DNA of 64,000 nt from contig JABDMW010000046.1 in the NCBI GenBank assembly GCA_013001295.1, positions 1-64,000 on the forward strand, given 5' to 3'. This document shows positions 1 to 64,000 of the stretch, in pieces; the stretch's first letter is position 1; every line of letters starts with the position of its first letter. The DNA is from Hyphomonadaceae bacterium. Lineage in GTDB: Bacteria; Pseudomonadota; Alphaproteobacteria; Caulobacterales; Maricaulaceae. The notes under the pieces were generated by a model that ran no database searches, was not told the DNA's origin, and saw only the letters and a program-made list of their open reading frames with translations. The translations under genes were made by a program, and so were the position numbers.

Positions 1-759
1 ATCAGCTCGCTCTTCTGCCGTTATGGCCAGAACCGGGATGTCGTCCAGTGCGGTCTCAACGGCGAGCAGGGCCTCCAAAACGCCGCCCTTATGAACTAAA
101 TCCTCCAGCGCGTCTAGTGAAAAAGCATTGTTTTCTGTGAACGGGCCCACCGCTTCCCGGCGCAACGAAATCACATGCCCTTCTGTGCCCAATTTAAGGG
201 CCAAATCCCGTGCAAATGAGCGAATATAGGTGCCTTTTCCGCATTTTATCCGCAAAAGCGCCTGGTTTTCATCAGATTTGAGCAAGTCGATCGCGTCAAT
301 TTCCACCTCACGTTCGCGCATTTCCAGCTTTTCACCCGCCCGGGCCAGATCATAGGCCCGTTTTCCATTTATTTTGATGGCCGAAAAAGCGGGCGGGGCC
401 TGCATGATTTTGCCAATAAATGCCGGCAGAGCAGCGATAATTTCTTCGTGGGTTGGACGATGATCAGACGTAGCAACAATATCGCCTTCCACGTCAAGGG
501 TATCTGTTCGCTCACCCCATTTGATGCCACACATATAGGTTTTCCGGGCTTCAACCAAAAAAGGGACGGTTTTCGTCGCATCCCCGAGGGCAATCGGCAA
601 AATCCCGCTGGCCTGAGGATCAAGCGTACCGGCATGACCGGCCTTCTGGGCGTTGTGCAACCAGCGCACTTTGCCAACCGCCTGTGTGGACGTCATGCCG
701 AGAGGTTTGTCGAAATTGACCCAGCCATGAATCGGATTGCCGCGTTTTCTGCGCGCCAT
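1..759 (-). CDS. truB: tRNA pseudouridine(55) synthase TruB, C-terminus beyond window
   Basis: Converts U55 to pseudouridine in the T-arm of tRNAs. The reading frame opens with ATG at 759 and runs without a stop to base 1, so about 253 N-terminal residues are present and the C-terminus lies outside the window. The protein begins [21 protein letters not shown] and carries the catalytic GHAGTLDP motif (Asp nucleophile) near residue 45, followed by the family stretch around KxYxxxIxxGxxTDTxDxEG. Its start overlaps the rbfA stop in a TAATG junction, which suggests translational coupling. It is the last visible gene of the rimP-nusA-ylxR-infB-rbfA-truB operon. Identification is secure. Confidence 0.95.
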
Positions 760-1169
760 TAGTCTTCCAAATCATCCTTGGTCAGATCGCGGGAGATTTC
801 CGGGCGGGAGAGCAGTTCTTGCATTTCGGACGCTGTCTCGAAAGTCATATCCGCCTCAAAGCGCAAGGCGGGTGTCGAGCGCATGGTCATTTCCTTGCCC
901 AATTTGCCGCGCAGGAATGATGAACACCGGTTCAACCCTTCGATCACGGCATCAATGTTTTTCCCGCCGAGCGGTGCCGCATAAACAAGCGCATGGCGCA
1001 GATCCGGCGAGGCTTTCACTTCCGAGATCGTGATTGATACATTTTGCAATGCCGGGTCGCGAAGGTCTTCGCGGGCCAAAATATCGACCAATGCACGACG
1101 AATAACTTCGCCAGCCTTCAACTGACGCTGGCTGCGCTCTTTGCGCGGCGCTTTATTATTGCGTTTCAT
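759..1169 (-). CDS. rbfA: 30S ribosome-binding factor RbfA
   Basis: Small KH-type protein that binds the immature 30S subunit and helps 16S rRNA 5' end maturation. The 136-residue protein has the typical N-terminus with basic residues and R-Q-x-x-ag-e-x-IRRAL, then the central V-S-DLRHA-like segment ([16 protein letters not shown]) and the [11 protein letters not shown] motif near residues 95-105. It lies between infB (32 bp upstream) and truB (one-base overlap), the standard order. The acidic C-terminal tail (DLTKDDLED) is short. No anomaly seen. Confidence 0.95.
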
Positions 1170-1201
1170 CTTCGTCTCTTCACGCTCTGGCGAGCGCTGT
1201 C

Positions 1202-3733
1202 CTAGTCGAGCTTGCGATCAAGATATTCTACGGTGAAGCATTCGATGACGTCGCCTTTGCGTAGATCATGATAGCCTTCAAAGCCCATCCCGCATTCCAT
1301 GCCGGCATTGACCTTCGGAACCTCATCCTTGAAGCGTTTCAAGGTTGAAAGCTCACCTTCATGAATAACGACATCATCACGCAGCAAGCGGACGCCCGCG
1401 CCGCGTTCAACTTTGCCTTCAGTAACTTTACAGCCGGCAACTTTACCCAATTTGGTGATGTTAAAGACTTCGAGGATTTCCGCATAGCCAATAAAGGTTT
1501 CGCGCTTCTCGGGAGCCAGCATGCCCTCGAGCACGCCTTTCACGTCATCAAGCAAATCATAAATGATAGAGTAGTACCGGATTTCGACGCCTTCTTTTTC
1601 GGCTAAGGCTTTCGCCTGACGATTGGCACGTACATTAAAGCCGATAATCGGAGCACCGGATGATTTCGCCAACAGCACATCGCTTTCGTTGATGCCCCCG
1701 ACGGCACCGTGAATGACGCGGGCATTTACTTCATCATTTCCGAGGCCCTCCAGAGAGCTGCGGATGGCTTCGACAGATCCCTGAACATCACCTTTGACCA
1801 AAAGCGTCATTTCTTCGGTTGTTTTATCTTTCAGGCGTGCCAGCATTTGTTCCATAGACGTAGAGGCCGTTGGACCTGCGACACCGGCCCGTTTCCGGGC
1901 ACGGACACGGTATTCAGTTATTTCGCGCGCTTTGGCTTCATTTTCGACGACGGCGAACGGCTCGCCCGGCGCCGGAGCACCATCCAAGCCTAAAATTTCT
2001 ACCGGCACAGACGGCGTTGCGGTTTTAAGTCGAGCGCCTCGTTCATCAACAAGGGCTTTCACTTTGCCCCAGTGATCGCCAGCCACAACAACTTCGCCGC
2101 GTTTCAGCGAACCGCGTTTTACCAACACTGTTGCAACAGGACCACGGCCTTTTTCGACTTTAGACTCGATGACCAAACCATCTGCTTTGCGATCCGGGTT
2201 GGCTTTAAGATCGAGAATCTCTGCCTGCAACATGATAGCCTCGGCAAGTTCACTCAGACCGGTTTTTTCTTTTGCTGAGACCGGGATTGCCTGCGTTTCA
2301 CCAGACATGCTTTCCGTAATCACTTCATATTGGAGCAGTTCAGTTTCGATTTTTTGCGCATTGGCTTCATATGTATCCATTTTGTTGATGGCAACGATTA
2401 TGGGTGTACCCGCCGCTTGGGCGTGTTTTATCGACTCAATGGTTTGTGGTTTGACACCATCGTCAGCGGCCACAACCAGAATGACAATATCCACTGCCGC
2501 AGCTCCACGGGTCCGCATAGCAGAAAACGCCGCATGTCCCGGTGTATCCAGCACTGTGATCGTGTCGCCGGATTTTAATTTTAATTGGTAGGCACCAATG
2601 TGCTGCGTGATACCACCGGCTTCCCCGCTGGCAACATCTGTCGCGCGTAAAGCGTCCAGCAAACTGGTTTTACCATGATCGACATGGCCCATAACAGCGA
2701 TGACCGGTGGACGGGGTTTGAGATTCGCATCATCCTCTTCCTCATCAGCACCGAGGAAATCTTCTTCTACATCGGCTTCTGCGACACGTTTCACAGTATG
2801 TCCAAAGTCTTCGACAATGAGCTGGGCCGTATCGGCATCGAGCACATCATTCATATTGGCCATTGTGCCTTGTTTCATCAAATATTTGACAACATCAGCG
2901 GCTCGTTCGGACATGCGGTTGGCGAGATCAGCAACTGTAATCGCTTCCGGTACAACAACTTCGCGATAAACTTTTTCACCTGAAGTGCCGCCGCCTGAGC
3001 GCCGTTCTTTTTCCCGCTCCCGGGCACGACGCATCGATGCTAATGAACGCTGGCGATCATCATCACCGGCAAGAGCACTGACAATTGTCAATTTGCCACG
3101 ACGACGACCTTGATCGTCTTTGCGCGATCGGCTGGGTTTATGCTGTTGCGGACGCGAGCGCTTAACGCGACCCCCTGCCGCTTCCAATGCGCTCACCTTA
3201 TCTTGACCACCGCTGTCCTGCGGTGACGCTGGTTTTTCACGACGTGTATCATTTTGCTCCGCCTGGGCAGCTGCTTCTGCGGCCTCTGCCGCTGCTTCGG
3301 CAGCGCGACGGGCTTCTTCTTCGGCTTCCGCCTTACGCTTGGCTTCGAGCGCTTTTTTGTCTTCTTCAGCACGGGCTTGACGAGCAGCCTCTTCTTCGGC
3401 GCGGGCCTGCTCGCGCGCACTTTTTTCGGCTTGCGCTTTGCCGACAGCTTCCTGCCGCTTTAAATATTCCTCTTTGGAGAGCCCCAAACGCTTCGCGGCC
3501 TGCGCGACTTCGTCAACGGTTGGCTTTGCAGGCGCAGCCGGGGATTTCGACGCAGCACCAGGCTTTCCGGGCGCACCGACCAAGCGGCGTTTTTTCTTTT
3601 CGACAACGACCGTATTAGACCGTCCATGGGAAAAGCTTTGACGAACCATGCCACCTGATGGTTTTCCAAGGGTCAAGGGCCGACGCGGGCCGCCCGGCTT
3701 TTTATTCTTATCTTTATCGTTCGTATCAGTCAT
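1202..3733 (-). CDS. infB: Translation initiation factor IF-2
   Basis: GTPase that brings fMet-tRNA to the 30S subunit and promotes subunit joining. The 843-residue protein has a basic N-terminus, a long Ala/Glu/Arg coiled region (about residues 75-165), an IF2_N domain near 260-310, and the G domain with [11 protein letters not shown] around residue 345, DTPGHAAF (G3) and NKMD (G4). Domains II, III and the C-terminal fMet-tRNA domain follow, ending [13 protein letters not shown]. The start at 3733 lies about 110 bp from ylxR, a gap with no other gene. Length and order are normal for alphaproteobacteria. Confidence 0.97.
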
Positions 3734-3842
3734 ATCGTCTCACTTTAACGTAAAACAGGCGTTTCATAAAGACGCTGTCGTCCGCTTTTCCTCTGGAGCC
3801 GCACCCTAACGGCCTTTACCGTTGTTGCAACACCCAATCCGT

Positions 3843-4562
3843 TTATTTTCCACCTGCGCTCTCGTAAGGAATAAAGGGCGATTCATGCTCTTTATCCGTC
3901 CAATTTGCAGGAATCAGGTCTCTAAAACCGGCCAATCGCGTCAATTCTTTCTGAAGTGCAACAAAAACGCGCCCTTTTCGAACACCGACATGTACCAAAT
4001 GTTCCCGTCCAAAAACTGCGCCCAGCTCTTCTCCACTGAAACACCCAACGACCGGCGCGGGGATCTCATCAAACTCTTTTGCGACGGCTTTTGCGTTCAC
4101 CCGAATTTTGCTGCGTCCGTCTTCAGACCCGTCACTGGCTTCAAACCGGTAGGCCAATAGTCCGCCTTGCGCTGCACCGCGAACCTTGTCAAACCCGGTC
4201 TCAATTTCACCGGCGCGCTTTGCCATGCCCAACAGACCCAGTACGCGTTGCGCAAGACCGGCCTCGATTTGGTCGGCCAAATTAGTCGGTACCGAGATAT
4301 TCATCTTCGCCGCGCGCGCGAAGGCTTTGATTTTGAGAGCCTTCTCAACCGACGCACGATCGGACGCAACCCAGGCGCCACGCCCGGGCAGTTTGCACGA
4401 AAAATCCGGCACAACCTGACCGTCGGGGCCAAAGGCAATGCGAATCATTTGCCAGGATTCAAGCGCCTGTCCGGAAGCAATATCGCGCCGCTCACGCGGT
4501 TTGTGACCATGGCTTCCTTTTTCTTGCTCGATTTGTGCCTCGTTTTTCGTTTCTGCTATCAA
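3843..4562 (-). CDS. ylxR: YlxR/DUF448 RNA-binding protein with L7Ae-like C-terminus
   Basis: Two-domain nucleic-acid-binding protein found between nusA and infB. Residues about 25-100 form the DUF448 (YlxR) fold with the GRGAW motif; residues about 110-235 form an L7Ae-type domain (LGLLGMAKRAG, then KxVAKEF). YlxR homologues bind RNA or nucleoid and affect transcription of this operon or of RNase P, but the role here is inferred. The start is TTG at 4562, whose TTGA overlaps the nusA TGA stop by four bases, with AGAGG about 11 bases upstream. At 239 residues it is the usual fused alphaproteobacterial form, longer than the ~90-residue Firmicutes YlxR. Confidence 0.85.
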   Translation of the reverse strand: MIAETKNEAQIEQEKGSHGHKPRERRDIASGQALESWQMIRIAFGPDGQVVPDFSCKLPGRGAWVASDRASVEKALKIKAFARAAKMNISVPTNLADQIEAGLAQRVLGLLGMAKRAGEIETGFDKVRGAAQGGLLAYRFEASDGSEDGRSKIRVNAKAVAKEFDEIPAPVVGCFSGEELGAVFGREHLVHVGVRKGRVFVALQKELTRLAGFRDLIPANWTDKEHESPFIPYESAGGK

Positions 4563-6199
4563 GAACCAAACACCTCTTCAGCTGTCGGCGCACCGTCTTC
4601 TGTGGCGGCCTCTTCTTCTTCAACTTCCGGCTCAAGTGCAGACGCGTCAATCCAGCCGGCTTTTACGCGGGCTTGCATGATCAGCATGTTGGCTTCATCT
4701 GCGGATAGACTGAAGCTTTCCAGCAGACCTTCCTCATGCACTTTTTCACCGTCTTTAATCTCGGTGTAGCCGCGCAAATCATCAGGAATTAGCCCGGCGA
4801 CATCTTCCACAGTTTTAATCTCATTCTCGCCAAAAACAACAGTCATCGGGAGAGTCACGCCTTCGATTTCAAGAACATCATCCTCAACACCGGCAGCTAT
4901 ACGCGCCGCGTTTTGTTCCTCGGCCTGTTTTTCCAAGAACTCACGAGAACGTGCTTGCAATTCGGTTGCGGTTTCATCGTCGAAACCTTCAATTGCGGCG
5001 AGCTCATCCGGTGCCACATAGGCGACCTCTTCCAGAGTTTCAAAACCTTCAGCGATCAGGAGTTGCGCAATCATTTCGTCAACGTCCAACGCCCCCATAA
5101 ACAATTCGGACCGCTCCTGGTATTCTTTTTGACGGCGTTCGCTTTCTTGCTCTTCCGTCATGATATCGATGGCCCAACCGGACAATTGTGAAGCCAAGCG
5201 GACGTTTTGGCCGCGGCGACCGATCGCCAGTGACAACTGATCATCAGGCACGACGACTTCGATCCGGCTTTCGGTTTCATCCAGAACCACTTTCGCGACT
5301 TCCGCAGGTTGAAGCGCGTTAACAATGAATGTGGCTGCATCATCATTCCAAGGAATGATATCAATACGCTCGCCTTGTAATTCGTTGACCACGGCCTGGA
5401 CGCGCGAACCGCGCATACCGACACAAGCACCAACAGGGTCAATCGAGCCGTCATTGGTACGCACACCGATCTTGGCACGGGAACCCGGGTCACGGGCGAC
5501 AGCGACAATCTCGATAATTCCGTCGTAAACCTCCGGGACTTCCTGTGCAAACAAGGCCGCCATAAATTGCGGATGTGAGCGCGACAGGAAGATTTGCGAG
5601 CCACGCGGCTCTTCGCGAACTTCATAAATATAGGCGCGGATACGGTCGCCGTTTTTGACATTTTCACGCGGCAGTGTTTGCTCGCGACGGATCACACCTT
5701 CGGCACGTCCCAGATCAACAATGATATGACCATACTCAACGCGCTTAACGATACCGTTGACGATTTCACCAACCCGGTCTTTGTACTCCTGATACTGTCG
5801 GGCGCGTTCTGCTTCCCGCACTTTTTGCATGATGACCTGCTTGGCCATTTGCGATTGAACACGACCAAATTCAATGGGAGGCAGCGGCGTTTCAAACATA
5901 TAGCCGATTTCCGCTTCAGGATTATCAAGGCGCGCCGACGCCAGATCGATTTCTATTGCTTCGTCTTCAACTTCTTCAACGACGGTAATTACCCGTTTCA
6001 AGTCCATTTCACCCGTGACAGGGTTCAGCTTGGCGCGAATATCGTTCTCAGCGCCGTAACGCAGACGCGCAGCTTTTTGGATCGCCTCTTCGATCGCTTC
6101 CAATACAATTTCTTTATCAATCGATTTTTCCTGAGCGACAGCATTTGCGATTTGCAAAAGCTCTAACCGGTTGGCGCTAATTCCTGCTGTTGACATCAT
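4559..6199 (-). CDS. nusA: Transcription termination/antitermination factor NusA
   Basis: RNA-polymerase-binding factor controlling pausing, termination and antitermination. The 546-residue protein has the N-terminal RNAP-binding domain (about 1-135), an S1 domain (GxVKRVEYGHIIVDLGRAEGV near 150-175), two KH domains (GACVGMRGSRVQ near 265-275 and GRRGQNVRLAS near 330-340), then two acidic C-terminal helix-hairpin repeats (about 370-515). The ATGATG start at 6196-6199 follows an AGGAGA Shine-Dalgarno. The C-terminal repeats are typical of proteobacteria outside Firmicutes. It overlaps ylxR by four bases. Confidence 0.97.
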   Translation of the reverse strand: MMSTAGISANRLELLQIANAVAQEKSIDKEIVLEAIEEAIQKAARLRYGAENDIRAKLNPVTGEMDLKRVITVVEEVEDEAIEIDLASARLDNPEAEIGYMFETPLPPIEFGRVQSQMAKQVIMQKVREAERARQYQEYKDRVGEIVNGIVKRVEYGHIIVDLGRAEGVIRREQTLPRENVKNGDRIRAYIYEVREEPRGSQIFLSRSHPQFMAALFAQEVPEVYDGIIEIVAVARDPGSRAKIGVRTNDGSIDPVGACVGMRGSRVQAVVNELQGERIDIIPWNDDAATFIVNALQPAEVAKVVLDETESRIEVVVPDDQLSLAIGRRGQNVRLASQLSGWAIDIMTEEQESERRQKEYQERSELFMGALDVDEMIAQLLIAEGFETLEEVAYVAPDELAAIEGFDDETATELQARSREFLEKQAEEQNAARIAAGVEDDVLEIEGVTLPMTVVFGENEIKTVEDVAGLIPDDLRGYTEIKDGEKVHEEGLLESFSLSADEANMLIMQARVKAGWIDASALEPEVEEEEAATEDGAPTAEEVFGS

Positions 6200-6233
6200 T
6201 GTCTCCTTTTAAGTGTGTCCTTATTTTCGCGGA

Positions 6234-6743
6234 CTATGTTTCGTTTTGTTCAGCGAGCTTTTTGGCTTCCTGGCCTTTTTCAATAAGCTCATCAGTGATC
6301 AAAAGTTTGGCCTCTGACACCCAGTCAAATGGGATCAATGCCGTATCCTCTTCATCATCTAAATTAATTTCAATGTTATTTCCATCGACCCCGGCTAATA
6401 TGCCACGGAACCGCTTGCGCCCCTCCACGAGCCGGTCCAGCTCCACGCGGGCCAAATATCCCTGATAACGCTCGAAATGTTCTATGTCCGTCAAGGGACG
6501 ATCAAGTCCCGCGGATGATACCTCCAATACGTAAGCACCATCGATCGGGTCTTCAACTTCGAAGATAGAAGAAAGTTCGCGCGATAGGGTCGCGCAATCA
6601 TCTACACCCATTAAGCCGTCTGTAAGACGTTCGGCCATGATTTGTACGGTCTGCCGTTTTCCAGCCATGACGCGCACACGCACAATCCCGTAGCCTAGGT
6701 CAGCTGCGACCGGTTCGGCTATGGCCAAAATACGCTCATCCAT
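6234..6743 (-). CDS. rimP: Ribosome maturation factor RimP
   Basis: Assists 30S assembly; first gene of the nusA-infB operon. The conserved protein starts as MDERILAIAEPVAADLGYGI, which matches the family N-terminus, so I choose ATG at 6743 (about 169 residues). ATG at 6773 is the main alternative. The frame stays open to 6842, but the 5' part of that extension contains an intrinsic terminator hairpin at 6806-6832, so the longer start is rejected. Family motifs seen are GxxVEVSSAGLDRPL-like sequence in the middle and the C-terminal SH3-like part with IPFDWVSEAKLL. It lies 35 bp upstream of nusA. Confidence 0.92.
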   Translation of the reverse strand: MDERILAIAEPVAADLGYGIVRVRVMAGKRQTVQIMAERLTDGLMGVDDCATLSRELSSIFEVEDPIDGAYVLEVSSAGLDRPLTDIEHFERYQGYLARVELDRLVEGRKRFRGILAGVDGNNIEINLDDEEDTALIPFDWVSEAKLLITDELIEKGQEAKKLAEQNET

Positions 6744-6805
6744 ATTGGTTTTGGTCTTCAAAACCTGCTCCATTTGTTGGGACGCCACCCACTGAGTTTC
6801 GGCAA

Positions 6806-6832
6806 TAAAAAAACGGCCCCTTGTGAGGGCCG
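6806..6832 (-). terminator. Intrinsic terminator or attenuator upstream of rimP
   Basis: On the minus strand a six-base-pair G+C-rich stem (CGGCCC at 6827-6832 with GGGCCG at 6814-6819, seven-base loop) is followed directly by a run of eight U-equivalents (6806-6813). It lies about 83 bp after the trmB stop and 63 bp before the chosen rimP start, with no obvious promoter in between. It can end trmB transcription, or act as an attenuator for rimP-nusA-infB. Confidence 0.75.
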
Positions 6833-6914
6833 CCGAAAGCATCCTGTGCTTGGCGTCATGTGTTAAAAAGCGTTATAGACAGTCGAAATCAGCTTGTCAC
6901 CCCTAAAATGCTGT

Positions 6915-7622
6915 TTATTCGCCAGGCTTGATAAATGTAAAATAGTGAGGTTTACGGCCTTCGCGCAGAGCTTTGGCTTCATACCGGGTTCCTGGCCAAT
7001 CTTGGTAAGGTTGCATCCAATCTCGCGCATCCGACGCCGGCCAATCAAATCCATTGGCTCTTACGTCCCTGTATCGCAAAATCCGAATAAGTGCCCAATC
7101 AACATAACTGGTGATATCACTGGCAAAATAAAATTTACCTCCCGGTTTCAGCACACGGTACACTTGTTCAATCAATTCTTCTTGAATGAGGCGGCGTTTA
7201 AAATGACGCGGCTTCGGCCAAGGATCAGGAAATAATATATATACATTGTCCAGACATGCATCTGGCAGGCGGTCGAGCACGTCCCGGACATCTCCATGAT
7301 GCAAACGAACATTTTCGAGGCCGGCTTTATCAATGCCGGCAAGCGCCTTGGCGATACCATTCAAAAACGGTTCTACACCAATATACAGTCCATCTCTGTC
7401 GGATCCCGCTTTATGCAGAAGATGTTCCGCGCCACCAAAACCGATTTCAAGACTTATAGTCTGCGTGGACCTGAGCAATACACCAACATCTTTTAGAGTG
7501 CTTGGCAATGCAACCAGTGGCAATAGCCTATCAACCAAACTTGTTTGATAGGTGCTCAGAGGGCGCCCTTTTGCGCGCCCCCACAATCGTCGCTTTGATT
7601 TATTTCGAATCTGATCGCTCAT
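6915..7622 (-). CDS. trmB: tRNA (guanine-N7-)-methyltransferase TrmB
   Basis: SAM-dependent enzyme making m7G46 in the variable loop of tRNA. The fold shows the SAM-binding EIGFGxxEHL motif near residue 60, then YIGVEPFLNGI, and the family signature LFPDPWPKxRHxKRR around residue 140. The frame opens at 7652, but MSDQIRNKSKRRLWGRAKGR from 7622 matches the family start (about 235 residues). It lies directly downstream of the xre regulator; the metK gene that often sits between them is not here. A terminator follows at 6806-6832. Confidence 0.93.
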   Translation of the reverse strand: MSDQIRNKSKRRLWGRAKGRPLSTYQTSLVDRLLPLVALPSTLKDVGVLLRSTQTISLEIGFGGAEHLLHKAGSDRDGLYIGVEPFLNGIAKALAGIDKAGLENVRLHHGDVRDVLDRLPDACLDNVYILFPDPWPKPRHFKRRLIQEELIEQVYRVLKPGGKFYFASDITSYVDWALIRILRYRDVRANGFDWPASDARDWMQPYQDWPGTRYEAKALREGRKPHYFTFIKPGE

Positions 7623-7676
7623 GGCCGTTGAATACTCACGCCATGATGGCAAATCAATACAATAGGCGAAACCGAA

Positions 7677-8096
7677 TTAAACTTCCGATTCGTCTCCTGA
7701 CAATGAACGTGCTAATTCAAGAATTTGTCTGCGGACAGCTTTGTTCTCGATTTTGGACACAGCCATTGCCAAAGAAACACCATCCGAACTGTTGATAAAT
7801 TCCTGAACAATGGGGGTGTTGTCGCCTTCCGCATAATCCGTTGTAGGAGCGGAATGATCCAGCCCTTCATAGAAAAAGGCAACAGGCACATCCAGAACCT
7901 GAGACATTTTCCATAAACGACTGGCGCCGACCCGATTGGCGCCGCGTTCATATTTTTGGACTTGCTGAAAGGTTACGCCAAGCGCGTCGCCAAGCTTTTC
8001 CTGACTCATTTTCAGGAGTTGTCGCCGCAAACGGATTCGCGTTCCCACATGGATATCGACCGGGTTCGGAGACCGCGGTGCATGTTGTGATTTCAT
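7677..8096 (-). CDS. XRE-family helix-turn-helix regulator
   Basis: DNA-binding regulator of 139 residues. Residues about 15-70 are a lambda-repressor-like HTH: VGTRIRLRRQLLKMSQEKLG, then a recognition helix in TFQQVQKYERGANRVGASRL, followed by the alphaproteobacterial VPVAFFYEGL segment. The C-terminal 60 residues are helical and end LARSLSGDESEV. This type is conserved between lnt and metK/trmB in many alphaproteobacteria, but I know of no firmly assigned target. It may control the neighbouring lnt or metK-type genes. No membrane or ligand domain is seen. Confidence 0.88.
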   Translation of the reverse strand: MKSQHAPRSPNPVDIHVGTRIRLRRQLLKMSQEKLGDALGVTFQQVQKYERGANRVGASRLWKMSQVLDVPVAFFYEGLDHSAPTTDYAEGDNTPIVQEFINSSDGVSLAMAVSKIENKAVRRQILELARSLSGDESEV

Positions 8097-8172
8097 TTTT
8101 TTGTCTTCCTCAGTTATTATATTCGAAATCCGCAGCCCCTACACCGCAAAAGTCGAACGCTTTAGGAGTGTT

Positions 8173-9780
8173 TTACACGTCGCGTTGCGCATGTAATCTC
8201 CACCAACACGATATTAGGATGAGCAAAATAATCAAGGCTATAATGGGGTTAACAAACCTGTTATATATGTTTTCTTCTGTAATGCGCGGTAAACGTGCGT
8301 CCAAAACGCCATTATCGAAGACTCCCAACTTGGCGTCTATACGCCCGTAGGCGTTTATCACGCCAGAAATTCCCCCGCTGGTTGAGCGTACTACCGGCAA
8401 GCCTTCCTCAATAGCCCGGTATCCAGCCTGATTGATATGTTGTTGAGGCCCCGTGGAATTGCCATACCAGGCATCATTGGAAAGATTTAGAATCCATTGC
8501 GGTTCCTGCCCGCTGGGCTCGAGTATTTTAGGCGTAAATCCCGGAAAGATGATTTCATAACAAATCTGAATGCTGACCGGCGGAAGACCTGGAATGGTCG
8601 GTACGTTTCTTGTGCGGCCCGGACTAATTGATACCATGGCCGTCGATAGTGCTTGCAAGCCAAGGTTTTCGACGAATTCGCCGCCGGGAATATGCTCGCC
8701 AAATGGGACAAGTTTGCGCTTATCATAAAAACTCGTCTGTTGTGGCGGCGCAACCGGATCAAATGTGATGGCCGCAGCCGAGTTATAATATCGTGGGTTT
8801 AGCTTGCCTGGAATGCGTTCTTCTCTCACGGTTTCTGTGATGAACACTGGAGGATTTCCAGTGCCGGAATTAAACACATCATCAAGAGCTGCCATTAAGC
8901 TCGCATCTTCGAGCATAAGTCCCGGCACGGCGCCTTCAGGCCAAATGACATGCGTGACTTCATCAAACCCCGGGCTTACAGTCAGTTGTAAATAATGGTT
9001 GGCGTTTTGCGTATACTTATCTGAATCGAACTTGTCGCGCTGAGGTATGCGGGCGTGCACGATCCGGAGCGTGACGTCTTCAACATAGGCGGTTTCAGAA
9101 TTTTCCAAGCGATTATGACCATATCCATAAAGACCGGCCAGCACCGATACGGAGGCTACTGCCGGCCAAACTTCCCGACGATTCGGCGACATCAAAACAG
9201 CCAAAGCAGCGGATAAAAATAATATCAAAGCCGACAAACCATAAACTCCGACAACGGACGCAAATTGCGAAACCGGTTTACCAGCTTCAAACACATAGCC
9301 CGGCAAATTCCAAGGCAGTCCACTTAATATATGTCCACGTGCATATTCCGTAAGGAAGAAAAGGCCAGCGAAGATCAACGCTCGTATTGGTCGACGGGAT
9401 CCGCCAACAAGTTTGACATATAAAGCGGAAGCTGCCGCCCAGAACAGGGAGAGACCGAAACAGAAAAGCAGCACCGCAAACGGCATTATCATGACATAGT
9501 CAGAACCTCTTGCGACGAAGGCCGCGCTTATCCAGTAAAATCCGAACAGGAAGTATCCAAAGCCAAAAAACAGGCCGCGCCAGAACCCTGCTTTTATTGG
9601 CTTGTCAAATGCGGCGGCACCATCGAGACGCAGCATGAAAAGCGCGAAACACAAGATGAAGGCGGGCCAGAAAAAAAATGGCGCGTGACCCAAATTGCAT
9701 AGAGCGCCGAGCACAAAACTGACGACAATTCCTTTAAGTCCGCTTGCCCGTCTCAAAAACTCTACAAATGGCGATAACAC
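8173..9780 (-). CDS. lnt: Apolipoprotein N-acyltransferase Lnt
   Basis: Inner-membrane enzyme adding the third acyl chain to lipoproteins. The 535-residue protein has about six N-terminal membrane helices (1-210), a nitrilase-type periplasmic domain (about 235-490) and a last helix near 500-525. The catalytic Glu is in IWPEGAVPG (about 280), the Lys in KRKLVPFGEHIPG (about 355) and the Cys in QICYEIIFPG (about 404). The start is GTG at 9780, three bases after the corC stop, so the pair is probably co-transcribed. Its substrates include the several lipobox proteins of this window. Confidence 0.95.
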   Translation of the reverse strand: MLSPFVEFLRRASGLKGIVVSFVLGALCNLGHAPFFFWPAFILCFALFMLRLDGAAAFDKPIKAGFWRGLFFGFGYFLFGFYWISAAFVARGSDYVMIMPFAVLLFCFGLSLFWAAASALYVKLVGGSRRPIRALIFAGLFFLTEYARGHILSGLPWNLPGYVFEAGKPVSQFASVVGVYGLSALILFLSAALAVLMSPNRREVWPAVASVSVLAGLYGYGHNRLENSETAYVEDVTLRIVHARIPQRDKFDSDKYTQNANHYLQLTVSPGFDEVTHVIWPEGAVPGLMLEDASLMAALDDVFNSGTGNPPVFITETVREERIPGKLNPRYYNSAAAITFDPVAPPQQTSFYDKRKLVPFGEHIPGGEFVENLGLQALSTAMVSISPGRTRNVPTIPGLPPVSIQICYEIIFPGFTPKILEPSGQEPQWILNLSNDAWYGNSTGPQQHINQAGYRAIEEGLPVVRSTSGGISGVINAYGRIDAKLGVFDNGVLDARLPRITEENIYNRFVNPIIALIILLILISCWWRLHAQRDV

Positions 9781-9783
9781 GGA

Positions 9784-10653
9784 TTAATCATCAATAGGAT
9801 CAGGTGCGGTTTGCCGCACCCGCAAACGCTTAATACGTCTGGTATCCGCGTCGAGCACCTCGAACTCAATACCGTAAGGATGACGGACAATTTCCCCGCG
9901 TTCCGGCACGCGTCCAACAAGTGAAAAAACGACACCGCCGAGCGTGTCCACTTCCTCATCTTCTTTCGGCGTCGCAATATCGCGGCCGAATTCTTTTTCG
10001 AAATCTTCGATATCGACGCGCGCGTCGACCTCCCAATATGTCCTGCCTTTGGGTGGATTTACGACCTTTATTTCCGGTTCACTGTCATCGTGTTCGTCTT
10101 CAATATTTCCGACAATCGGTTCAATCAAATCCTCAAGCGTCACAATGCCGTCTGTGCCGCCGTATTCATCGACAACAATCGCCATATGCATGCGACGCAC
10201 CTGCATTTTTTTAAGCAGGTCTTCTGCAGCCATCGACGGCGGTACGAATAGAACATTGCGTTGAATTTTATTGACGACTTTTTTATCCGGATAGGTTTTC
10301 CCCGTCCGCCCCCGGGCATCAAATGTGAGATAAGGAAGAAGGTCTTTCACATGAACAAGCCCCGTGGGTTCGTCCAGCGTTTCTTTGTAAACCGGCATTC
10401 GAGAATGGCCGGCGTCCTTAAATGCCTTGGCCAAATCCTTTAGCGTGATGTCCATTTCCACCGCGATAATATCTGCGCGCGGAATCATCACATCCTCTAC
10501 TTTCAGGATATGGAAATTTTCGGCAGCATTTTTAAGAACTTCACGCTCGAGTTCTTTTTCACCGTTCGGCTCATGGTCGGCGGTTTTAAATAACCGCGCG
10601 AGAAACGATCCGGGTTTTTCCTGGCCAGGTTTAACTTGATTGGTATCACTCAC
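9784..10653 (-). CDS. corC: CorC/HlyC-type CBS-domain protein
   Basis: Soluble protein of 289 residues with an N-terminal linker, a CBS pair (about 55-190, starting KVEDVMIPRADI and including HSRMPVY and VVDEYGGTDGIVTLEDLIE), and a C-terminal CorC_HlyC/transporter-associated domain (about 205-285). It is linked to magnesium/cobalt homeostasis or CNNM-type transport in relatives; the exact role is not known here. The GTG start at 10653 overlaps the ybeY TGA by four bases, so the two genes are coupled. It lacks the DUF21 membrane domain of full-length CNNM proteins. Confidence 0.88.
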   Translation of the reverse strand: MSDTNQVKPGQEKPGSFLARLFKTADHEPNGEKELEREVLKNAAENFHILKVEDVMIPRADIIAVEMDITLKDLAKAFKDAGHSRMPVYKETLDEPTGLVHVKDLLPYLTFDARGRTGKTYPDKKVVNKIQRNVLFVPPSMAAEDLLKKMQVRRMHMAIVVDEYGGTDGIVTLEDLIEPIVGNIEDEHDDSEPEIKVVNPPKGRTYWEVDARVDIEDFEKEFGRDIATPKEDEEVDTLGGVVFSLVGRVPERGEIVRHPYGIEFEVLDADTRRIKRLRVRQTAPDPIDD

Positions 10654-11144
10654 AGTAGTTCACCCTTATCATAAGGACTAGCGATTCCCAACCCCTCCAG
10701 TATTTTGATTTCAATTGATTCCATAATATCTGCATCTTGATTGTTCTCGTGGTCATATCCCATCAAATGTAAAAACCCATGCACAACCAAATGTACGATG
10801 TGATCGTCACGTTCAATTGATCGATCCAGTGCTTCTGCGACCGCCGTTTCATACGCTAGGACAATGTCCCCCAATAAGGGCTTAAACCCGTCAATTTCGG
10901 TCCCGGGAAAAGACAGGACATTGGTGGGTTTGTCTTTCCCGCGATATTCTGCATTTAGCTTTTGAATTTTATCATCGCTGACAAAGGCGAGGCTGACTTC
11001 TGAAAAATCACAATGTGCGAGTTCATGCGCGTTTAAATAAGCAAGGCTCGCCCGGATAGCACGCGAAACCAATGAATCCAGCAAATCCACAAATTCCGTC
11101 CACCTCAGATCTTCAACATGAATGTCGATTTCAAAGTCGCTCAA
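10650..11144 (-). CDS. ybeY: Endoribonuclease YbeY
   Basis: Metal-dependent RNase for 16S rRNA 3' maturation and 70S quality control. The 164-residue protein carries the zinc motif HLVVHGFLHLMGYDH (H-x3-H-x5-H, about residues 118-132) and the upstream NAEYRGKDKPTNVLSFP motif near 64-80. It overlaps phoH upstream (four bases) and corC downstream (four bases), the conserved phoH-ybeY-corC-lnt order. Confidence 0.95.
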   Translation of the reverse strand: MSDFEIDIHVEDLRWTEFVDLLDSLVSRAIRASLAYLNAHELAHCDFSEVSLAFVSDDKIQKLNAEYRGKDKPTNVLSFPGTEIDGFKPLLGDIVLAYETAVAEALDRSIERDDHIVHLVVHGFLHLMGYDHENNQDADIMESIEIKILEGLGIASPYDKGELL

Positions 11145-12103
11145 AGCGGTTTTGCATCCTTTTCATAGGCGTCGACAATTTTGCCCACCAAAGGATGGCG
11201 AACAATGTCTTTGGCGGTAAATGTGATGGCATCAATGTCTTTGATCCCTTTCAGAATCGACAGAGCGTGGGATAGGCCGGATTGCATGCCCGGCGGCAGG
11301 TCGGTTTGGCTCGGATCGCCCGTTACTGCGTATTTTGACTTCTCGCCAAGACGGGTCAAGGCCATCTTCATTTGCGGCACCGTTGCATTTTGAGCTTCAT
11401 CGATCACCACAAATGCGTCCGATAATGTGCGACCGCGCATGAACGCGAGCGGGACAACTTCAATTTCGCCGGAAGCCCGCCGACGTTCAACGTCTTCGCG
11501 TCCCAGGACCATATGCAAAGCGTCCCAGATCGGTTGTAAATACGGATCGACTTTTTCATTTAAATCACCCGGCAAAAACCCGAGCTTCTCACCCGCTTCA
11601 ACGGCAGGCCGACACGCAATAAACCTACCCACCTCGCCCCGCGCCAACAGAGAGGCGCCATAGGCTGTAGCCAGAAACGTCTTACCTGTTCCCGCTGGAC
11701 CCACACCGAAAATCATTGTGTTGTCTTGCATAGACTGGATAAATTTTTCTTGTCTCGGCGTCTTAGGGACGATGGGTTTACGACGCGGAAAAGGAATGAT
11801 CGCTTTGACTTTCGCGCTTGAGACTTTGATTTCGTCTGTCTTGCCAATCAAGGCCTTGATATCGGAGGGCGTACACGGCCACCCCCGTTCAAGGCGATCG
11901 TAAATTTCGCGCACAATTTCGCCCGCCCGCGCCCGCGCAGCTGCATTACCATTGATGACAACACCCTGACCTTGGGCCTCGACATAAACACCGTAAGCGT
12001 CCTCAATCAACGCCAGATTACTGTGCCCGGGGCCACACAATTCGCGCACAAGATCGGGGTCATCGAACGCCAGAAGGTCGGCTTTTTGATCAGTTTTCGA
12101 CAA
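11141..12103 (-). CDS. phoH: PhoH-like ATPase
   Basis: Cytosolic P-loop ATPase of the PhoH family, probably an RNA-linked helicase-like enzyme acting with YbeY. An N-terminal KH-like segment (about 15-80) precedes the ATPase domain with [12 protein letters not shown] near residue 135 and VIDEAQN (Walker B). I choose the TTG at 12103, which has GGGGGG five bases upstream and gives [13 protein letters not shown]. The frame also extends to a TTG at 12139 with no such site. The chosen start lies inside miaB (14-base overlap). Length is about 320 residues, normal for the family. Confidence 0.92.
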
Positions 12104-13514
12104 GTGAGCCCCCCAATGAATTTCTGCCCGCTGTTTCAATTTTTACCATGGCCATTTTTCCAACGAGGCTTGGGTCACCATCAAAATGCGTGCCCTGTAA
12201 ATAGGGAGCCCGGCCAAACAGGTTTTTGTTTCCATTGCTAACATTTTCAACCAATATGGGCAGGGTTTTCCCGATGAGACTTTTATTAAAATCTGTCTGT
12301 TGCTGCGCCAAGAGTTCTTGCAATCGCGCCAAACGCTCGGATTTGACGTCTTCCGGCACCTGTCCAGGAAGGGCCGCTCCCGGTGTGCCGGGGCGTACAG
12401 AATATTTAAAGCTGAAGGCGGAGCCGTAGCCAATTTCACGAACAGCGTCCATTGTGCGCTCGAAATCGATTTCACTTTCACCCGGGAAACCGACGATAAA
12501 GTCCGAAGACAAGGCAATGTCAGGACGGGCCACGCGAACGCGGGCGATCAGGTCCCGGTATTCCGCGTAAGTATGTCCACGGTTCATCGCCTTTAATATC
12601 CGGTCAGATCCTGCTTGCAATGGCAAATGCAAATACGGCATCAACTTGGTTTCATCGCCGTGTGCGGTGATCAAATCCTCATCCATGTCGCGGGGATGCG
12701 ATGTCGTAAACCGCAGTCGCTCGAGCCCGCCAATAGTTGCGAGGTGCCGGATCAGTTGCCCCAAGCTCCATTTATCACCCCCTTCGATTTCAGGTGCCGC
12801 GCCCCGATAGGCGTTCACATTCTGTCCCAATAGTGTGATTTCTTTAACGCCTTGCGCCACCAAAGAGCGTGTTTCTGCAACAATCTGATCGACGGGGCGT
12901 GAAAACTCAGCGCCCCGGGTATAGGGCACGACACAAAATGTGCAGAATTTATCACATCCTTCCTGAATGGTCAGGAAGGCGGCAAAGCCGTTCGGCTTGC
13001 GCGCGGCCGGTAATAGGTCGAATTTTTCCTGGGTATCAAAATCAGTTTCGAGACGCTCGCCCCGGGCTCGGCTGACCTTGGCGATCATTTCCGGCAATTT
13101 ATGATATGTCTGAGGACCGAGCACCAAATCAACCACGGGCGCACGGCGCATAATTTCTTCGCCTTCTGCCTGCGCAACACAACCGGCAACCGCGACCGTC
13201 ATATCTCCCTCGCCGGCTTCAGCTTTTTGATTTTTCAGCTTTTTGATGCGCCCCAATTCAGAGTATACTTTTTCCGCTGCTTTTTCACGAATATGGCAGG
13301 TATTGAGCACAACCAGATCGGCACCCTCGGGTGTGTCTATAGGCGCGTATCCCACAGGTGCCAAGACATCCCGCATGCGCTCAGAATCATAGACATTCAT
13401 CTGACACCCATAGGTCTTGATGAATAGCTTCTTGGTGTTTTTGGAAGACTGTATTTCTTCAGGAACCGCCTGCGCAATTGCCTGATCCAAGTCTTCTGAA
13501 ATGTGCTGGCCCAT
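12090..13514 (-). CDS. miaB: tRNA-2-methylthio-N6-dimethylallyladenosine synthase MiaB
   Basis: Radical-SAM methylthiotransferase making ms2i6A37 in tRNA. The 474-residue protein has the N-terminal UPF0004 domain with its three cluster cysteines ([23 protein letters not shown]), the radical-SAM motif CDKFCTFC near residue 190, and a C-terminal TRAM domain ending [13 protein letters not shown]. It starts 162 bp from fur with its own leader. Downstream phoH begins inside its 3' end. Confidence 0.96.
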
Positions 13515-13553
13515 AAGCCGCTAACCTCGATTTAACCGCTTCCTGCAGCCCTT

Positions 13554-13579
13554 AAAAAAATGAGCCCCGCTTAAAGCGG
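13554..13579 (-). terminator. Probable terminator downstream of fur
   Basis: On the minus strand, CCGCT-TTA-AGCGG (13567-13579) forms a short strong hairpin. It is followed by GGCTCA and a run of seven T (13554-13560), about 100 bp after the fur stop and 40 bp before miaB. The gap between stem and U-run is longer than ideal, so confidence is moderate. Confidence 0.45.
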
Positions 13580-13675
13580 AAAATTCTGCAAGAAGCAAGT
13601 GCTCGTATCATTAAAGTGTAGACGGGTACGCACCGGCATTCAATGTGACCGAAACATATGTAATTTGGAGAAATA

Positions 13676-14086
13676 TCAGTTTGGTTTTTTGGGTTTGCCG
13701 TATAACTCAAGACGGTGATCTACCAATTCATACCCAAGCTTCTCAGCAATGCGTTCCTGCAACCGCTCGATTTCTTCGTCGACAAACTCGATGACATCGC
13801 CTGTTGTGACATCAATCAGATGATCATGGTGGTCATTATCCGCCGCTTCATACCGGGCCCGGCCATCCCTGAAATCATGGGTTTCAATGATGCCAGTTTC
13901 GCCAAATAATCTGAGAGTACGGTAAACGGTTGCCAGCGATATTTTTGGATCAATTTTTTCAGCGCGGGCGTAGACTTCTTCCGCGTCAGGATGATCATCG
14001 GATTGTGATAGGACGTCGGCAATCACACGCCGCTGCTCTGTCATCCGCAGACCTTTTTCCACACATTTTTTCTCAATCCAGCTCAT
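13676..14086 (-). CDS. fur: Fur-family transcriptional regulator
   Basis: Metal-responsive repressor of 136 residues: winged-helix DNA-binding domain (about 1-80, with KGLRMTEQRRVIADVL and the recognition region LATVYRTLRLF) and a dimerisation/metal domain with the DHHDH metal site near residues 88-92. It sits between rimI and miaB, the usual alphaproteobacterial place. In this class the orthologue can respond to iron or to manganese (Mur), and sequence alone does not decide. The structural CxxC zinc pair of the E. coli protein is not evident. A possible autoregulatory site lies at 14119-14137. Confidence 0.92.
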   Translation of the reverse strand: MSWIEKKCVEKGLRMTEQRRVIADVLSQSDDHPDAEEVYARAEKIDPKISLATVYRTLRLFGETGIIETHDFRDGRARYEAADNDHHDHLIDVTTGDVIEFVDEEIERLQERIAEKLGYELVDHRLELYGKPKKPN

Positions 14087-14118
14087 AAATTTGTTTTAGG
14101 GCGAGACGATTGCAAGCG

Positions 14119-14137
14119 CAAGTCATTCTCAATTCTT
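14119..14137 (-). promoter_or_regulatory. Candidate Fur/Mur box upstream of fur
   Basis: Minus strand reads AAGAATTGAGAATGACTTG, 33 bp before the fur start. AATTGAGAATGA resembles one arm of classical Fur operators. The second arm is degraded, so this is a tentative autoregulatory site. Confidence 0.35.
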
Positions 14138-14148
14138 GATGCGCTGAT

Positions 14149-14592
14149 TTATAATCGCTTTTGAAACAGATGCGCATCAATCCGGCCGTTTACGCGGCGG
14201 TAATACCCTTTTCGGGTTCCACAACGAACATATCCAAGTTTTTGATAAAGCGCCGTAGCGACCGTGTTGTCAGCCGCCACCTCGAGAAACATGATGTCAG
14301 CCCCGCGCGATACAACGCACCGCTCGGCTTCTGAGAGCAGGTTATGCCCGATATCCCGCCCGCGATAGGCGGGATCGACAACGATGGTCAGAAGCTCAGA
14401 TTGGTCTGATTGGGTTCTCAAAACCGCAAACGCTATAACTTTACCCTTATCCAATCTCCCGATCACATCATCAAATTCATTGTTGATATGTTTTTGAAAT
14501 TCCGCCGCGGACCAGCCCTTGCCAAACGCCGCCCTATGCAAACTGGCGAGCCGTGCCGCATCATCAAGGTCGATTGTTATGATTTCAGTCAT
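14149..14592 (-). CDS. rimI: GNAT acetyltransferase, RimI-like
   Basis: 147-residue GNAT enzyme, probably N-alpha-acetylating ribosomal protein S18. The acetyl-CoA motif RGRDIGHNLLSEAE (Q/RxxGxG/A type) is near residue 75-90, preceded by LLTIVVDPAYRG; the C-terminal half has FLEVAADNTVATALYQKLGY, typical of RimI. It overlaps the thiE-like gene by eight bases (ATGACTGA). In related genomes rimI usually follows tsaB; here tsaB is 47 kb away while fur and miaB still follow rimI. Confidence 0.85.
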   Translation of the reverse strand: MTEIITIDLDDAARLASLHRAAFGKGWSAAEFQKHINNEFDDVIGRLDKGKVIAFAVLRTQSDQSELLTIVVDPAYRGRDIGHNLLSEAERCVVSRGADIMFLEVAADNTVATALYQKLGYVRCGTRKGYYRRVNGRIDAHLFQKRL

Positions 14593-15211
14593 GAATAAAT
14601 CCGGATACCCCGGCTATACCGGCGGCGCCCGACCCTTCCAGACTATTAGCATTCAGGGGATTTATACCGCCCAAGGCAAATATTGGAATTTTCGCCTGGG
14701 CGGCCATTGCTGCAAATCGGTCTATACCCAAGGCCTTACCCGCACTCGGACTATCACTTTCAAATACGGGGGAAACAAACCCGGCATCTACACCCAATTT
14801 AGTAGCTTTTGCGATCGCCAGTTCTGAATGGGTCGCACCGCTTATGATCCAGTCCGGGTAACGAATGCGCAAAACATGCGCCGTATCAAGATCGCGTTCC
14901 GGCAAATGTATACCGTCCGCGCCACAGTTGTTTGCCAGATCTTCATCGGAACCGATAAGCAGTTGAACGTTTTTATCGAAACAGATTTGTCGAAGCTTGC
15001 GGGCTATAAATTCGCGCTCTGGCGCACCGAAATGCCGATAAATGAGAGCGCTATGCTCGGGCATGTTTTCCGCGACATGTACGATATCCGGCATTCGGTC
15101 TGGATCCGTCATCACCACGTAAGGCGCCAACCGGCAAGCGGAGACGCGGGCTTCATATAGGGCTTCAGCGACCCTTGCGAGTGTGTCGAATTCCTTATAA
15201 GTCGAACTCAT
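14585..15211 (-). CDS. thiE: Thiamine-phosphate synthase-like protein
   Basis: TIM-barrel protein of about 208 residues resembling ThiE, which joins HMP-PP and thiazole phosphate. Family features are GADGIHLPERDL in the middle, SGATHSELAIAKATKLG, FVSPVFESDSPSAGKALGI, and the phosphate-binding PIFALGGINPLN. No thiamine genes are adjacent, and it is a divergent member, so a TenI/ThiE-like role is also possible. The frame is open from 15364, but ATG at 15211 has AAGGA seven bases upstream and is preferred. That start overlaps the alternative yggS start in a CATG on the opposite strand. Confidence 0.72.
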   Translation of the reverse strand: MSSTYKEFDTLARVAEALYEARVSACRLAPYVVMTDPDRMPDIVHVAENMPEHSALIYRHFGAPEREFIARKLRQICFDKNVQLLIGSDEDLANNCGADGIHLPERDLDTAHVLRIRYPDWIISGATHSELAIAKATKLGVDAGFVSPVFESDSPSAGKALGIDRFAAMAAQAKIPIFALGGINPLNANSLEGSGAAGIAGVSGFIHD

Positions 15212-15230
15212 GTCAATCCTTAACTCAAAT

Positions 15231-15896
15231 ATGTCGATAGCGGATGCCCGACGAAACATCCTAGACCGCATTGCCGTTAGCGCCAAGCGCGATGGTCGGC
15301 GAGCCAATGACATCACGCTGGTCGCCGTCTCAAAGCAGCAAAGTGATGAACGGGTACAAGCCATGTTAGAAACGGGGCAGTCGGTGTTCGGGGAGAACAG
15401 AGTGCAAGAAGCTCAAAAACGCTGGGCTCACACATTTTCCAATTGGCGGGATAAAATCGAACTTCGTCTCATTGGGCCTCTTCAAACCAATAAAGCGGTC
15501 GACGCCTGCCAATTATTTGACGTCATCGAAACTCTGGACCGTGAGAAACTGGCCAAAGCGCTCGTCAATGCCGCAGAAAAAACCGGCAAATTACCGACTC
15601 TGTTTGTGCAGGTTAATATAGGCGAAGAAGAACAAAAATCCGGAGTTGTCCCGGCGGACCTTGATGCGTTTATTGAGATGTTGAGAAACACATATGGGAT
15701 TGAACCGGAAGGCCTGATGTGTATCCCGCCCGCGGCTTTGGCCGCGGGTCCACATTTTGCGCTGTTGAAAAAACTGGCAACACGAAATGGCCTTACCAAG
15801 CTCTCTATGGGGATGAGCGGAGATTTTGAAACGGCGATTGAACTGGGTGCGACCCATGTCCGGGTCGGATCAGCGCTGTTCGGCGAAAGGCCTTAA
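15231..15896 (+). CDS. yggS: YggS-type PLP-binding protein
   Basis: PLP homeostasis protein (YggS/PLPBP, alanine-racemase-like barrel without racemase activity). The PLP lysine is in LVAVSKQQ near residue 30, then VFGENRVQEAQ, HLIGPLQTNK-like LIGPLQTNKA, and a C-terminal LSMGMSGDFETAIELGATHVRVGSALFG. I prefer ATG at 15231, which gives MSIADARRNILDRI; ATG at 15210 would share its bases with the divergent thiE start. Neither has a clear Shine-Dalgarno. pnuC follows two bases after its stop. Confidence 0.9.
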   Translation: MSIADARRNILDRIAVSAKRDGRRANDITLVAVSKQQSDERVQAMLETGQSVFGENRVQEAQKRWAHTFSNWRDKIELRLIGPLQTNKAVDACQLFDVIETLDREKLAKALVNAAEKTGKLPTLFVQVNIGEEEQKSGVVPADLDAFIEMLRNTYGIEPEGLMCIPPAALAAGPHFALLKKLATRNGLTKLSMGMSGDFETAIELGATHVRVGSALFGERP

Positions 15897-15898
15897 CA

Positions 15899-16459
15899 AT
15901 GCCCATACTCGAAATCATCGCCAATGCCGTCATGGTCCTCGCCGTATATCTTGCCGCTCGAAATCATTGGTCAACATGGGCATTCGGCATTGTGGGATGT
16001 GCGATTTTTGCCGTTGTGTTCTATCAATCTAACCTATTTGCCAATGTGACTCTGCAAGGCTTTTTTATTGTTACCAATGCGATCGGCTGGATATTGTGGC
16101 GCAAGCGATCAGATGAGCAGCAGGAATTACCTATCAGGTCCGTAAAAGCCGTAACAATTGGCTTTGTCCTTTTGCCGTTAGCTCTTGTTGCGGCATATGG
16201 ATATGGGACGATGCTATCAAAGACTACCGGCGCGGCCCTTCCGGTTATCGATAGTTTGATGTTGACTTTTTCCATTATTGCGCAATTCCTACTCATGGGT
16301 CGCAAGCTGGAAACCTGGTGGTTCTGGATTATCGTCAATATCGTTGGCATTCCGCTGTTTGCTTCTCAAGGCCTTTATCTCACAAGTTTTGTCTACGGGC
16401 TTTTCCTAATCAATGCTGTATATGGGTATGTGAATTGGAAAAAAGAAATGCGTTCTTGA
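15899..16459 (+). CDS. pnuC: PnuC-type nicotinamide riboside transporter
   Basis: Integral membrane facilitator for nicotinamide riboside (NAD precursor). The 186-residue protein has about seven hydrophobic segments, with the family pattern W-S-TWAFGIVGCAIF, then ANVTLQGFFIVTNAIGWILW and the C-terminal KLETWWFWIIVNIVGIPLF. It is probably co-transcribed with yggS (two-base gap). No NAD-linked riboswitch or NadR gene is adjacent. It converges on the L,D-transpeptidase with two bases between the stops. Confidence 0.87.
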   Translation: MPILEIIANAVMVLAVYLAARNHWSTWAFGIVGCAIFAVVFYQSNLFANVTLQGFFIVTNAIGWILWRKRSDEQQELPIRSVKAVTIGFVLLPLALVAAYGYGTMLSKTTGAALPVIDSLMLTFSIIAQFLLMGRKLETWWFWIIVNIVGIPLFASQGLYLTSFVYGLFLINAVYGYVNWKKEMRS

Positions 16460-16461
16460 AA

Positions 16462-16968
16462 CTATTTACCAATTTCAATAATTGCGCCTCGAGGCAAATC
16501 CGGTACGATTTTCATCATATCATCCAAGCTGACAGCCACGCATCCCTGTGTCGGTTTATAGCCTTCACGGGCTACATGCAGAAAGATCGCACTGCCGCGG
16601 CCAGCGACAGGTGGGGTGTCATTGTGGCCGAGAACCAATACAACATCATAAACGGTGCTGTCGCGGAACATTTCTTCCGCGCTTGCCGGATATGGCAGAC
16701 GTACAAGTCGGTTATATGCCGCGTCTTCTGGCGCATCACACCAGCCGTCATCCTCGCATATTTCATGCATGACCAATTGCGTGTCCGGTTCCTCAATCCG
16801 GTCCGCTCGGTAAAATCCATACCGAAGCAGATAAGTGCCAAGTGGCGTCTTGCCGTCCCCCTCTCGCCCCTCCGCCTCAGGTATAGATCCATTGACGCCA
16901 ATGGCGCAGTCAAATGTTTGTTTGCCAATACTTAGCTTTTTCTTGGAACAATTTACGGAAATCTTCAC
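16462..16968 (-). CDS. L,D-transpeptidase (YkuD) family protein
   Basis: 168-residue YkuD-fold protein. The active-site pattern is present: the His-containing LGHNDTPPVAGRGSAIFLH followed by GYKPTQGCVAVS with the catalytic Cys near residue 143. Such enzymes form 3-3 cross-links or attach proteins to peptidoglycan. I see no convincing N-terminal signal peptide (MKISVNCSKKKLSIGKQ), so export or a cytosolic role is uncertain, as in other short family members. It is transcribed away from an OmpR-type regulator, suggesting a regulatory link. Confidence 0.85.
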   Translation of the reverse strand: MKISVNCSKKKLSIGKQTFDCAIGVNGSIPEAEGREGDGKTPLGTYLLRYGFYRADRIEEPDTQLVMHEICEDDGWCDAPEDAAYNRLVRLPYPASAEEMFRDSTVYDVVLVLGHNDTPPVAGRGSAIFLHVAREGYKPTQGCVAVSLDDMMKIVPDLPRGAIIEIGK

Positions 16969-17083
16969 ACCGTCCCCACGTTTTTGTGATGCACTTTGTA
17001 CAAATTGACATTAGAGTATAGATAAGCGCAAGCCTATAAGGCGCACAACATGAATTAAGGGCTCCTTATCGGGAGATGAGAAT

Positions 17084-17773
17084 ATGAGTGTGAAGAAAAG
17101 ACTATTATTGGTCGATGATGATGACGACCTTCGCGCGGAACTTGTCGAGCAATTTGCCTTGTATGATGAATTTGAAACAATCGATGTCGCGACCGCTGGC
17201 GAAGCCATAGCTGTTGCAAAGGAAAAAGATTTTGACCTTATTCTCCTGGATGTCGATTTACCCGACATGCTCGGTACTGAAGCCTGCCAATTGATGCGTA
17301 AAGCCGGCGTGGCCGCCCCAATCGTTATGCTTACGGGCAATGATGGCGATATGAATGAAATTTTGGGGCTTAATTCAGGCGCAAATGATTATGTGACCAA
17401 GCCATTTCGCTTTGCGGTTCTTCTGGCACGCTTACGCGCGCATTTGCGCAGCTTTGAACAGAGTGAAGATGCGGTTTTCCAAATTGGGCCTTACACATTC
17501 CGCCCCGCCTTCAAGCGCATGGAAAAAGAAGGCGAACGTGAAATTCGCTTGACCGAAAAAGAAACCAATATTTTGAAATATCTCTACCGTGCTGGCGGCA
17601 AGCCTGTCGCACGGGAGGAACTCTTGCATGAGGTTTGGGGATATAATTCCGGCGTCACGACCCATACCCTAGAAACCCATGTCTACCGCCTGCGCCAGAA
17701 AATCGAGCCGGAAAAAGGTCAGGCCACTTTGCTGATGACCGAGCCCGGTGGATATCGGTTGGAGCTAGGTTAA
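17084..17773 (+). CDS. OmpR-family response regulator, orphan
   Basis: 229-residue response regulator: receiver domain 1-120 with acidic cluster DDDDD, phospho-acceptor Asp in LILLDVDLPD (about 54) and Lys in YVTKPF, then a winged-helix domain with LTEKETNILKYLYRAGGKPVAREELLHEVWGY and THTLETHVYRLRQKIE. GGAG lies upstream of the start. No histidine kinase is adjacent. It resembles the CenR/OtpR type of envelope regulators, but I cannot assign it firmly. It faces an L,D-transpeptidase gene, which fits a cell-wall role. It overlaps the convergent AlkD-like gene by nine bases. Confidence 0.9.
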   Translation: MSVKKRLLLVDDDDDLRAELVEQFALYDEFETIDVATAGEAIAVAKEKDFDLILLDVDLPDMLGTEACQLMRKAGVAAPIVMLTGNDGDMNEILGLNSGANDYVTKPFRFAVLLARLRAHLRSFEQSEDAVFQIGPYTFRPAFKRMEKEGEREIRLTEKETNILKYLYRAGGKPVAREELLHEVWGYNSGVTTHTLETHVYRLRQKIEPEKGQATLLMTEPGGYRLELG

Positions 17774-18460
17774 GCCCAAACGCCGCCGGACTTTATCTGA
17801 TTTGAGTTCCCGCACGGCGTCCGACCCAATCCACCGCGCGGTCTTGTCGGCCGACCAGCTCAATTTTTCGGCAAGTGCTAAGGCATGTGGATGCAGTTCT
17901 GCGGAACGTTTGCCGATTTGGCGCAAGGCCCAGTTGACCGCCTTTTTGACGAAATTACGGGCGTCCGTCGCTTCGCGTTCGATTAATGGAAGAAATTGCA
18001 AAAATTCGAAATCGTCACGTTTTTTATCATGGACGGCATGCCAGGCGATTAAGGCAAATCCGGCCCTTTTGACGAATTCTTCCGGGCGAGCCGACCAGTC
18101 ATGAATTTTTTGCGTCACAAAAGGAGTTTTATCAAACAGTTCTCCGCAGGTTTGGTCGCAGACATCCCAACTGTCGAAACCAACGACCCAACGTTCCATT
18201 TGATCTTCGGTGACCCATTTCGGGTGATCGACCATGCTTGCGATCAATCGGGTATCGTGCAGGTCCGTCAGCCACAGGGCCTCGGCCAGATCATGATCCT
18301 TGGTAATTTGTTTGGCGATGCCGCGGATCTCCGGCATGGACAGGCCCAAGGCCCTATCGACATTGATGCCGTAATGGGCTTTACCAACCAATCGGTCTTT
18401 ATTTTCCATTGCGCACAATTTCGCCACCACCTCGTCAAGCGAATGTGGCTTGCGCGGCAT
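17765..18460 (-). CDS. AlkD-like DNA alkylation repair protein
   Basis: 231-residue all-helical HEAT-like repeat protein. It matches the AlkD family pattern: GKAHYGINVDRALGLSMPEIRGIAK, LADLWL-like ALWLTDLHDTRLIASM, WVVGFDSWDVCDQT, and NFVKKAVNWALRQIGKRS. AlkD removes N3/N7-alkylpurines. The gene starts immediately after the hslU stop (TAA at 18461-18463, ATG at 18460), so it is the last gene of the hslV operon. The substrate is not known from sequence. Confidence 0.85.
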   Translation of the reverse strand: MPRKPHSLDEVVAKLCAMENKDRLVGKAHYGINVDRALGLSMPEIRGIAKQITKDHDLAEALWLTDLHDTRLIASMVDHPKWVTEDQMERWVVGFDSWDVCDQTCGELFDKTPFVTQKIHDWSARPEEFVKRAGFALIAWHAVHDKKRDDFEFLQFLPLIEREATDARNFVKKAVNWALRQIGKRSAELHPHALALAEKLSWSADKTARWIGSDAVRELKSDKVRRRLGLT

Positions 18461-19768
18461 TTAGAGAATAAACTTGGAAAGGTCAGTATCTTTCGCTAAA
18501 TCGCCCACATGTTTTTGCACATAGGCTTTATCGATTTTGACCGTATCACCATCTCTGTCCGTGGCGGAAAAACTGATTTCGTCCAGCAAGCGCTCCATTA
18601 CTGTGTGCAGACGGCGGGCGCCGATATTTTCAACGCGTGCATTCACATCAGCAGACACTTTCGCAATTTCAGCAATGCCGGGCTTGGTGAAATCAAGGGT
18701 TACATTTTCCGTGGCCATCATGGCCGTGTATTGCTTGATTAAACTGGCTTCGGGCTCAGTGAGAATGCGTTCAAAATCCTCGCGGGTCAGGGCACGCAAC
18801 TCGACGCGGATCGGTAGACGACCTTGCAATTCCGGTAACATGTCTGACGGCTTAGCCACATGAAACGCCCCGGACGCGATAAAAAGGATATGATCGGTTT
18901 TAACCGGTCCGTGCTTTGTCGTCACGATGGTGCCTTCAATCAAGGGCAATAGATCGCGCTGCACGCCTTCACGGCTCACCTGCCCGCCGCCGCGTACATC
19001 CGAGCGAGCCGTGATCTTATCGATCTCGTCTAAGAAGACGATACCGTCGTTTTCGACAGCCTCAATAGCGGTTTTGACCAAGGTTTCTTCATCAAGCATT
19101 TTATCTGCTTCTTCGGCCAAGAGAGGCGCATAGGCATCTTCGACCTTCATCTTGACGGATTTGGTTTTGCCTGCTCCTTTTCCAAAGATAGACCCAAGTT
19201 CAATCATCCCCATGCCAGCGCCCGGCTGACCCGGGATTTCGAAGCCCTGAAACGGCGATGAGTTATCCGCCAGTTCCAAATCGACCTCTTTGTCATCCAG
19301 CTCGCCCGCTATCAATTTTTTACGGAATTTATCGCGTGTGGCCAAGGTAGCATTCGTCCCGACAAACACGTCAAGAATACGTTCCATGGCTGCTTTCTCG
19401 GCGGCGGCCTCGACATCTTTGCGGCGGGTTTCACGGGTCAAGCCAATGGAGATTTCAACCAGATCACGAATGATCTGTTCCACGTCCCGACCGACATAAC
19501 CAACTTCAGTAAATTTCGTGGCTTCGACTTTCAGAAAAGGTGCGTTGGCAAGCTTAGCCAAACGACGGGAAATTTCAGTTTTACCAACACCGGTCGGACC
19601 AATCATCAAAATGTTTTTGGGCGTGATTTCCTCGCGTAAATCCCCATCCACATTCATGCGCCGCCAACGCGATCGTAATGCAATCGCGACGGCGCGTTTA
19701 GCGTCACTTTGCGCAACAATATGGCGATCAAGCTCGGAGACAATCTCGCGGGGTGAAAATTCACTCAT
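18461..19768 (-). CDS. hslU: ATP-dependent protease ATPase subunit HslU
   Basis: AAA+ unfoldase of the HslUV (ClpYQ) protease. The 435-residue protein has [17 protein letters not shown] (Walker A, near residue 55-70), [24 protein letters not shown] (Walker B) and the C-terminal LSKFIL tail that docks into HslV. The intermediate I domain occupies about residues 110-245. Unusually it is separated from hslV by a membrane-protein gene, though all four genes share the strand. Confidence 0.97.
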
Positions 19769-19835
19769 AATCAGTCCTTATTCTGTTCTTAAACAGGTGG
19801 GAAGCGGAACCAAAAGATCAAGATATAGTATGCGT

Positions 19836-20888
19836 TTATTCGCGCACGGGTGGGAATATCTTCCCGAACATGCCTGAGCTGGGCAGGACAGCGAGAAGGG
19901 CGCGGCGGGTTGCATGCCACCCCACGCCCAGGAAAACAATGGAGCCGCCCAAAAACAGGAGGGTCAAAAACAAGATCGATCCGATATTCGCCATTGAAAA
20001 CCCATCGCCTTTCAGCAGCATGAAAATGGCAAACCCGGCATATCCAAGCGATGATACAATCAAGGCCCGGCGATTGATCGCAAGTCCGACAACCGACAAA
20101 ACGCCGACGATCGCGAGCATAATCACAGAATTGGTATTCCCCGACTGCACAAAGGCCACCAGGCTTGTCAGATCGGCAGCCTGAGACTTTACGAACAACA
20201 TCATAATACCGTGTAAAATGAGCGGGGCAGCCGTGAAATGAAGCCAGAACGCATTATCTGCAAACCGCGTCAGTCGGTCTGTATCGCGGGCATCGTAATA
20301 AAGCGCAACGGCAAACAACGCCAACCCGCTCACCAAGAGGAATATTCCTAGCGGGACCACGCCGCCGATAAAGCTGAAGGCGAGAATCAGGAGAGACAGG
20401 GCAATCAGGGCGACCGAAAACGGCAGTTTAAAGCGCCAATAAAACAGTAACATCGCGCCGAGCGTGACAAATGCCGGAAATACATCAATGCGCCCGGTCG
20501 AATTGAGGACGTCCTTAAAGCCGTTCAATACAAACACTAGGAACGCCAACGCAATCAAAAGTGTCGGCAAATGCGCCCGCTTCTTCTTGCCGAAATATTC
20601 AGCCATAACCCAAAGGCTCGCCGCGCCCAGCAAATAAGCAATACCGCCGCCCATCATACCGCAAAATCCAAAAAGTCCGATGACAAGCAACCCAATACCG
20701 ATGGAAATGAACACATCCGAGAAACTGCGGACAAACCGCATATCATCCTCATTACCAATGAGAGCGGCGTCTTCTACGTTTTTAAGATGTGAATTTCCAC
20801 GCATGGCTTGCGCCTGCGCTTTTGAAATAATGCCAGCCTGTACAGCCGCTTCTATCTGTTCGGGACTTAAGTCGTGCTTCTTATTCAT
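19836..20888 (-). CDS. Multi-pass membrane protein between hslV and hslU
   Basis: 350-residue protein of unassigned function. A hydrophilic N-terminus (about 1-55, [20 protein letters not shown]) resembles the leader of DUF2157-like membrane proteins; about nine to ten hydrophobic helices follow (first near 60-80). A glycine-rich [18 protein letters not shown] segment lies in the second. The start overlaps the hslV stop by eight bases, so it is probably translated with hslV. I cannot link it to HslUV by sequence. Confidence 0.75.
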
Positions 20889-21444
20889 CCAGCGTTTCTA
20901 CAACAAAACTGTTATTTGTAAAAACGCAAATATCGGCGGCGATTCCCATGGCTTTGCGCGCCAGTTTTTCCGGATCGTCTTCATAGTCATTAAGCGCCAA
21001 CGCTGCGGCCAAGGCATAATTCCCGCCGGATCCAATCGCGGTTAGTCCGCCGTCCGGCTCTACAACATCTCCGTTCCCGGTCAGGACAAATGTCTCTTTC
21101 TTGTCAGCGACAATCATCATGGCTTGTAGCTGCCGAAGATATTTGTCCGTGCGCCAATCCTTGGCCAGTTCCACACAGGCCCGCGCCAACTGTGTCGGAA
21201 ATTGTTCAAGCTTGCTTTCGAGCCGCTCCAACAACGCAAAAGCGTCCGCAGTCGCGCCGGCAAACCCGGTAATCACATTTCCGCCGGCAATTCGACGAAC
21301 TTTGCGCGCCGACGATTTCATCACCGTATTTCCGGCGCTGACCTGGCCATCGCCGATCACAACCACCTTGCCATTTTTTCGGACGGTGAGAATTGTGGTG
21401 CCTCGCCATTTGCTGGCGTCTGCATAATCGTGAGTGTCGGTCAT
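20881..21444 (-). CDS. hslV: ATP-dependent protease peptidase subunit HslV
   Basis: Proteasome-like Ntn hydrolase that forms HslUV with HslU. The catalytic Thr is exposed by cleavage before [19 protein letters not shown], so the first about 14 residues ([15 protein letters not shown]) are a propeptide, usual in alphaproteobacteria. The family motif [15 protein letters not shown] follows. The start at 21444 has AGGAG seven bases upstream; the frame extends to 21465 without a better site. An RpoH-like promoter lies at 21465-21494. Confidence 0.96.
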
Positions 21445-21464
21445 AGTGATCTCCTGTTCCTCCA

Positions 21465-21494
21465 AACATGGGAAACCTGAAACGCAAGGTCAAG
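21465..21494 (-). promoter_or_regulatory. Candidate RpoH (sigma-32) promoter of hslV
   Basis: Minus strand carries CTTGAC (21489-21494), a 16-base spacer, then CCCATGTT (21465-21472), close to heat-shock promoter consensus. The predicted start site leaves a leader of about 13 nt that still contains AGGAG. hslV is a classical heat-shock gene, so the location is sensible. Confidence 0.6.
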
Positions 21495-21611
21495 TGGGCC
21501 GATATGGAGCTGTGGATAACATCAAAATCCAGCTGAAATTATCCCGTTAGATTCAGGTTTCGTTTACTGTCTCACTTTACCTTCAATTAATATTTTTGAT
21601 TGGAGATTTCC

Positions 21612-24032
21612 TTGCCACCCAGCGCAACTGCCCAGACCGATTTTGACCCGATGATGTTCGACGAGGACGAAATTTCGCCGACCGGTGCGCTCCGTCGGGC
21701 GGTCAAAGCCATAGGTGTAGGTGGGATTGGCGCGATCATTTCAGTGTCAATTTTGACGTATAGCCCTTTTGATCCGACAGGGGATACAGCCGGCCTGGCG
21801 ACGGAAATGAACAATTTCCTGGGGATTCCGGGTGCAAATTTAGCCAATTGGCTCTTACAAATGCTGGGATGGGCCGCCTTGCCTTTGGGACTGCTTTTAA
21901 TGTTTGCGGCCGCACGTGCCGTATTGCGCCCACGCGTCGGGATTACGAAATGGGATACGGCACGCCGTAGTGGACTGTTGGTTTCCACAATATTTTTCCT
22001 GTCCATTTTCCTTGCCGCTTTCCCAATTCCGCAATCCTGGCCTATGGCCACCGGGCTCGGGGGCTGGTTTGGCGACAGTATATTCTTAGGTTTTAAAGGC
22101 ATTTTTACGAGCCTCAAGATCAATGCCAGCGTGGCCGGCGGAGCCGCTGCCTTCCTCGTTTTTTGCATGCTCGGGTATTGTTTAGGCCGTTTTATTGGCA
22201 TGGTCGGACGTGATGTGGCCAATGTACTGGATGCAGCAGGACTGGTTTGGGCAATTTTCCGCATCGGTGTTGATAAGGCCGTCGCCTTTGTCCGGCGGCG
22301 TTTTCATAAATCTTACGTCGAACCTGAAGAGACAGCAGGCTATGATGACCGCCGGGTGTGGATGGAAGGCCCGGGGGCCGCTCCCGTCGCTGAACCCGTA
22401 CCGATTGCGCCAGCGCCCAAGCCGGTTCATCGTGCGCCGCCCGCGCCTGAGCCTACGGCAACCGCGCCAGTTCGAAAGCCGCGCAAATCTGCCAAGCCCA
22501 AAGGTAATACGTTTTCATTCCCGAAAAACGGAAAATTTGTTCTCCCCCATACGGACCTCATGAAAACCCCGCCGGCGCGTGTGGCCGTGGCCGATGCGGG
22601 CGCGTTACAAAAGTCAGCCGAAGAGCTGGGTGAAGTCCTGACCGATTTTGGCGTTAAAGGCGAAATCGGTCAGGTTCGGCCGGGCCCGGTCGTCACCCTG
22701 TATGAATTTGAACCGGCACCGGGCGTGAAATCGTCGCGCGTGATTAATCTTTCGGACGATATTGCACGCTCTATGGCCGCGCAATCCGCCCGGGTCGCCG
22801 TTGTGCCCGGGCGCAATGCGATCGGGATTGAAATGCCCAACCGGCGCCGTGAAACTGTCTATTTGAAAGAAATGCTCAACAGCCGCGCCTTCAAAGAATG
22901 TGGTGCGGCTCTGCCCTTGGCGCTGGGTGAAGACATTGGCGGTAAGCCGGTCTTTGCCGATCTGGCGAAAATGCCGCATTTGCTGGTCGCAGGTACAACT
23001 GGCTCCGGTAAGTCGGTCGGGATCAACGGCATGATCCTGTCGCTGATGTACACGCTGACGCCGGAGCAATGTAAGTTTATCATGATTGACCCGAAAATGC
23101 TCGAGCTGTCAGTTTATGACGGCGCCCCGCATTTGTTGGCCCCTGTGGTTACCGAGCCAAAGAAAGCCGTCGTCGCGCTCAAATGGACGGTTCGGGAAAT
23201 GGAAAACCGCTACCGTAATATGAGCAAGATGGGCGTACGCTCCATCGCCGGTTTCAATGAGAAAATTGCTGAGGCCAAACAAAGCGGGGAGCAGCTGTCA
23301 CGAACCGTCATGACCGGCTATGACAAAGAAACCGGTGATCCGATTTACGAGACCGAAGAGCTAAATCTCGAATTCATGCCGTTTATCGTCGTCATTATTG
23401 ATGAGATGGCCGATCTGATGATGGTGGCAGGTAAAGACATTGAAGGCGCGGTGCAGCGCCTGGCGCAAATGGCCCGGGCTGCAGGTATTCATATGATTAT
23501 GGCCACCCAACGTCCATCCGTCGATGTCATCACCGGTACGATTAAAGCCAACTTCCCGACGCGGATCAGTTTCCAGGTCACGTCAAAAATCGACAGCCGC
23601 ACAATTCTGGGCGAACAAGGTGCGGAACAATTGCTCGGCATGGGCGATATGTTGTTCATGGCTGGTGGCGGTCGCACGCGGCGTCTGCACGGCCCGTTTG
23701 TGTCGGATGATGAAGTGGAAAAAATCGCCAATTTCGTCAAAGCCCAGGGCGCGCCGAGCTATCTCGAAGACATTACCACCGACCGCGAGGAAGAAGGCGG
23801 CGACGGCGGAACTGCAGCTGACGGGGGTTCAGGCGACGAAACTTTTGATAAAGCCGTGGCGATTGTCGCCAACGACCGCAAAGCGTCGACCAGTTATATC
23901 CAGCGCCGTCTCGGCATCGGCTATAACCGCGCCGCCAATCTGATCGAGCGTATGGAAGCCGAAGGCATGATCGGCCCGTCGGGTCCCGGCGGCAAACGCG
24001 AAATCTTCCTGCCAGAGGCGGAAGGATTTTAG
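21612..24032 (+). CDS. ftsK: DNA translocase FtsK
   Basis: Septal DNA pump coordinating chromosome segregation and division. About 806 residues: four N-terminal membrane helices (about 25-210), a short Pro/Ala-rich linker (250-295), the motor domain with [15 protein letters not shown] near residue 460 and [12 protein letters not shown] (Walker B), and a gamma winged-helix domain at the end ([21 protein letters not shown]) that reads KOPS. I prefer TTG at 21612 with GGAG eight bases upstream ([12 protein letters not shown]); the frame also opens at a TTG at 21600. The usual downstream lolA is instead at 36.5 kb. Confidence 0.96.
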
Positions 24033-24133
24033 GTTTTTCGCGCTTAAAGTTTCTGTCACATCAAGTTAAAAAACCACTTCCCTTTCCCGTTCGATTTTGA
24101 TTAAGTGAAGTTTCGATAATTAAGGGATCGATT

Positions 24134-24544
24134 TTGATCGGACTAGTGTTAGTAACCCATGGGTCTTTAGCTGCGGAGCTGCGCAAAGCGGCCGAGCACG
24201 TTGTCGGGCCGATGTCGGGAATGGAAACCGTATGTATCGGGCCGGATGATGATCTGGAAAATGCCCGCGATGCCATCCGCGCCGCTGTGAATAATGTTGA
24301 CGGCGGGGGCGGCGTGATCCTGCTCACTGACATGTTTGGCGGCACGCCGTCCAATTTGGCCATATCATTATTGAAAGAAAACAAGGTTGAAGTTTTGGCA
24401 GGCGCAAATCTTCCAATGTTGATCAAATTATCCGAAGCCCGCGAATCTGCATCCCTTTCTGAAGCCGCCCAAATAGCGAAAACAGCAGGGCGAAGATATA
24501 TCGCGATTGCCTCCCAAATCATTGCCGGCGAAACGGATGAGTGA
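24134..24544 (+). CDS. EIIA-Man-type PTS protein (regulatory)
   Basis: 136-residue EIIA of the mannose family. The phospho-acceptor His9 lies in LVLVTHGSLA, and LLTDMFGGTPSNLA is the second family motif. In alphaproteobacteria this protein works with HPr, EI-Ntr and HPr kinase in a regulatory, not transport, PTS that is often next to chvG/chvI. The start is TTG at 24134 with AAGGGA six bases upstream. hpr follows with an eight-base overlap. No hprK gene is present in the window. Confidence 0.9.
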   Translation: MIGLVLVTHGSLAAELRKAAEHVVGPMSGMETVCIGPDDDLENARDAIRAAVNNVDGGGGVILLTDMFGGTPSNLAISLLKENKVEVLAGANLPMLIKLSEARESASLSEAAQIAKTAGRRYIAIASQIIAGETDE

Positions 24545-24866
24545 AGCTGATATCCTTGCCAGTGACGGCGAGCAAGGATCCGGCAAAATAAGCGCGCGGG
24601 TCACCTTGCGTAATAAGCGCGGTATGCATGCGCGCGCCGCTGCTAAATTTGCCGCCAGAGCACAGGACTTTGACGCGGAAATCAGGGTCACCAGCCACAA
24701 TGATGTCTGCCAGGAAACCGTGGTCGGTGATTCCATTATGGAGCTTTTATTGCTCGGATCCGCCTGCGGCGAAGATATCAGCATTTCCGCCAGCGGTCAT
24801 GACGCCGAAACTGCCCTGGCTGCCTTGGTAAATCTGGTTGAAAACCGGTTCGGGGAAAACGAATGA
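24537..24866 (+). CDS. HPr-family phosphocarrier protein
   Basis: About 109 residues including an N-terminal extension of some 15 residues. The phospho-His is in RNKRGMHARAAAKF (about residue 31). The regulatory Ser region shows as DSIMELLLLGSACGEDI, where the family usually has SIMGLMxLAA. The start at 24537 overlaps the EIIA stop (ATGAGTGA). A frame extension to 24507 lies inside EIIA and is not needed. It overlaps the next lipoprotein gene by four bases. Confidence 0.9.
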   Translation: MSEADILASDGEQGSGKISARVTLRNKRGMHARAAAKFAARAQDFDAEIRVTSHNDVCQETVVGDSIMELLLLGSACGEDISISASGHDAETALAALVNLVENRFGENE

Positions 24867-25276
24867 AACTCTGGTTATTATTGCTGGGCATGGGCCTGCT
24901 CAGCGCGTGCGCCAGCAATAAACCGTTCATGCCCAAATCCGATTATCCGCCAGACCCCTGGGTCAAGGGCTATACGGATCCGGACGATTGTTTGGGCGGC
25001 GAACAATTGGCGGCGCGCCGTTTCGAACTTCCTGCCTATCCGGGCAGAGCCTTTCGATCAGGACGTCAAGGATGGGTGCTCCTGAGGCTGGATGTAGACG
25101 CCCAAGGTGAAACCCAGAATGTGACTGTAGAACGCGCGGTGCCGGACCGCTTGTTTGGTGGATCAGCCCGAAAGGCGGCAGAAGACTGGCAGTTTGAGCC
25201 GCCAAAGGATGGGTCGATGCAAAATTGTCGTGTGCTGCTCCGCTATCGTTTAGGTGCTGTGAGTTTAGGCGGCTAA
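24863..25276 (+). CDS. Lipoprotein with TonB C-terminal-like domain
   Basis: 137-residue predicted lipoprotein with lipobox LLSAC (about residue 16). Residues about 55-135 resemble a TonB C-terminal domain: YPGRAFRSGRQGWVLLRLDVDAQGETQNVTV, then WQFEPPKDG. It has no N-terminal membrane anchor, proline-rich linker or ExbB/D partner, so it is not a standard TonB. It is translationally coupled to HPr (ATGA overlap). Function is unknown; envelope or dimerisation roles are possible. Confidence 0.75.
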   Translation: MKLWLLLLGMGLLSACASNKPFMPKSDYPPDPWVKGYTDPDDCLGGEQLAARRFELPAYPGRAFRSGRQGWVLLRLDVDAQGETQNVTVERAVPDRLFGGSARKAAEDWQFEPPKDGSMQNCRVLLRYRLGAVSLGG

Positions 25277-25345
25277 ACGAAACTCCGGATTTCACTGCTC
25301 AACTCAATTTCCTCATAGCCAAGCGGAATCGACAACGCTATGTTC

Positions 25346-25378
25346 TGATTTGCAAACAGCCATTGTGATTTGCAATGG
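25346..25378 (+). repeat. Direct repeat and hairpin upstream of divL
   Basis: TGATTTGCAA occurs at 25346-25355 and 25366-25375, exactly 20 bp apart. The second copy is also the loop of CCATTG...CAATGG (25360-25378). It lies 24-56 bp before the divL start and may be an operator. Confidence 0.4.
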
Positions 25379-25401
25379 GTTGGGGATGAGGGATCATTGA
25401 T

Positions 25402-27831
25402 TTGGGTAGCGGCACGCTCGATTTACTTTCACTTTTAATCACTGTTGGCGCAGTGGCATTTGCTGTTGTCGTAGGGGCTATTGCCATGCGCACCAATATG
25501 GTCGGCGGCGGCGCCAACAAGTGGCGGGAAAAAGCAAAAAATCTCGATCATAAAATTGCCCGCACGGAAGCCATATTCGGGGCCTATCCGGGGCTGGTCC
25601 TTGTCTGGGAGGAAAACATTCCAGACCCAAGCTCGGACTGGGGCAATCCTAAAGTATTTGGCTCAACGGCGGCACTGGCTTCATTGGTACGGTTTGCCGA
25701 ACCGGGCAAGCCAAAGGAATTTGCCAAACGTGTATTGGACGGTCTTGCCGATCATGACACAATATCAAGCGGTGAAGGAACGCACACATTACGACAATTG
25801 GTGTCCAATTTACGGCGCAAAGGCGAAGCTTTTTCCGCAACTATATCGATGCCCGGCGGAAAATTGATCGAGGCCGACGGCAATGTGGCCGGCGCACAAG
25901 TCGTATTATGGCTGGAAGACGCCAGTATCCGTGGTCGGGACGAACGCGATGCCATCACCCAGTTCGAAGTTGAAAAACTGACAGCACTTTCAGATCCGAT
26001 TGCGTTTGTTGACATCATGGGAAAAGCGCCGTTTCCGATCTGGCGTATGAGCGGCACCGGTCGGATCGTATGGACAAATAATGCATACCTCAAAGCTGTC
26101 GGAGCTGAGAATTTACAGTCCGTATTGGATGAACAAATTCAACTGGACGATGCCTGTGCCAATCAGGCAAAAAAAGCATTGCGGGACAATGCGCTGGAAA
26201 AAGAAGCACGGCCAATTGTGATGGCTGGAGAGCGTAAAACATCCCTCATCACAATGTTTCCAATTTCAGGCGGCGTTGCCGGTATGGCCGTCGACGCGTC
26301 CGAAGCAGAGCAGTTAAGAGCAGCCCTTAAAATGCAAATCCGCGCCCATGATGATACGCTCAACAATATGGGGGAAGCTGTCGTCATTTTTGGTTCGGAC
26401 CAGAGGATGAATTTTCATAACCGGGCCTTTGCCACCATGTTCGGGCTTGAAGAGGATTGGTTTACGGATCGGCCAAGCCATAGCGAATGGCTGGATCATT
26501 TGCGCGAAAAAAGACGCCTGCCTGAGCAACCTCATTTTCAGGAATGGAAGCAATCGGAACTGGCGTATTACACCAATTGGCCCGACGAGGTTCCCGATGA
26601 GCTATGGAGCCTGCCGGATGGGCGCGAATTGAGATTGGTGCGTATGCGCGACCCACAAGGTGGAATTTCACTCTTATTTGGCGACATTTCCGATCAAATG
26701 AGCATGCAAAGCAAATTCAATACTTTAATAAATGTTCAAAAGGCGACGCTTGATAAATTGACCGAGGGCGTGGCTGTTTTTGGCTCGGATGGTCGCTTGA
26801 AAATCCACAATGCCGCGTTTGAAAGCATGTGGAATTTCCCGGAAAAATCATTGAAAGACGAACCGCGCTTCCGCGATTTGATCCAGGATTGCCTTAAATT
26901 TTACCACGACCGGGATTTCTGGTCTGAAATGATGGCCAGAACAACCGACCCTAGTCCCGAAGCCCGGCGCCATGTCAGCGGCGAAATCCACCGCTCCGAT
27001 GATAGTATTTTGACCTATCTCTCCCGGCCCCTGCCAGACGGGGCCACCTTGATCGCATGGGATGATGTCACGCGGTCACGGCGCACAGAAGCTGCTCTAA
27101 TTGAACGCGCGGAGGCGCTGGAAGCGGCAGACCGGCTCAAATCAGAATTTGTCGGCCATGTCAGCTATCAGTTGCGCACACCGCTCACGACCATTTCTGG
27201 ATATTCTGAATTTCTTCAAAGCGGGGCTGCCGGTGAGCTCACCGACAAGCAAAGCGAATATGTCTTTGCTGTACAAAGCGCGTCGGAAGATCTTGCTAAA
27301 ACCATCGATGACATTCTTGATATCGCAGCCATTGAGGCCGATACGATCGATTTAGATCTTGGAGATGTAGAGCTATTTGATTTGTTGGACGGGGCGCTTG
27401 AATATGTGGCCACTAAAGCCGAGGATACCAAAATAACCCTGTCGCTCAACTGCCCGGAGGATATCGGGAAAATCAGGGCAGATGAACAACGCATCAAGCA
27501 GATCGTCTACAATCTGCTTTCCAACGCCATGCGGTTTACCAAATCCGGTGGTAAAATTGAGTTGGGCGCTGAAGAGGATGAAACCAGCGTGCGCATCTGG
27601 GTCAAGGATAACGGCGTAGGCATCCCTTCAGAGAAACAGCCGCAGGTCTTTGAAAGTTTCAAATCAAGTCGCGGCGGCGCCGGTTTAGGATTGGCGCTCG
27701 TGGAGCGATTTGTCGATCGACATGGTGGCTGGGTCGAGCTTGAAAGCGAAGAAGGTCAAGGCACGCATGTCACCTGTCATTTACCGAAAATGGCGTCTAT
27801 TGAAGCCGCACATCCCGAGCTGGATTTATAG
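25402..27831 (+). CDS. divL: DivL-type pseudo-histidine kinase
   Basis: 809-residue membrane-anchored sensor kinase controlling CckA-CtrA signalling in relatives. One N-terminal helix (about 8-27), then several PAS-type domains (about 50-560), a DHp domain and an ATPase domain. The H-box reads HVSYQLRTPLT with Tyr589 where kinases have His, the hallmark of DivL (Y550 in Caulobacter). The ATP-binding boxes are intact: NLLSNAMRFT (N), DNGVGI (G1), GGAGLGLAL (G2). The start is TTG at 25402 with GAGGGA eight bases upstream. It lies downstream of the EIIA-HPr module and converges on a small lipoprotein gene. Confidence 0.93.
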   Translation: MGSGTLDLLSLLITVGAVAFAVVVGAIAMRTNMVGGGANKWREKAKNLDHKIARTEAIFGAYPGLVLVWEENIPDPSSDWGNPKVFGSTAALASLVRFAEPGKPKEFAKRVLDGLADHDTISSGEGTHTLRQLVSNLRRKGEAFSATISMPGGKLIEADGNVAGAQVVLWLEDASIRGRDERDAITQFEVEKLTALSDPIAFVDIMGKAPFPIWRMSGTGRIVWTNNAYLKAVGAENLQSVLDEQIQLDDACANQAKKALRDNALEKEARPIVMAGERKTSLITMFPISGGVAGMAVDASEAEQLRAALKMQIRAHDDTLNNMGEAVVIFGSDQRMNFHNRAFATMFGLEEDWFTDRPSHSEWLDHLREKRRLPEQPHFQEWKQSELAYYTNWPDEVPDELWSLPDGRELRLVRMRDPQGGISLLFGDISDQMSMQSKFNTLINVQKATLDKLTEGVAVFGSDGRLKIHNAAFESMWNFPEKSLKDEPRFRDLIQDCLKFYHDRDFWSEMMARTTDPSPEARRHVSGEIHRSDDSILTYLSRPLPDGATLIAWDDVTRSRRTEAALIERAEALEAADRLKSEFVGHVSYQLRTPLTTISGYSEFLQSGAAGELTDKQSEYVFAVQSASEDLAKTIDDILDIAAIEADTIDLDLGDVELFDLLDGALEYVATKAEDTKITLSLNCPEDIGKIRADEQRIKQIVYNLLSNAMRFTKSGGKIELGAEEDETSVRIWVKDNGVGIPSEKQPQVFESFKSSRGGAGLGLALVERFVDRHGGWVELESEEGQGTHVTCHLPKMASIEAAHPELDL

Positions 27832-28281
27832 ACCGCGGCTCTTTTTAAGTGTTTTCAAGTTTTTTAACCGCCCCTGCATCGTTTTACATTTATCATGGGC
27901 AGACACATAGATATTGCCCATTGCCTCGGCTGTAGCGGCACTAATGCCTTTTTTGGCAAACCATGTATAATAATCTTTGTCGGCCTCCGCGTAGTATTCA
28001 AGATAAAGTAGATGGGCTTTGGTGTATTTTTCCGGCATTTGTACACTTGTTGCGTAACAAATGGCTTGGCGTAAATCTCGAGACGCCACGACCGGAGTGC
28101 CCATTTCATTTTTATAACCGGAAACAGTGCGCTGGGCGATATCGACTTCCGCAGGTGTCAACTTAAAATTCTGCATTAATTCAGCAAACTCTTTTGTCTG
28201 ACTTTCCTCCAGATCAGACAGGCTGCATGCCGATAAAAACAGCCCGACAATTACAACCTGTACAACGTTAAAAATGCTCAT
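27826..28281 (-). CDS. Small predicted lipoprotein, unknown function
   Basis: 151 residues with a signal peptide and lipobox FLSAC (Cys about residue 19). The mature part is helical, with a conserved-looking LTPAEVDIAQRTVSGYKNEMG near 40-60 and two Cys that could pair. I recognise no domain. It converges on divL with a six-base overlap and has its own 67 bp leader to dapF on the far side. Confidence 0.65.
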   Translation of the reverse strand: MSIFNVVQVVIVGLFLSACSLSDLEESQTKEFAELMQNFKLTPAEVDIAQRTVSGYKNEMGTPVVASRDLRQAICYATSVQMPEKYTKAHLLYLEYYAEADKDYYTWFAKKGISAATAEAMGNIYVSAHDKCKTMQGRLKNLKTLKKSRGL

Positions 28282-28348
28282 AATTGTCCTCCGTCTAATT
28301 CAACATAGGAATGATCGCCTGAATTACACAATTTCCCGAGAAAATTGA

Positions 28349-29191
28349 TTAGACCGGAAGTTCGCCTTCATGTTCCAATTCTACCGGACCAGTTTTAATC
28401 ACATGGTCATCGCTTTCCCGCCATTCAATTTCAATCATACCACCGTCCATTTCAACACGGACTTTCCGCCCGGTCCGGCCTTGCCGGTGCGCCGCGACGA
28501 CGGCAGCACACGCGCCTGTACCGCACGCCAGCGTCAGCCCCGCACCCCGTTCCCAAACACGCAAGCGGATATCGTCTTGTCCGCGGATTTGCGCAAAACC
28601 AACATTGGCTTGTTCGGGGAATAAGGGATGAAATTCAATCATGGGTCCAATTTTATCGGCGGCGATCTCTTCCGCATCATCAACAAAAAATACGCAGTGC
28701 GGGTTGCCCATGTTAACAGCGCCGGGGCGAGACAGCACGGGGTCATCGATGGGCCCGACTTTCACGTCCACGACATGAGTGTCCATATATTCTTTTAATG
28801 GAATTTGGTCCCAATCAAGTTTTGGCTTCCCCATATCGACCGCCACGCGGTTAGGGCCTTTACGCTCCGTGTGTAAAAGTCCTGCATTGGTCTCAAGCAC
28901 GATTTTATCTTTTCCAGTCTCTTCCATTACAAGCCAGGGAATGCATCGGGAGGCATTTCCACAGGCATCGACCTCGAACCCGGCCTGGTTCCATATCTCC
29001 ATAAATATGTCAGCCTGTTCAGATTTGGCAGGGCGCATGACAATGATCTGGTCAGCGCCTTTTGCACCCATGGGGCCGTTCTTGGCCGCGACTGATTTTG
29101 CCAGTTTTTCGGTCATTGTGAAATCCGGACATTGTCGCGCATCAAACACGCCAAACCGGTTTCCGGCCCCATTCATGATTAAAAATCTCAT
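28349..29191 (-). CDS. dapF: Diaminopimelate epimerase DapF
   Basis: Converts LL-DAP to meso-DAP for lysine and peptidoglycan synthesis. The 280-residue protein has both catalytic cysteines, in FEVDACGNASRC (about 75) and LACGTGACAAV (about 220). The DapF signature GAGNRFGVFD is at the start. In many alphaproteobacteria a mtaB gene follows; here the downstream neighbour is the small lipoprotein gene. The divergent region to the S9 peptidase is 157 bp. Confidence 0.95.
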   Translation of the reverse strand: MRFLIMNGAGNRFGVFDARQCPDFTMTEKLAKSVAAKNGPMGAKGADQIIVMRPAKSEQADIFMEIWNQAGFEVDACGNASRCIPWLVMEETGKDKIVLETNAGLLHTERKGPNRVAVDMGKPKLDWDQIPLKEYMDTHVVDVKVGPIDDPVLSRPGAVNMGNPHCVFFVDDAEEIAADKIGPMIEFHPLFPEQANVGFAQIRGQDDIRLRVWERGAGLTLACGTGACAAVVAAHRQGRTGRKVRVEMDGGMIEIEWRESDDHVIKTGPVELEHEGELPV

Positions 29192-29216
29192 AAGCCGGAT
29201 ATAGGCCTGCTCTTAC

Positions 29217-29234
29217 GCTTGTGCAAGCACAAGC
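29217..29234. repeat. Dyad in dapF/S9 peptidase intergenic region
   Basis: GCTTGTG-CAAG-CACAAGC is a perfect seven-base inverted repeat with a four-base loop, 25 bp upstream of dapF and 114 bp upstream of the peptidase. No T-run follows on either strand, so an operator is more likely than a terminator. Confidence 0.45.
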
Positions 29235-29348
29235 CAATCCCGAAACAATCCTTGCCCCCACGGAGATTTTCGGGTTTTATGCGCGCAATCACGCGGCTGA
29301 TAAAAAATAAGAATAATAAGCTGTTCACTTCAAGACTGGGGAACTCTC

Positions 29349-31535
29349 ATGAGAAAACTTCTTATATCGACTCTTAGCTTAACCGCAGTAACCTCAGTTC
29401 TCATGGCATGCCAGCCAGCAGAGAAATCTGTGGACGTACCCGCGCCGGTTAAGACTGCATACCAAATCAATAAGGACACACCTATGGATTATTCAACACC
29501 TGGCCACACAGATGCCGATCATCTTTGGTTAGAAGAAGTTGAAGGTGAAAAAGCGCTGACCAAAGTACGTGAATGGAATGAAAAATCCGCGCCCTTAATG
29601 CAGAACGATATTTATAAAGCCATGAAGGCGGAATTACTGGAAGTTTATAATTCACCGGAAAAAATTCCCTACGTATCCTACCGTGCCGGCAAGGCGCACA
29701 ATTTCTGGCAGGACGATACTCATGTGCGCGGGATTTGGCGCACGACGACACTGGACAGTTACCGATCTGACACGCCGGAATGGGAGACAGTCCTCGATAT
29801 TGATGCGGTCGCAAAAGCAGATGACAAGAACTGGGTTTACAAAGGCAATAGCTGCCTCGCACCTGACTATAACCGGTGTATGGTTTCTTTGTCCGTTGGC
29901 GGAAAAGACGCGGTTGAGCGCCGGGAGTTCGATGTGGCGGCTAAGAGCTTTGTCAAAGACGGGTTCTTTTTAGAAGAATCCAAAGGGGGAACCGCTTGGC
30001 TTGATCAAGACCACCTGCTGGTTGGAGTTGACTTTGGCGAAGGCACCATGACTGAGTCTGGCTATCCGATGGTCAGCAAATTATGGACCCGGGGTACGGC
30101 ATTAACCGAGGCACGCGAATTGATGGTGGGCAAGAAAGAAGATGTAGGTGTATGGCTCGGCACGTTTGAAAATGCAGACGGTAAGGATGAGATCATGGTC
30201 GTGCGCGCGACAACCTTTTATGACACTGAATATTACTGGATTCCACGCACAGGCGATAATGCTTTTAAACCTGTACAAGTCCCGGTGCCAACCAAGGTCA
30301 ATTTAGGCGGCGAGTTCAAAGGCCAACAACTGGTGAGGTTGCAAGAAGACTGGCGAGGCTTTAAGTCCGGCGCCCTTGTGTCGTATTCAATTGCCGATTT
30401 CATGGAAAACGGTGAAATGGATGATGTGCATGAAGTGATTACACCGGGTCCACGGCAATCGATTGGGAATTCCGGCGTGACCAAATCCGCATTGCTTTTA
30501 AGCCTTTATGAAAACGTTTCCGGTTCTGCCTATGCTTTTGATTTTGATGGCGGAAAATGGAGCAAAACCAAGCTTGATTTTCCTGAGAATGGCAATGTTT
30601 CAATCGGCAGTACTAATAGCAAGGAAGACATCGCTTTCATTTCAACAGAAAGTTTTCTGACGCCGGACACATTATGGTCGATTGATACGTCGACGTTAAA
30701 TGCCGAAAAAGCGAAAGCGCTGCCAAGCTGGTTCGACGCAGAATCCATGCAGTCCGAACAATTTGAAGCGACATCATCTGATGGAACAAAAATTCCGTAT
30801 TTTGTCGTACGAAACAAGAATTTAAAAATGGACGGAACCAGTCCTACTCTTTTATACGGATATGGCGGATTTGAGGTTTCTCTTAATCCCAGCTATAGCG
30901 CGACCATCGGCCGGGCCTGGCTTGAACGCGGAGGCGTCTATGTTTTGGCGAACACACGCGGCGGCGGTGAATTTGGCCCGGACTGGCATCAGGCAGGGTT
31001 AAAGACTAAGCGTCAGTTGATTTACGATGACTTCATTGCGGTCGCCGAAGATCTCATCGACAGGAAAATAACCAGCCCTAGACATTTAGGAACCCATGGT
31101 CGATCAAATGGCGGCTTGTTAATGGGCGTCATGCTTACCCAACGTCCGGATTTGTTCAATGCCGTTGCCGTCGGCGTTCCGCTGATTGATATGCTTCGCT
31201 ACCATAAGCTGCTCGCCGGTGCGAGTTGGGTCGGCGAATTTGGCGATCCGGATGAAGGCGGTAAAGAAGCGGCGTTTTTGCGACTAATATCGCCCTATCA
31301 TAATTTACGCCCGGAAATAGATTATCCTGAACCGTTTATCTATACCTCGACCAAGGATGACCGCGTACACCCGGGTCATGCCCGTAAACTGGCACAACGC
31401 ATGGAAGACCAGGGGCATAACTTCTTGTACTACGAAAACATAGACGGCGGACATGCGGGTGCGGCCAATTTGGAAGAAACGGCCCACAGTCAGGCGTTGA
31501 TCTATTCCTATTTTGCCGACAAGCTGATTAAATAA
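29349..31535 (+). CDS. S9A prolyl oligopeptidase family lipoprotein
   Basis: 728-residue secreted peptidase anchored by a lipobox (LMACQPAEK, Cys about 21). An N-terminal seven-bladed propeller (about 45-460) precedes the alpha/beta hydrolase domain. The triad is visible: Ser in THGRSNGGLL (about 586), Asp in TKDDRVHPGHA (about 669) and His in DGGHAGAA (about 700). It probably degrades short proline-containing peptides in the periplasm. The start has GGGGAACTCTC upstream. The symporter gene follows after 28 bp, consistent with peptide breakdown followed by uptake. Confidence 0.92.
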   Translation: MRKLLISTLSLTAVTSVLMACQPAEKSVDVPAPVKTAYQINKDTPMDYSTPGHTDADHLWLEEVEGEKALTKVREWNEKSAPLMQNDIYKAMKAELLEVYNSPEKIPYVSYRAGKAHNFWQDDTHVRGIWRTTTLDSYRSDTPEWETVLDIDAVAKADDKNWVYKGNSCLAPDYNRCMVSLSVGGKDAVERREFDVAAKSFVKDGFFLEESKGGTAWLDQDHLLVGVDFGEGTMTESGYPMVSKLWTRGTALTEARELMVGKKEDVGVWLGTFENADGKDEIMVVRATTFYDTEYYWIPRTGDNAFKPVQVPVPTKVNLGGEFKGQQLVRLQEDWRGFKSGALVSYSIADFMENGEMDDVHEVITPGPRQSIGNSGVTKSALLLSLYENVSGSAYAFDFDGGKWSKTKLDFPENGNVSIGSTNSKEDIAFISTESFLTPDTLWSIDTSTLNAEKAKALPSWFDAESMQSEQFEATSSDGTKIPYFVVRNKNLKMDGTSPTLLYGYGGFEVSLNPSYSATIGRAWLERGGVYVLANTRGGGEFGPDWHQAGLKTKRQLIYDDFIAVAEDLIDRKITSPRHLGTHGRSNGGLLMGVMLTQRPDLFNAVAVGVPLIDMLRYHKLLAGASWVGEFGDPDEGGKEAAFLRLISPYHNLRPEIDYPEPFIYTSTKDDRVHPGHARKLAQRMEDQGHNFLYYENIDGGHAGAANLEETAHSQALIYSYFADKLIK

Positions 31536-31563
31536 TTTAAACAAGAACAAACAGGGGAAGATT

Positions 31564-32877
31564 ATGTTGAAATCCTGGCGGGCACTGACTTTATGGAAGC
31601 GCGTTTTTATCGGGCTGGCGCTTGGCGTGCTCGTTGGTCTAGGTCTGCATTACGGATTGGGCGCAGAAAAAGGCGCCGACATTGCCGAGGCCTGGTTTCA
31701 GCCATTCGGTCAGGCTTTCGTCAACCTCATCAAAATGTTGGTCGTTCCTTTGATCGCTACCACACTGGTATCCGGTGTTGTTGCTATGGGAGACCCGAAA
31801 CGCTTAGGCTCATTGGGAATCAGAACCATCGGCATGTATTTGATGACGACGTTTTTCGCCGTCTGGCTCGGGTTGTTGGTTGGCACAATCTTTCAACCGG
31901 GCGCTGGCATGGGAGAAGTGGTTATGGGCGCGCAAGCGAGCGTCGACACTGTGACGGATAAGCTCTCCGCTGCCGGATCCGCAAAAAAAGGATTTGCAGA
32001 TTATCTCGTCGGTATCATTCCGACTAATCCGATCTCAGCGTTAGCAAACGGTGATGTCTTGGGAATTATCGTCTTTTCGATTTTTGTCGGTGTTGGCATT
32101 TTATTGGTTGGCGAGAAAGCCAAGCCTGTCGCCGATTTTTTCGATGCAGCTTCGGAAGTCGTCATGAAAATCACAATGTTGATCATGGATCTGGCACCCT
32201 ATGGTGTCCTGGCGCTGATGGCTTGGGTCATGGGCGTCAACGGACTGGGGATTTTGGCCAGCATGGGCAAGCTCGCGGTCGCGCTTTACCTCGCCTGCAT
32301 CCTGCAAATCATCTTGATTTATGGCGGACTAATCATCCGGGTAATTCTAAAGCTTCCCTTCGGTCGCTTCATTTACGGGATAGCAGACGCAATAGGTGTT
32401 GCATATTCAACAGCATCATCGAATGCCACTTTGCCGGTAACCATATCCTGTGCTGAGCACAACCTGGGTGTGGATAAATCGGTAGCCGGTTCGGTTCTCC
32501 CCATGGGCGCAACCATTAACATGGACGGCACTGCGATTTATCTAGGTATTGTTGCTTTATTTGCGGCCCAGGCCTTAGGCATCGACATGACGGCCGGGCA
32601 ATATGTGATGGTGGCATTGACCGCGACGCTGACATCTATTGGTGCCGCCGGAATTCCTTCAGCGGGACTTTTGTTAGCCGCAAGCGTATTATCCGTGATT
32701 GGCGTGACAGATGTACAATCAACGTTAATCATTGCTTTCATTTTCCCGTTTGATCGGTTGCTCGACATGATGCGAACGGTGACAAATGTCAGCGGCGATG
32801 TTGCCGTCGCCTGTACCGTAGCGAAATTTGAAGGTGAGCTGGACGAAGAGGTCTTTAGAGCCAAGCCAGTCCACTAA
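31564..32877 (+). CDS. Dicarboxylate/amino acid:cation symporter (DAACS)
   Basis: 437-residue transporter of the GltP/DctA family with eight membrane helices and two hairpins. Family motifs are SSNATLPVT-like ASSNATLPVTISCAEHNLG (HP1), NMDGTAIY (helix 7) and GIPSAG (HP2) followed by the helix-8 segment FDRLLDMMRTVTNVSGD, where acidic and Arg/Thr residues bind substrate. The last favours glutamate/aspartate-type substrates over C4-dicarboxylates only weakly. AACAGGGGAAGA precedes the ATG. It is probably co-transcribed with the S9 peptidase. Confidence 0.92.
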   Translation: MLKSWRALTLWKRVFIGLALGVLVGLGLHYGLGAEKGADIAEAWFQPFGQAFVNLIKMLVVPLIATTLVSGVVAMGDPKRLGSLGIRTIGMYLMTTFFAVWLGLLVGTIFQPGAGMGEVVMGAQASVDTVTDKLSAAGSAKKGFADYLVGIIPTNPISALANGDVLGIIVFSIFVGVGILLVGEKAKPVADFFDAASEVVMKITMLIMDLAPYGVLALMAWVMGVNGLGILASMGKLAVALYLACILQIILIYGGLIIRVILKLPFGRFIYGIADAIGVAYSTASSNATLPVTISCAEHNLGVDKSVAGSVLPMGATINMDGTAIYLGIVALFAAQALGIDMTAGQYVMVALTATLTSIGAAGIPSAGLLLAASVLSVIGVTDVQSTLIIAFIFPFDRLLDMMRTVTNVSGDVAVACTVAKFEGELDEEVFRAKPVH

Positions 32878-32890
32878 CGGGTTCCATAGT

Positions 32891-33961
32891 CTACATAGAC
32901 GGAATGACTTTCTTTTCCTGAATATCCGGATTGCCATCAGCTGATAAAGCCACGGCGATCCAACGCGTGGTTGGGAACTGCGCCAAAATGATCATAACAA
33001 TCACGGTCAGTGGAGCGGACAGGAATGCGCCGACGCCGCCCCATAAAGCCTGCCACAACACCAACGATAAAATCACGACCAAGGCAGACAGGTTCATACT
33101 GTCACCCATCATTTTCGGTTGCACGGTGTTGCTGATGACAAACTGAACCACGAACAATAGCCCCGCCATAATACCGACCGGGAGAAGCGTATCAAATTGC
33201 ACGAGAGCGAACATGGCGGGCAAAAGTCCTGCCAGCACCGACCCGACAATCGGGATATAATTGAGGATAAAAATAACAAGAGCCCAAAACAGGGCATTAT
33301 CCAACCCAAAGGAACGCATCACTGCATAAGACAATATGGTCATAATCAGGCTCATCAAGGTTTGGATGCCGAGATATTGTTCAATGCTTTGGCGAATACG
33401 ATGTCCGACCTTCTGCGCCCGTTCCCGCTTCTTAACGTCGGGCCATAATTCGTCCATTTTTTTGGGAAATGAATGCTGGGTAGCAAACAGAAAGGCAACA
33501 TACAGCGCGATGAGCGCGAAACTAGATACGACGCCTTGCACAGACACGGCAAACCCCGCGAGCAGGCTTTGAACTTTATCCATTAGCTCGAATCTTTCGT
33601 TGAGGGAGGCCCATGATCCGTCACCAAACCTGTTGATAATTGGACTGAATATTTCTTCGACTCTTTTTTGATATTGAGGCGCTTCTCTCGCCACATCGAC
33701 TGCAGTATCGGCAATAATAATGATCATCCCAAACAGGCCGGCAGCCACAATAAGTACGGCTATACCCAGAGCAGCGGCATAAGGAAGAAATTTGAGCTTG
33801 CGATCCAGCCAGCGCGCGAATGCGTCAATGATCAGCCAGAAGAATATCGCCAATGCGAATGGCGTTAAAATTCCCCGCATCCAGTAAAGAACCCAAGCTG
33901 TCAGCACAAATGCCATAAACAGGATACTGACCCTGATTGTACGATCCGCCTTGATATCCAT
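32891..33961 (-). CDS. AI-2E family transporter
   Basis: 356-residue PerM/YdiK-type membrane protein with about eight helices. The family pattern is visible in GMIIIIADTAVDVAREAPQY and in the C-terminal ILNYIPIVGSVLAGLLPAMFA and LVLWQALWGGVGAFLSAPLTV. Members export AI-2, auxin-like compounds or sodium; the substrate here is unknown. ATG at 33961 has GGGAGAG nearby upstream, better than 33982. It converges on the symporter gene with a 13-base gap. Confidence 0.88.
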   Translation of the reverse strand: MDIKADRTIRVSILFMAFVLTAWVLYWMRGILTPFALAIFFWLIIDAFARWLDRKLKFLPYAAALGIAVLIVAAGLFGMIIIIADTAVDVAREAPQYQKRVEEIFSPIINRFGDGSWASLNERFELMDKVQSLLAGFAVSVQGVVSSFALIALYVAFLFATQHSFPKKMDELWPDVKKRERAQKVGHRIRQSIEQYLGIQTLMSLIMTILSYAVMRSFGLDNALFWALVIFILNYIPIVGSVLAGLLPAMFALVQFDTLLPVGIMAGLLFVVQFVISNTVQPKMMGDSMNLSALVVILSLVLWQALWGGVGAFLSAPLTVIVMIILAQFPTTRWIAVALSADGNPDIQEKKVIPSM

Positions 33962-34102
33962 GCCGCTCTCCCTGTTGTTCAAAATAGAAAGCGGTTTGCG
34001 CTAAACGTCAAGAGACAACAAAGCGCTGGATAATCCACTGGACGAGATGCGGGCACAAAGTTATCACATGGAGCTGGTGCGAGGTATGCATTTGGAGGGA
34101 TT

Positions 34103-35620
34103 ATGATGGGTTCGATTTTCGTGGGGAAAGACACCGACGGTTTGATTCAACATCTACTGTTGAATAAAGCCAATCGGCATGGGCTGATCGCGGGTGCGAC
34201 AGGCACAGGTAAAACCGTGACGCTGCAGATTCTCTCTGAAGGGTTTTCGAATGCGGGAGTGCCTGTCTTTGCAGCTGATGTTAAAGGCGATTTATCCGGA
34301 ATAAGTCAAGCCGGCAGCAAGGATCACAAACTGCACGATAAGCTGATTTCGCGGGCTAATAAAATTGAACTCCCTGACTATGAATATAGCGCGTTCCCAA
34401 CACTTTTTTGGGACTTATACGGTGAACAGGGCCATCCGATCCGCACGACAATTACAGAAATGGGCCCGACGCTTCTCGCGCAATTAATGGAGCTGACCGC
34501 AGTACAGGAAGGCGTCCTAACGATCGCATTTGATGTTGCAGAGGATAATGACTGGCCCCTGCTCGATTTGAAAGATTTAAAGGCGTGTCTGACATTTGTC
34601 AGCGAGCATCGGAAGGATCTTATCTTGGATTACGGCAATATCAGTTCACAATCGGTCGGGGCGATTATTCGTAATTTATTGGTGTTGGAGCGTGATGGGG
34701 CGGATTTGTTTTTTGGCGAACCGGCACTGAAGCTTTCCGACCTCATGCGCACTGATGAAAACGGGAAAGGGTATATATCCGTTTTAGCCGCTGATAAATT
34801 AATCAACACGCCACGGCTTTATTCAACCTTTCTGCTTTGGCTGATGAGTGAATTGTTTGAAGAAATGCCGGAAGTCGGCAATCCCGACAAGCCCAAGCTC
34901 GCCTTCTTTTTTGACGAAGCCCATTTGTTATTCGATGACGCACCAAAAGCGCTAGTTGATAAAATCGAACAGGTCGCGCGACTGATCCGTTCTAAAGGGG
35001 TCGGGATATATTTTGTGACTCAAAACCCGACAGACGTACCAGACTCGGTTTTGTCCCAAGTCGGTAACCGTATTCAACATGCATTGCGCGCCTATACGCC
35101 AAAGGAAATTAAGGCGATTAAATCGTCATCGCAATCTTTCAGGCCCAACCCGTCATTTAAGACGGAAAACGTAATTTCGGACCTCGGAGTGGGCGAAGCT
35201 TTGGTGTCTGTGATGGACGAAAAAGGACGGCCGCAGATTGTTGGTCAAACTCTGATCCGGCCGCCATCCTCTCGGATCGGCCCCGCGACAAAATCTGAAC
35301 GCGCGGCCGTAATGGCCGACAGTCCGATCACCGGTAAATATGACGAGACGATCGACCGTAAATCGGCGTATGAAGTACTCAGCGCCAAGCGGGCTGAACT
35401 CGCCAAAGCCCAGAAAAAAGCGGCCGAAGCGGCCGAGAAAGCCAAGGCAAAAAAGAAGACCACGCGAAAGAGATCCTCGGGACGAAGACGTCAATCAGCG
35501 CTCGGCAAGGGAGCGCGGGCAGCCGCTGTCAGTATTGCTGGAGATATTGGCGCGAGGATTGCCGGCAAGCATGGACGGGCCTTAATGCGCGGTGTTCTCG
35601 GCGGAATTTTAAGGCGTTAG
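34103..35620 (+). CDS. HerA-like ATPase (DUF853, YjgR type)
   Basis: 505-residue P-loop ATPase of the HerA/FtsK superfamily. Walker A is AGATGTGKTVTL near residue 30; the Walker B region is KLAFFFDEAHLLFDD near 275. The C-terminus (about 430-505) is Ala/Lys-rich and basic, ending in an RMGVLGGILRR-like tail. YjgR-type proteins have no settled function; DNA translocation is likely. GGAGGG precedes the ATGATG start. It converges on xthA with two bases between the stops. Confidence 0.88.
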   Translation: MMGSIFVGKDTDGLIQHLLLNKANRHGLIAGATGTGKTVTLQILSEGFSNAGVPVFAADVKGDLSGISQAGSKDHKLHDKLISRANKIELPDYEYSAFPTLFWDLYGEQGHPIRTTITEMGPTLLAQLMELTAVQEGVLTIAFDVAEDNDWPLLDLKDLKACLTFVSEHRKDLILDYGNISSQSVGAIIRNLLVLERDGADLFFGEPALKLSDLMRTDENGKGYISVLAADKLINTPRLYSTFLLWLMSELFEEMPEVGNPDKPKLAFFFDEAHLLFDDAPKALVDKIEQVARLIRSKGVGIYFVTQNPTDVPDSVLSQVGNRIQHALRAYTPKEIKAIKSSSQSFRPNPSFKTENVISDLGVGEALVSVMDEKGRPQIVGQTLIRPPSSRIGPATKSERAAVMADSPITGKYDETIDRKSAYEVLSAKRAELAKAQKKAAEAAEKAKAKKKTTRKRSSGRRRQSALGKGARAAAVSIAGDIGARIAGKHGRALMRGVLGGILRR

Positions 35621-35622
35621 AC

Positions 35623-36450
35623 TTACCCCAAATCCAGAATTTGTGTCACCGGTGCATGATCTGAGGGGCGTTCCCAGAACCGGCACGGACGATGGATTTC
35701 GTGCCCGTCAACTCCCGTGGACAGCGCTGCGTCTTTCAAGGCCGGGCTAACCCAAATATGATCCAGCCTTCGACCACGGTCTGACTTATTGATGTCGCGC
35801 GATCGGTATGACCACCAGGAATGTAGCTTGACGCTGTCGTCAATAAAGGCGCGTGCACAGTCAGTAAAATCGTGCGCGGCCTGCATCGCCGCGAGTTTAT
35901 CGACCTCAACAGGCGTATGGCTGACGACTTTCAAGAGCTGTTTATGCGACCAGACATCGTTTTCATGCGGGGCGATGTTAAAATCGCCCGTCAAAACATG
36001 GCGTCCATTTTCTTTTGAACGCCCAGCAAAGTAATTGGTGACATTGTCGAGATATGTTAATTTGTGGGCGAATTTCGGATTGATCTTCGGATCGGGCTCA
36101 TCGCCGCCGGCTGGAATGTAGAAATTATGAAGCTCGAAATCTTTGTCGCCACCCAGCTCTAAACGTGTGCTGACATGGCGGGCTTCGCCTCGCGGGCAAA
36201 AATCGGTATTAATCCGGCTCATGGGGATTTTTGAAATTGTTGCAGCCCCATGCATGCCTTTTTGGCCATTGATTTCAATGTGAGAATAACCGAGTGCGCG
36301 GCATTCATCATGCGGAAATTGGTCCTCAAGGCATTTGATCTCTTGCAACGTAATGATATCGGGCGCGTGCTCTTTGGCAAATGTCGCAACCTGTTCAATA
36401 CGGAGACGAACGGAATTGATATTCCAGCTGGCAATTTTAATTTTTGTCAT
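35623..36450 (-). CDS. xthA: Exodeoxyribonuclease III
   Basis: AP endonuclease/3' exonuclease for base-excision repair. The 275-residue protein has IASWNINSVRLR at the N-terminus, the metal-binding LQEIKCLEDQFP (Glu), TGDFNIAPHENDVW (Asp/Asn), and a C-terminal DHAPVTQIL (His-Asp pair). lolA lies directly upstream on the same strand; relatives often show ftsK-lolA-xthA. Confidence 0.95.
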   Translation of the reverse strand: MTKIKIASWNINSVRLRIEQVATFAKEHAPDIITLQEIKCLEDQFPHDECRALGYSHIEINGQKGMHGAATISKIPMSRINTDFCPRGEARHVSTRLELGGDKDFELHNFYIPAGGDEPDPKINPKFAHKLTYLDNVTNYFAGRSKENGRHVLTGDFNIAPHENDVWSHKQLLKVVSHTPVEVDKLAAMQAAHDFTDCARAFIDDSVKLHSWWSYRSRDINKSDRGRRLDHIWVSPALKDAALSTGVDGHEIHRPCRFWERPSDHAPVTQILDLG

Positions 36451-36500
36451 GGGCTATACATAGCGGGCCTTCATCCGCACGCAAGAGGCAATAGCCGTTA

Positions 36501-37163
36501 TCAGCGCCGATCGCGTCTGCGGTTATCCCGGTCAATAAACAAACGCGGACTGAGCTTCTGATTGTATTTGAGGTCCGATAATATCACGCGGGTTTCCGCG
36601 CCAAACCCGTCAGAAACAATCCACTCTTTCAAAGCCAGATCGGTCGGATCGAAAACCATTGTGATCATGCCGTCGATCTCGCCGGATCCGTCTTTCGCGG
36701 CGACTCGGATGCCATCGACCGTTTTTTGCAAAGCCGCGACTTCAACATCATTGGCCAAGTCAACATTTTCAGCCAAAAAGAACGCCAACGGTGTTGATTT
36801 TAAAGGGACTTTATCTTTGGTTTCCAGTTCACGGTCGATTTGTGTCAGTGTCACGCCATCGGAGATCAATAAAAGCGGTGCCGGCGCATCATATTCAAAA
36901 CGAACCTTTCCGGGACGTTTTAAATATATCTGGCCCTGTGCAAATGAACCGTCAGAAGCATATTGCGCGAACCGACCTGAAAAACTCTGGGTACTGTTAA
37001 GAGTCGCACTGATCTTATCCAAATCTGCCTGCGCCGTCTCCAAATGCGTAAATGCCGGAAGAGCCACAGGTTGGCTGGTTTGCGGCTGTTGCGCAAATGC
37101 AGGGGATAACAACGCCAAGCCCAATGCTGTCAGCATAGCGGATTTAAACAAAAACCGGTTCAT
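36501..37163 (-). CDS. lolA: Outer-membrane lipoprotein carrier LolA-like
   Basis: 220-residue periplasmic chaperone carrying lipoproteins to the outer membrane. It has a signal peptide (cleavage after SPAFA near residue 24) and the LolA beta-fold: TQSFSGRFAQYASDGSFAQGQIYLKRPGKVRFEYDAP and MTMVFDPTDLALKEW. The basic tail NRRRDRR is unusual but short. It lies 50 bp upstream of xthA. Confidence 0.9.
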   Translation of the reverse strand: MNRFLFKSAMLTALGLALLSPAFAQQPQTSQPVALPAFTHLETAQADLDKISATLNSTQSFSGRFAQYASDGSFAQGQIYLKRPGKVRFEYDAPAPLLLISDGVTLTQIDRELETKDKVPLKSTPLAFFLAENVDLANDVEVAALQKTVDGIRVAAKDGSGEIDGMITMVFDPTDLALKEWIVSDGFGAETRVILSDLKYNQKLSPRLFIDRDNRRRDRR

Positions 37164-37292
37164 TTCGAACTCCTTTCTCTGTTTTCTAGCCTATTCAAGC
37201 TGTATAGGAAGTGAATTTCGACGTTATATTGCAGTCATCTTGATTAAATATGTGTAAGACAAAAACTCCACATTTAACCAAGAGGGATAAAA

Positions 37293-37748
37293 ATGGACCA
37301 TGCACTCGCCTACCAAATCATCAATTTTATCGTGATGCCCGCCTGGGCTCTGTTAATATTGGCCCCTAATTGGAAATTTACAACCAAGGTCGTGCATTCC
37401 GCATTCGTCCCCTTGATCATGTTTTTGATCTATTTTTATTATATATCGTGGACCTTGTTTTTCGGAGGTGGCGCAGAAGGTGGAGGCTTTGGCAGCTTAG
37501 AGAGTGTGATGCTCGCGTTTACAAGCCCGATTGGTTTTTTGGCTGGGTGGGTTCATTATCTGGCGTTTGACCTGTTCGTAGGCATGTGGATTTCCAGGGA
37601 CGGCAAGCGACGCGACATCGCCCACGCCTGGATTGTTCCATGTCTCATACTGACTTATGTTCTGGGGCCCGTTGGTCTGGGCGTTTATCTTGTTATGAGA
37701 AAATTGCGCAATAAAGGAAGCTGGAGCCTTCACGAGGACGTCATTTAG
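37293..37748 (+). CDS. ABA4-like (DUF4281) membrane protein
   Basis: 151-residue protein with four hydrophobic helices. The signature is WVHYLAFDLFVGMWISRDGKRR then LTYVLGPVGLGVYLVMRK, which matches the ABA4/DUF4281 family. Plant ABA4 is needed for neoxanthin formation; the bacterial role is not established, and no carotenoid gene is adjacent. AAGAGGGATAAAA precedes the ATG. It lies at or near a predicted rearrangement joint between lolA and chvG. Confidence 0.85.
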   Translation: MDHALAYQIINFIVMPAWALLILAPNWKFTTKVVHSAFVPLIMFLIYFYYISWTLFFGGGAEGGGFGSLESVMLAFTSPIGFLAGWVHYLAFDLFVGMWISRDGKRRDIAHAWIVPCLILTYVLGPVGLGVYLVMRKLRNKGSWSLHEDVI

Positions 37749-37752
37749 TGCG

Positions 37753-39468
37753 TTAAGCTTTCTTTGTGCGGCGGGATACGTTGTGCATCGGTAGCCTTAG
37801 CCGGAATTGCGCTCCTAATATCGTGCCATTTTCGTCCCGGCGGTTGTATGCCGTAATCGTACCGTGATGTGCATTCATGATCTGCCGGCTGATCGCCAAT
37901 CCAAGCCCTGAGTGATTGCCGAATGCCGCGCCCTTGGGGCGGTTGGTATAAAAACGTGTAAAAATTGATTCCAGATCGTCCTCAGGAATGCCGGGGCCAT
38001 CGTCGTCAACCGTGATAATAGCAAATCCCTGATCGTCACCGGCTCCGCGTTTAGTGCTGATCCGGACGCTCCGCTCGCCTTCTTTGGGAGAAAAAGTCAG
38101 AGCGTTGTCGATGAGGTTTCTGAGGACCTGCCCGAACGATGTCTCAAGTGCCCGGACGATCACAGTGCCCTTTTCACCGTCGCCGCTTTCGGAGGTCTTG
38201 CGTTTGACATGAACAACTGACACGCCGGTTTCAACGCGGGTTTGCGTATAGAAGTCAGCCATGTCCGAGAGGAATTTATCAACGTCCAAAGGCTCTGACG
38301 GTTCTTTGGCCAAAGCCGCGTCCATACGTGACGCTTTAGAAATATCGGTGATCAATCGATCCATTCGCTCAACATCTTGTTGAATAATATCGACGAGCTT
38401 GCCACGTTGTTCGTCCGTCTTGGCTATTCGCAATGTGTCAGTTGCTGAGCGTAATGACGTCAGAGGGTTTTTGATCTCATGGGCGACATCTGCCGCAAAA
38501 TTAGCAATATCATCAATGCGGTTATAGAGACCGGCGGTCATGTCTCGCAGCACCAGAGAAAGATCGCCAATTTCATCGCTGCGCGATGAAAGGTCGGGAA
38601 TGACGTCTCGTTTATCAGAAGACCGCCGAACCTGTTCGGCCGCGCGCGCCAAGCGCCGGATCGGTAAAGCTATAAATAATGTCAACGCTAATGATGATAG
38701 GATCGCCGCCATAATTGCGATTAAGATGATAGGCGTTAGGCCACGTCGTTGACTGGCCAGAATTGTATCAACATCACTTGTTTCGAAAACAACCGCGCCC
38801 AATACGTCCTGCACCCGTTTCACGGGAATTGCGACCGACACGATCAGGTTATCGCCTTCATATTGTTCGCCTGCAACTGTATCCCCCAAAAGTGCAGTTT
38901 TGATATCGCGTGTGAGTCGACGTTGTTTGCCTTCGCGGTGACGTTTGAAAACCGGAAGATCATTGACACGACTGTCGGTCCAGTTTTGCAATTGAACCCA
39001 CCATTCCTCTTTTGGTTCCACCGGGGTCTCATCCGTGATTATTGGATCAAGTGTGCCAACTTCAACACTATCATCGAGCAATTCGCTGTCAGCAATCAGT
39101 GAAGAGTTTTTATCATACAAACGAATGCGGGCTTTCTCAGGGACATCAATGCGCCGCATGATCCGCAAAGCCGCTTCTTCATCTAGGATTGCGGTCGATC
39201 CTAATCCGCTGGCCTGATCGCCAAGTAGGTTGGTTATGAGGCGGGCTTGAGAACTGAGATTGTCGATTTTTGCATCGATGAGCCCGCGTGAGAATTGGTT
39301 AAGTGTCAACGCGCCAATAATCAGAATTATCAATCCAAATAAATTGGCAAGAAAAATCATCCGCGTCAGCGTTGAAAAAGCAATAAACCGGCGTGCGCCT
39401 TTACGCCGATCCCCCCCTATTCGGAAGAACGGTTCGCCAGTTTTGGTTTTTTTAACTCCCGTCGTCAT
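37753..39468 (-). CDS. chvG: Sensor histidine kinase ChvG
   Basis: About 571 residues. Two membrane helices (about 35-57 and 265-285) flank a periplasmic sensor domain; a HAMP and a DHp with DVAHEIKNPLTSLRS (His about 327) and an ATPase domain (NLIDNALTFSP, DDDGPGIP, NHSGLGLAIS) follow. With ChvI it senses envelope stress or acid in rhizobia and Caulobacter. ATG at 39468 gives MTTGVKKTKTGEP; the frame opens at 39504. The usual downstream hprK is absent. It converges on the ABA4-like gene with four bases between stops. Confidence 0.92.
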   Translation of the reverse strand: MTTGVKKTKTGEPFFRIGGDRRKGARRFIAFSTLTRMIFLANLFGLIILIIGALTLNQFSRGLIDAKIDNLSSQARLITNLLGDQASGLGSTAILDEEAALRIMRRIDVPEKARIRLYDKNSSLIADSELLDDSVEVGTLDPIITDETPVEPKEEWWVQLQNWTDSRVNDLPVFKRHREGKQRRLTRDIKTALLGDTVAGEQYEGDNLIVSVAIPVKRVQDVLGAVVFETSDVDTILASQRRGLTPIILIAIMAAILSSLALTLFIALPIRRLARAAEQVRRSSDKRDVIPDLSSRSDEIGDLSLVLRDMTAGLYNRIDDIANFAADVAHEIKNPLTSLRSATDTLRIAKTDEQRGKLVDIIQQDVERMDRLITDISKASRMDAALAKEPSEPLDVDKFLSDMADFYTQTRVETGVSVVHVKRKTSESGDGEKGTVIVRALETSFGQVLRNLIDNALTFSPKEGERSVRISTKRGAGDDQGFAIITVDDDGPGIPEDDLESIFTRFYTNRPKGAAFGNHSGLGLAISRQIMNAHHGTITAYNRRDENGTILGAQFRLRLPMHNVSRRTKKA

Positions 39469-39567
39469 TGGGCCCGCTCTTACACCAAAGGCGTATAGAT
39501 TCAATGAATGAGTCGTTTTTCTAAAAAATTAGGCACGCAATCGGAAACGATTAAATTCGTATGGAAT

Positions 39568-40272
39568 TTAAGCTTCTTTATATTTGTAACCAACACCATA
39601 GAGCGTTTCAATACCATCGAATTCCCGATCGGTTTTTCGAAACTTTTTACGCAACCGCTTGATATGAGAATCGATCGTGCGGTCATCGACATAGACTTGA
39701 TCGTCGTAAGCGGCATCCATTAAATTATCGCGACTTTTCACATAGCCCGGACGGTATGCCAGCGCATGCAAAATCAAGAACTCTGTCACCGTCAAACGGA
39801 CAGGCTCGCCCTTCCAAGAACAAGCATGCCGGTTGGGGTCGAGCAAGAGCTGCCCCCGGCGAATAACCTTATCATCACCTTCTTGCGGCGTCGGTGTTTC
39901 TACGCTGCCCATCTTTGAACGGCGCAGAACCGCTTTGATCCGCTCGCCCAAAAGCCGTTGAGAAAAAGGTTTGGTGATGTAATCATCCGCGCCCATATTC
40001 AGGCCAATCGCCTCATCAAATTCATCATCTTTTGATGTCAGAAAAATCACGGGCAAGTTCGAGCTCTGGCGCAGACGGCGCAGCAGCTCAAGCCCATCCA
40101 TTCGAGGCATTTTAATGTCAAAAATAGCCAGATCTACGGGCTCATTTGTAAGGGCCTCGAGAGCGCTGACACCATCATTAAAGGTCTGGACGTCATACCC
40201 TGCATCTTCCAGATACATGGAAACCGATGTCAGGATGTTTTCGTCATCATCCACCAATGCAATCCGCGCCAT
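39568..40272 (-). CDS. chvI: Response regulator ChvI
   Basis: 234-residue OmpR-family regulator paired with ChvG. The receiver has [15 protein letters not shown] (phospho-Asp about 52) and DDYITKPFS; the winged-helix part has [30 protein letters not shown] and [15 protein letters not shown], identical in style to ChvI. ATG at 40272 has GGAG six bases upstream; the open frame to 40326 is not supported. chvG follows after about 100 bp. Confidence 0.93.
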
Positions 40273-40434
40273 TTTACTCTCCGTTTTCCACAGTCTTTGG
40301 GTTTGGATTCCCATGTCAGCCTCCATTTATCCTAAAGGGCGAATTCCCCGTCTTCAAGCTATGGTGTTGATTTAAAATACAAATAGGGCGTGGATTTGAC
40401 AGGCTTTGCCTTAGTTTCGCCATCAGAATTTAAA

Positions 40435-40448
40435 ACTAATTCTTTAGT
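40435..40448. promoter_or_regulatory. Operator dyad 1 of the blaI-like gene
   Basis: ACTAA-TTCT-TTAGT, extendable by one base pair on each side, abuts the -35 element. An almost identical dyad is at 40490-40503. Confidence 0.65.
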
Positions 40449-40476
40449 TGACTTCGAAAACTGGCCATTCTATATC
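40448..40476 (+). promoter_or_regulatory. Promoter of the blaI-M56 operon
   Basis: TTGACT (40448-40453), 17-base spacer, TATATC (40471-40476). The predicted start site is near 40483, between the two dyads. Confidence 0.6.
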
Positions 40477-40489
40477 TTGTTTGAACTCT

Positions 40490-40503
40490 ACTAAGGAATT
40501 AGT
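40490..40503. promoter_or_regulatory. Operator dyad 2 overlapping the blaI ribosome-binding site
   Basis: ACTAA-GGAA-TTAGT contains the AAGGA ribosome-binding site and ends three bases before the ATG at 40506. It is 55 bp from dyad 1. Repressor bound here would block early transcription, and the mRNA dyad might also mask the ribosome site. Confidence 0.65.
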
Positions 40504-40505
40504 TT

Positions 40506-40886
40506 ATGGCACGCCCAAAATCCAAAACCCTCACCCTTGCTGAACAACGTATCATGAATGTTCTGTGGAGTAAGGGAGAGGCCAGTGTCCGGGAAATCAC
40601 TGAAGACCTAAGCAAAGATCATGATCTGGCTTATACCACCGTCCTGACAACAACACGCATCCTCGCCGATAAGGGCTATGTCGGCTTTCGCAAAAACGGC
40701 CGCACTCACATATATGCGCCGCTGATCAGTCGAAAAGCCGAGCGAACATCTGCTGTCTCCAACATGTTGCGAAATCTTTTCGATGGATCGCCGCGCGCCC
40801 TTGCCCAACACCTGATCGAGGAAGACAAGCTGACGCCGGAAGACATTCAAGCCTTGCGAAATCTGCTGGACGGAGACAAGTCATGA
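40506..40886 (+). CDS. BlaI/MecI/CopY-family repressor
   Basis: 126-residue winged-helix repressor. The N-terminal 75 residues match BlaI/MecI: LTLAEQRIMNVLWSKGEASVREITEDL and LAYTTVLTTTRILADKGYVGFRKNGRTHIYAPLISR; the C-terminal helices dimerise. BlaI/MecI are inactivated by proteolysis after signalling by a BlaR1-type M56 protease, and the next gene encodes one, overlapping by four bases. Twin dyads in its leader imply autoregulation. No beta-lactamase gene is in the window. Confidence 0.92.
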   Translation: MARPKSKTLTLAEQRIMNVLWSKGEASVREITEDLSKDHDLAYTTVLTTTRILADKGYVGFRKNGRTHIYAPLISRKAERTSAVSNMLRNLFDGSPRALAQHLIEEDKLTPEDIQALRNLLDGDKS

Positions 40887-42754
40887 ATATTGATACGGTC
40901 GTTCCCGCCCTCGGGGCCAATTTAATATGGCAGACGCTTTTGCTGGCAGGTGTTGTTGGGTTAGCCCTTCGCATCCTTCCCCGGTATGCAGTGGGTGCGC
41001 GTTATCAAATTTCGCTCGTTGCCTTATTGGGATCTGGCTTGTTGTTCGCCGCACCGTTTTTGCCCGACCTGACCCCGGATTTATCAATTGGCATTGCTCC
41101 CCAATCAGCACCTCAAGCCGTACAAATTACTGAAACACCGGTCACAGAGAATGCGGCCCGACCGATAGGAAGCTTCAACGTCAACCAGCCATCACCCTTT
41201 CCGTTGGGCACACTATTATTGACTGTCTGGATGATCGGCATAGCCGCCTCTCTCACACGATTAGGCTTGGCCGCAAAAACCTCGCTGACATGGGCCCGCC
41301 ATTCACAGAAAATCGAACTAACAAATCAAGCATTTCTTTCCAAGGAAATCGATCTTCGCCGTAGCGCATATGTGCCGACACCGCTTGTCCTGGGATTTTT
41401 TCGACCTGTTGTACTTGTCCCGCAAGACTTTGACTTGAATTTGAAAAACCCGGCAACCCGGGCTGTGCTGGAACATGAAATCGCCCATTTAATACGTCAA
41501 GACCTATGGACCAACTTTGTCCAGCGATTGATTTTAGCACTCCTGTGGTGGTGCGTCCCGCTATACTGGATTAATGCCCAGATTTGCATTGAGCGTGAGA
41601 AATTATGTGACGATATCGCGGCCAAAAAAGTCGGCGCGGGTCGGGTCCTAGCCGCCGCCCTCGTCGATCTCGTAGATCAACATCCAAAACATCAACCTTT
41701 GCTCGCGATCGGGCTTCACCCGCGCGCCCACAATTTAGCTGAACGCATTCACCGCCTTTGTAAGGAGCATCCCATGCCTAAACTCTCAAAACGTCTATTG
41801 ATAACAACATCAATCGCGGTTCCCGCCTTGGTTGGATCCTTGATCCTGGCGGCGCCGCGCGCCATTGCTCACTCCCCGACCCCTCCACATGCCTCCAGCC
41901 ATATGGATATGGAGGATATCTCGTCGCTTCAATACGCCCTGTTTAAAGCGACATCACTTGGACGCATAGATGAGGTTAGAGAAATGCTCGCCATGGGCAT
42001 CGATCCCGCCTTCCACATTCATGGCGACGGCAGTCCGCTTATTATCGCCGCCAAAATCGGCCATACGGAAATAGCTGATCTCTTACTCAATCACGGCGCC
42101 CAAATAAACCGGATGACGGCATCAGATGAAAGCCCTTTGATCAACGCTGTTAAAGCCAATAATTTAAATATGGTGGAATTATTGGTGCAGCGGGGGGCTG
42201 ACGTATCGCTGGGACAGGTTTCCAATCCCCGACATCGTCCTGAATGGCGCTCTCCGCTCAGTACAGCGCAAAAATACCGCCACACTCAAATTGCGCAATA
42301 CTTGCGAAACCATGGGGCTGTCGCCGATACCCGAAAAACGGCGCCACGTCGCATCGCGCCAGGTCCTATTGTCGAAGGGCGTCTGACATCCAAGTTTGGC
42401 GTGATCCGGAAAAACTTTGACAAGACGAAGCATACGGGCGTCGACATCGCTAATAAGGAAGGAACGCCGATCTTTGCCCCGGCCGACGGAACGATTATTG
42501 AAGTGACCGACACATATAAAGACAATGCTAAATGGGGTCACGTCGTCGTCTTAGAAACGCCGGGCGGTATAAAAACCATATTCGCTCACTTAAAAGATTC
42601 CCAGGTTTCGCAAGGAGATTTTGTTCGCCAAGGGACTCAAATTGCCCGCCTGGGCAATACCGGGAAATCGACAGGGCCACACGTCCATATTCAGACTCGT
42701 AAAAACGGCAAGCTTATCGACCCGTTAAAAGCTTGGCCGACGTTGGCGCGCTAA
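40883..42754 (+). CDS. M56 membrane protease-ankyrin-M23 (LytM) fusion protein
   Basis: 623 residues. Residues 1-300 form a BlaR1-type M56 domain: helices near 12-30, 42-60 and 106-125, zinc motif HEIAH (198-202), then helices near 212-230. The last membrane segment is about 303-325. Residues 347-475 contain about four ankyrin repeats (SPLIIAAKIGHTEIADLLLNHGA is the clearest). Residues about 490-620 are an M23/LytM endopeptidase domain, with H517 and D521 in HTGVD and HVH at 600-602, all metal-binding residues present. In BlaR1 the periplasmic part is a penicillin sensor; here ankyrin and LytM replace it. It could bind or cut peptidoglycan and signal to BlaI through the M56 site (inference). 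Confidence 0.88.
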   Translation: MNIDTVVPALGANLIWQTLLLAGVVGLALRILPRYAVGARYQISLVALLGSGLLFAAPFLPDLTPDLSIGIAPQSAPQAVQITETPVTENAARPIGSFNVNQPSPFPLGTLLLTVWMIGIAASLTRLGLAAKTSLTWARHSQKIELTNQAFLSKEIDLRRSAYVPTPLVLGFFRPVVLVPQDFDLNLKNPATRAVLEHEIAHLIRQDLWTNFVQRLILALLWWCVPLYWINAQICIEREKLCDDIAAKKVGAGRVLAAALVDLVDQHPKHQPLLAIGLHPRAHNLAERIHRLCKEHPMPKLSKRLLITTSIAVPALVGSLILAAPRAIAHSPTPPHASSHMDMEDISSLQYALFKATSLGRIDEVREMLAMGIDPAFHIHGDGSPLIIAAKIGHTEIADLLLNHGAQINRMTASDESPLINAVKANNLNMVELLVQRGADVSLGQVSNPRHRPEWRSPLSTAQKYRHTQIAQYLRNHGAVADTRKTAPRRIAPGPIVEGRLTSKFGVIRKNFDKTKHTGVDIANKEGTPIFAPADGTIIEVTDTYKDNAKWGHVVVLETPGGIKTIFAHLKDSQVSQGDFVRQGTQIARLGNTGKSTGPHVHIQTRKNGKLIDPLKAWPTLAR

Positions 42755-42765
42755 TCACGCGCCAA
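42743..42765. terminator. Stem-loop at convergent stop codons
   Basis: TTGGCGCG (42743-42750) and CGCGCCAA (42758-42765) form a perfect eight-base-pair stem. The seven-base loop holds the stop codons of both convergent genes (TAA plus strand, TAG minus strand). There is no U-tract, so it is either a 3' stabilising hairpin or an imperfect bidirectional terminator. Confidence 0.5.
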
Positions 42766-43119
42766 AAGCCTTGCGACCTGTAATTCCAGCCGTTTGGTTT
42801 CGCGAAGCGAACGGTTGGTTTCCATGCGCATCCAGCTCCATATTTTGATCATCATATTGGCTTGAAGTAAGGCCCAGGCCAAGGCCGCCCAACGCAACAT
42901 GGATTGAATGTCATCAGCAATGATAAACTGCCATGCTGCGTAGAATCCGGTGAACGCCGCGATCGTACCAAAGATAATCGTTACAACACCAAGCCAAGCG
43001 AGCTTCCCTTTAAACAATCCACCGAGTTGCGCGAACAAGCCCTGCTCTTCCAGATCCGCCAACATATCCACGGTTTCGGCATCCAGCGCTTCCTTAATTT
43101 TTTGATCAAAGTCAGACAT
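42751..43119 (-). CDS. DUF6768-type two-helix membrane protein
   Basis: 122 residues: an acidic helical N-terminus (MSDFDQKIKEALDAETVDML), two membrane helices (about 42-64 and 70-92) and a basic C-terminal helix. It matches the small proteins annotated as DUF6768. It begins inside the ECF sigma gene (eight-base overlap), so the two are co-translated; a role as membrane-bound anti-sigma factor is possible but unproven, since it has no zinc-binding ZAS motif. Confidence 0.75.
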   Translation of the reverse strand: MSDFDQKIKEALDAETVDMLADLEEQGLFAQLGGLFKGKLAWLGVVTIIFGTIAAFTGFYAAWQFIIADDIQSMLRWAALAWALLQANMMIKIWSWMRMETNRSLRETKRLELQVARLLARD

Positions 43120-43672
43120 TGCTTTCTCCTTTTAATTGAGCACGAACTTTTTTTCGCGCGTGTAACAGTCGCGTTTTTACGGTGCCGACCGGCACACCTG
43201 TAGTATGGGCGATCTCAGAAACGCTGAGCTCATCCGAGTAATAAAGGATCATCGCTAAGCGTTGCTCTTGCGGCAGTTCCGAAATGATCGCCAAAACGAC
43301 ATTATGATCAGCATTTTTTTCGGCCCGGTCACCGCTTGTTGTATTGATCCGGGGTTCGGCTTCATATGCAGAATTTGTTTTGCGGCGACGCTGCACTTTC
43401 CTGATCTGATCAAAGCATCGCCGCGATACGATCTTATACGCCCAGGCATTAAACAAGCGCGAGTCGGACAAGCTACTGAAACCGCGAACAATATCGGCCC
43501 AGGCATCTTGAACAGCATCGCGGGCCATCTCACCCTCACCCGTCATGCGCATGGCAAAGGCGAGCAGGCGTTTTTCATAGTGTTCAGCCAATAAATTAAA
43601 CGCAGCTCGGTCGCCGGTTTTTGCGCGCAAAACCAGATATTCAGTATATTTTCTGTCCAGCTGCTTTTGCAT
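43112..43672 (-). CDS. ECF-type RNA polymerase sigma factor
   Basis: 186-residue sigma factor with region 2 (AFRLxxxxYRxxLLAFAMRMTGEGEMARDAVQDAWADI-type sequence, about 22-75) and region 4 (LPQEQRLAMILYYSDELSVSEIAHTTGVPVGTVKTRLLHARKKV, about 130-175). No C-terminal extension. The partner gene downstream is the DUF6768 membrane protein. The upstream region (43673-43823) is shared with glpD and holds a dyad at 43728-43756. Confidence 0.9.
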   Translation of the reverse strand: MQKQLDRKYTEYLVLRAKTGDRAAFNLLAEHYEKRLLAFAMRMTGEGEMARDAVQDAWADIVRGFSSLSDSRLFNAWAYKIVSRRCFDQIRKVQRRRKTNSAYEAEPRINTTSGDRAEKNADHNVVLAIISELPQEQRLAMILYYSDELSVSEIAHTTGVPVGTVKTRLLHARKKVRAQLKGESNV

Positions 43673-43727
43673 AACTGCTTTCGTAACACATTCTTTCAGT
43701 CTGTAAGTCGTCGATCGGGCAGTTTTG

Positions 43728-43756
43728 GTTCAATAGAATCGAAAAATAAATTGAAC
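43728..43756. repeat. Inverted repeat between ECF sigma and glpD genes
   Basis: GTTCAAT (43728-43734) and ATTGAAC (43750-43756) form an inverted repeat with a 15-base spacer (half-site centres 22 bp apart). It could be an operator for either divergent gene. Confidence 0.4.
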
Positions 43757-43823
43757 GACGGCTCAATTGACGCGCTTGTTATAGGTTTCTTTTCTAATAG
43801 CTTTATCCTAAACCCATTCCATC

Positions 43824-45332
43824 ATGGCTAAGAAAAACGATATCGTAGATCTCCTCGTTATTGGCGGCGGCGTCAATGGCACCGGAATTGCACGTGACGC
43901 TGCTGGACGCGGGCTGTCGGTAGTCTTGTGCGAGAAAAATGATCTGGCCAGTGGCACATCATCAAAAAGTTCTAAACTCATTCATGGCGGGCTGCGCTAT
44001 CTGGAATATGGTGAGTTTCGTCTCGTTCGTGAAGCCTTGATTGAACGAGAAGTCCTTCTCCGCGCCGCGCCGCATTTGGTGCGGTCCTTACGGATCGTGC
44101 TGCCCCATCATCAAGGCCTGCGTCCGAAATGGATGCTACGTCTTGGCTTGTTTATGTATGATCATTTAGGCGGGCGTAAAATATTGCCGCCGACGCATGT
44201 GGCCAATCTGCGGACGGGGCAGTTTAGCAATGTCTTGAAACCAAAATATAAAACAGGGTTCGTGTTTTCCGATTGCTGGGTCGATGACGCTCGTCTTGTC
44301 GTATTAAACGCATTGGACGCCAAAGAGCATGGTGCCGAAATTCTCACGCAGATGAAATGCACGGCCCTAAGTCATAATGACGGAATTTGGCAGGCGACGA
44401 TAACTGGCCATGACGGAGGTAAAGGTCGCAAGCGAACGGTGAAAGCACGGGCGATCGTCAATGCTTCCGGTATTCGCGTGGACGAGTTGGTTGAATTGGC
44501 ATTGGGTCGCGAACACGAAGACCATCTACGCCTGGTCAAGGGCTCGCATATCGTTACCAAAAAACTTTATGAAGGCCGCCATCTGTATATGTTCCAAAAT
44601 CCCGATAAACGGATTATCTTCGCGATTCCTTATGAGCAGGACTACACCTTGATCGGGACGACCGACGCGCCCTACAAAATCTCCGACGGCGAAATAAAAA
44701 TCTCTGACGAAGAAATCAAATATCTGCTCTCTGCAGCCAGTGATTATTTTGCCCAACCAGTGACGCGCGACAACATTGTTTGGGATTACGCCGGCGTACG
44801 GCCTCTGTATGACAATAAGAAACAAAATGCGTCTGCGGTCACACGGGATTATGTGTTCGATTTGATGGACACGGAGACGCCGCCGATCCTGTCAATTTTT
44901 GGCGGTAAGATCACAACTTACCGGGAGCTGTCCGAGCACGCTTTACAGAAATTGCAAAAACATTTCCCGAGCGCCGGCAAAGACTGGACCGCCAAAGCGC
45001 CCTTGCCCGGTGGAGACATCGAAAATGCTGACTTTGATACATTTTTGGTAAGCCTAGAAGCAGAATATCCGTGGATGGGTAAATTGACATTGCGCCGCAT
45101 GGCCCGTGCCTATGGCACACGGATTGATCTGGTTATCGATGGTGCTTCTTCCAACCGCGGCATGGGCAGGAATTTTGGCGGCGGCCTCACCCGCAAAGAA
45201 GTCGACTATCTTGTGAAGCACGAATGGGCAGTGACAGCAGAGGACATATTATGGCGACGTACAAAATGCGGTTTGCATATGAGTGACAAAGAGCGTGCCG
45301 CATTCGCGAAATGGTTTAAGGCGAACGCCTAA
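43824..45332 (+). CDS. glpD: Glycerol-3-phosphate dehydrogenase (FAD)
   Basis: 502-residue membrane-associated flavoenzyme oxidising glycerol-3-phosphate to DHAP. FAD-binding motif VIGGGVNGTGIARDAAGRG is near residue 11-30, then SSKSSKLIHGGLRYLEYGEF, and FAIPYEQDYTLIGTTD in the central part. No glpF, glpK or glpR is adjacent, so phospholipid glycerol recycling is the likely role. It converges on the next gene with a four-base overlap. Confidence 0.95.
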   Translation: MAKKNDIVDLLVIGGGVNGTGIARDAAGRGLSVVLCEKNDLASGTSSKSSKLIHGGLRYLEYGEFRLVREALIEREVLLRAAPHLVRSLRIVLPHHQGLRPKWMLRLGLFMYDHLGGRKILPPTHVANLRTGQFSNVLKPKYKTGFVFSDCWVDDARLVVLNALDAKEHGAEILTQMKCTALSHNDGIWQATITGHDGGKGRKRTVKARAIVNASGIRVDELVELALGREHEDHLRLVKGSHIVTKKLYEGRHLYMFQNPDKRIIFAIPYEQDYTLIGTTDAPYKISDGEIKISDEEIKYLLSAASDYFAQPVTRDNIVWDYAGVRPLYDNKKQNASAVTRDYVFDLMDTETPPILSIFGGKITTYRELSEHALQKLQKHFPSAGKDWTAKAPLPGGDIENADFDTFLVSLEAEYPWMGKLTLRRMARAYGTRIDLVIDGASSNRGMGRNFGGGLTRKEVDYLVKHEWAVTAEDILWRRTKCGLHMSDKERAAFAKWFKANA

Positions 45333-45913
45333 TCTTTTAGAGCCCGTTTCTTTTCCAAATCTGCAGCGGTGTCTTCCATAAGCTCGGCAATAGGCTCGAT
45401 AGCATCGATCATGCCGACAACCAATTCTTCATCCCCCATCAGGGCGATCATGGTCGACATCATGGCGTTAAGATCAGGCATACCGTCTTTGGTTTCGAAA
45501 CCCTCAAAATCGAGTTTCGATTTTAACTGATCGGCGCTCTTCGCCATGCCTTTTATCATATCATCATCAGCGGCCAATTTCATCATGCCCATTATCAAAG
45601 CATTTAAATCAGGCATTTGCGCTTGCATTTCTTTTATATCAGCCTCTGTTGGCAATTCGATTTCATCTAGCTGTTGTTTCAAAGATTTCGTTGGTGTTTT
45701 TGCATGAGCACGGTCCGCACGCTTTTGTGCGGCGGCAATTTGTTGGCGAATAATGCGAATTTCCCGGTCCGTAAATTCAAGATCGTCGAGCGTTTCGGCG
45801 GCGATTTGCGGCGAAGGCGTCTTAGCCTGTTCGGGGTGAGCCGCATAAGCTGGCATAAAGGAAAGCGCGGCTGCCAAAGGCAACACAGCAAGAGATTTTT
45901 TGAAAAATGTCAT
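45329..45913 (-). CDS. Secreted helical protein, unknown function
   Basis: 194 residues with a signal peptide (about 1-24, ending MPAYA). The mature part is rich in Asp/Glu/Met and helical; two related stretches appear, each with a D-LNA-hydrophobic-M pattern (MPDLNALIMGMMKLAADDDM and MPDLNAMMSTMIALMGDEEL), suggesting an internal duplication. I recognise no family. Confidence 0.65.
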   Translation of the reverse strand: MTFFKKSLAVLPLAAALSFMPAYAAHPEQAKTPSPQIAAETLDDLEFTDREIRIIRQQIAAAQKRADRAHAKTPTKSLKQQLDEIELPTEADIKEMQAQMPDLNALIMGMMKLAADDDMIKGMAKSADQLKSKLDFEGFETKDGMPDLNAMMSTMIALMGDEELVVGMIDAIEPIAELMEDTAADLEKKRALKD

Positions 45914-46073
45914 GGGTGCTCCAAACTGTTACAGCCACTTATACCAACCCCTTTCTGAATGTGACCAGAACGAAGTACAGCCTCATTACAGTGAACATTA
46001 TTCGAAAACACGCATAAGTTCTTGCTTTGTTCTCCAAGCTGTGCCAAATAGTGAAGCTCGAAAAGGGGGCGTT

Positions 46074-47615
46074 ATGGTTGCGCGCATTTCTACAGTCGCA
46101 TTTGAAGGCGCCGAAGCGCGACTTGTTGACGTTCAGGTTCAAATTGCGCCGGGGCAGCAAAAATTTTCAATTGTTGGATTGGCCGACAAAGCCGTTGCTG
46201 AATCCCGGGATCGGGTCCGGGCTGCATTTGCGGCAATTGGCCTGGCCTTTCCCTACAAACGTGTTGTTATCAATTTGGCGCCGGCTGACATGCCAAAAGA
46301 AGGCGCTCATTACGACTTGCCTATTGCTCTAGGTTTATTGGCGGTGATGGGTGCGATCCCTGAAGATGCGATTTCGGGATATGCTGCCATTGGCGAGCTT
46401 TCTCTGGACGGAACTATTACACAAGTTCCTGGAACTTTGCCCGCAGCAGTGACAGCGAACTCAGGCGATCTTGGTCTGATATGTCCTGCACCGAACGGCC
46501 CGGAGGCAGCATGGGCGGGGAATTTGCCCATCCTCGCGCCGCAAAATCTAATTCAGCTACTCAATCATTTTAAAGGCACTCAAATTTTAAACCCGCCTGA
46601 GCCCGGTGAACTGCTCGACGGCGGGTTTGAGCTTGATTTGCGCGATGTTCGCGGTCAGGAATCCGCAATGCGGGCCATGGAAGTGGCGGCGGCAGGCGGG
46701 CATAATTTGCTCATGGTCGGGCCGCCAGGGTCAGGGAAATCAATGATGGCGGCCCGGCTTCCGGGCCTGCTCCCACCGCTCAATGCTAATGAGTTGCTGG
46801 ATGTTTCCATGATCCACAGTGTCGCTGGGCTTTTGGAACGCGGACAGCTCAGCCGCAAACGGCCTTTTCAGGCACCCCACCATAGTGCGTCAATGGCCGC
46901 CATGGTGGGTGGGGGTGTCAAAGCCAAGCCCGGCGAAGCCTCTCTTGCCCACCGCGGTGTCTTGTTTTTGGACGAACTCCCCGAATTTACGCCTCAGGTC
47001 TTGGACAGTCTCCGACAACCCCTGGAAGTCGGTGAAATCCATGTGGCGCGGGTCAATGCTCATGTCAAATACCCGGCCAACTTTCAATTGATCGCCGCGA
47101 TGAATCCGTGTCGGTGCGGGACGGCAGGTGCCGACGGAATTGCCTGTCGGCGCGGCCTCCGGTGTGCTGTCGTTTATCAAAGTCGGGTTTCGGGTCCATT
47201 TATGGACCGCATCGACATCCAAATTGATGTCCCGGCAGTAACACCTGCGGACTTAGCTCTTCCGCCTTGTAAAGAAGGCAGCGCTGAAGTCGCCGCCCGA
47301 GTGTTGTCGGCGCGCCAACGGGCCGACAACCGAAACGGGGGACGGACTAATGCGGATTTATCATCCGAACAGCTTGATCATGTGGCGGCCCTTGACCGGG
47401 AGGGCCGGTCATTGGTTCAAAAAGCAGCTGAGACACTGGGTTTGACGGCGCGCGGGTACCATCGCGTTCTCAGGGTCGCTCGCACGTTAGCTGATTTAGA
47501 CGGGGCAGAACACGTGCGCCGGATTCACATCGCTGAAGCGCTTTCCCATCGCCGCGCTCGCAAAGGTCTTTCTCAGGAACCGACGACGTTCTCTTCTGCG
47601 ACTTTTCGCACTTGA
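46074..47615 (+). CDS. YifB/ComM-type Mg-chelatase-related AAA+ protein
   Basis: 513 residues: an N-terminal Lon-protease-like S5 fold domain (ChlI_2, about 1-150) and an AAA+ domain with MVGPPGSGKSMMAARLPG near residue 214-230 and LFLDELPEF (Walker B). ComM of this family acts as a branch-migration helicase in natural transformation. The frame opens at 45900, but ATG at 46074 (MVARISTVAFEGAEA) has AGGGGG six bases upstream and matches the family start. A weak hairpin terminator follows. Confidence 0.92.
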   Translation: MVARISTVAFEGAEARLVDVQVQIAPGQQKFSIVGLADKAVAESRDRVRAAFAAIGLAFPYKRVVINLAPADMPKEGAHYDLPIALGLLAVMGAIPEDAISGYAAIGELSLDGTITQVPGTLPAAVTANSGDLGLICPAPNGPEAAWAGNLPILAPQNLIQLLNHFKGTQILNPPEPGELLDGGFELDLRDVRGQESAMRAMEVAAAGGHNLLMVGPPGSGKSMMAARLPGLLPPLNANELLDVSMIHSVAGLLERGQLSRKRPFQAPHHSASMAAMVGGGVKAKPGEASLAHRGVLFLDELPEFTPQVLDSLRQPLEVGEIHVARVNAHVKYPANFQLIAAMNPCRCGTAGADGIACRRGLRCAVVYQSRVSGPFMDRIDIQIDVPAVTPADLALPPCKEGSAEVAARVLSARQRADNRNGGRTNADLSSEQLDHVAALDREGRSLVQKAAETLGLTARGYHRVLRVARTLADLDGAEHVRRIHIAEALSHRRARKGLSQEPTTFSSATFRT

Positions 47616-47645
47616 AAAACCACTGTGTTAATTAACTGGTTTTTT
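47615..47645 (+). terminator. Weak A+T-rich terminator after yifB
   Basis: AAAAACCA (47615-47622) pairs with TGGTTTTT around a 14-base loop and runs into six T. The stem has only three G-C pairs; the mirrored A-run means it could also work on the minus strand. Confidence 0.4.
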
Positions 47646-47737
47646 ACAAAAAACGCACTTTTAGTAAGACATTTTTTAGGAAGCTGCCCCTAAACTACCG
47701 AGGATTGTCCCGTTTTGGGCCCAACTTGGGAATATTT

Positions 47738-49027
47738 ATGTCTGCCGATGAAGTTTTAGCCGCAAACTTATGGCCTTGGCCGGATCCACTGTTAAAGCGC
47801 GATAGAAACGGACAAGTTATGTTCGTTAATGCGGCTTTTTTACAGCTTTATGGCGGCCGCATTGAAGATTGGCGGGGTAACATGGTTGCCGGGTGGCCAA
47901 GCCCTGCGCCGCAAGGGGCGCAACGGTTTGAAACCAAAGCTGGCGAAGCTCCGCATGAAAGCGTCTATGACTGGGTCGAGATGGTTATGGCCGATGGCAA
48001 CGCCATGGCAATTGCACGCAATGTCACAGCGTTGATCACAGCGCCCACACCGCCAGCTAACCAGTTTGTTCCTCCACCGCTCACGGAAACGAGTCCGCCC
48101 CTGCAGCAATCCGTTCAACCCGCTGCCACACTAACACCTACTCCAGATCCTGCCCCGGTCGAGGCAACGCCGCCGCCCGCGCCTGTCCAAGAACCGGCAC
48201 CGGTATTTGAAGCTCAACCAGAACCGGTACAAGAACATATGCCTGCGCCTGAAGCGGCTCCACAAAAGGCGCCCGATGTATCGGAAGACCTTGAAGATAC
48301 CTTGAACCGTAGCGCCGATGATTATTTAAATCAGCCAACCTCCGAGCAGCAAGAAATTAAATCGGCTCCAGCGCAAGCCGTTGAATTTGTTGAACAACCA
48401 CAGCCTGCTCAGCAAGAAGAGGCTGAACCTGAGCGTATGATTGAGCGCCGCGCTTTGCCAATTGAAGACAGCACGGCCGTTCTTGGATCGAATTGGCGCG
48501 ACCAGGTTATTGCAAAAGCGGTCGGCGCAGAAACTCCTGTGGACGAGGATGCAGCTGAAGAAGCCCGCGACACCTCGCCCGACCTGACATCAGAAGCAAT
48601 TACGCCTACGGGCAGCGAAATTGGATCAAATGCCGCTTCCGGCCTTAATATATTGCTCGCGGAAGACAATGCGATCAACGCCCTGTTGACCCGTACATTG
48701 TTGGAGGCCGAAGGCGCCAGCGTCGATACCGTGGAAGACGGTGCCCTGGCTCTCGAAGCGGTTCAAAAGGAAAAGTACGACCTGATCTTCATGGATATGC
48801 GTATGCCAAATATGGACGGTCTGGAATCAACACGCAAAATTCGGGCGCTCGGCGGAGCCTATAAGGACCTGCCAATCGTCGCCTTGACAGCAAACGCGTT
48901 TGATGATGATCGCAATGCCTGTTTCGATTCTGGAATGAATGATTTCATGACCAAGCCGGTTTCAGCTGAAGAGCTGCAGGAAATGGTATTGAACTGGACA
49001 AAAGAGCGCCAGAAAATGGCGAGCTAG
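47738..49027 (+). CDS. PAS-linker-receiver protein without kinase domain
   Basis: About 429 residues. The N-terminal about 100 residues resemble a PAS domain (LLKRDRNGQVMFVNAAFLQLYGG). Residues about 110-300 are a low-complexity Pro/Glu/Gln/Ala linker. The C-terminal 120 residues are a receiver of the hybrid-kinase type: LLAEDNAINALLTRTLL, phospho-Asp in IFMDMRMPNMDG, and FMTKPVSAEEL. There is no HisKA, HATPase or output domain, so it may be a phosphorelay or scaffold protein, or a hybrid kinase that lost its core. ATG at 47738 is preferred to the open frame at 47705. Confidence 0.8.
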   Translation: MSADEVLAANLWPWPDPLLKRDRNGQVMFVNAAFLQLYGGRIEDWRGNMVAGWPSPAPQGAQRFETKAGEAPHESVYDWVEMVMADGNAMAIARNVTALITAPTPPANQFVPPPLTETSPPLQQSVQPAATLTPTPDPAPVEATPPPAPVQEPAPVFEAQPEPVQEHMPAPEAAPQKAPDVSEDLEDTLNRSADDYLNQPTSEQQEIKSAPAQAVEFVEQPQPAQQEEAEPERMIERRALPIEDSTAVLGSNWRDQVIAKAVGAETPVDEDAAEEARDTSPDLTSEAITPTGSEIGSNAASGLNILLAEDNAINALLTRTLLEAEGASVDTVEDGALALEAVQKEKYDLIFMDMRMPNMDGLESTRKIRALGGAYKDLPIVALTANAFDDDRNACFDSGMNDFMTKPVSAEELQEMVLNWTKERQKMAS

Positions 49028-49110
49028 TCGGCAAAATCATCGGAATTGTCAACAACATTTCTTGATTTTCACGCACATTGAACTTTACCTAAGCGTTTGC
49101 CCAACGCACT

Positions 49111-50463
49111 GTGTTTCCAATGGCTGATTCACATACATTGCTTGCCGCTCCCCCGAACCGGTCGTGGTTGAAAGCATTACGCACCTATATGCAGCCGAAA
49201 ATGCTCGCGATGGTCTCGCTCGGATTCGCGTCCGGCCTACCCTATATGCTCATTTACTCCGAGCTCGCATTTTGGATGAAAGACGAAGGCGTCGATTTGT
49301 CAGTAATCGGCTTCTTCGCCTGGATCGGGCTTGCCTATACGTTGAAAGTTTTCTGGGCTCCGCTGGTTGATCGCCTAAAAATTCCAATCCTTACAAATAG
49401 GCTGGGTCAGCGCCGATCCTGGATGCTCTTCGCAATTCTCGGGACGGTCATCGGCATGCTGGTGATTGCCAGTTCGAATCCACAAGAATCGGTGAAGCTG
49501 ACGGCATTGGGCGCTGTCATTCTCGCCACATCAGGAGCGACATTTGATATTGCAGTCGATGCCTGGCGAATTGAGGCCGCGCCCAATGATGAACAGGCCA
49601 ATATGGCCGCAACATATGTGTTGGGATATAGGCTCGCGATTATCGCAGCCGGCCTGTCTTATATTGTTGCCGAGTACACAAATTGGAATTTTGCGTATAT
49701 GTTCATGGCTGGCGTCATGTCGGTCAACGGTCTCATCGTCTTCTTCATCAAAGAACCGTCTCGAGAAATCCGGCAAAAGGCCAGTTCATTTTTAGAAGCC
49801 TTGAAGCAAAATGTTGCATTACCTTATCTTAGTTTTCTAGGTAGACTTGGAATTTGGACACCGGTCGTGTTTTTATTCGTTGCCACCTATTTGATTGGCG
49901 ATAAAACCATGGGACCGATGGCAAAACCGCTCTACCAGCACATAGGGTATTCAGCAGGTCAAATTGGGGTCGTGTCGAGCTTTTTAGGTCCTTGGGCCAC
50001 GATCGCCGGCGGGTTTATCGGCGGTGTTTTCGCGATCCGTTTTGGTCTGATGCGCAGCCTGATTTTTGGGTCTATTTTAATGGTCATTACCAATGCTGCT
50101 TTCGCTTGGCTCGCGCTGATAGAAACGCCCAAAACTGCATATCTATTTGTGACAGTTGGCGCGGATAATATTGCTGCTGGATTTGCAGCGACAATTTTCA
50201 TCGCCTATTTGTCATCTTTATGTGAGTTACGTTTTGCCGCAACACAATATGCTTTCTTGAGTGCCCTTTTTAACCTAGTCGGCAAAACGCTCAGCGGTTT
50301 CACAGGCATTATTGCGGCCAAAATCGGCTTTGTATCATTTTTCATTTTCACAGCATGTCTGGGTATACCGGCTGTGGTTTTGGCGCTGATTATTATGTTT
50401 TACGGTCCGGAGGCCGCCAGAGGCATTCGGGAATCCGATGAAAATGAAAATAAGGCCGCTTAA
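49111..50463 (+). CDS. ampG: AmpG-type muropeptide permease (MFS)
   Basis: 450-residue MFS transporter with 12 helices. The N-terminal pattern GFASGLPYMLIYSELAFWMKDEG and GLAYTLKVFWAPLVDRL is diagnostic of AmpG, which imports GlcNAc-anhydroMurNAc peptides for recycling. The track start is GTG at 49111, ATG at 49120 is nearly equal. No ampD or ampR is near, but a BlaI/M56-M23 system lies 8 kb away. Substrate is inferred from family. Confidence 0.85.
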   Translation: MFPMADSHTLLAAPPNRSWLKALRTYMQPKMLAMVSLGFASGLPYMLIYSELAFWMKDEGVDLSVIGFFAWIGLAYTLKVFWAPLVDRLKIPILTNRLGQRRSWMLFAILGTVIGMLVIASSNPQESVKLTALGAVILATSGATFDIAVDAWRIEAAPNDEQANMAATYVLGYRLAIIAAGLSYIVAEYTNWNFAYMFMAGVMSVNGLIVFFIKEPSREIRQKASSFLEALKQNVALPYLSFLGRLGIWTPVVFLFVATYLIGDKTMGPMAKPLYQHIGYSAGQIGVVSSFLGPWATIAGGFIGGVFAIRFGLMRSLIFGSILMVITNAAFAWLALIETPKTAYLFVTVGADNIAAGFAATIFIAYLSSLCELRFAATQYAFLSALFNLVGKTLSGFTGIIAAKIGFVSFFIFTACLGIPAVVLALIIMFYGPEAARGIRESDENENKAA

Positions 50464-50502
50464 GGACTTGCTTGAAAGGCCTTAACGCGGCAATTTCCAA
50501 CC

Positions 50503-53211
50503 ATGAATAAACCCGTTCAACCTGCTGCTAAAGCCAAGGCCTTGAAGCCCACGCCAATGATGGCGCAATATCTGGCGATCAAACAAGATGCTGGCGACGA
50601 AGTCATCTTGTTTTACCGTATGGGCGATTTCTATGAAATGTTCTTTGATGACGCTGTTCGTGCGGCCGCGGCACTTGATATCGCGTTGACCAAGAGAGGC
50701 AAACACGCGGATCAAGACATTCCTATGTGCGGCGTCCCGGTCCATGCATCAGAAACCTATCTCCAGCGCCTGATCAAAGCCGGCTTTCGCGTGGCCGTCT
50801 GTGAACAAACCGAAGATCCGGCAGAAGCCAAAAAACGTGGCTATAAAGCGGTGGTCAAACGTGAAATTGTTCGAGTTGTCACACCTGGAACGCTAACCGA
50901 AGACACACTGTTAGACGCGCGAACCTCCAACTTCATTCTAAGCATCGCCCTCACGCATGGTGGCAATATGGCCGTCGCTTGGGCGGACATTTCGGTGGGC
51001 AGTTTTGACGTCTGTGCGATCAATCCCCAAAGACTAGAGGCTGAACTGTCGGCGTTGAGCCCGCGAGAAATTGTAATCTCGGAGTCTTTATATCAAGACC
51101 CGCACTATCATGAAACATTGAGTGCAACGCGTGCGGCAATGACGCCATTGGCGGCCAGTAAATTTGATGCCCGCTCAGGTGAGCGGCGCCTGCAAGCCGT
51201 TTATGAGATCGCGGATCTGGAAGCCTTTGGAAACTTTAGCAACCCGGAATTGTCTGCAGCCGGCGCTTTGCTCGAATATTTAGAATTGACGCAAGCCGGG
51301 CAAAAAACCGAATTAAGCCCGCCTCGACAACGTCAAACCAGTGGCTATATGGCTATTGATCCGGCAACCCGCGCCAGCCTTGAGATTGACCGCACACAGA
51401 CCGGTCAGAAAAAAGGCTCGCTTTTGTCCGTCGTCGACAAAACGGTCACGGGGCCCGGGGCTCGACAGCTTGCCGCGCGGCTGAATCGTCCTATTCTAAA
51501 CTCCCTCGCGATTAACCAGCGGCTGGACAGTGTTTCGTTTTTTGTGGGCGACAAACAAATTCGGAATGAAATTCGTGAAACACTGAAACGCACCGGCGAC
51601 GCGGCCCGCGCAGCCAGTCGCATTGCCTTGGGACGCGGGGGGCCGCGTGATCTGCTCACAATTGCCGGCACATTAACCGAAGGTCAGCACCTATCCGATG
51701 TTTTGAAAAAATTGTCGGACGAGCTGCCTGGTGACATTGACGATATCCGGAACGCGCTGAATCTAAAATCCAACACAGCCCTTGCTGCCCTCATCGAAGA
51801 TATTGGCAATGCCATTAATCCGGCATGCCCGATACAGGCGCGCGATGGTGGCTTTGTTAAAAATGGCTGGCAACAAGAATTAGATAAGCTCCTCTCACTC
51901 CGCGATGAAAGCCGTCGGATCATCGCCGGGCTGCAAGCTCAGTATAGCAAGAAAACGGGTGTGCAGAGCTTGAAGATAAAACACAACAATGTTCTGGGAT
52001 ACTTTATCGAGGTCACGCCAAGACACGGCGACGCCTTGATGTCTGACGCCCATAAAGAAATGTTTATTCATCGGCAGACATTGGTCAGTGGAATTCGTTT
52101 TACGACAACAGAGTTGGTCGATCTCGACGCCCAAATTTCCGGTGCTGCGGAAAAAGCCCTCGGTATTGAGCTTGAAATTTTCGAACAGTTCAGCGCTCGA
52201 ATTCGCGAAAATGCGGAAGACATTAGAATCGCGGCGGTAGCTCTTGCCGAGCTTGACGTTTTAGCCGGGCTTGCTGAGTGGGCTGTTCGTGCAAAAGCGG
52301 TCCGCCCCATTGTCGACGACTCAAGCGAATTTAAAATCGAAGGCGGACGACATCCGGTTGTCGAAGCGGCTCTGGCGCGTGACGGAGCGCCGGCGTTTAC
52401 GGCCAATGATTGTCATTTGGATGCAGACGGTAAGGAAGCCAATAGACTCACCTTAATCACTGGACCCAACATGGCCGGTAAATCGACATATCTCCGTCAA
52501 AATGCACTGATGCTAGTCCTCGCCCAGTCCGGGTGTTACGTGCCCGCGCAAAATGCTCATATCGGCATTGCCGATGCCTTGTTTTCGCGTGTCGGCGCAT
52601 CAGACGATCTATCCCGGGGTCGCTCAACATTTATGAGCGAAATGATTGAAACTGCCGCCATCCTCCATCAGGCCGGGCCCAGAGCTTTTGTGATCCTGGA
52701 CGAGATCGGACGTGGCACCGCGACATTCGACGGCCTGTCGATCGCTTGGGCGACGGCCGAACATCTCTATGAAGTCAATAAATGCCGTGCCTTATTCGCA
52801 ACACACTATCATGAGTTAACAGCTTTGATTGAAAAGCTGTCTGCGGCCGGAAATGCCTGCCTGCGGGCGAAAGAATGGGACGGCGATTTGGTGTTCTTAC
52901 ATGATGTTAAACCTGGTGCCGCTGATAAATCCTATGGCGTGCAAGTCGCAAAATTGGCGGGTCTGCCCGCAGCGGCTGTGGAGCGGGCTCGCGAAGTCTT
53001 GACCCGGCTTGAAACTGAAGCCGATGAAGGAGCTGATGGGCTGGGCGCGTCCTTAGGGGGGCTCCCGCTTTTTGCAGCACCCAAACCGGCAACAAAAGCA
53101 AAGCCATCTGCCATCGACACTGCCATTGCGAAACTGGATGTGGACAGCCTTTCTCCACGTGACGCCCTTGATTTGCTTTATGAGTTAAAATCTTCACAGG
53201 AAACCCTGTAA
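50503..53211 (+). CDS. mutS: DNA mismatch repair protein MutS
   Basis: 902-residue mismatch sensor. The mismatch-binding Phe-x-Glu is in RMGDFYEMFF (about 42-46); the ATPase has TGPNMAGKSTYLRQ (Walker A, about 653) and FVILDEIGRGTATFDG (Walker B and signature). The C-terminal tail ends ALDLLYELKS. It overlaps glnD in TAATGG by one base, so mutS-glnD-murJ-trpS form a tight plus-strand run. Confidence 0.97.
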   Translation: MNKPVQPAAKAKALKPTPMMAQYLAIKQDAGDEVILFYRMGDFYEMFFDDAVRAAAALDIALTKRGKHADQDIPMCGVPVHASETYLQRLIKAGFRVAVCEQTEDPAEAKKRGYKAVVKREIVRVVTPGTLTEDTLLDARTSNFILSIALTHGGNMAVAWADISVGSFDVCAINPQRLEAELSALSPREIVISESLYQDPHYHETLSATRAAMTPLAASKFDARSGERRLQAVYEIADLEAFGNFSNPELSAAGALLEYLELTQAGQKTELSPPRQRQTSGYMAIDPATRASLEIDRTQTGQKKGSLLSVVDKTVTGPGARQLAARLNRPILNSLAINQRLDSVSFFVGDKQIRNEIRETLKRTGDAARAASRIALGRGGPRDLLTIAGTLTEGQHLSDVLKKLSDELPGDIDDIRNALNLKSNTALAALIEDIGNAINPACPIQARDGGFVKNGWQQELDKLLSLRDESRRIIAGLQAQYSKKTGVQSLKIKHNNVLGYFIEVTPRHGDALMSDAHKEMFIHRQTLVSGIRFTTTELVDLDAQISGAAEKALGIELEIFEQFSARIRENAEDIRIAAVALAELDVLAGLAEWAVRAKAVRPIVDDSSEFKIEGGRHPVVEAALARDGAPAFTANDCHLDADGKEANRLTLITGPNMAGKSTYLRQNALMLVLAQSGCYVPAQNAHIGIADALFSRVGASDDLSRGRSTFMSEMIETAAILHQAGPRAFVILDEIGRGTATFDGLSIAWATAEHLYEVNKCRALFATHYHELTALIEKLSAAGNACLRAKEWDGDLVFLHDVKPGAADKSYGVQVAKLAGLPAAAVERAREVLTRLETEADEGADGLGASLGGLPLFAAPKPATKAKPSAIDTAIAKLDVDSLSPRDALDLLYELKSSQETL

Positions 53212-55988
53212 TGGCTTCTGTCGCAAACCTTCCGTCAACACCGCTTTCGAAAAGCGCTCGCGGCTTATTTAAGACCATGGAAGCCATTAAGGGCGAGGCT
53301 GACAGCACAAAAGAGGCGCTCCTTCCAAAATTAAAACAAGCTTTACTTGCTGAAAAATTAGACGTGAAGAAACTATTTGAATCGGGTGAAATTACTGGGA
53401 TCAAAGCCGCAGAAACAATCGCGCTTCGTCATGATGATATTTTATGCGCCTTGTTCAAATACACGTGCGAAATACAATTCCCAATCTTAGAGGCCGGGCA
53501 AGCCGAACATGTTGCTTTATGCGCAGTTGGCGGCTATGGCCGTGGTGAAATGGCGCCGTTTTCCGATCTTGATCTTTTGATCTTAAACACCGCTAAAAGT
53601 GACACGTCACGCTGCGAAAAAGTATCTGAATTCATTCTCTATTTGCTTTGGGACATGGGATTGAAGGTTGGGCACGCTATCCGAACGCCTGAACAATCCA
53701 TTACCCTTGCGAGACAAGATGAGACTGTTCTAACGGCCTTACTCGACTTGCGGCTGTTAGCGGGGGCACCAGAGCCAGCTACCGAGCTGATACAACTGTT
53801 GCGAAAGGAACGAACCGGGGCAAAAACCCGCGCTTTTATCGCAGCGAAACTCGGGAGCCGCGACGCGCGACATCAACGAGAAGGAAACTCCCGCTACGTT
53901 ATCGAACCAAACATAAAAGAGGGAAAGGGTGGGCTTCGCGATTTGCACGAACTGTACTGGATTTCTCGATTTATTTATGGCGGCAAAAAAAGTAAAATAG
54001 AACCCCCCATCAAGCCTCACGGGGTTGCCGCTTACTTACGGCTTGGATTATTGGATCCAAGTGCAGCAAAACGGTTTACAAAAGCCGCAGAGTTTTTATG
54101 GCAATCCCGCATCCATCTTCATTTTCTAGCTGATCGCGCCTTGGAAGTTTTAAGCTTTGACCGGCAAGATGCCATGGCCGTGCGCATGGGATATAAGCAA
54201 CAATATCCGGAGGAACGTGTTGAGGCCTTCATGCGGGATTATTTTATGACCGCTCGCGAAGTCGGGGCACTGACGCGAATTGCTTGCGCGAAGCTTGAAG
54301 AACAAAGCACGCTATTGTTACCGCACGGCCTCGATCGGCTTTTGCCAACATCGCGGCGCGGCCTCAAAGCGCCAGGCTTTGTGCTTGACCATGGTCGCTT
54401 GGACTTCGTTAGCGCGCGAAAACTTAAAAATAACCCGCTTCTATTGCTCGATTTATTTCGGGTTGCGGGCAACCGAAATCTGGATATTCACCCGGACGCT
54501 TTTGCCGCTATCCTTAAAAACATGCACTTAATTGATGATGATTTTCGAAAAAACCCGAAAGCATCAGAAATTTTCCAGGACATTCTCCTTAACAGTAAGG
54601 CTCCCGGCGCTGTCTTGAAGACCATGAATGAGGCCGGCGTTTTAGGTGCGTATTTACCTGAATTCGGTGCAATCGTGGGGCGAACGCAATTTAACATGCA
54701 TCACGCCTATACGGTCGACGACCATACATTGGCTCTTGTTCGCTATCTGCACGATATTGAGTCGGGAGAGCGAAAGCGGGAACATCCCTTAACGACAGCG
54801 TTTATAAAAGAGTGGGATAGTCGGTTGAGGCGCATGGTTTATATGGCCTGCCTCTTTCATGACGTCGGCAAAGGTCAAGGCGATCAATGTATTGAGGGCG
54901 CCGCTTTGGCGCGCGATGCCTGTAGACGGCTGGGGCTGCCAGACACCGAAATCGAAACAATTGCCTGGCTGGTCCGCAATCATCTCGAAATGAGTGAAAC
55001 GGCACAACGCCGCGACACGTCCGATCCGGAGACGGTTAAAACTTTTGCCCGCACAGTTGGGTCCATTGCCCGTTTACAAATGCTGACGGCGCTTACCTGT
55101 GTTGATATCAGGTCAGTCGGCCCCGGTATTTGGAATGATTGGAAGGGCGAGTTGCTTCGTCAATTATACCAAGGCGCAAGCATGGAGCTCATGGGCGAAT
55201 ATGAAGCCATCGAACATAAAGCAGCTGATAAATTTATTGATACGCTCTCGTCAGAACTGGGTCCTGATTATGCAGATGCGAGCGGCTCTGTTTTCAATGC
55301 CCTTCCCGCACATTATTGGCAAAATTATTCAGAAGCCGAACAACTCAAACACGCCGCATTTTTCAAAGACGCTGAACTAAATTCGTTCCCTCACCACGTT
55401 GAAACCCATCTAAATACGGATATCGACATAACTGAGCTTTGGGTCAAAACTAGTGACCGCAAAAATTTGTTTGCAGATCTGGCGCTTGCCATCGCTTCAT
55501 GCGGGGCGTCCGTTAAAGGCGCTGACTTGCATACGGGTGATAAAGGCGTTGTTTTCAACGTTTTTTATATTCAAAACAATGAAGGGCTGGCCTTTGGCCG
55601 CAAAAACCCAAGGCGACTAACCGATTTGGTTTCTGCAACAAAAAAAGCGGCCGCCGGAGATGTTGACAAGCTCAAACTTCCGCAAACCCTTCCCTCGCGC
55701 CGCGCAGCTGCTATTCCGATTCACCCACGAATTTCGATTGACCAAAAGAGTCCGACCCATGCCATTATCGAAGTCGAAGGGCGTGATCGGCCGGGATTGC
55801 TTTATGCGTTGGCGTCGACTTTGAGTTCACACGATTTGTCCGTAAACTCAGCCCATATTGAGGTCGCCGGGCCCAAAGCCATTGACGTTTTTTATGTTGA
55901 CCACGAACCAGATATTAACCTGTCAAATTCAAGCTTAAACGCCGATCTCCTGTCCTCGCTTGAAGGAGCGCAGAAAAACGTCGCATGA
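53211..55988 (+). CDS. glnD: PII uridylyltransferase/uridylyl-removing enzyme GlnD
   Basis: 925-residue bifunctional nitrogen sensor that uridylylates and deuridylylates PII. The nucleotidyltransferase motif GGYGRGEMAPFSDLDLLIL is near residue 105-125, the HD domain has MACLFHDVGKGQGDQ (about 545), and two ACT domains lie at about 740-800 and 845-920 (RDRPGLLYALASTLS). Length is normal. No glnB or glnA gene is in the window. Confidence 0.97.
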   Translation: MASVANLPSTPLSKSARGLFKTMEAIKGEADSTKEALLPKLKQALLAEKLDVKKLFESGEITGIKAAETIALRHDDILCALFKYTCEIQFPILEAGQAEHVALCAVGGYGRGEMAPFSDLDLLILNTAKSDTSRCEKVSEFILYLLWDMGLKVGHAIRTPEQSITLARQDETVLTALLDLRLLAGAPEPATELIQLLRKERTGAKTRAFIAAKLGSRDARHQREGNSRYVIEPNIKEGKGGLRDLHELYWISRFIYGGKKSKIEPPIKPHGVAAYLRLGLLDPSAAKRFTKAAEFLWQSRIHLHFLADRALEVLSFDRQDAMAVRMGYKQQYPEERVEAFMRDYFMTAREVGALTRIACAKLEEQSTLLLPHGLDRLLPTSRRGLKAPGFVLDHGRLDFVSARKLKNNPLLLLDLFRVAGNRNLDIHPDAFAAILKNMHLIDDDFRKNPKASEIFQDILLNSKAPGAVLKTMNEAGVLGAYLPEFGAIVGRTQFNMHHAYTVDDHTLALVRYLHDIESGERKREHPLTTAFIKEWDSRLRRMVYMACLFHDVGKGQGDQCIEGAALARDACRRLGLPDTEIETIAWLVRNHLEMSETAQRRDTSDPETVKTFARTVGSIARLQMLTALTCVDIRSVGPGIWNDWKGELLRQLYQGASMELMGEYEAIEHKAADKFIDTLSSELGPDYADASGSVFNALPAHYWQNYSEAEQLKHAAFFKDAELNSFPHHVETHLNTDIDITELWVKTSDRKNLFADLALAIASCGASVKGADLHTGDKGVVFNVFYIQNNEGLAFGRKNPRRLTDLVSATKKAAAGDVDKLKLPQTLPSRRAAAIPIHPRISIDQKSPTHAIIEVEGRDRPGLLYALASTLSSHDLSVNSAHIEVAGPKAIDVFYVDHEPDINLSNSSLNADLLSSLEGAQKNVA

Positions 55989-57571
55989 AACTGATTAAAT
56001 CAACCGCCATTATTGGGACGTTGACTTTGTTCAGCCGTGTGTTGGGGCTTGTTCGCGACACGCTGACCGCGACGTTTTTGGGGGCCGGCCCCGTAAATGA
56101 TGCTTTGGTTACGGCCTATAAAATTCCGAACACATTCCGCCGCATATTTGCGGAGGGGGCCTTCAATGCCGCCTTTGTTCCGCTCTACGCCCGACGAATA
56201 GAGGAGGACGGGGAACAAAGCGCAGATAATTTTGCATCCGAGGCGCTCGCAGCACTTCTCGTTGCCGTAGCAGCGATTGTTATCTTGTTTGAACTGACGA
56301 TGCCGTGGACACTAAATTTGTTTGGAGCCGGGCTGGGTCGCGAAGCAAATAGCGGGCTTGAATTCCCGCTTAATCTGTCTTCATATGATTTGGCGGTGTT
56401 CGGCGCGCGAATTACAATGCCATACTTACTTCTGATTTCTCTAACGGCAATGTTTTCAGGGATTCTCAATACACGCCATCATTTTGCGGCAGCGGCATTT
56501 GCGCCCGCACTGCTTAATGTGGTTTTGATCTCCGTCTTTGCAATGATGGCCAAAGCGGGATGGAGCAAACCGTTGCTTGCATTGTATTTGTGTCTCGGCA
56601 TGACCGCATCCGGAATATTGCAATTGTCTCTTGTAGTGTGGGCATGTCGAAAATCAGGTGTAAAGCTTAAATTTCAACGCCCACGACTTACACCCGGAGT
56701 CAAACGATTGTTCACGCTGGGTGTGCCCGGAATGCTGGCTGCAGGCGTTACCCACATCAATATTATGGTCAGTCACAATATTTCCACACTACAAGAAGGG
56801 GCGCCCTCTTGGCTGAACTATGCGGATCGGCTCTACCAATTGCCGCTCGGCATGATTGGGATCGCAATGGGCATTGCACTTTTGCCAGCCCTGGCCCGCA
56901 GGTTGCGCGCAGGCGATGAAGAGGGTGCAAAAATGTCTTTGAACCGCGCGTTCGAGATTGCTGCCTTTCTTACCTTGCCGGCTGCATTTGCATTGGCCAT
57001 CATGCCGGAATTTCTTGTTGCGGGCCTGTTTGAACGGGGCGCTTTTACCAGTGATGACAGCGCCAAAACAGGCATGGCGCTCAGGATGTTCGCCTTTGGA
57101 CTCCCTGCCTTCATCTTGATCAAAGTTTTAACACCTGCTTTTTTTGCCCGGGAAAATACGAAAACGCCAATGATTTACGCGTCCATATCAGCTGTGATAA
57201 ATCTGGTGCTGGGATATCTGCTGTTCGTCAAGCTGGGTTTTTGGGGGTTGGCAATCGCAACCTCCGTTGCTGCCTGGGTCAATGTATTTTTTCTCATGAG
57301 GACTCTGCTACGTGCCGGGGATTTTATACCCGACAAACGACTGATTGCGCGCATTCCCCGTATTACATTGGCGAGCGCCCTGATGGGTATCGCTGTTTGG
57401 TTTCTCGTAGAACGCGCCGCGCCCTATTTGGGACAAGGCCTGCTTCAAAATTATTTATTATTGGGTCTTGTATCTGGAATTGGCTTCTGTCTTTATGCGC
57501 TCGCCGCACTGGGTCTTCGTGCCTACGGCATTTCAGATATTCGTTATGCGACAGGTAGAGACAAAACATGA
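55985..57571 (+). CDS. murJ: Lipid II flippase MurJ
   Basis: 528-residue MOP-superfamily protein with about 14 membrane helices, flipping lipid II across the inner membrane. The N-terminal signature is [21 protein letters not shown], then [20 protein letters not shown], both conserved in MurJ/MviN. It overlaps glnD by four bases (ATGA) and trpS by four bases. Confidence 0.95.
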
Positions 57572-58599
57572 GTGAAGCACCCAAAAAGTATGAAGGTCCT
57601 GAGCGCGTGTTCTCCGGTGTTCAGCCCTCGGGAAGCATGCATCTGGGAAATTATCTTGGTGCGTTGAAGAAATTTGCAAATCTGCAACATGAGCATGAAT
57701 GCATTTATTGCATAGTTGATCTTCATGCGGTTACCGTTTGGCAGGACCCAAAAGTTCTACCGATACAGACGCGGGAAATCGCCAGCGCCTACCTTGCTTC
57801 AGGCGTCGATCCAAAAAAAGCGATCATTTACCCACAATCAAAAGTCGCCGCACACACAGAGCTGGCCTGGTATTTTAATTGCGTCGCCCGCGTCGGGTGG
57901 CTTGCCCGCATGACGCAGTTCAAGGATAAATCCGGGAAAAACGCCGAAGCCATGTCAGTCGGGCTATATGATTACCCGGTTTTACAGGCGGCTGATATTC
58001 TTGCCTTCAAAGCTACGCACGTGCCGGTGGGCGAAGATCAAAAACAACATTTGGAGCTTTCGCGGGATATTGCGCAAAAGTTCAATAATGACTTCAATGC
58101 GTCCGGGTTTTTTCCGCTGCCCGAACCTTTGATCAAAGGACCCGGCGCGCGAATTATGTCTCTACGCGATGGGACCAAGAAAATGTCGAAATCGGACCCG
58201 TCTGATAATTCGCGGATCAACTTGACCGATGATGCAGATTTGATCGCTAAGAAAATCAGAAAAGCCAAAACCGATGCAGGTGTTGTTCCAGCGTCAGAAA
58301 AGGAATTGGAGGGAAGGCCTGAAGTTAAAAACCTGGTGGGCATATACGGTGCGCTCTCAGATAGCAGTGAACAACAGGTGCTTGATCAGTTTTCCGGACA
58401 GGGCTTTGGGGTTTTTAAGCCGGCCCTGGCCGAGCTTGCAGTTGAAAAACTGCGTCCCATCACCGCATCTATGAATGAATATCTGGATAATCCGAACGAG
58501 GTCGATAAAATATTGTCAAAAGGCGCAGAGGATGCGTCTGCAATTGCAACGCCCATTCTTTCGGAAGTACGAAAGATCATGGGGTTTTGGGGCGCATAG
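57568..58599 (+). CDS. trpS: Tryptophanyl-tRNA synthetase
   Basis: Class Ic synthetase, 343 residues. The HIGH-type motif is [14 protein letters not shown] (about 17-30), the KMSKS loop is [10 protein letters not shown] (about 203-212). VYSGVQPSG-like FSGVQPSG precedes. In relatives nfuA follows after a usp gene; here the PCuAC gene and two M48 genes intervene. Confidence 0.97.
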
Positions 58600-58601
58600 C
58601 C

Positions 58602-59018
58602 ATGAAAACTCTTTTCCTTCTATCTTTTCTTACTTTCGGGCTCGTCGCCTGCCAACCATCAAATCCACCGCCAGCCATGTCTATAGAAAAAGCCAGTGCG
58701 CGTGCGCCGCTTCCGGGCCAATCAACAGCCGTCGTATATTTCGATATTGTCAATCATGGCGGTGAAGATACATTGCTGTCGGCAACATCCAATGTAAGCT
58801 CACGAGTTGAATTGCACGATCATATTCACGAAGATGGCGTCATGAAAATGCGCCAGGTGAACAACGTCGCTATTCCCGCTAAGGACAGAGTGTCTTTTCA
58901 ATCAGGCGGGCTTCATGTCATGCTTTTCAACGTAGAGGGCGACGAACCTTATCTGCTCACGCTGGACTTTGAAACCCATGAGGACATCACGATCCAAATC
59001 CTGCCAAATATCAATTAG
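58602..59018 (+). CDS. PCuAC-family copper chaperone lipoprotein
   Basis: 138-residue periplasmic Cu(I)-binding protein (DUF461). Lipobox LVACQPS near residue 17. The metal motif is VELHDHIHEDGVMKMR followed by GGLHVMLF, giving the H-x-M ligand pattern of copper delivery to cytochrome oxidase CuA. The usual SCO partner is not adjacent. ATG at 58602 starts MKTLFLLSFLTFGL; the frame at 58587 overlaps trpS. Confidence 0.88.
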   Translation: MKTLFLLSFLTFGLVACQPSNPPPAMSIEKASARAPLPGQSTAVVYFDIVNHGGEDTLLSATSNVSSRVELHDHIHEDGVMKMRQVNNVAIPAKDRVSFQSGGLHVMLFNVEGDEPYLLTLDFETHEDITIQILPNIN

Positions 59019-59785
59019 GGCCAAACTGCCTCGCCCTTGCTCTGTTTGGACTTTGTCGACTGGCTATAAGATTTGAACTTGGCAATTCGATCCTTTTCGG
59101 TAACGGGTAATTGACCACCATTGGCGCTAGATTGCTGATATTGTTCCCTGCTTTCAATTGCCTCTTCAAAATCAAGCCCTGCCCTGGCCATGAGCTTGAT
59201 CGCCGCCTGGTCGGCTTGATCTTCAATATCAATCACATCCGGATTATCGACATGTCCTAAAACATTGTGAGACATTTCGTGGGATAGTATAAGAGCCAGA
59301 TATTTATCGTTTTCCACAGACCGTAACATGCCTGACGTCACGATGATTTCATTTCCCGTTGCATAGGCATTGATCTCGTCAACATAGCTGACCAAGACAG
59401 CGTACCGGCAAACCGTTTCAGTCCCGATTTCATCCAAAACGGAATCTGAGGGCCGGTCTCCTGATTTCAAGCCTGCTTTGTCAGCTTCGCTACCCGGCAG
59501 CACATAGAAAATGCTTCGTGTTTCACTGACGTCCCAATAAGATTGTGCCACAGGCTGCAAATCCTCGGGGTAATCTTCCAGCTGATGCCACCGGATTCCA
59601 TTGTCATCAATGGTTTGGTCGCAAATATCGTGATTCGCGACCAGTAAAGGATGCGAAACGCGACCCACCCTTATGTTCAGGGCCTTATAATCATCGAGAA
59701 TGTCGCGATGTGAAACGCCGGTCTCCGCCGGATTGCAGCCCAGTAAGAAAACGCCGCATAGCAAAATACGCAAACTAGCTTTCAT
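59015..59785 (-). CDS. M48-type metalloprotease lipoprotein with degenerate PDZ
   Basis: About 256 residues with lipobox LLGCNP. A PDZ-like stretch (VLPGSEADKAGLKSGDRP) lies before the zinc motif HEMSHNVLGH (about 168) and a downstream E-x-x-A-D ligand (EDQAD). The active-site residues are all present. It overlaps the upstream paralogue by 11 bases and is shorter, with a less complete PDZ; a recent tandem duplication is likely. Outer-membrane protein or lipoprotein quality control is inferred, as for BepA/YcaL. Confidence 0.85.
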   Translation of the reverse strand: MKASLRILLCGVFLLGCNPAETGVSHRDILDDYKALNIRVGRVSHPLLVANHDICDQTIDDNGIRWHQLEDYPEDLQPVAQSYWDVSETRSIFYVLPGSEADKAGLKSGDRPSDSVLDEIGTETVCRYAVLVSYVDEINAYATGNEIIVTSGMLRSVENDKYLALILSHEMSHNVLGHVDNPDVIDIEDQADQAAIKLMARAGLDFEEAIESREQYQQSSANGGQLPVTEKDRIAKFKSYSQSTKSKQSKGEAVWP

Positions 59786-60767
59786 CTTGCCGATTTGCAT
59801 CTTTGAGATAATTGGGCGTCAAAGGTTCACCTGATTTCTGCTTGGCCTCGATTTCCTGTGCCGTGGCCCGGATAGATAAGAGGCGCTCCGGTGTTACAGG
59901 ATGGGTTTTTGCCCGGACAATGCTTTTTGGGCTGACAACTCCCAGTCGCCGCCAAAAATCTTCAACACCGTCGAGCTCGAAACCAGCCCGGGCGAGATAG
60001 TACATGCCAACATAATCAGCCTCTGACTCGAAAGGTCGGGTCGTACGCACGGCAAAACCTGATAGCAGTAAATTGCGAATGCTTTTTGGAACATGCCTCA
60101 TCGTATTGTGGGCGAGCTCGTGACCGACAACCAACGCCAGTTCTTCGTCGCGCGCTGCAAATTCCATCATGCCTGTTGTCACTGTGATCGATTTGCCATT
60201 GGCATAGGCATTGATCGCGGTAGAGAATTTAAGCTGTACGGGAAAGCCGCAAATAACTGAGCCTTGCGGTTTCAGCATCGAGGGTTGCGCATCGCCAGCT
60301 CTTCGCCTCCCAATCAACCCTGTTTTATCAAATTCTTCTTGAATCTCTTTGTCAAAAAACGACACAGCGTCGCCATTTTTGTCCGTTATGACGTCTCCCG
60401 CTACAAATCCTGCTTTTTCAGCCGCGCTCTCAGCCCGGACCATTAATACCGATGGCTCATCCAGCGCGCCGAGATGCATCTGCGCGGCAGCGCGTAAATT
60501 CTTTGGGTAGGATTTCGTAGAATGGATCACGATCCCGATATCGGTTGCGGTTTTCTCACACAAATCAGCATTTTCGGCGAGCACCTGAGCGCTAACCCGG
60601 TCTAACCGCTCACGCATATCGAGATATCTGGAAAATGCCTGACGTTCCTGATCAACACTCTCTTGCACCAGACTTCTAAGGTCAAGTTGGGGTAGCTTGG
60701 TTTCGACGCTCGCGCACCCGAATAGGATCAACGACATTGCGATCAGAAATACGGTTTTTTTGACCAT
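59775..60767 (-). CDS. M48-type metalloprotease lipoprotein with PDZ insert
   Basis: 330 residues with lipobox LILFGCAS. An N-terminal helical part (about 25-85), a PDZ-like insert (about 105-150, RAESAAEKAGFVAGDVITDKNG) and the M48 core with HELAHNTMRH (about 216) and ESEAD for the third zinc ligand. PDZ before rather than after the core is notable. ATG at 60767 has AGG seven bases upstream; 60773 does not. The next gene downstream is its paralogue. Confidence 0.87.
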   Translation of the reverse strand: MVKKTVFLIAMSLILFGCASVETKLPQLDLRSLVQESVDQERQAFSRYLDMRERLDRVSAQVLAENADLCEKTATDIGIVIHSTKSYPKNLRAAAQMHLGALDEPSVLMVRAESAAEKAGFVAGDVITDKNGDAVSFFDKEIQEEFDKTGLIGRRRAGDAQPSMLKPQGSVICGFPVQLKFSTAINAYANGKSITVTTGMMEFAARDEELALVVGHELAHNTMRHVPKSIRNLLLSGFAVRTTRPFESEADYVGMYYLARAGFELDGVEDFWRRLGVVSPKSIVRAKTHPVTPERLLSIRATAQEIEAKQKSGEPLTPNYLKDANRQDES

Positions 60768-60834
60768 GCCCATACCTAGACAAAACAGACGCTCACGGCA
60801 AGTTGACCAAACATGTTAATGAATCTGACTTCAG

Positions 60835-60856
60835 CTCTTGTATATAAGGCCAAGAG
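60835..60856 (+). promoter_or_regulatory. Dyad overlapping TATATA upstream of nfuA
   Basis: CTCTTG (60835-60840) and CAAGAG (60851-60856) form a six-base inverted repeat around TATATAAGGC, 37 bp before the nfuA start. It could be an operator over the -10 region. Confidence 0.35.
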
Positions 60857-60892
60857 TCGCCAATTTAAGGGCAACAACCCCTGGAGAGAACA

Positions 60893-61462
60893 ATGTTTAT
60901 CCAAACCGAAGACACGCCGAACCCGGCAACCTTGAAATTCCTGCCTGGTCGTGATGTTCGCGGCGAACTCCCTCCCATAGATATTGAGCGGGGCGGCGAT
61001 GTTGCGCAAGCGCCTTTGGCAGAAATGTTGTTTAGCATTCCCAATGTCATTCGAGTATTCTTTGGCGGTGACTTTATTTCGGTGACACGCAGTGAGGATG
61101 TCGAGTGGCAAAGGCTGAAACCCGCTGTTCTTGGCGCAATTATGGATTTCTATGTCGCTGGCGGCGACATGATGCAAGCCGGCGCTTCCGTAGAGGAAGA
61201 GGAAGAAGTTTATGAAGGCGAAACGCTGGAGATCGTCGAACAAATCAAAGAATTGATTGAAACACGCGTGCGACCCGCGGTCGCGCAAGACGGCGGCGAC
61301 ATCATCTTCAAACGCTTTGATGTCAGCGACGGATCTGTGTATCTGAAAATGCAAGGTGCATGCGCGGGCTGTCCATCCTCCACATTGACGTTGAAATCCG
61401 GTATCGAGAACCTGCTTAAGCATTATGTGCCGGAAGTCACGCGGGTTGAGCAAGCGATCTAA
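60893..61462 (+). CDS. NfuA-type Fe-S scaffold protein
   Basis: 189-residue iron-sulfur carrier: N-terminal Nfu_N domain (MFIQTEDTPNPATLKFLPG) and C-terminal NifU-like domain with the cluster CxxC in MQGACAGCPSSTLTLKSGI. Between them is an acidic linker (EEEEEVYEGE). CTGGAGAGAACA precedes the start. tsaB follows after three bases, the alphaproteobacterial nfuA-tsaB order. Confidence 0.93.
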   Translation: MFIQTEDTPNPATLKFLPGRDVRGELPPIDIERGGDVAQAPLAEMLFSIPNVIRVFFGGDFISVTRSEDVEWQRLKPAVLGAIMDFYVAGGDMMQAGASVEEEEEVYEGETLEIVEQIKELIETRVRPAVAQDGGDIIFKRFDVSDGSVYLKMQGACAGCPSSTLTLKSGIENLLKHYVPEVTRVEQAI

Positions 61463-61465
61463 TCC

Positions 61466-62092
61466 TTGATTTGCCTTGGCATTGATACGACGGATGCCGC
61501 GTGCAGTGCTGCGCTGGTAGATAATGCGCACGTACTGGCCACGTCGTCTAAAATCATTCACCGCGGTCACGCCGAGATATTGGGGCCGATGGTGGAAAAT
61601 CTCTTCTCGTCCTCAGGAATAAGCGCAAAAGATTTGTCAAAAATATCTGTGTGCACAGGCCCGGGAAGTTTTACCGGCGTACGGGTCGGGCTCTCATTTG
61701 CGAAAGGGCTGGCATTGCCCTGGAGCATTTCGGTCATCGGCGTGTCCAGGCTTGAAGTTTGGGCGAATAGCGTAGATCCCGAACGCGATAAATCCGTCAT
61801 GACAATTGCAGACGTCAGGCGCGGCGACGTATTCTGGCAAAGATTTGAAAACGGGCACGCTGTTGATGCTCCAGTTCTTACGGGGATTGATGCCGCCCGC
61901 CAGGCGTTACGTCCGGGTGATTATATCGTCGGAAATGGGGCGGCGCTGCTCGACGGGCCACTGGCAGACAACACGGTCCTACCGGCCCATCTGGCCTGGT
62001 TGGGATTGGAGAGGTCTCCGGTTACACACCCTGCAGAACCTCTATATCACCGCCCGCCAGACGCTAAACTCCCCGGTGGAAGATCGCTTTAA
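61466..62092 (+). CDS. tsaB: tRNA t6A biosynthesis protein TsaB
   Basis: 208-residue ASKHA-fold partner of TsaD in threonylcarbamoyl-adenosine formation. The N-terminus is CLGIDTTDAACSAALV, then HAEILGPMVENL and SVCTGPGSFTGVRVGLSFAKGLAL, all typical. The start is TTG at 61466 with no clear ribosome site, so coupling to nfuA is likely. In relatives rimI follows tsaB; here its stop abuts the porin stop on the other strand. Confidence 0.92.
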   Translation: MICLGIDTTDAACSAALVDNAHVLATSSKIIHRGHAEILGPMVENLFSSSGISAKDLSKISVCTGPGSFTGVRVGLSFAKGLALPWSISVIGVSRLEVWANSVDPERDKSVMTIADVRRGDVFWQRFENGHAVDAPVLTGIDAARQALRPGDYIVGNGAALLDGPLADNTVLPAHLAWLGLERSPVTHPAEPLYHRPPDAKLPGGRSL

Positions 62093-63886
62093 TTAAAAGG
62101 TAAATCCGGCCTCCACGAATAATGCGTAGGCTTCTTCTTTATTTTTGATCCGGCCGGTAGGGGACAATGCTGGTACATCACGATTGACATATTGCAGCCC
62201 GGTGCCGAGACGGTATTTGCCAATATCATAGCTAACTGCCAACACGCCTTGGTCAGATGTCAGTTTCGCGACGTCATCATCTGCATGGCCGTAACTGGCG
62301 GTAAAGCCCCATTTATTGGGCTTGTATGTGATGCCCGCATCATAAGCATTATAATTGCCCTGCCCGGCCACGCCATTATTGGAGTTTAGATAGGATGTTC
62401 CAAAAACCAAGGGACCGTATTTAAGCTCTAATCCCGCCCCATAAGCCTGTAGATCGTCAAAGGCATTGTTCCCCGTCGCCTCAGAACCGCGTGCATAAGT
62501 TCCAGTGGCTTCAATAGACAATCCATTATCGAATGTACGGTCGAGCGCCAAAGCCACTTCGATGACGTCTTCAATTTCCGGTGCGAAAGGTTCGCCGACG
62601 CCGGTCAGATTATCCTTCACGCAATAATCAACGCCGCAGGCCTTGGCGTTTAGGGCATAGGATGCGCCGACTTGAACACCAACGCCTATATTGTCGCCAA
62701 GCAAGCGCGGGCTGGTATAGGTAATTTTTTCCGAGAACCCGGACGGGTCATTATAGGTTTTAACACTGTCAAGACCGGTATAGTCGACAGGCGAATTGGA
62801 TGCGTTAACCGCGACCAGGCTTGGCGCTCCGAGCGAGAACAAATACGCCGCGCCATCATCGCGGCCCAAAACGACATCGCCGTAGGACGAACGAAGGAAA
62901 AGATAAGCCCCTTCAAGCGCCACTTCTGTTTCGCGGCGGCTTTCAGGTCCGGACGTGTAGAATTGTGAGGTATGCCCTTTAATCGAACGCTGCGTTCCGG
63001 CAACATCAACGTTGGAACAGGCCGGATCGCCAGCGGCACAATCGCCAACCCGACCACCAAAGCCGCGCCGGTACCGATCACGCTGAGCGCGGGCGCGCAG
63101 GCCAGCGCCGTACTCCATGCCGCCATCGGTAATCGCGCTGACTTCGCCGCGCAGATCAATATCCACGATGGTTTCCGCATTGACATTCCGGCCAGGTAAA
63201 TCTGCGGCAGCCACTCCGGCTTTCACATGCCCGGTAAACGAAGTTTCCACATTGCCAAATCCAAGTCGTTGAGCCCAGGTCGGCTTAGAGGGTCCGCGCA
63301 GGCCTCCCGCCTGTTGTCCATATCCTCTTTGTTGCGGCGGGTATTGTTGGGTTTGTTGCGGAGAAAGTTGTTGATAATGTTGCTGTTGTTGTTGCGGCGC
63401 ATATCCATAGTTGTGACCCGCATTGGCAGGGGCCGGTTGCACAGGCTTTTTCCCGGGATAATAGGTGCCGGACGTAGGTGCCGTTTGAGATGACTGCGGT
63501 GCATAGCGTTGCGTCGATCCAGAATAATTTTGTGCTGGAGCGCTGGCGGGCCCGCGGTATTGTGGTGCCGGCGCATAATTGGGTGGTGCTTGATATTGGG
63601 GCTGCTGGCTTGGCGCAGGTTGCGGCGCGGGATCCTGGACCTGCCATTCCGGCCCGCTGGTCGCCGCCGGCGCATTTTGAACCGGATACGAATAAGGTTG
63701 CGCTTGATATTGATTTGGAGCTGTGTTTGTCGGCGCTTGGGGCGCAGGCGCAGCTTGCTGTTCCCAGGGCTTTGCTTTTTTATTCGCGAACGGCGAGGAG
63801 GTTCCGGTTTGAGCTACAGATACAATGGAAATCGCTGTCAAAACTGAGCTAACAGAGACAAGTGCGAACATTTTTGCAGAGACCAT
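62093..63886 (-). CDS. Porin with long Pro/Gln/Tyr-rich N-terminus
   Basis: 597 residues: signal peptide (about 1-26), then about 170 residues of Pro/Gln/Ala/Tyr low-complexity sequence (such as YAPQQQQQHYQQLSPQQTQQ), then a beta-barrel resembling gram-negative porins (DIDLRGEVSAITDGGMEYGAGLRARAQRD, many alternating strands) ending in Phe (VEAGFTF), the usual outer-membrane terminal residue. The disordered arm could bind peptidoglycan or other proteins. AAGGA lies seven bases before the ATG. CtrA-like half-sites are upstream. Confidence 0.82.
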   Translation of the reverse strand: MVSAKMFALVSVSSVLTAISIVSVAQTGTSSPFANKKAKPWEQQAAPAPQAPTNTAPNQYQAQPYSYPVQNAPAATSGPEWQVQDPAPQPAPSQQPQYQAPPNYAPAPQYRGPASAPAQNYSGSTQRYAPQSSQTAPTSGTYYPGKKPVQPAPANAGHNYGYAPQQQQQHYQQLSPQQTQQYPPQQRGYGQQAGGLRGPSKPTWAQRLGFGNVETSFTGHVKAGVAAADLPGRNVNAETIVDIDLRGEVSAITDGGMEYGAGLRARAQRDRYRRGFGGRVGDCAAGDPACSNVDVAGTQRSIKGHTSQFYTSGPESRRETEVALEGAYLFLRSSYGDVVLGRDDGAAYLFSLGAPSLVAVNASNSPVDYTGLDSVKTYNDPSGFSEKITYTSPRLLGDNIGVGVQVGASYALNAKACGVDYCVKDNLTGVGEPFAPEIEDVIEVALALDRTFDNGLSIEATGTYARGSEATGNNAFDDLQAYGAGLELKYGPLVFGTSYLNSNNGVAGQGNYNAYDAGITYKPNKWGFTASYGHADDDVAKLTSDQGVLAVSYDIGKYRLGTGLQYVNRDVPALSPTGRIKNKEEAYALFVEAGFTF

Positions 63887-63932
63887 GGCCGAATCCTTAT
63901 CAAATCCTTTAACTCTGTATCCTGTCCGGCCC

Positions 63933-63958
63933 CTAATAAATGGTTAACAAAATGGTAA
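63933..63958 (-). promoter_or_regulatory. Three CtrA-like half-sites upstream of the porin
   Basis: Minus strand reads TTAC-N7-TTAA-N7-TTAG (half-sites at 63955-63958, 63944-63947, 63933-63936), each 11 bp apart, giving two overlapping TTAA-N7-TTAA-like boxes with one mismatch each; the middle one continues as TTAACC. The nearest half-site is 47 bp from the porin start. Confidence 0.55.
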
Positions 63959-64000
63959 GGGCTGCGCTAAAACACCGTTTTTATGGGGTCTCTGGCGACT

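What the first reader, a model, noticed from the sequence alone, without database searches (positions are those of the whole stretch)
40883..42754. M56 protease fused to ankyrin repeats and a complete LytM/M23 domain
Seen: HEIAH (198-202), a last membrane segment near 303-325, ankyrin repeats 347-475, and M23 metal ligands H517, D521 and HVH 600-602, in one 623-residue frame. Known: BlaR1 has an M56 domain plus a periplasmic penicillin sensor and induces loss of BlaI. Inference: this is a BlaR1-like receptor whose sensor binds or cuts peptidoglycan, so BlaI would respond to wall state and not to an antibiotic. I recall public protein names pairing M23 with M56, so the novelty lies mainly in the ankyrin insert and the operon logic.
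Basis: partly seen in the sequence, partly recalled or inferred. Interest (0 to 1): 0.75.

Follow-up and report, generated by a model that had tools for sequence, protein, structure and literature searches.

The report
Wall-cutting enzyme built into BlaR1-like receptor
A marine bacterium carries a membrane receptor of the kind that other bacteria use to detect penicillin, but its outer part is an ankyrin-repeat arm plus a predicted cell-wall-cutting enzyme, so sensing and response may sit in one protein.

Summary
ORF 40883-42754 is one intact 623-aa frame: a BlaR1-type M56 protease, ankyrin repeats, and an M23/LytM domain with its metal ligands. It overlaps a BlaI-type repressor gene by 4 nt. 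The full M56-Ank-M23 build was found only in Robiginitomaculum (4 of 14 genomes; 3 more have M56-M23); M56-Ank without M23 is common in the order. Two palindromic operators at the blaI promoter are conserved across related genera. The window's genome has three exact operator cores, two of them at blaI. In relatives without M23 the operon often continues with a secreted PF00144 serine hydrolase (11 of 16 loci). In one genome where that gene lies elsewhere, all three exact operator cores stand before PF00144 genes. No such gene follows the M23-bearing receptors (0 of 7). I therefore read the M23 domain as a hydrolase fused in cis in place of a separate output enzyme, more likely than as a new sensor. 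Whether it cuts peptidoglycan, and what is sensed, is untested. M56 with M23 is in print; my searches found no paper on M56 with ankyrin.

The parts
37753..39504 (-). ChvG-like sensor kinase (neighbour)
   Evidence: NCBIfam NF058527 ChvG 535.5 bits, best family but below its cut-off of 740
39568..40326 (-). ChvI-like response regulator, divergent from blaI (start probably 40272)
   Evidence: Pfam Response_reg + Trans_reg_C; name ChvI from its ChvG neighbour and start from the relatives' sequences, by eye
40434..40449 (.). operator 1, AACTAATTCTTTAGTT; overlaps a -35-like TTGACT at 40448-40453
   Evidence: the only 0-mismatch copy listed for the 3.49 Mb genome; the -35 reading is by eye (the promoter scan, did not list it)
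40489..40504 (.). operator 2, TACTAAGGAATTAGTT; contains the AAGGAA Shine-Dalgarno-like stretch
40506..40886 (+). blaI-like repressor gene, 126 aa
   Evidence: Pfam Penicillinase_R 110.7 bits; MecI/BlaI structures match by sequence
40883..42754 (+). M56-ankyrin-M23 receptor gene, 623 aa, ATGA overlap with blaI
41474..41488 (+). HEIAH zinc motif of the M56 protease (res 198-202)
   Evidence: H198, E199, A201, H202 invariant in 10 aligned homologues
41591..41614 (+). EREKLCDD, second gluzincin motif (res 237-244)
41789..41857 (+). last transmembrane helix (about res 303-325)
41861..41869 (+). AIA of APRAIA-H, signal-peptidase-I-like site after TM4 (res 327-329)
   Evidence: by eye in the alignment; inference
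41921..42322 (+). ankyrin repeats (res 347-480)
   Evidence: Pfam, model, DARPin/ankyrin fold matches
42428..42724 (+). M23/LytM domain (res 516-614); H517, D521, H569, H600, H602
   Evidence: Pfam 99.3 bits; residues invariant in 7 of 7 aligned; best fold match StM23 9gy1

Best explanation
A BlaI-repressor / M56-protease-receptor operon whose receptor carries its own output enzyme. Shown by sequence: BlaI-type repressor, two operators at its own promoter, an M56 protease predicted to face the cytoplasm, a predicted periplasmic ankyrin arm and an M23 domain with all its catalytic residues. Inferred: at rest BlaI keeps the operon low; a periplasmic signal acting on the ankyrin/M23 part (most simply a change in peptidoglycan or in M23 occupancy) moves the last TM helix and frees the M56 site; M56 cuts BlaI; the operon is derepressed and the periplasm gains more M23 endopeptidase, perhaps also shed by signal peptidase at the AxA site after TM4. 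In relatives without M23 the output is a separate secreted PF00144 serine hydrolase; here it appears to have been replaced by a hydrolase fused in cis. Rough confidences: repressor/receptor pair with self-repression 0.85; M23 as cis output 0.5; shedding 0.3.
For: Domains and fold. A BlaI-type frame on the same strand beside the M56 frame in 76 of 80 rows (52 of 56 distinct frames); the 4 misses (L021, L080, L084, L101) start at the end of the locus held. Operators: of 20 blaI upstream stretches scored, op1 in 19, op2 in 18, both in 18; mononucleotide shuffles give means 0.02, 0 and 0 per set (24 candidates, 4 dropped: L093, L102, L112 start not recognised, L101 no blaI held). Exact core ACTAANNNNTTAGT at blaI / all in the genome: G000 2/3, G001 2/2, G005 1/1, G007 1/1, G013 2/3, G022 1/1, G011 1/8, G008 0/1, G056 0/3. 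PF00144 gene (182.6 bits in L098) on the same strand after M56-Ank in 11 of 14 loci (11 of 16 with L041 and L043; L044 is cut), in 0 of 6 M23-bearing loci and not after the window's gene. In G056 the PF00144 orthologue (53% identity) lies about 680 kb from blaI, yet two exact cores stand before it, the nearer 31 bases from its ATG; the third exact core is 22 bases before another PF00144 frame. In 7 Robiginitomaculum genomes, 4 have a PF00144 hit at E up to 1e-20, 30-32% identical, none with a core (up to 1 mismatch) in the locus of 1.5 kb on each side. Trees: the 7 Robiginitomaculum M56 parts are one clade (100/99) beside 18 M56-Ank and 3 M56 rows (joint fork 97/91); their M23 domains are one clade (100/99).
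Against: No biochemistry. The swap rests on one evolutionary change, so 0 of 7 against 11 of 16 is not a count of independent events. Five M56-Ank loci (L105, L107, L110, L041, L043) lack the PF00144 neighbour too. The two G056 operators also lie before a divergent AAA-ATPase-like gene (ATG at L165 1692), which could be a target. Operator searches were strict: weaker sites would be missed, and of 62 sites at up to 2 mismatches in G000 (control pattern 292) most were not examined. G008 has the M56-M23 gene but no operator at blaI. Over the whole M56 tree the M56-Ank label needs at least 4 changes on starred branches, so ankyrin has come or gone repeatedly, and the root is only a midpoint. An M23 domain held by a membrane receptor could equally be a detector.
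Confidence: 0.5

Rival explanations
1. One reading: the M23 domain is the sensor. Binding or cutting peptidoglycan changes its state, that is passed through ankyrin and TM4 to the M56 protease, and BlaI then reports wall state to target genes.
For: Its position matches the BlaR1 penicillin-sensing domain (PMC9834060, passages), which resembles class D beta-lactamases (PMC7593790, passages). Catalytic residues kept in 7 of 7. A ChvG-like pair lies beside the operon here and a ChvI-like gene in G005; in Caulobacter ChvGI is said to respond to peptidoglycan damage (PMC9731502, abstract). A peptidoglycan dipeptide can bind BlaI/MecI (PMC3305447, abstract).
Against: The same operon exists in relatives with no M23 domain. 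No separate target gene was found for BlaI in this genome with the strict searches. A hydrolase with all catalytic residues is more than a binder needs. The ChvGI neighbourhood is not kept in G007, G008, G011.
Confidence: 0.3
2. The M56/BlaI half and the M23 half do unrelated jobs; the fusion merely ties a wall endopeptidase to the membrane at a BlaI-controlled dose.
For: M56-M23 fusions appear in separate places of the M56 tree (3 changes of that label), as if M23 were a frequent passenger.
Against: Repeated joining to the same receptor type, with BlaI adjacent, is more than expected of a passenger; in this genus a single clade with conserved catalytic residues.
Confidence: 0.12
3. A beta-lactam receptor in all but the sensor: it still induces resistance to cell-wall antibiotics.
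For: The output gene of the relatives is PF00144, the family of class C beta-lactamases, DD-peptidases and esterases.
Against: No penicillin-binding domain in the protein; the PF00144 protein L098 scores far below the cut-off of each class C model shown (best 67.1 against 415 bits, 25 of 45 families shown), and none follows this operon.
Confidence: 0.05

Closest known systems
BlaR1/BlaI and MecR1/MecI (MEROPS M56)
   Same: Repressor gene next to the receptor gene; gluzincin motifs; predicted four TM helices, N-out/C-out; fold (BlaR1 top 6 hits); operators at own promoter
   Different: No penicillin-binding sensor; periplasmic part is ankyrin + M23; no separate output gene found in this genome
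M23/M56 proteins
   Same: M56 followed by M23 in one protein; M23 with M56 is named among combinations that make up less than 1% of M23 entries in PMC9662197 (passages)
   Different: Ankyrin arm between them; the M56 part groups beside M56-Ank rows, not with the other M56-M23 proteins of the order
M56-ankyrin proteins of Maricaulis, Oceanicaulis, Hirschia and others
   Same: M56 part, ankyrin signature, BlaI, operator pair
   Different: No M23; often followed by a PF00144 hydrolase gene
LytM/M23 endopeptidases (StM23 9gy1, DipM 7qrl)
   Same: Fold and metal ligands
   Different: Here part of a signalling protease

Membership tests
BlaR1-type M56 receptor | HExxH and ExxxD gluzincin motifs | tested here: met
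   H198-H202 and E239...D243, invariant in 10 aligned homologues
BlaR1-type M56 receptor | Pfam M56 and BlaR1 fold | tested here: met
   73.9 bits, cut-off 31; BlaR1 entries are ranks 1-6, E 3e-6 to 8e-4, TMq 0.44-0.59, rmsd 14-18 over long alignments but 2.7 for 8exr_A; by sequence alone only E 0.17
BlaR1-type M56 receptor | Four TM helices, C-terminus outside | tested here: inconclusive
   Hydropathy, charge and model agree; no experiment
BlaR1-type M56 receptor | Penicillin-binding sensor domain | tested here: not met
   No such Pfam match at E up to 1
BlaR1-type M56 receptor | Cleaves its BlaI partner | not testable with these tools
   Needs protein work; the P1' residue taken by offset is Leu103, not Phe (inference)
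BlaI/MecI repressor | Penicillinase_R domain and palindromic operators at own promoter | tested here: met
   110.7 bits; operators; binding not tested
M23 peptidase | H(x)nD and HxH motifs and fold | tested here: met
   H517, D521, H600, H602; 9gy1 TMt 0.80
M23 peptidase | Cuts peptidoglycan | not testable with these tools
   Needs an enzyme assay
Ankyrin repeat | Repeats above Pfam cut-off and solenoid fold | tested here: met

The most novel reading that the evidence does not exclude
A one-operon sense-and-respond device: the only strong BlaI target is the operon that encodes BlaI and the receptor, and the receptor itself holds the effector, a peptidoglycan endopeptidase that took the place of a separate secreted hydrolase; possible shedding by signal peptidase would release it as a free enzyme.
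Probability: 0.35. Interest if true: 0.7.

Novelty: new variant of a known kind. Interest (0 to 1): 0.5.

Why it matters
BlaR1 is the textbook case of a protease receptor that reports an antibiotic to a repressor. A natural series, M56-ankyrin plus a separate hydrolase gene, then M56-ankyrin-M23, then M56-M23, would show how the sensing and output parts of such receptors are exchanged, and would give a testable system in which wall cutting and wall sensing may be in the same molecule. The conserved operator pair makes the regulon directly testable in cultured relatives such as Maricaulis maris.

Tried and rejected
Frameshift or assembly chimera: rejected, same build in G001, G005, G013. Chance operators: rejected for the blaI pair. 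Further operator targets in G000: C38:21782 (1 mismatch, upstream of a gspF-like gene, named by eye) is at chance level by my estimate (about 4 one-mismatch sites expected from the 62 sites at up to two mismatches); C46:16099 lies at the end of a gene. A shared target in G008 (C7) and G011 (C10): same 14-mer but different surroundings. P0001 against plasmids: 0 of 3493 matching records cover 80% of the query in one place; the 20 rows shown match one part each. First genome-contig scan with the single protein found nothing. Origin of the M23 domain among other M23 domains: unresolved. Class-wide search (385 genomes): only the window's genome at E up to 1e-40; like it scored at most 3 candidates in each genome listed, so it is not an exhaustive negative. 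Promoter scan listed no promoter at blaI. Literature: BlaR1+ankyrin 0 papers, M56+ankyrin+BlaR1 0 papers, M56 phrases with ankyrin: 2 papers held two terms, neither holds ankyrin; seen as listings, from which PMC9662197, PMC12864828, PMC9834060, PMC3305447, PMC7593790 and PMC9731502 were opened (passages or abstract with outline only). PMC12864828 was opened for 'BlaI' but the hits shown were the author name Blair. The library holds open-licence PMC papers only. Similar P1' residues in BlaI and in the autocleavage loop: seen but the alignment to BlaR1 is too weak to lean on.

Full report
What is there. The window holds, on the + strand, a 126-aa BlaI-type repressor gene (40506-40886) and, overlapping it by ATGA, a 623-aa gene (40883-42754). 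Pfam places M56 at residues 87-290, ankyrin at 354-442 and M23 at 516-614, all above cut-off. The zinc motifs HEIAH and EREKLCDD and H517, D521, H569, H600, H602 are present; these M23 positions are invariant in the seven aligned Robiginitomaculum proteins. A model from 23 sequences has mean pLDDT 83.0 and shows TM helices, gluzincin core, TM4, a low-confidence linker, four ankyrin helix pairs and an M23 fold. Fold searches: M23 and DARPin/ankyrin entries for the whole model (50 rows shown), BlaR1 as ranks 1-6 for residues 1-334 (TMq 0.44-0.59). By sequence alone BlaR1 is only E 0.17.

Topology. Loops 126-210 and 232-305 carry 11 and 13 Lys/Arg, loops 60-106 and 326-345 one each. This fits N-out/C-out as reported for BlaR1 (PMC9834060, passages), with the protease inside and Ank-M23 outside. 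TM4 is followed by AIA-H (TPRAFA or TPRALA in four close relatives, TPRIVA and TPRVVA in two), which resembles a signal-peptidase site; BlaR1 has a signal peptidase site at Gly331, after its last TM helix, according to the same passages. That the site is used here is inference.

Distribution. The genus is Robiginitomaculum by the titles of records that share contig lengths and sequence with G001, G005, G007, G008, G011 and G013. In the 14 genomes of the genus that are held, 7 have the gene: 4 as M56-Ank-M23 (G000, G001, G005, G013) and 3 as M56-M23 (G007, G008, G011). In 299 genomes of the order, 45 have a match to the 10-row alignment at E up to 1e-45 (at most 3 candidates scored in each genome listed). 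Among loci read, the M56 tree has 30 M56-Ank, 4 M56-Ank-M23, 10 M56-M23 and 7 M56 rows (after dropping near-copies, rows under 60 bits and short rows). The 7 Robiginitomaculum rows form one clade (100/99), joined (97/91) to a group of 18 M56-Ank and 3 M56 rows. The other 12 M56-Ank rows lie elsewhere, and the M56-Ank label needs 6 changes on the tree (at least 4 on starred branches), so ankyrin has come or gone more than once; the root is a midpoint. Within the joint group the simplest reading is that M56-Ank came first, M23 was added once in this genus, and ankyrin was lost in G007/G008/G011. The M23 tree leaves the donor open.

Operators. Two palindromes, ACTAANNNNTTAGT, sit about 67 and 16 bases before blaI; the first runs into TTGAC, the second holds the ribosome-binding stretch. 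Of 20 upstream stretches scored, 18 have both (misses L099, where the script's start point fell inside the gene, and L100, op1 only; 4 of 24 candidates dropped). The exact core occurs three times in G000, twice at blaI. In the same call it is at blaI in 2 of 2 sites in G001, 1 of 1 in G005, G007 and G022, 2 of 3 in G013, 1 of 8 in G011 (six are one repeated 14-mer), 0 of 1 in G008 and 0 of 3 in G056, whose blaI promoter has imperfect copies. At up to 2 mismatches of 12 there are 62 places in G000 against 292 for the reversed control, which I treat as mostly chance and did not examine singly. A combined promoter pattern, written to fit some of these promoters, occurs once in each of 5 of 8 genomes and in no control.

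Output genes. In 11 of 14 M56-Ank loci fetched a same-strand PF00144-like gene follows the receptor; Pfam was run on two of these, L098 and L102. The genes carry SVSK, and L098 has a signal-peptide-like start, by eye. It is absent after L105, L107 and L110, and next to the receptor in L041 and L043 (11 of 16 in all; L044 is cut by the contig end); also after L108, L111 and L112, where no ankyrin was recognised. It is absent after the 6 M23-bearing receptors and after the window's gene. In G056 the orthologue lies at 1.40 Mb while blaI is at 0.72 Mb, and two exact cores stand before its start, the nearer 31 bases from the ATG; a divergent AAA-ATPase-like gene starts on the other side. The only other exact core in that genome stands 22 bases before another PF00144 frame. 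Of 7 Robiginitomaculum genomes searched, 4 have a PF00144 hit at E up to 1e-20, 30-32% identical, none with a core in the locus at up to one mismatch.

Reading. The ancestral module looks like repressor, ankyrin receptor and secreted hydrolase. In Robiginitomaculum a predicted wall endopeptidase fused to the receptor appears to stand in for the separate hydrolase. This makes output the likelier role of the M23 domain, but a sensor role is not excluded, and both could be true: an enzyme that acts on the wall is also in a position to report on it. The nearby ChvGI-like pair, described in Caulobacter as monitoring peptidoglycan damage (PMC9731502, abstract), is beside the operon in G000; a ChvI-like gene is beside it in G005 and two or three frames away in G001 and G013, by eye; it was not seen near it in G007, G008 or G011. 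A functional tie is only suggestive.

Known and new. M23 with M56 is already listed in a review (PMC9662197, passages). I found no paper on M56 with ankyrin in the open-licence library. Verdict: new variant of a known kind.

Noticed in passing
L001 (G000:C57) and L002 (G000:C18): The same genome has two more BlaI-M56 pairs; their C-terminal parts look like long charged or coiled stretches by eye.
   Followed up: partly
L164 757-2055 (-) with operator core at G056:C1:824577: A second PF00144 gene in G056 has an exact BlaI operator core 22 bases before its frame.
   Followed up: partly
L111 7934-9190: In one Ponticaulis record the M56 receptor has no recognised ankyrin and is followed by a carboxylesterase-like gene (read by eye).
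   Followed up: no
L016-L022, L028, L030, L153, L159, L161: Other M56-M23 fusions occur in other genera of the order; in the L016-L030 set a BlaI-type frame is adjacent except in L021, which is cut.
   Followed up: partly
L038 (G008), near 8080: BlaI lacks the usual MARP start and the operator pair; the locus may be rearranged or misassembled.
   Followed up: no
G011, contigs C25, C31, C37, C38, C46: ACTAATATATTAGT recurs six times in G011, as if part of a dispersed repeat.
   Followed up: no
L112 3684-4972: In this Maricaulis record the M56 gene is split over two frames, so its ankyrin state is unknown.
   Followed up: no
window 42751-43672 (-): A small membrane protein and an ECF-type sigma factor gene, convergent with the receptor gene (identified by eye only).
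   Followed up: no
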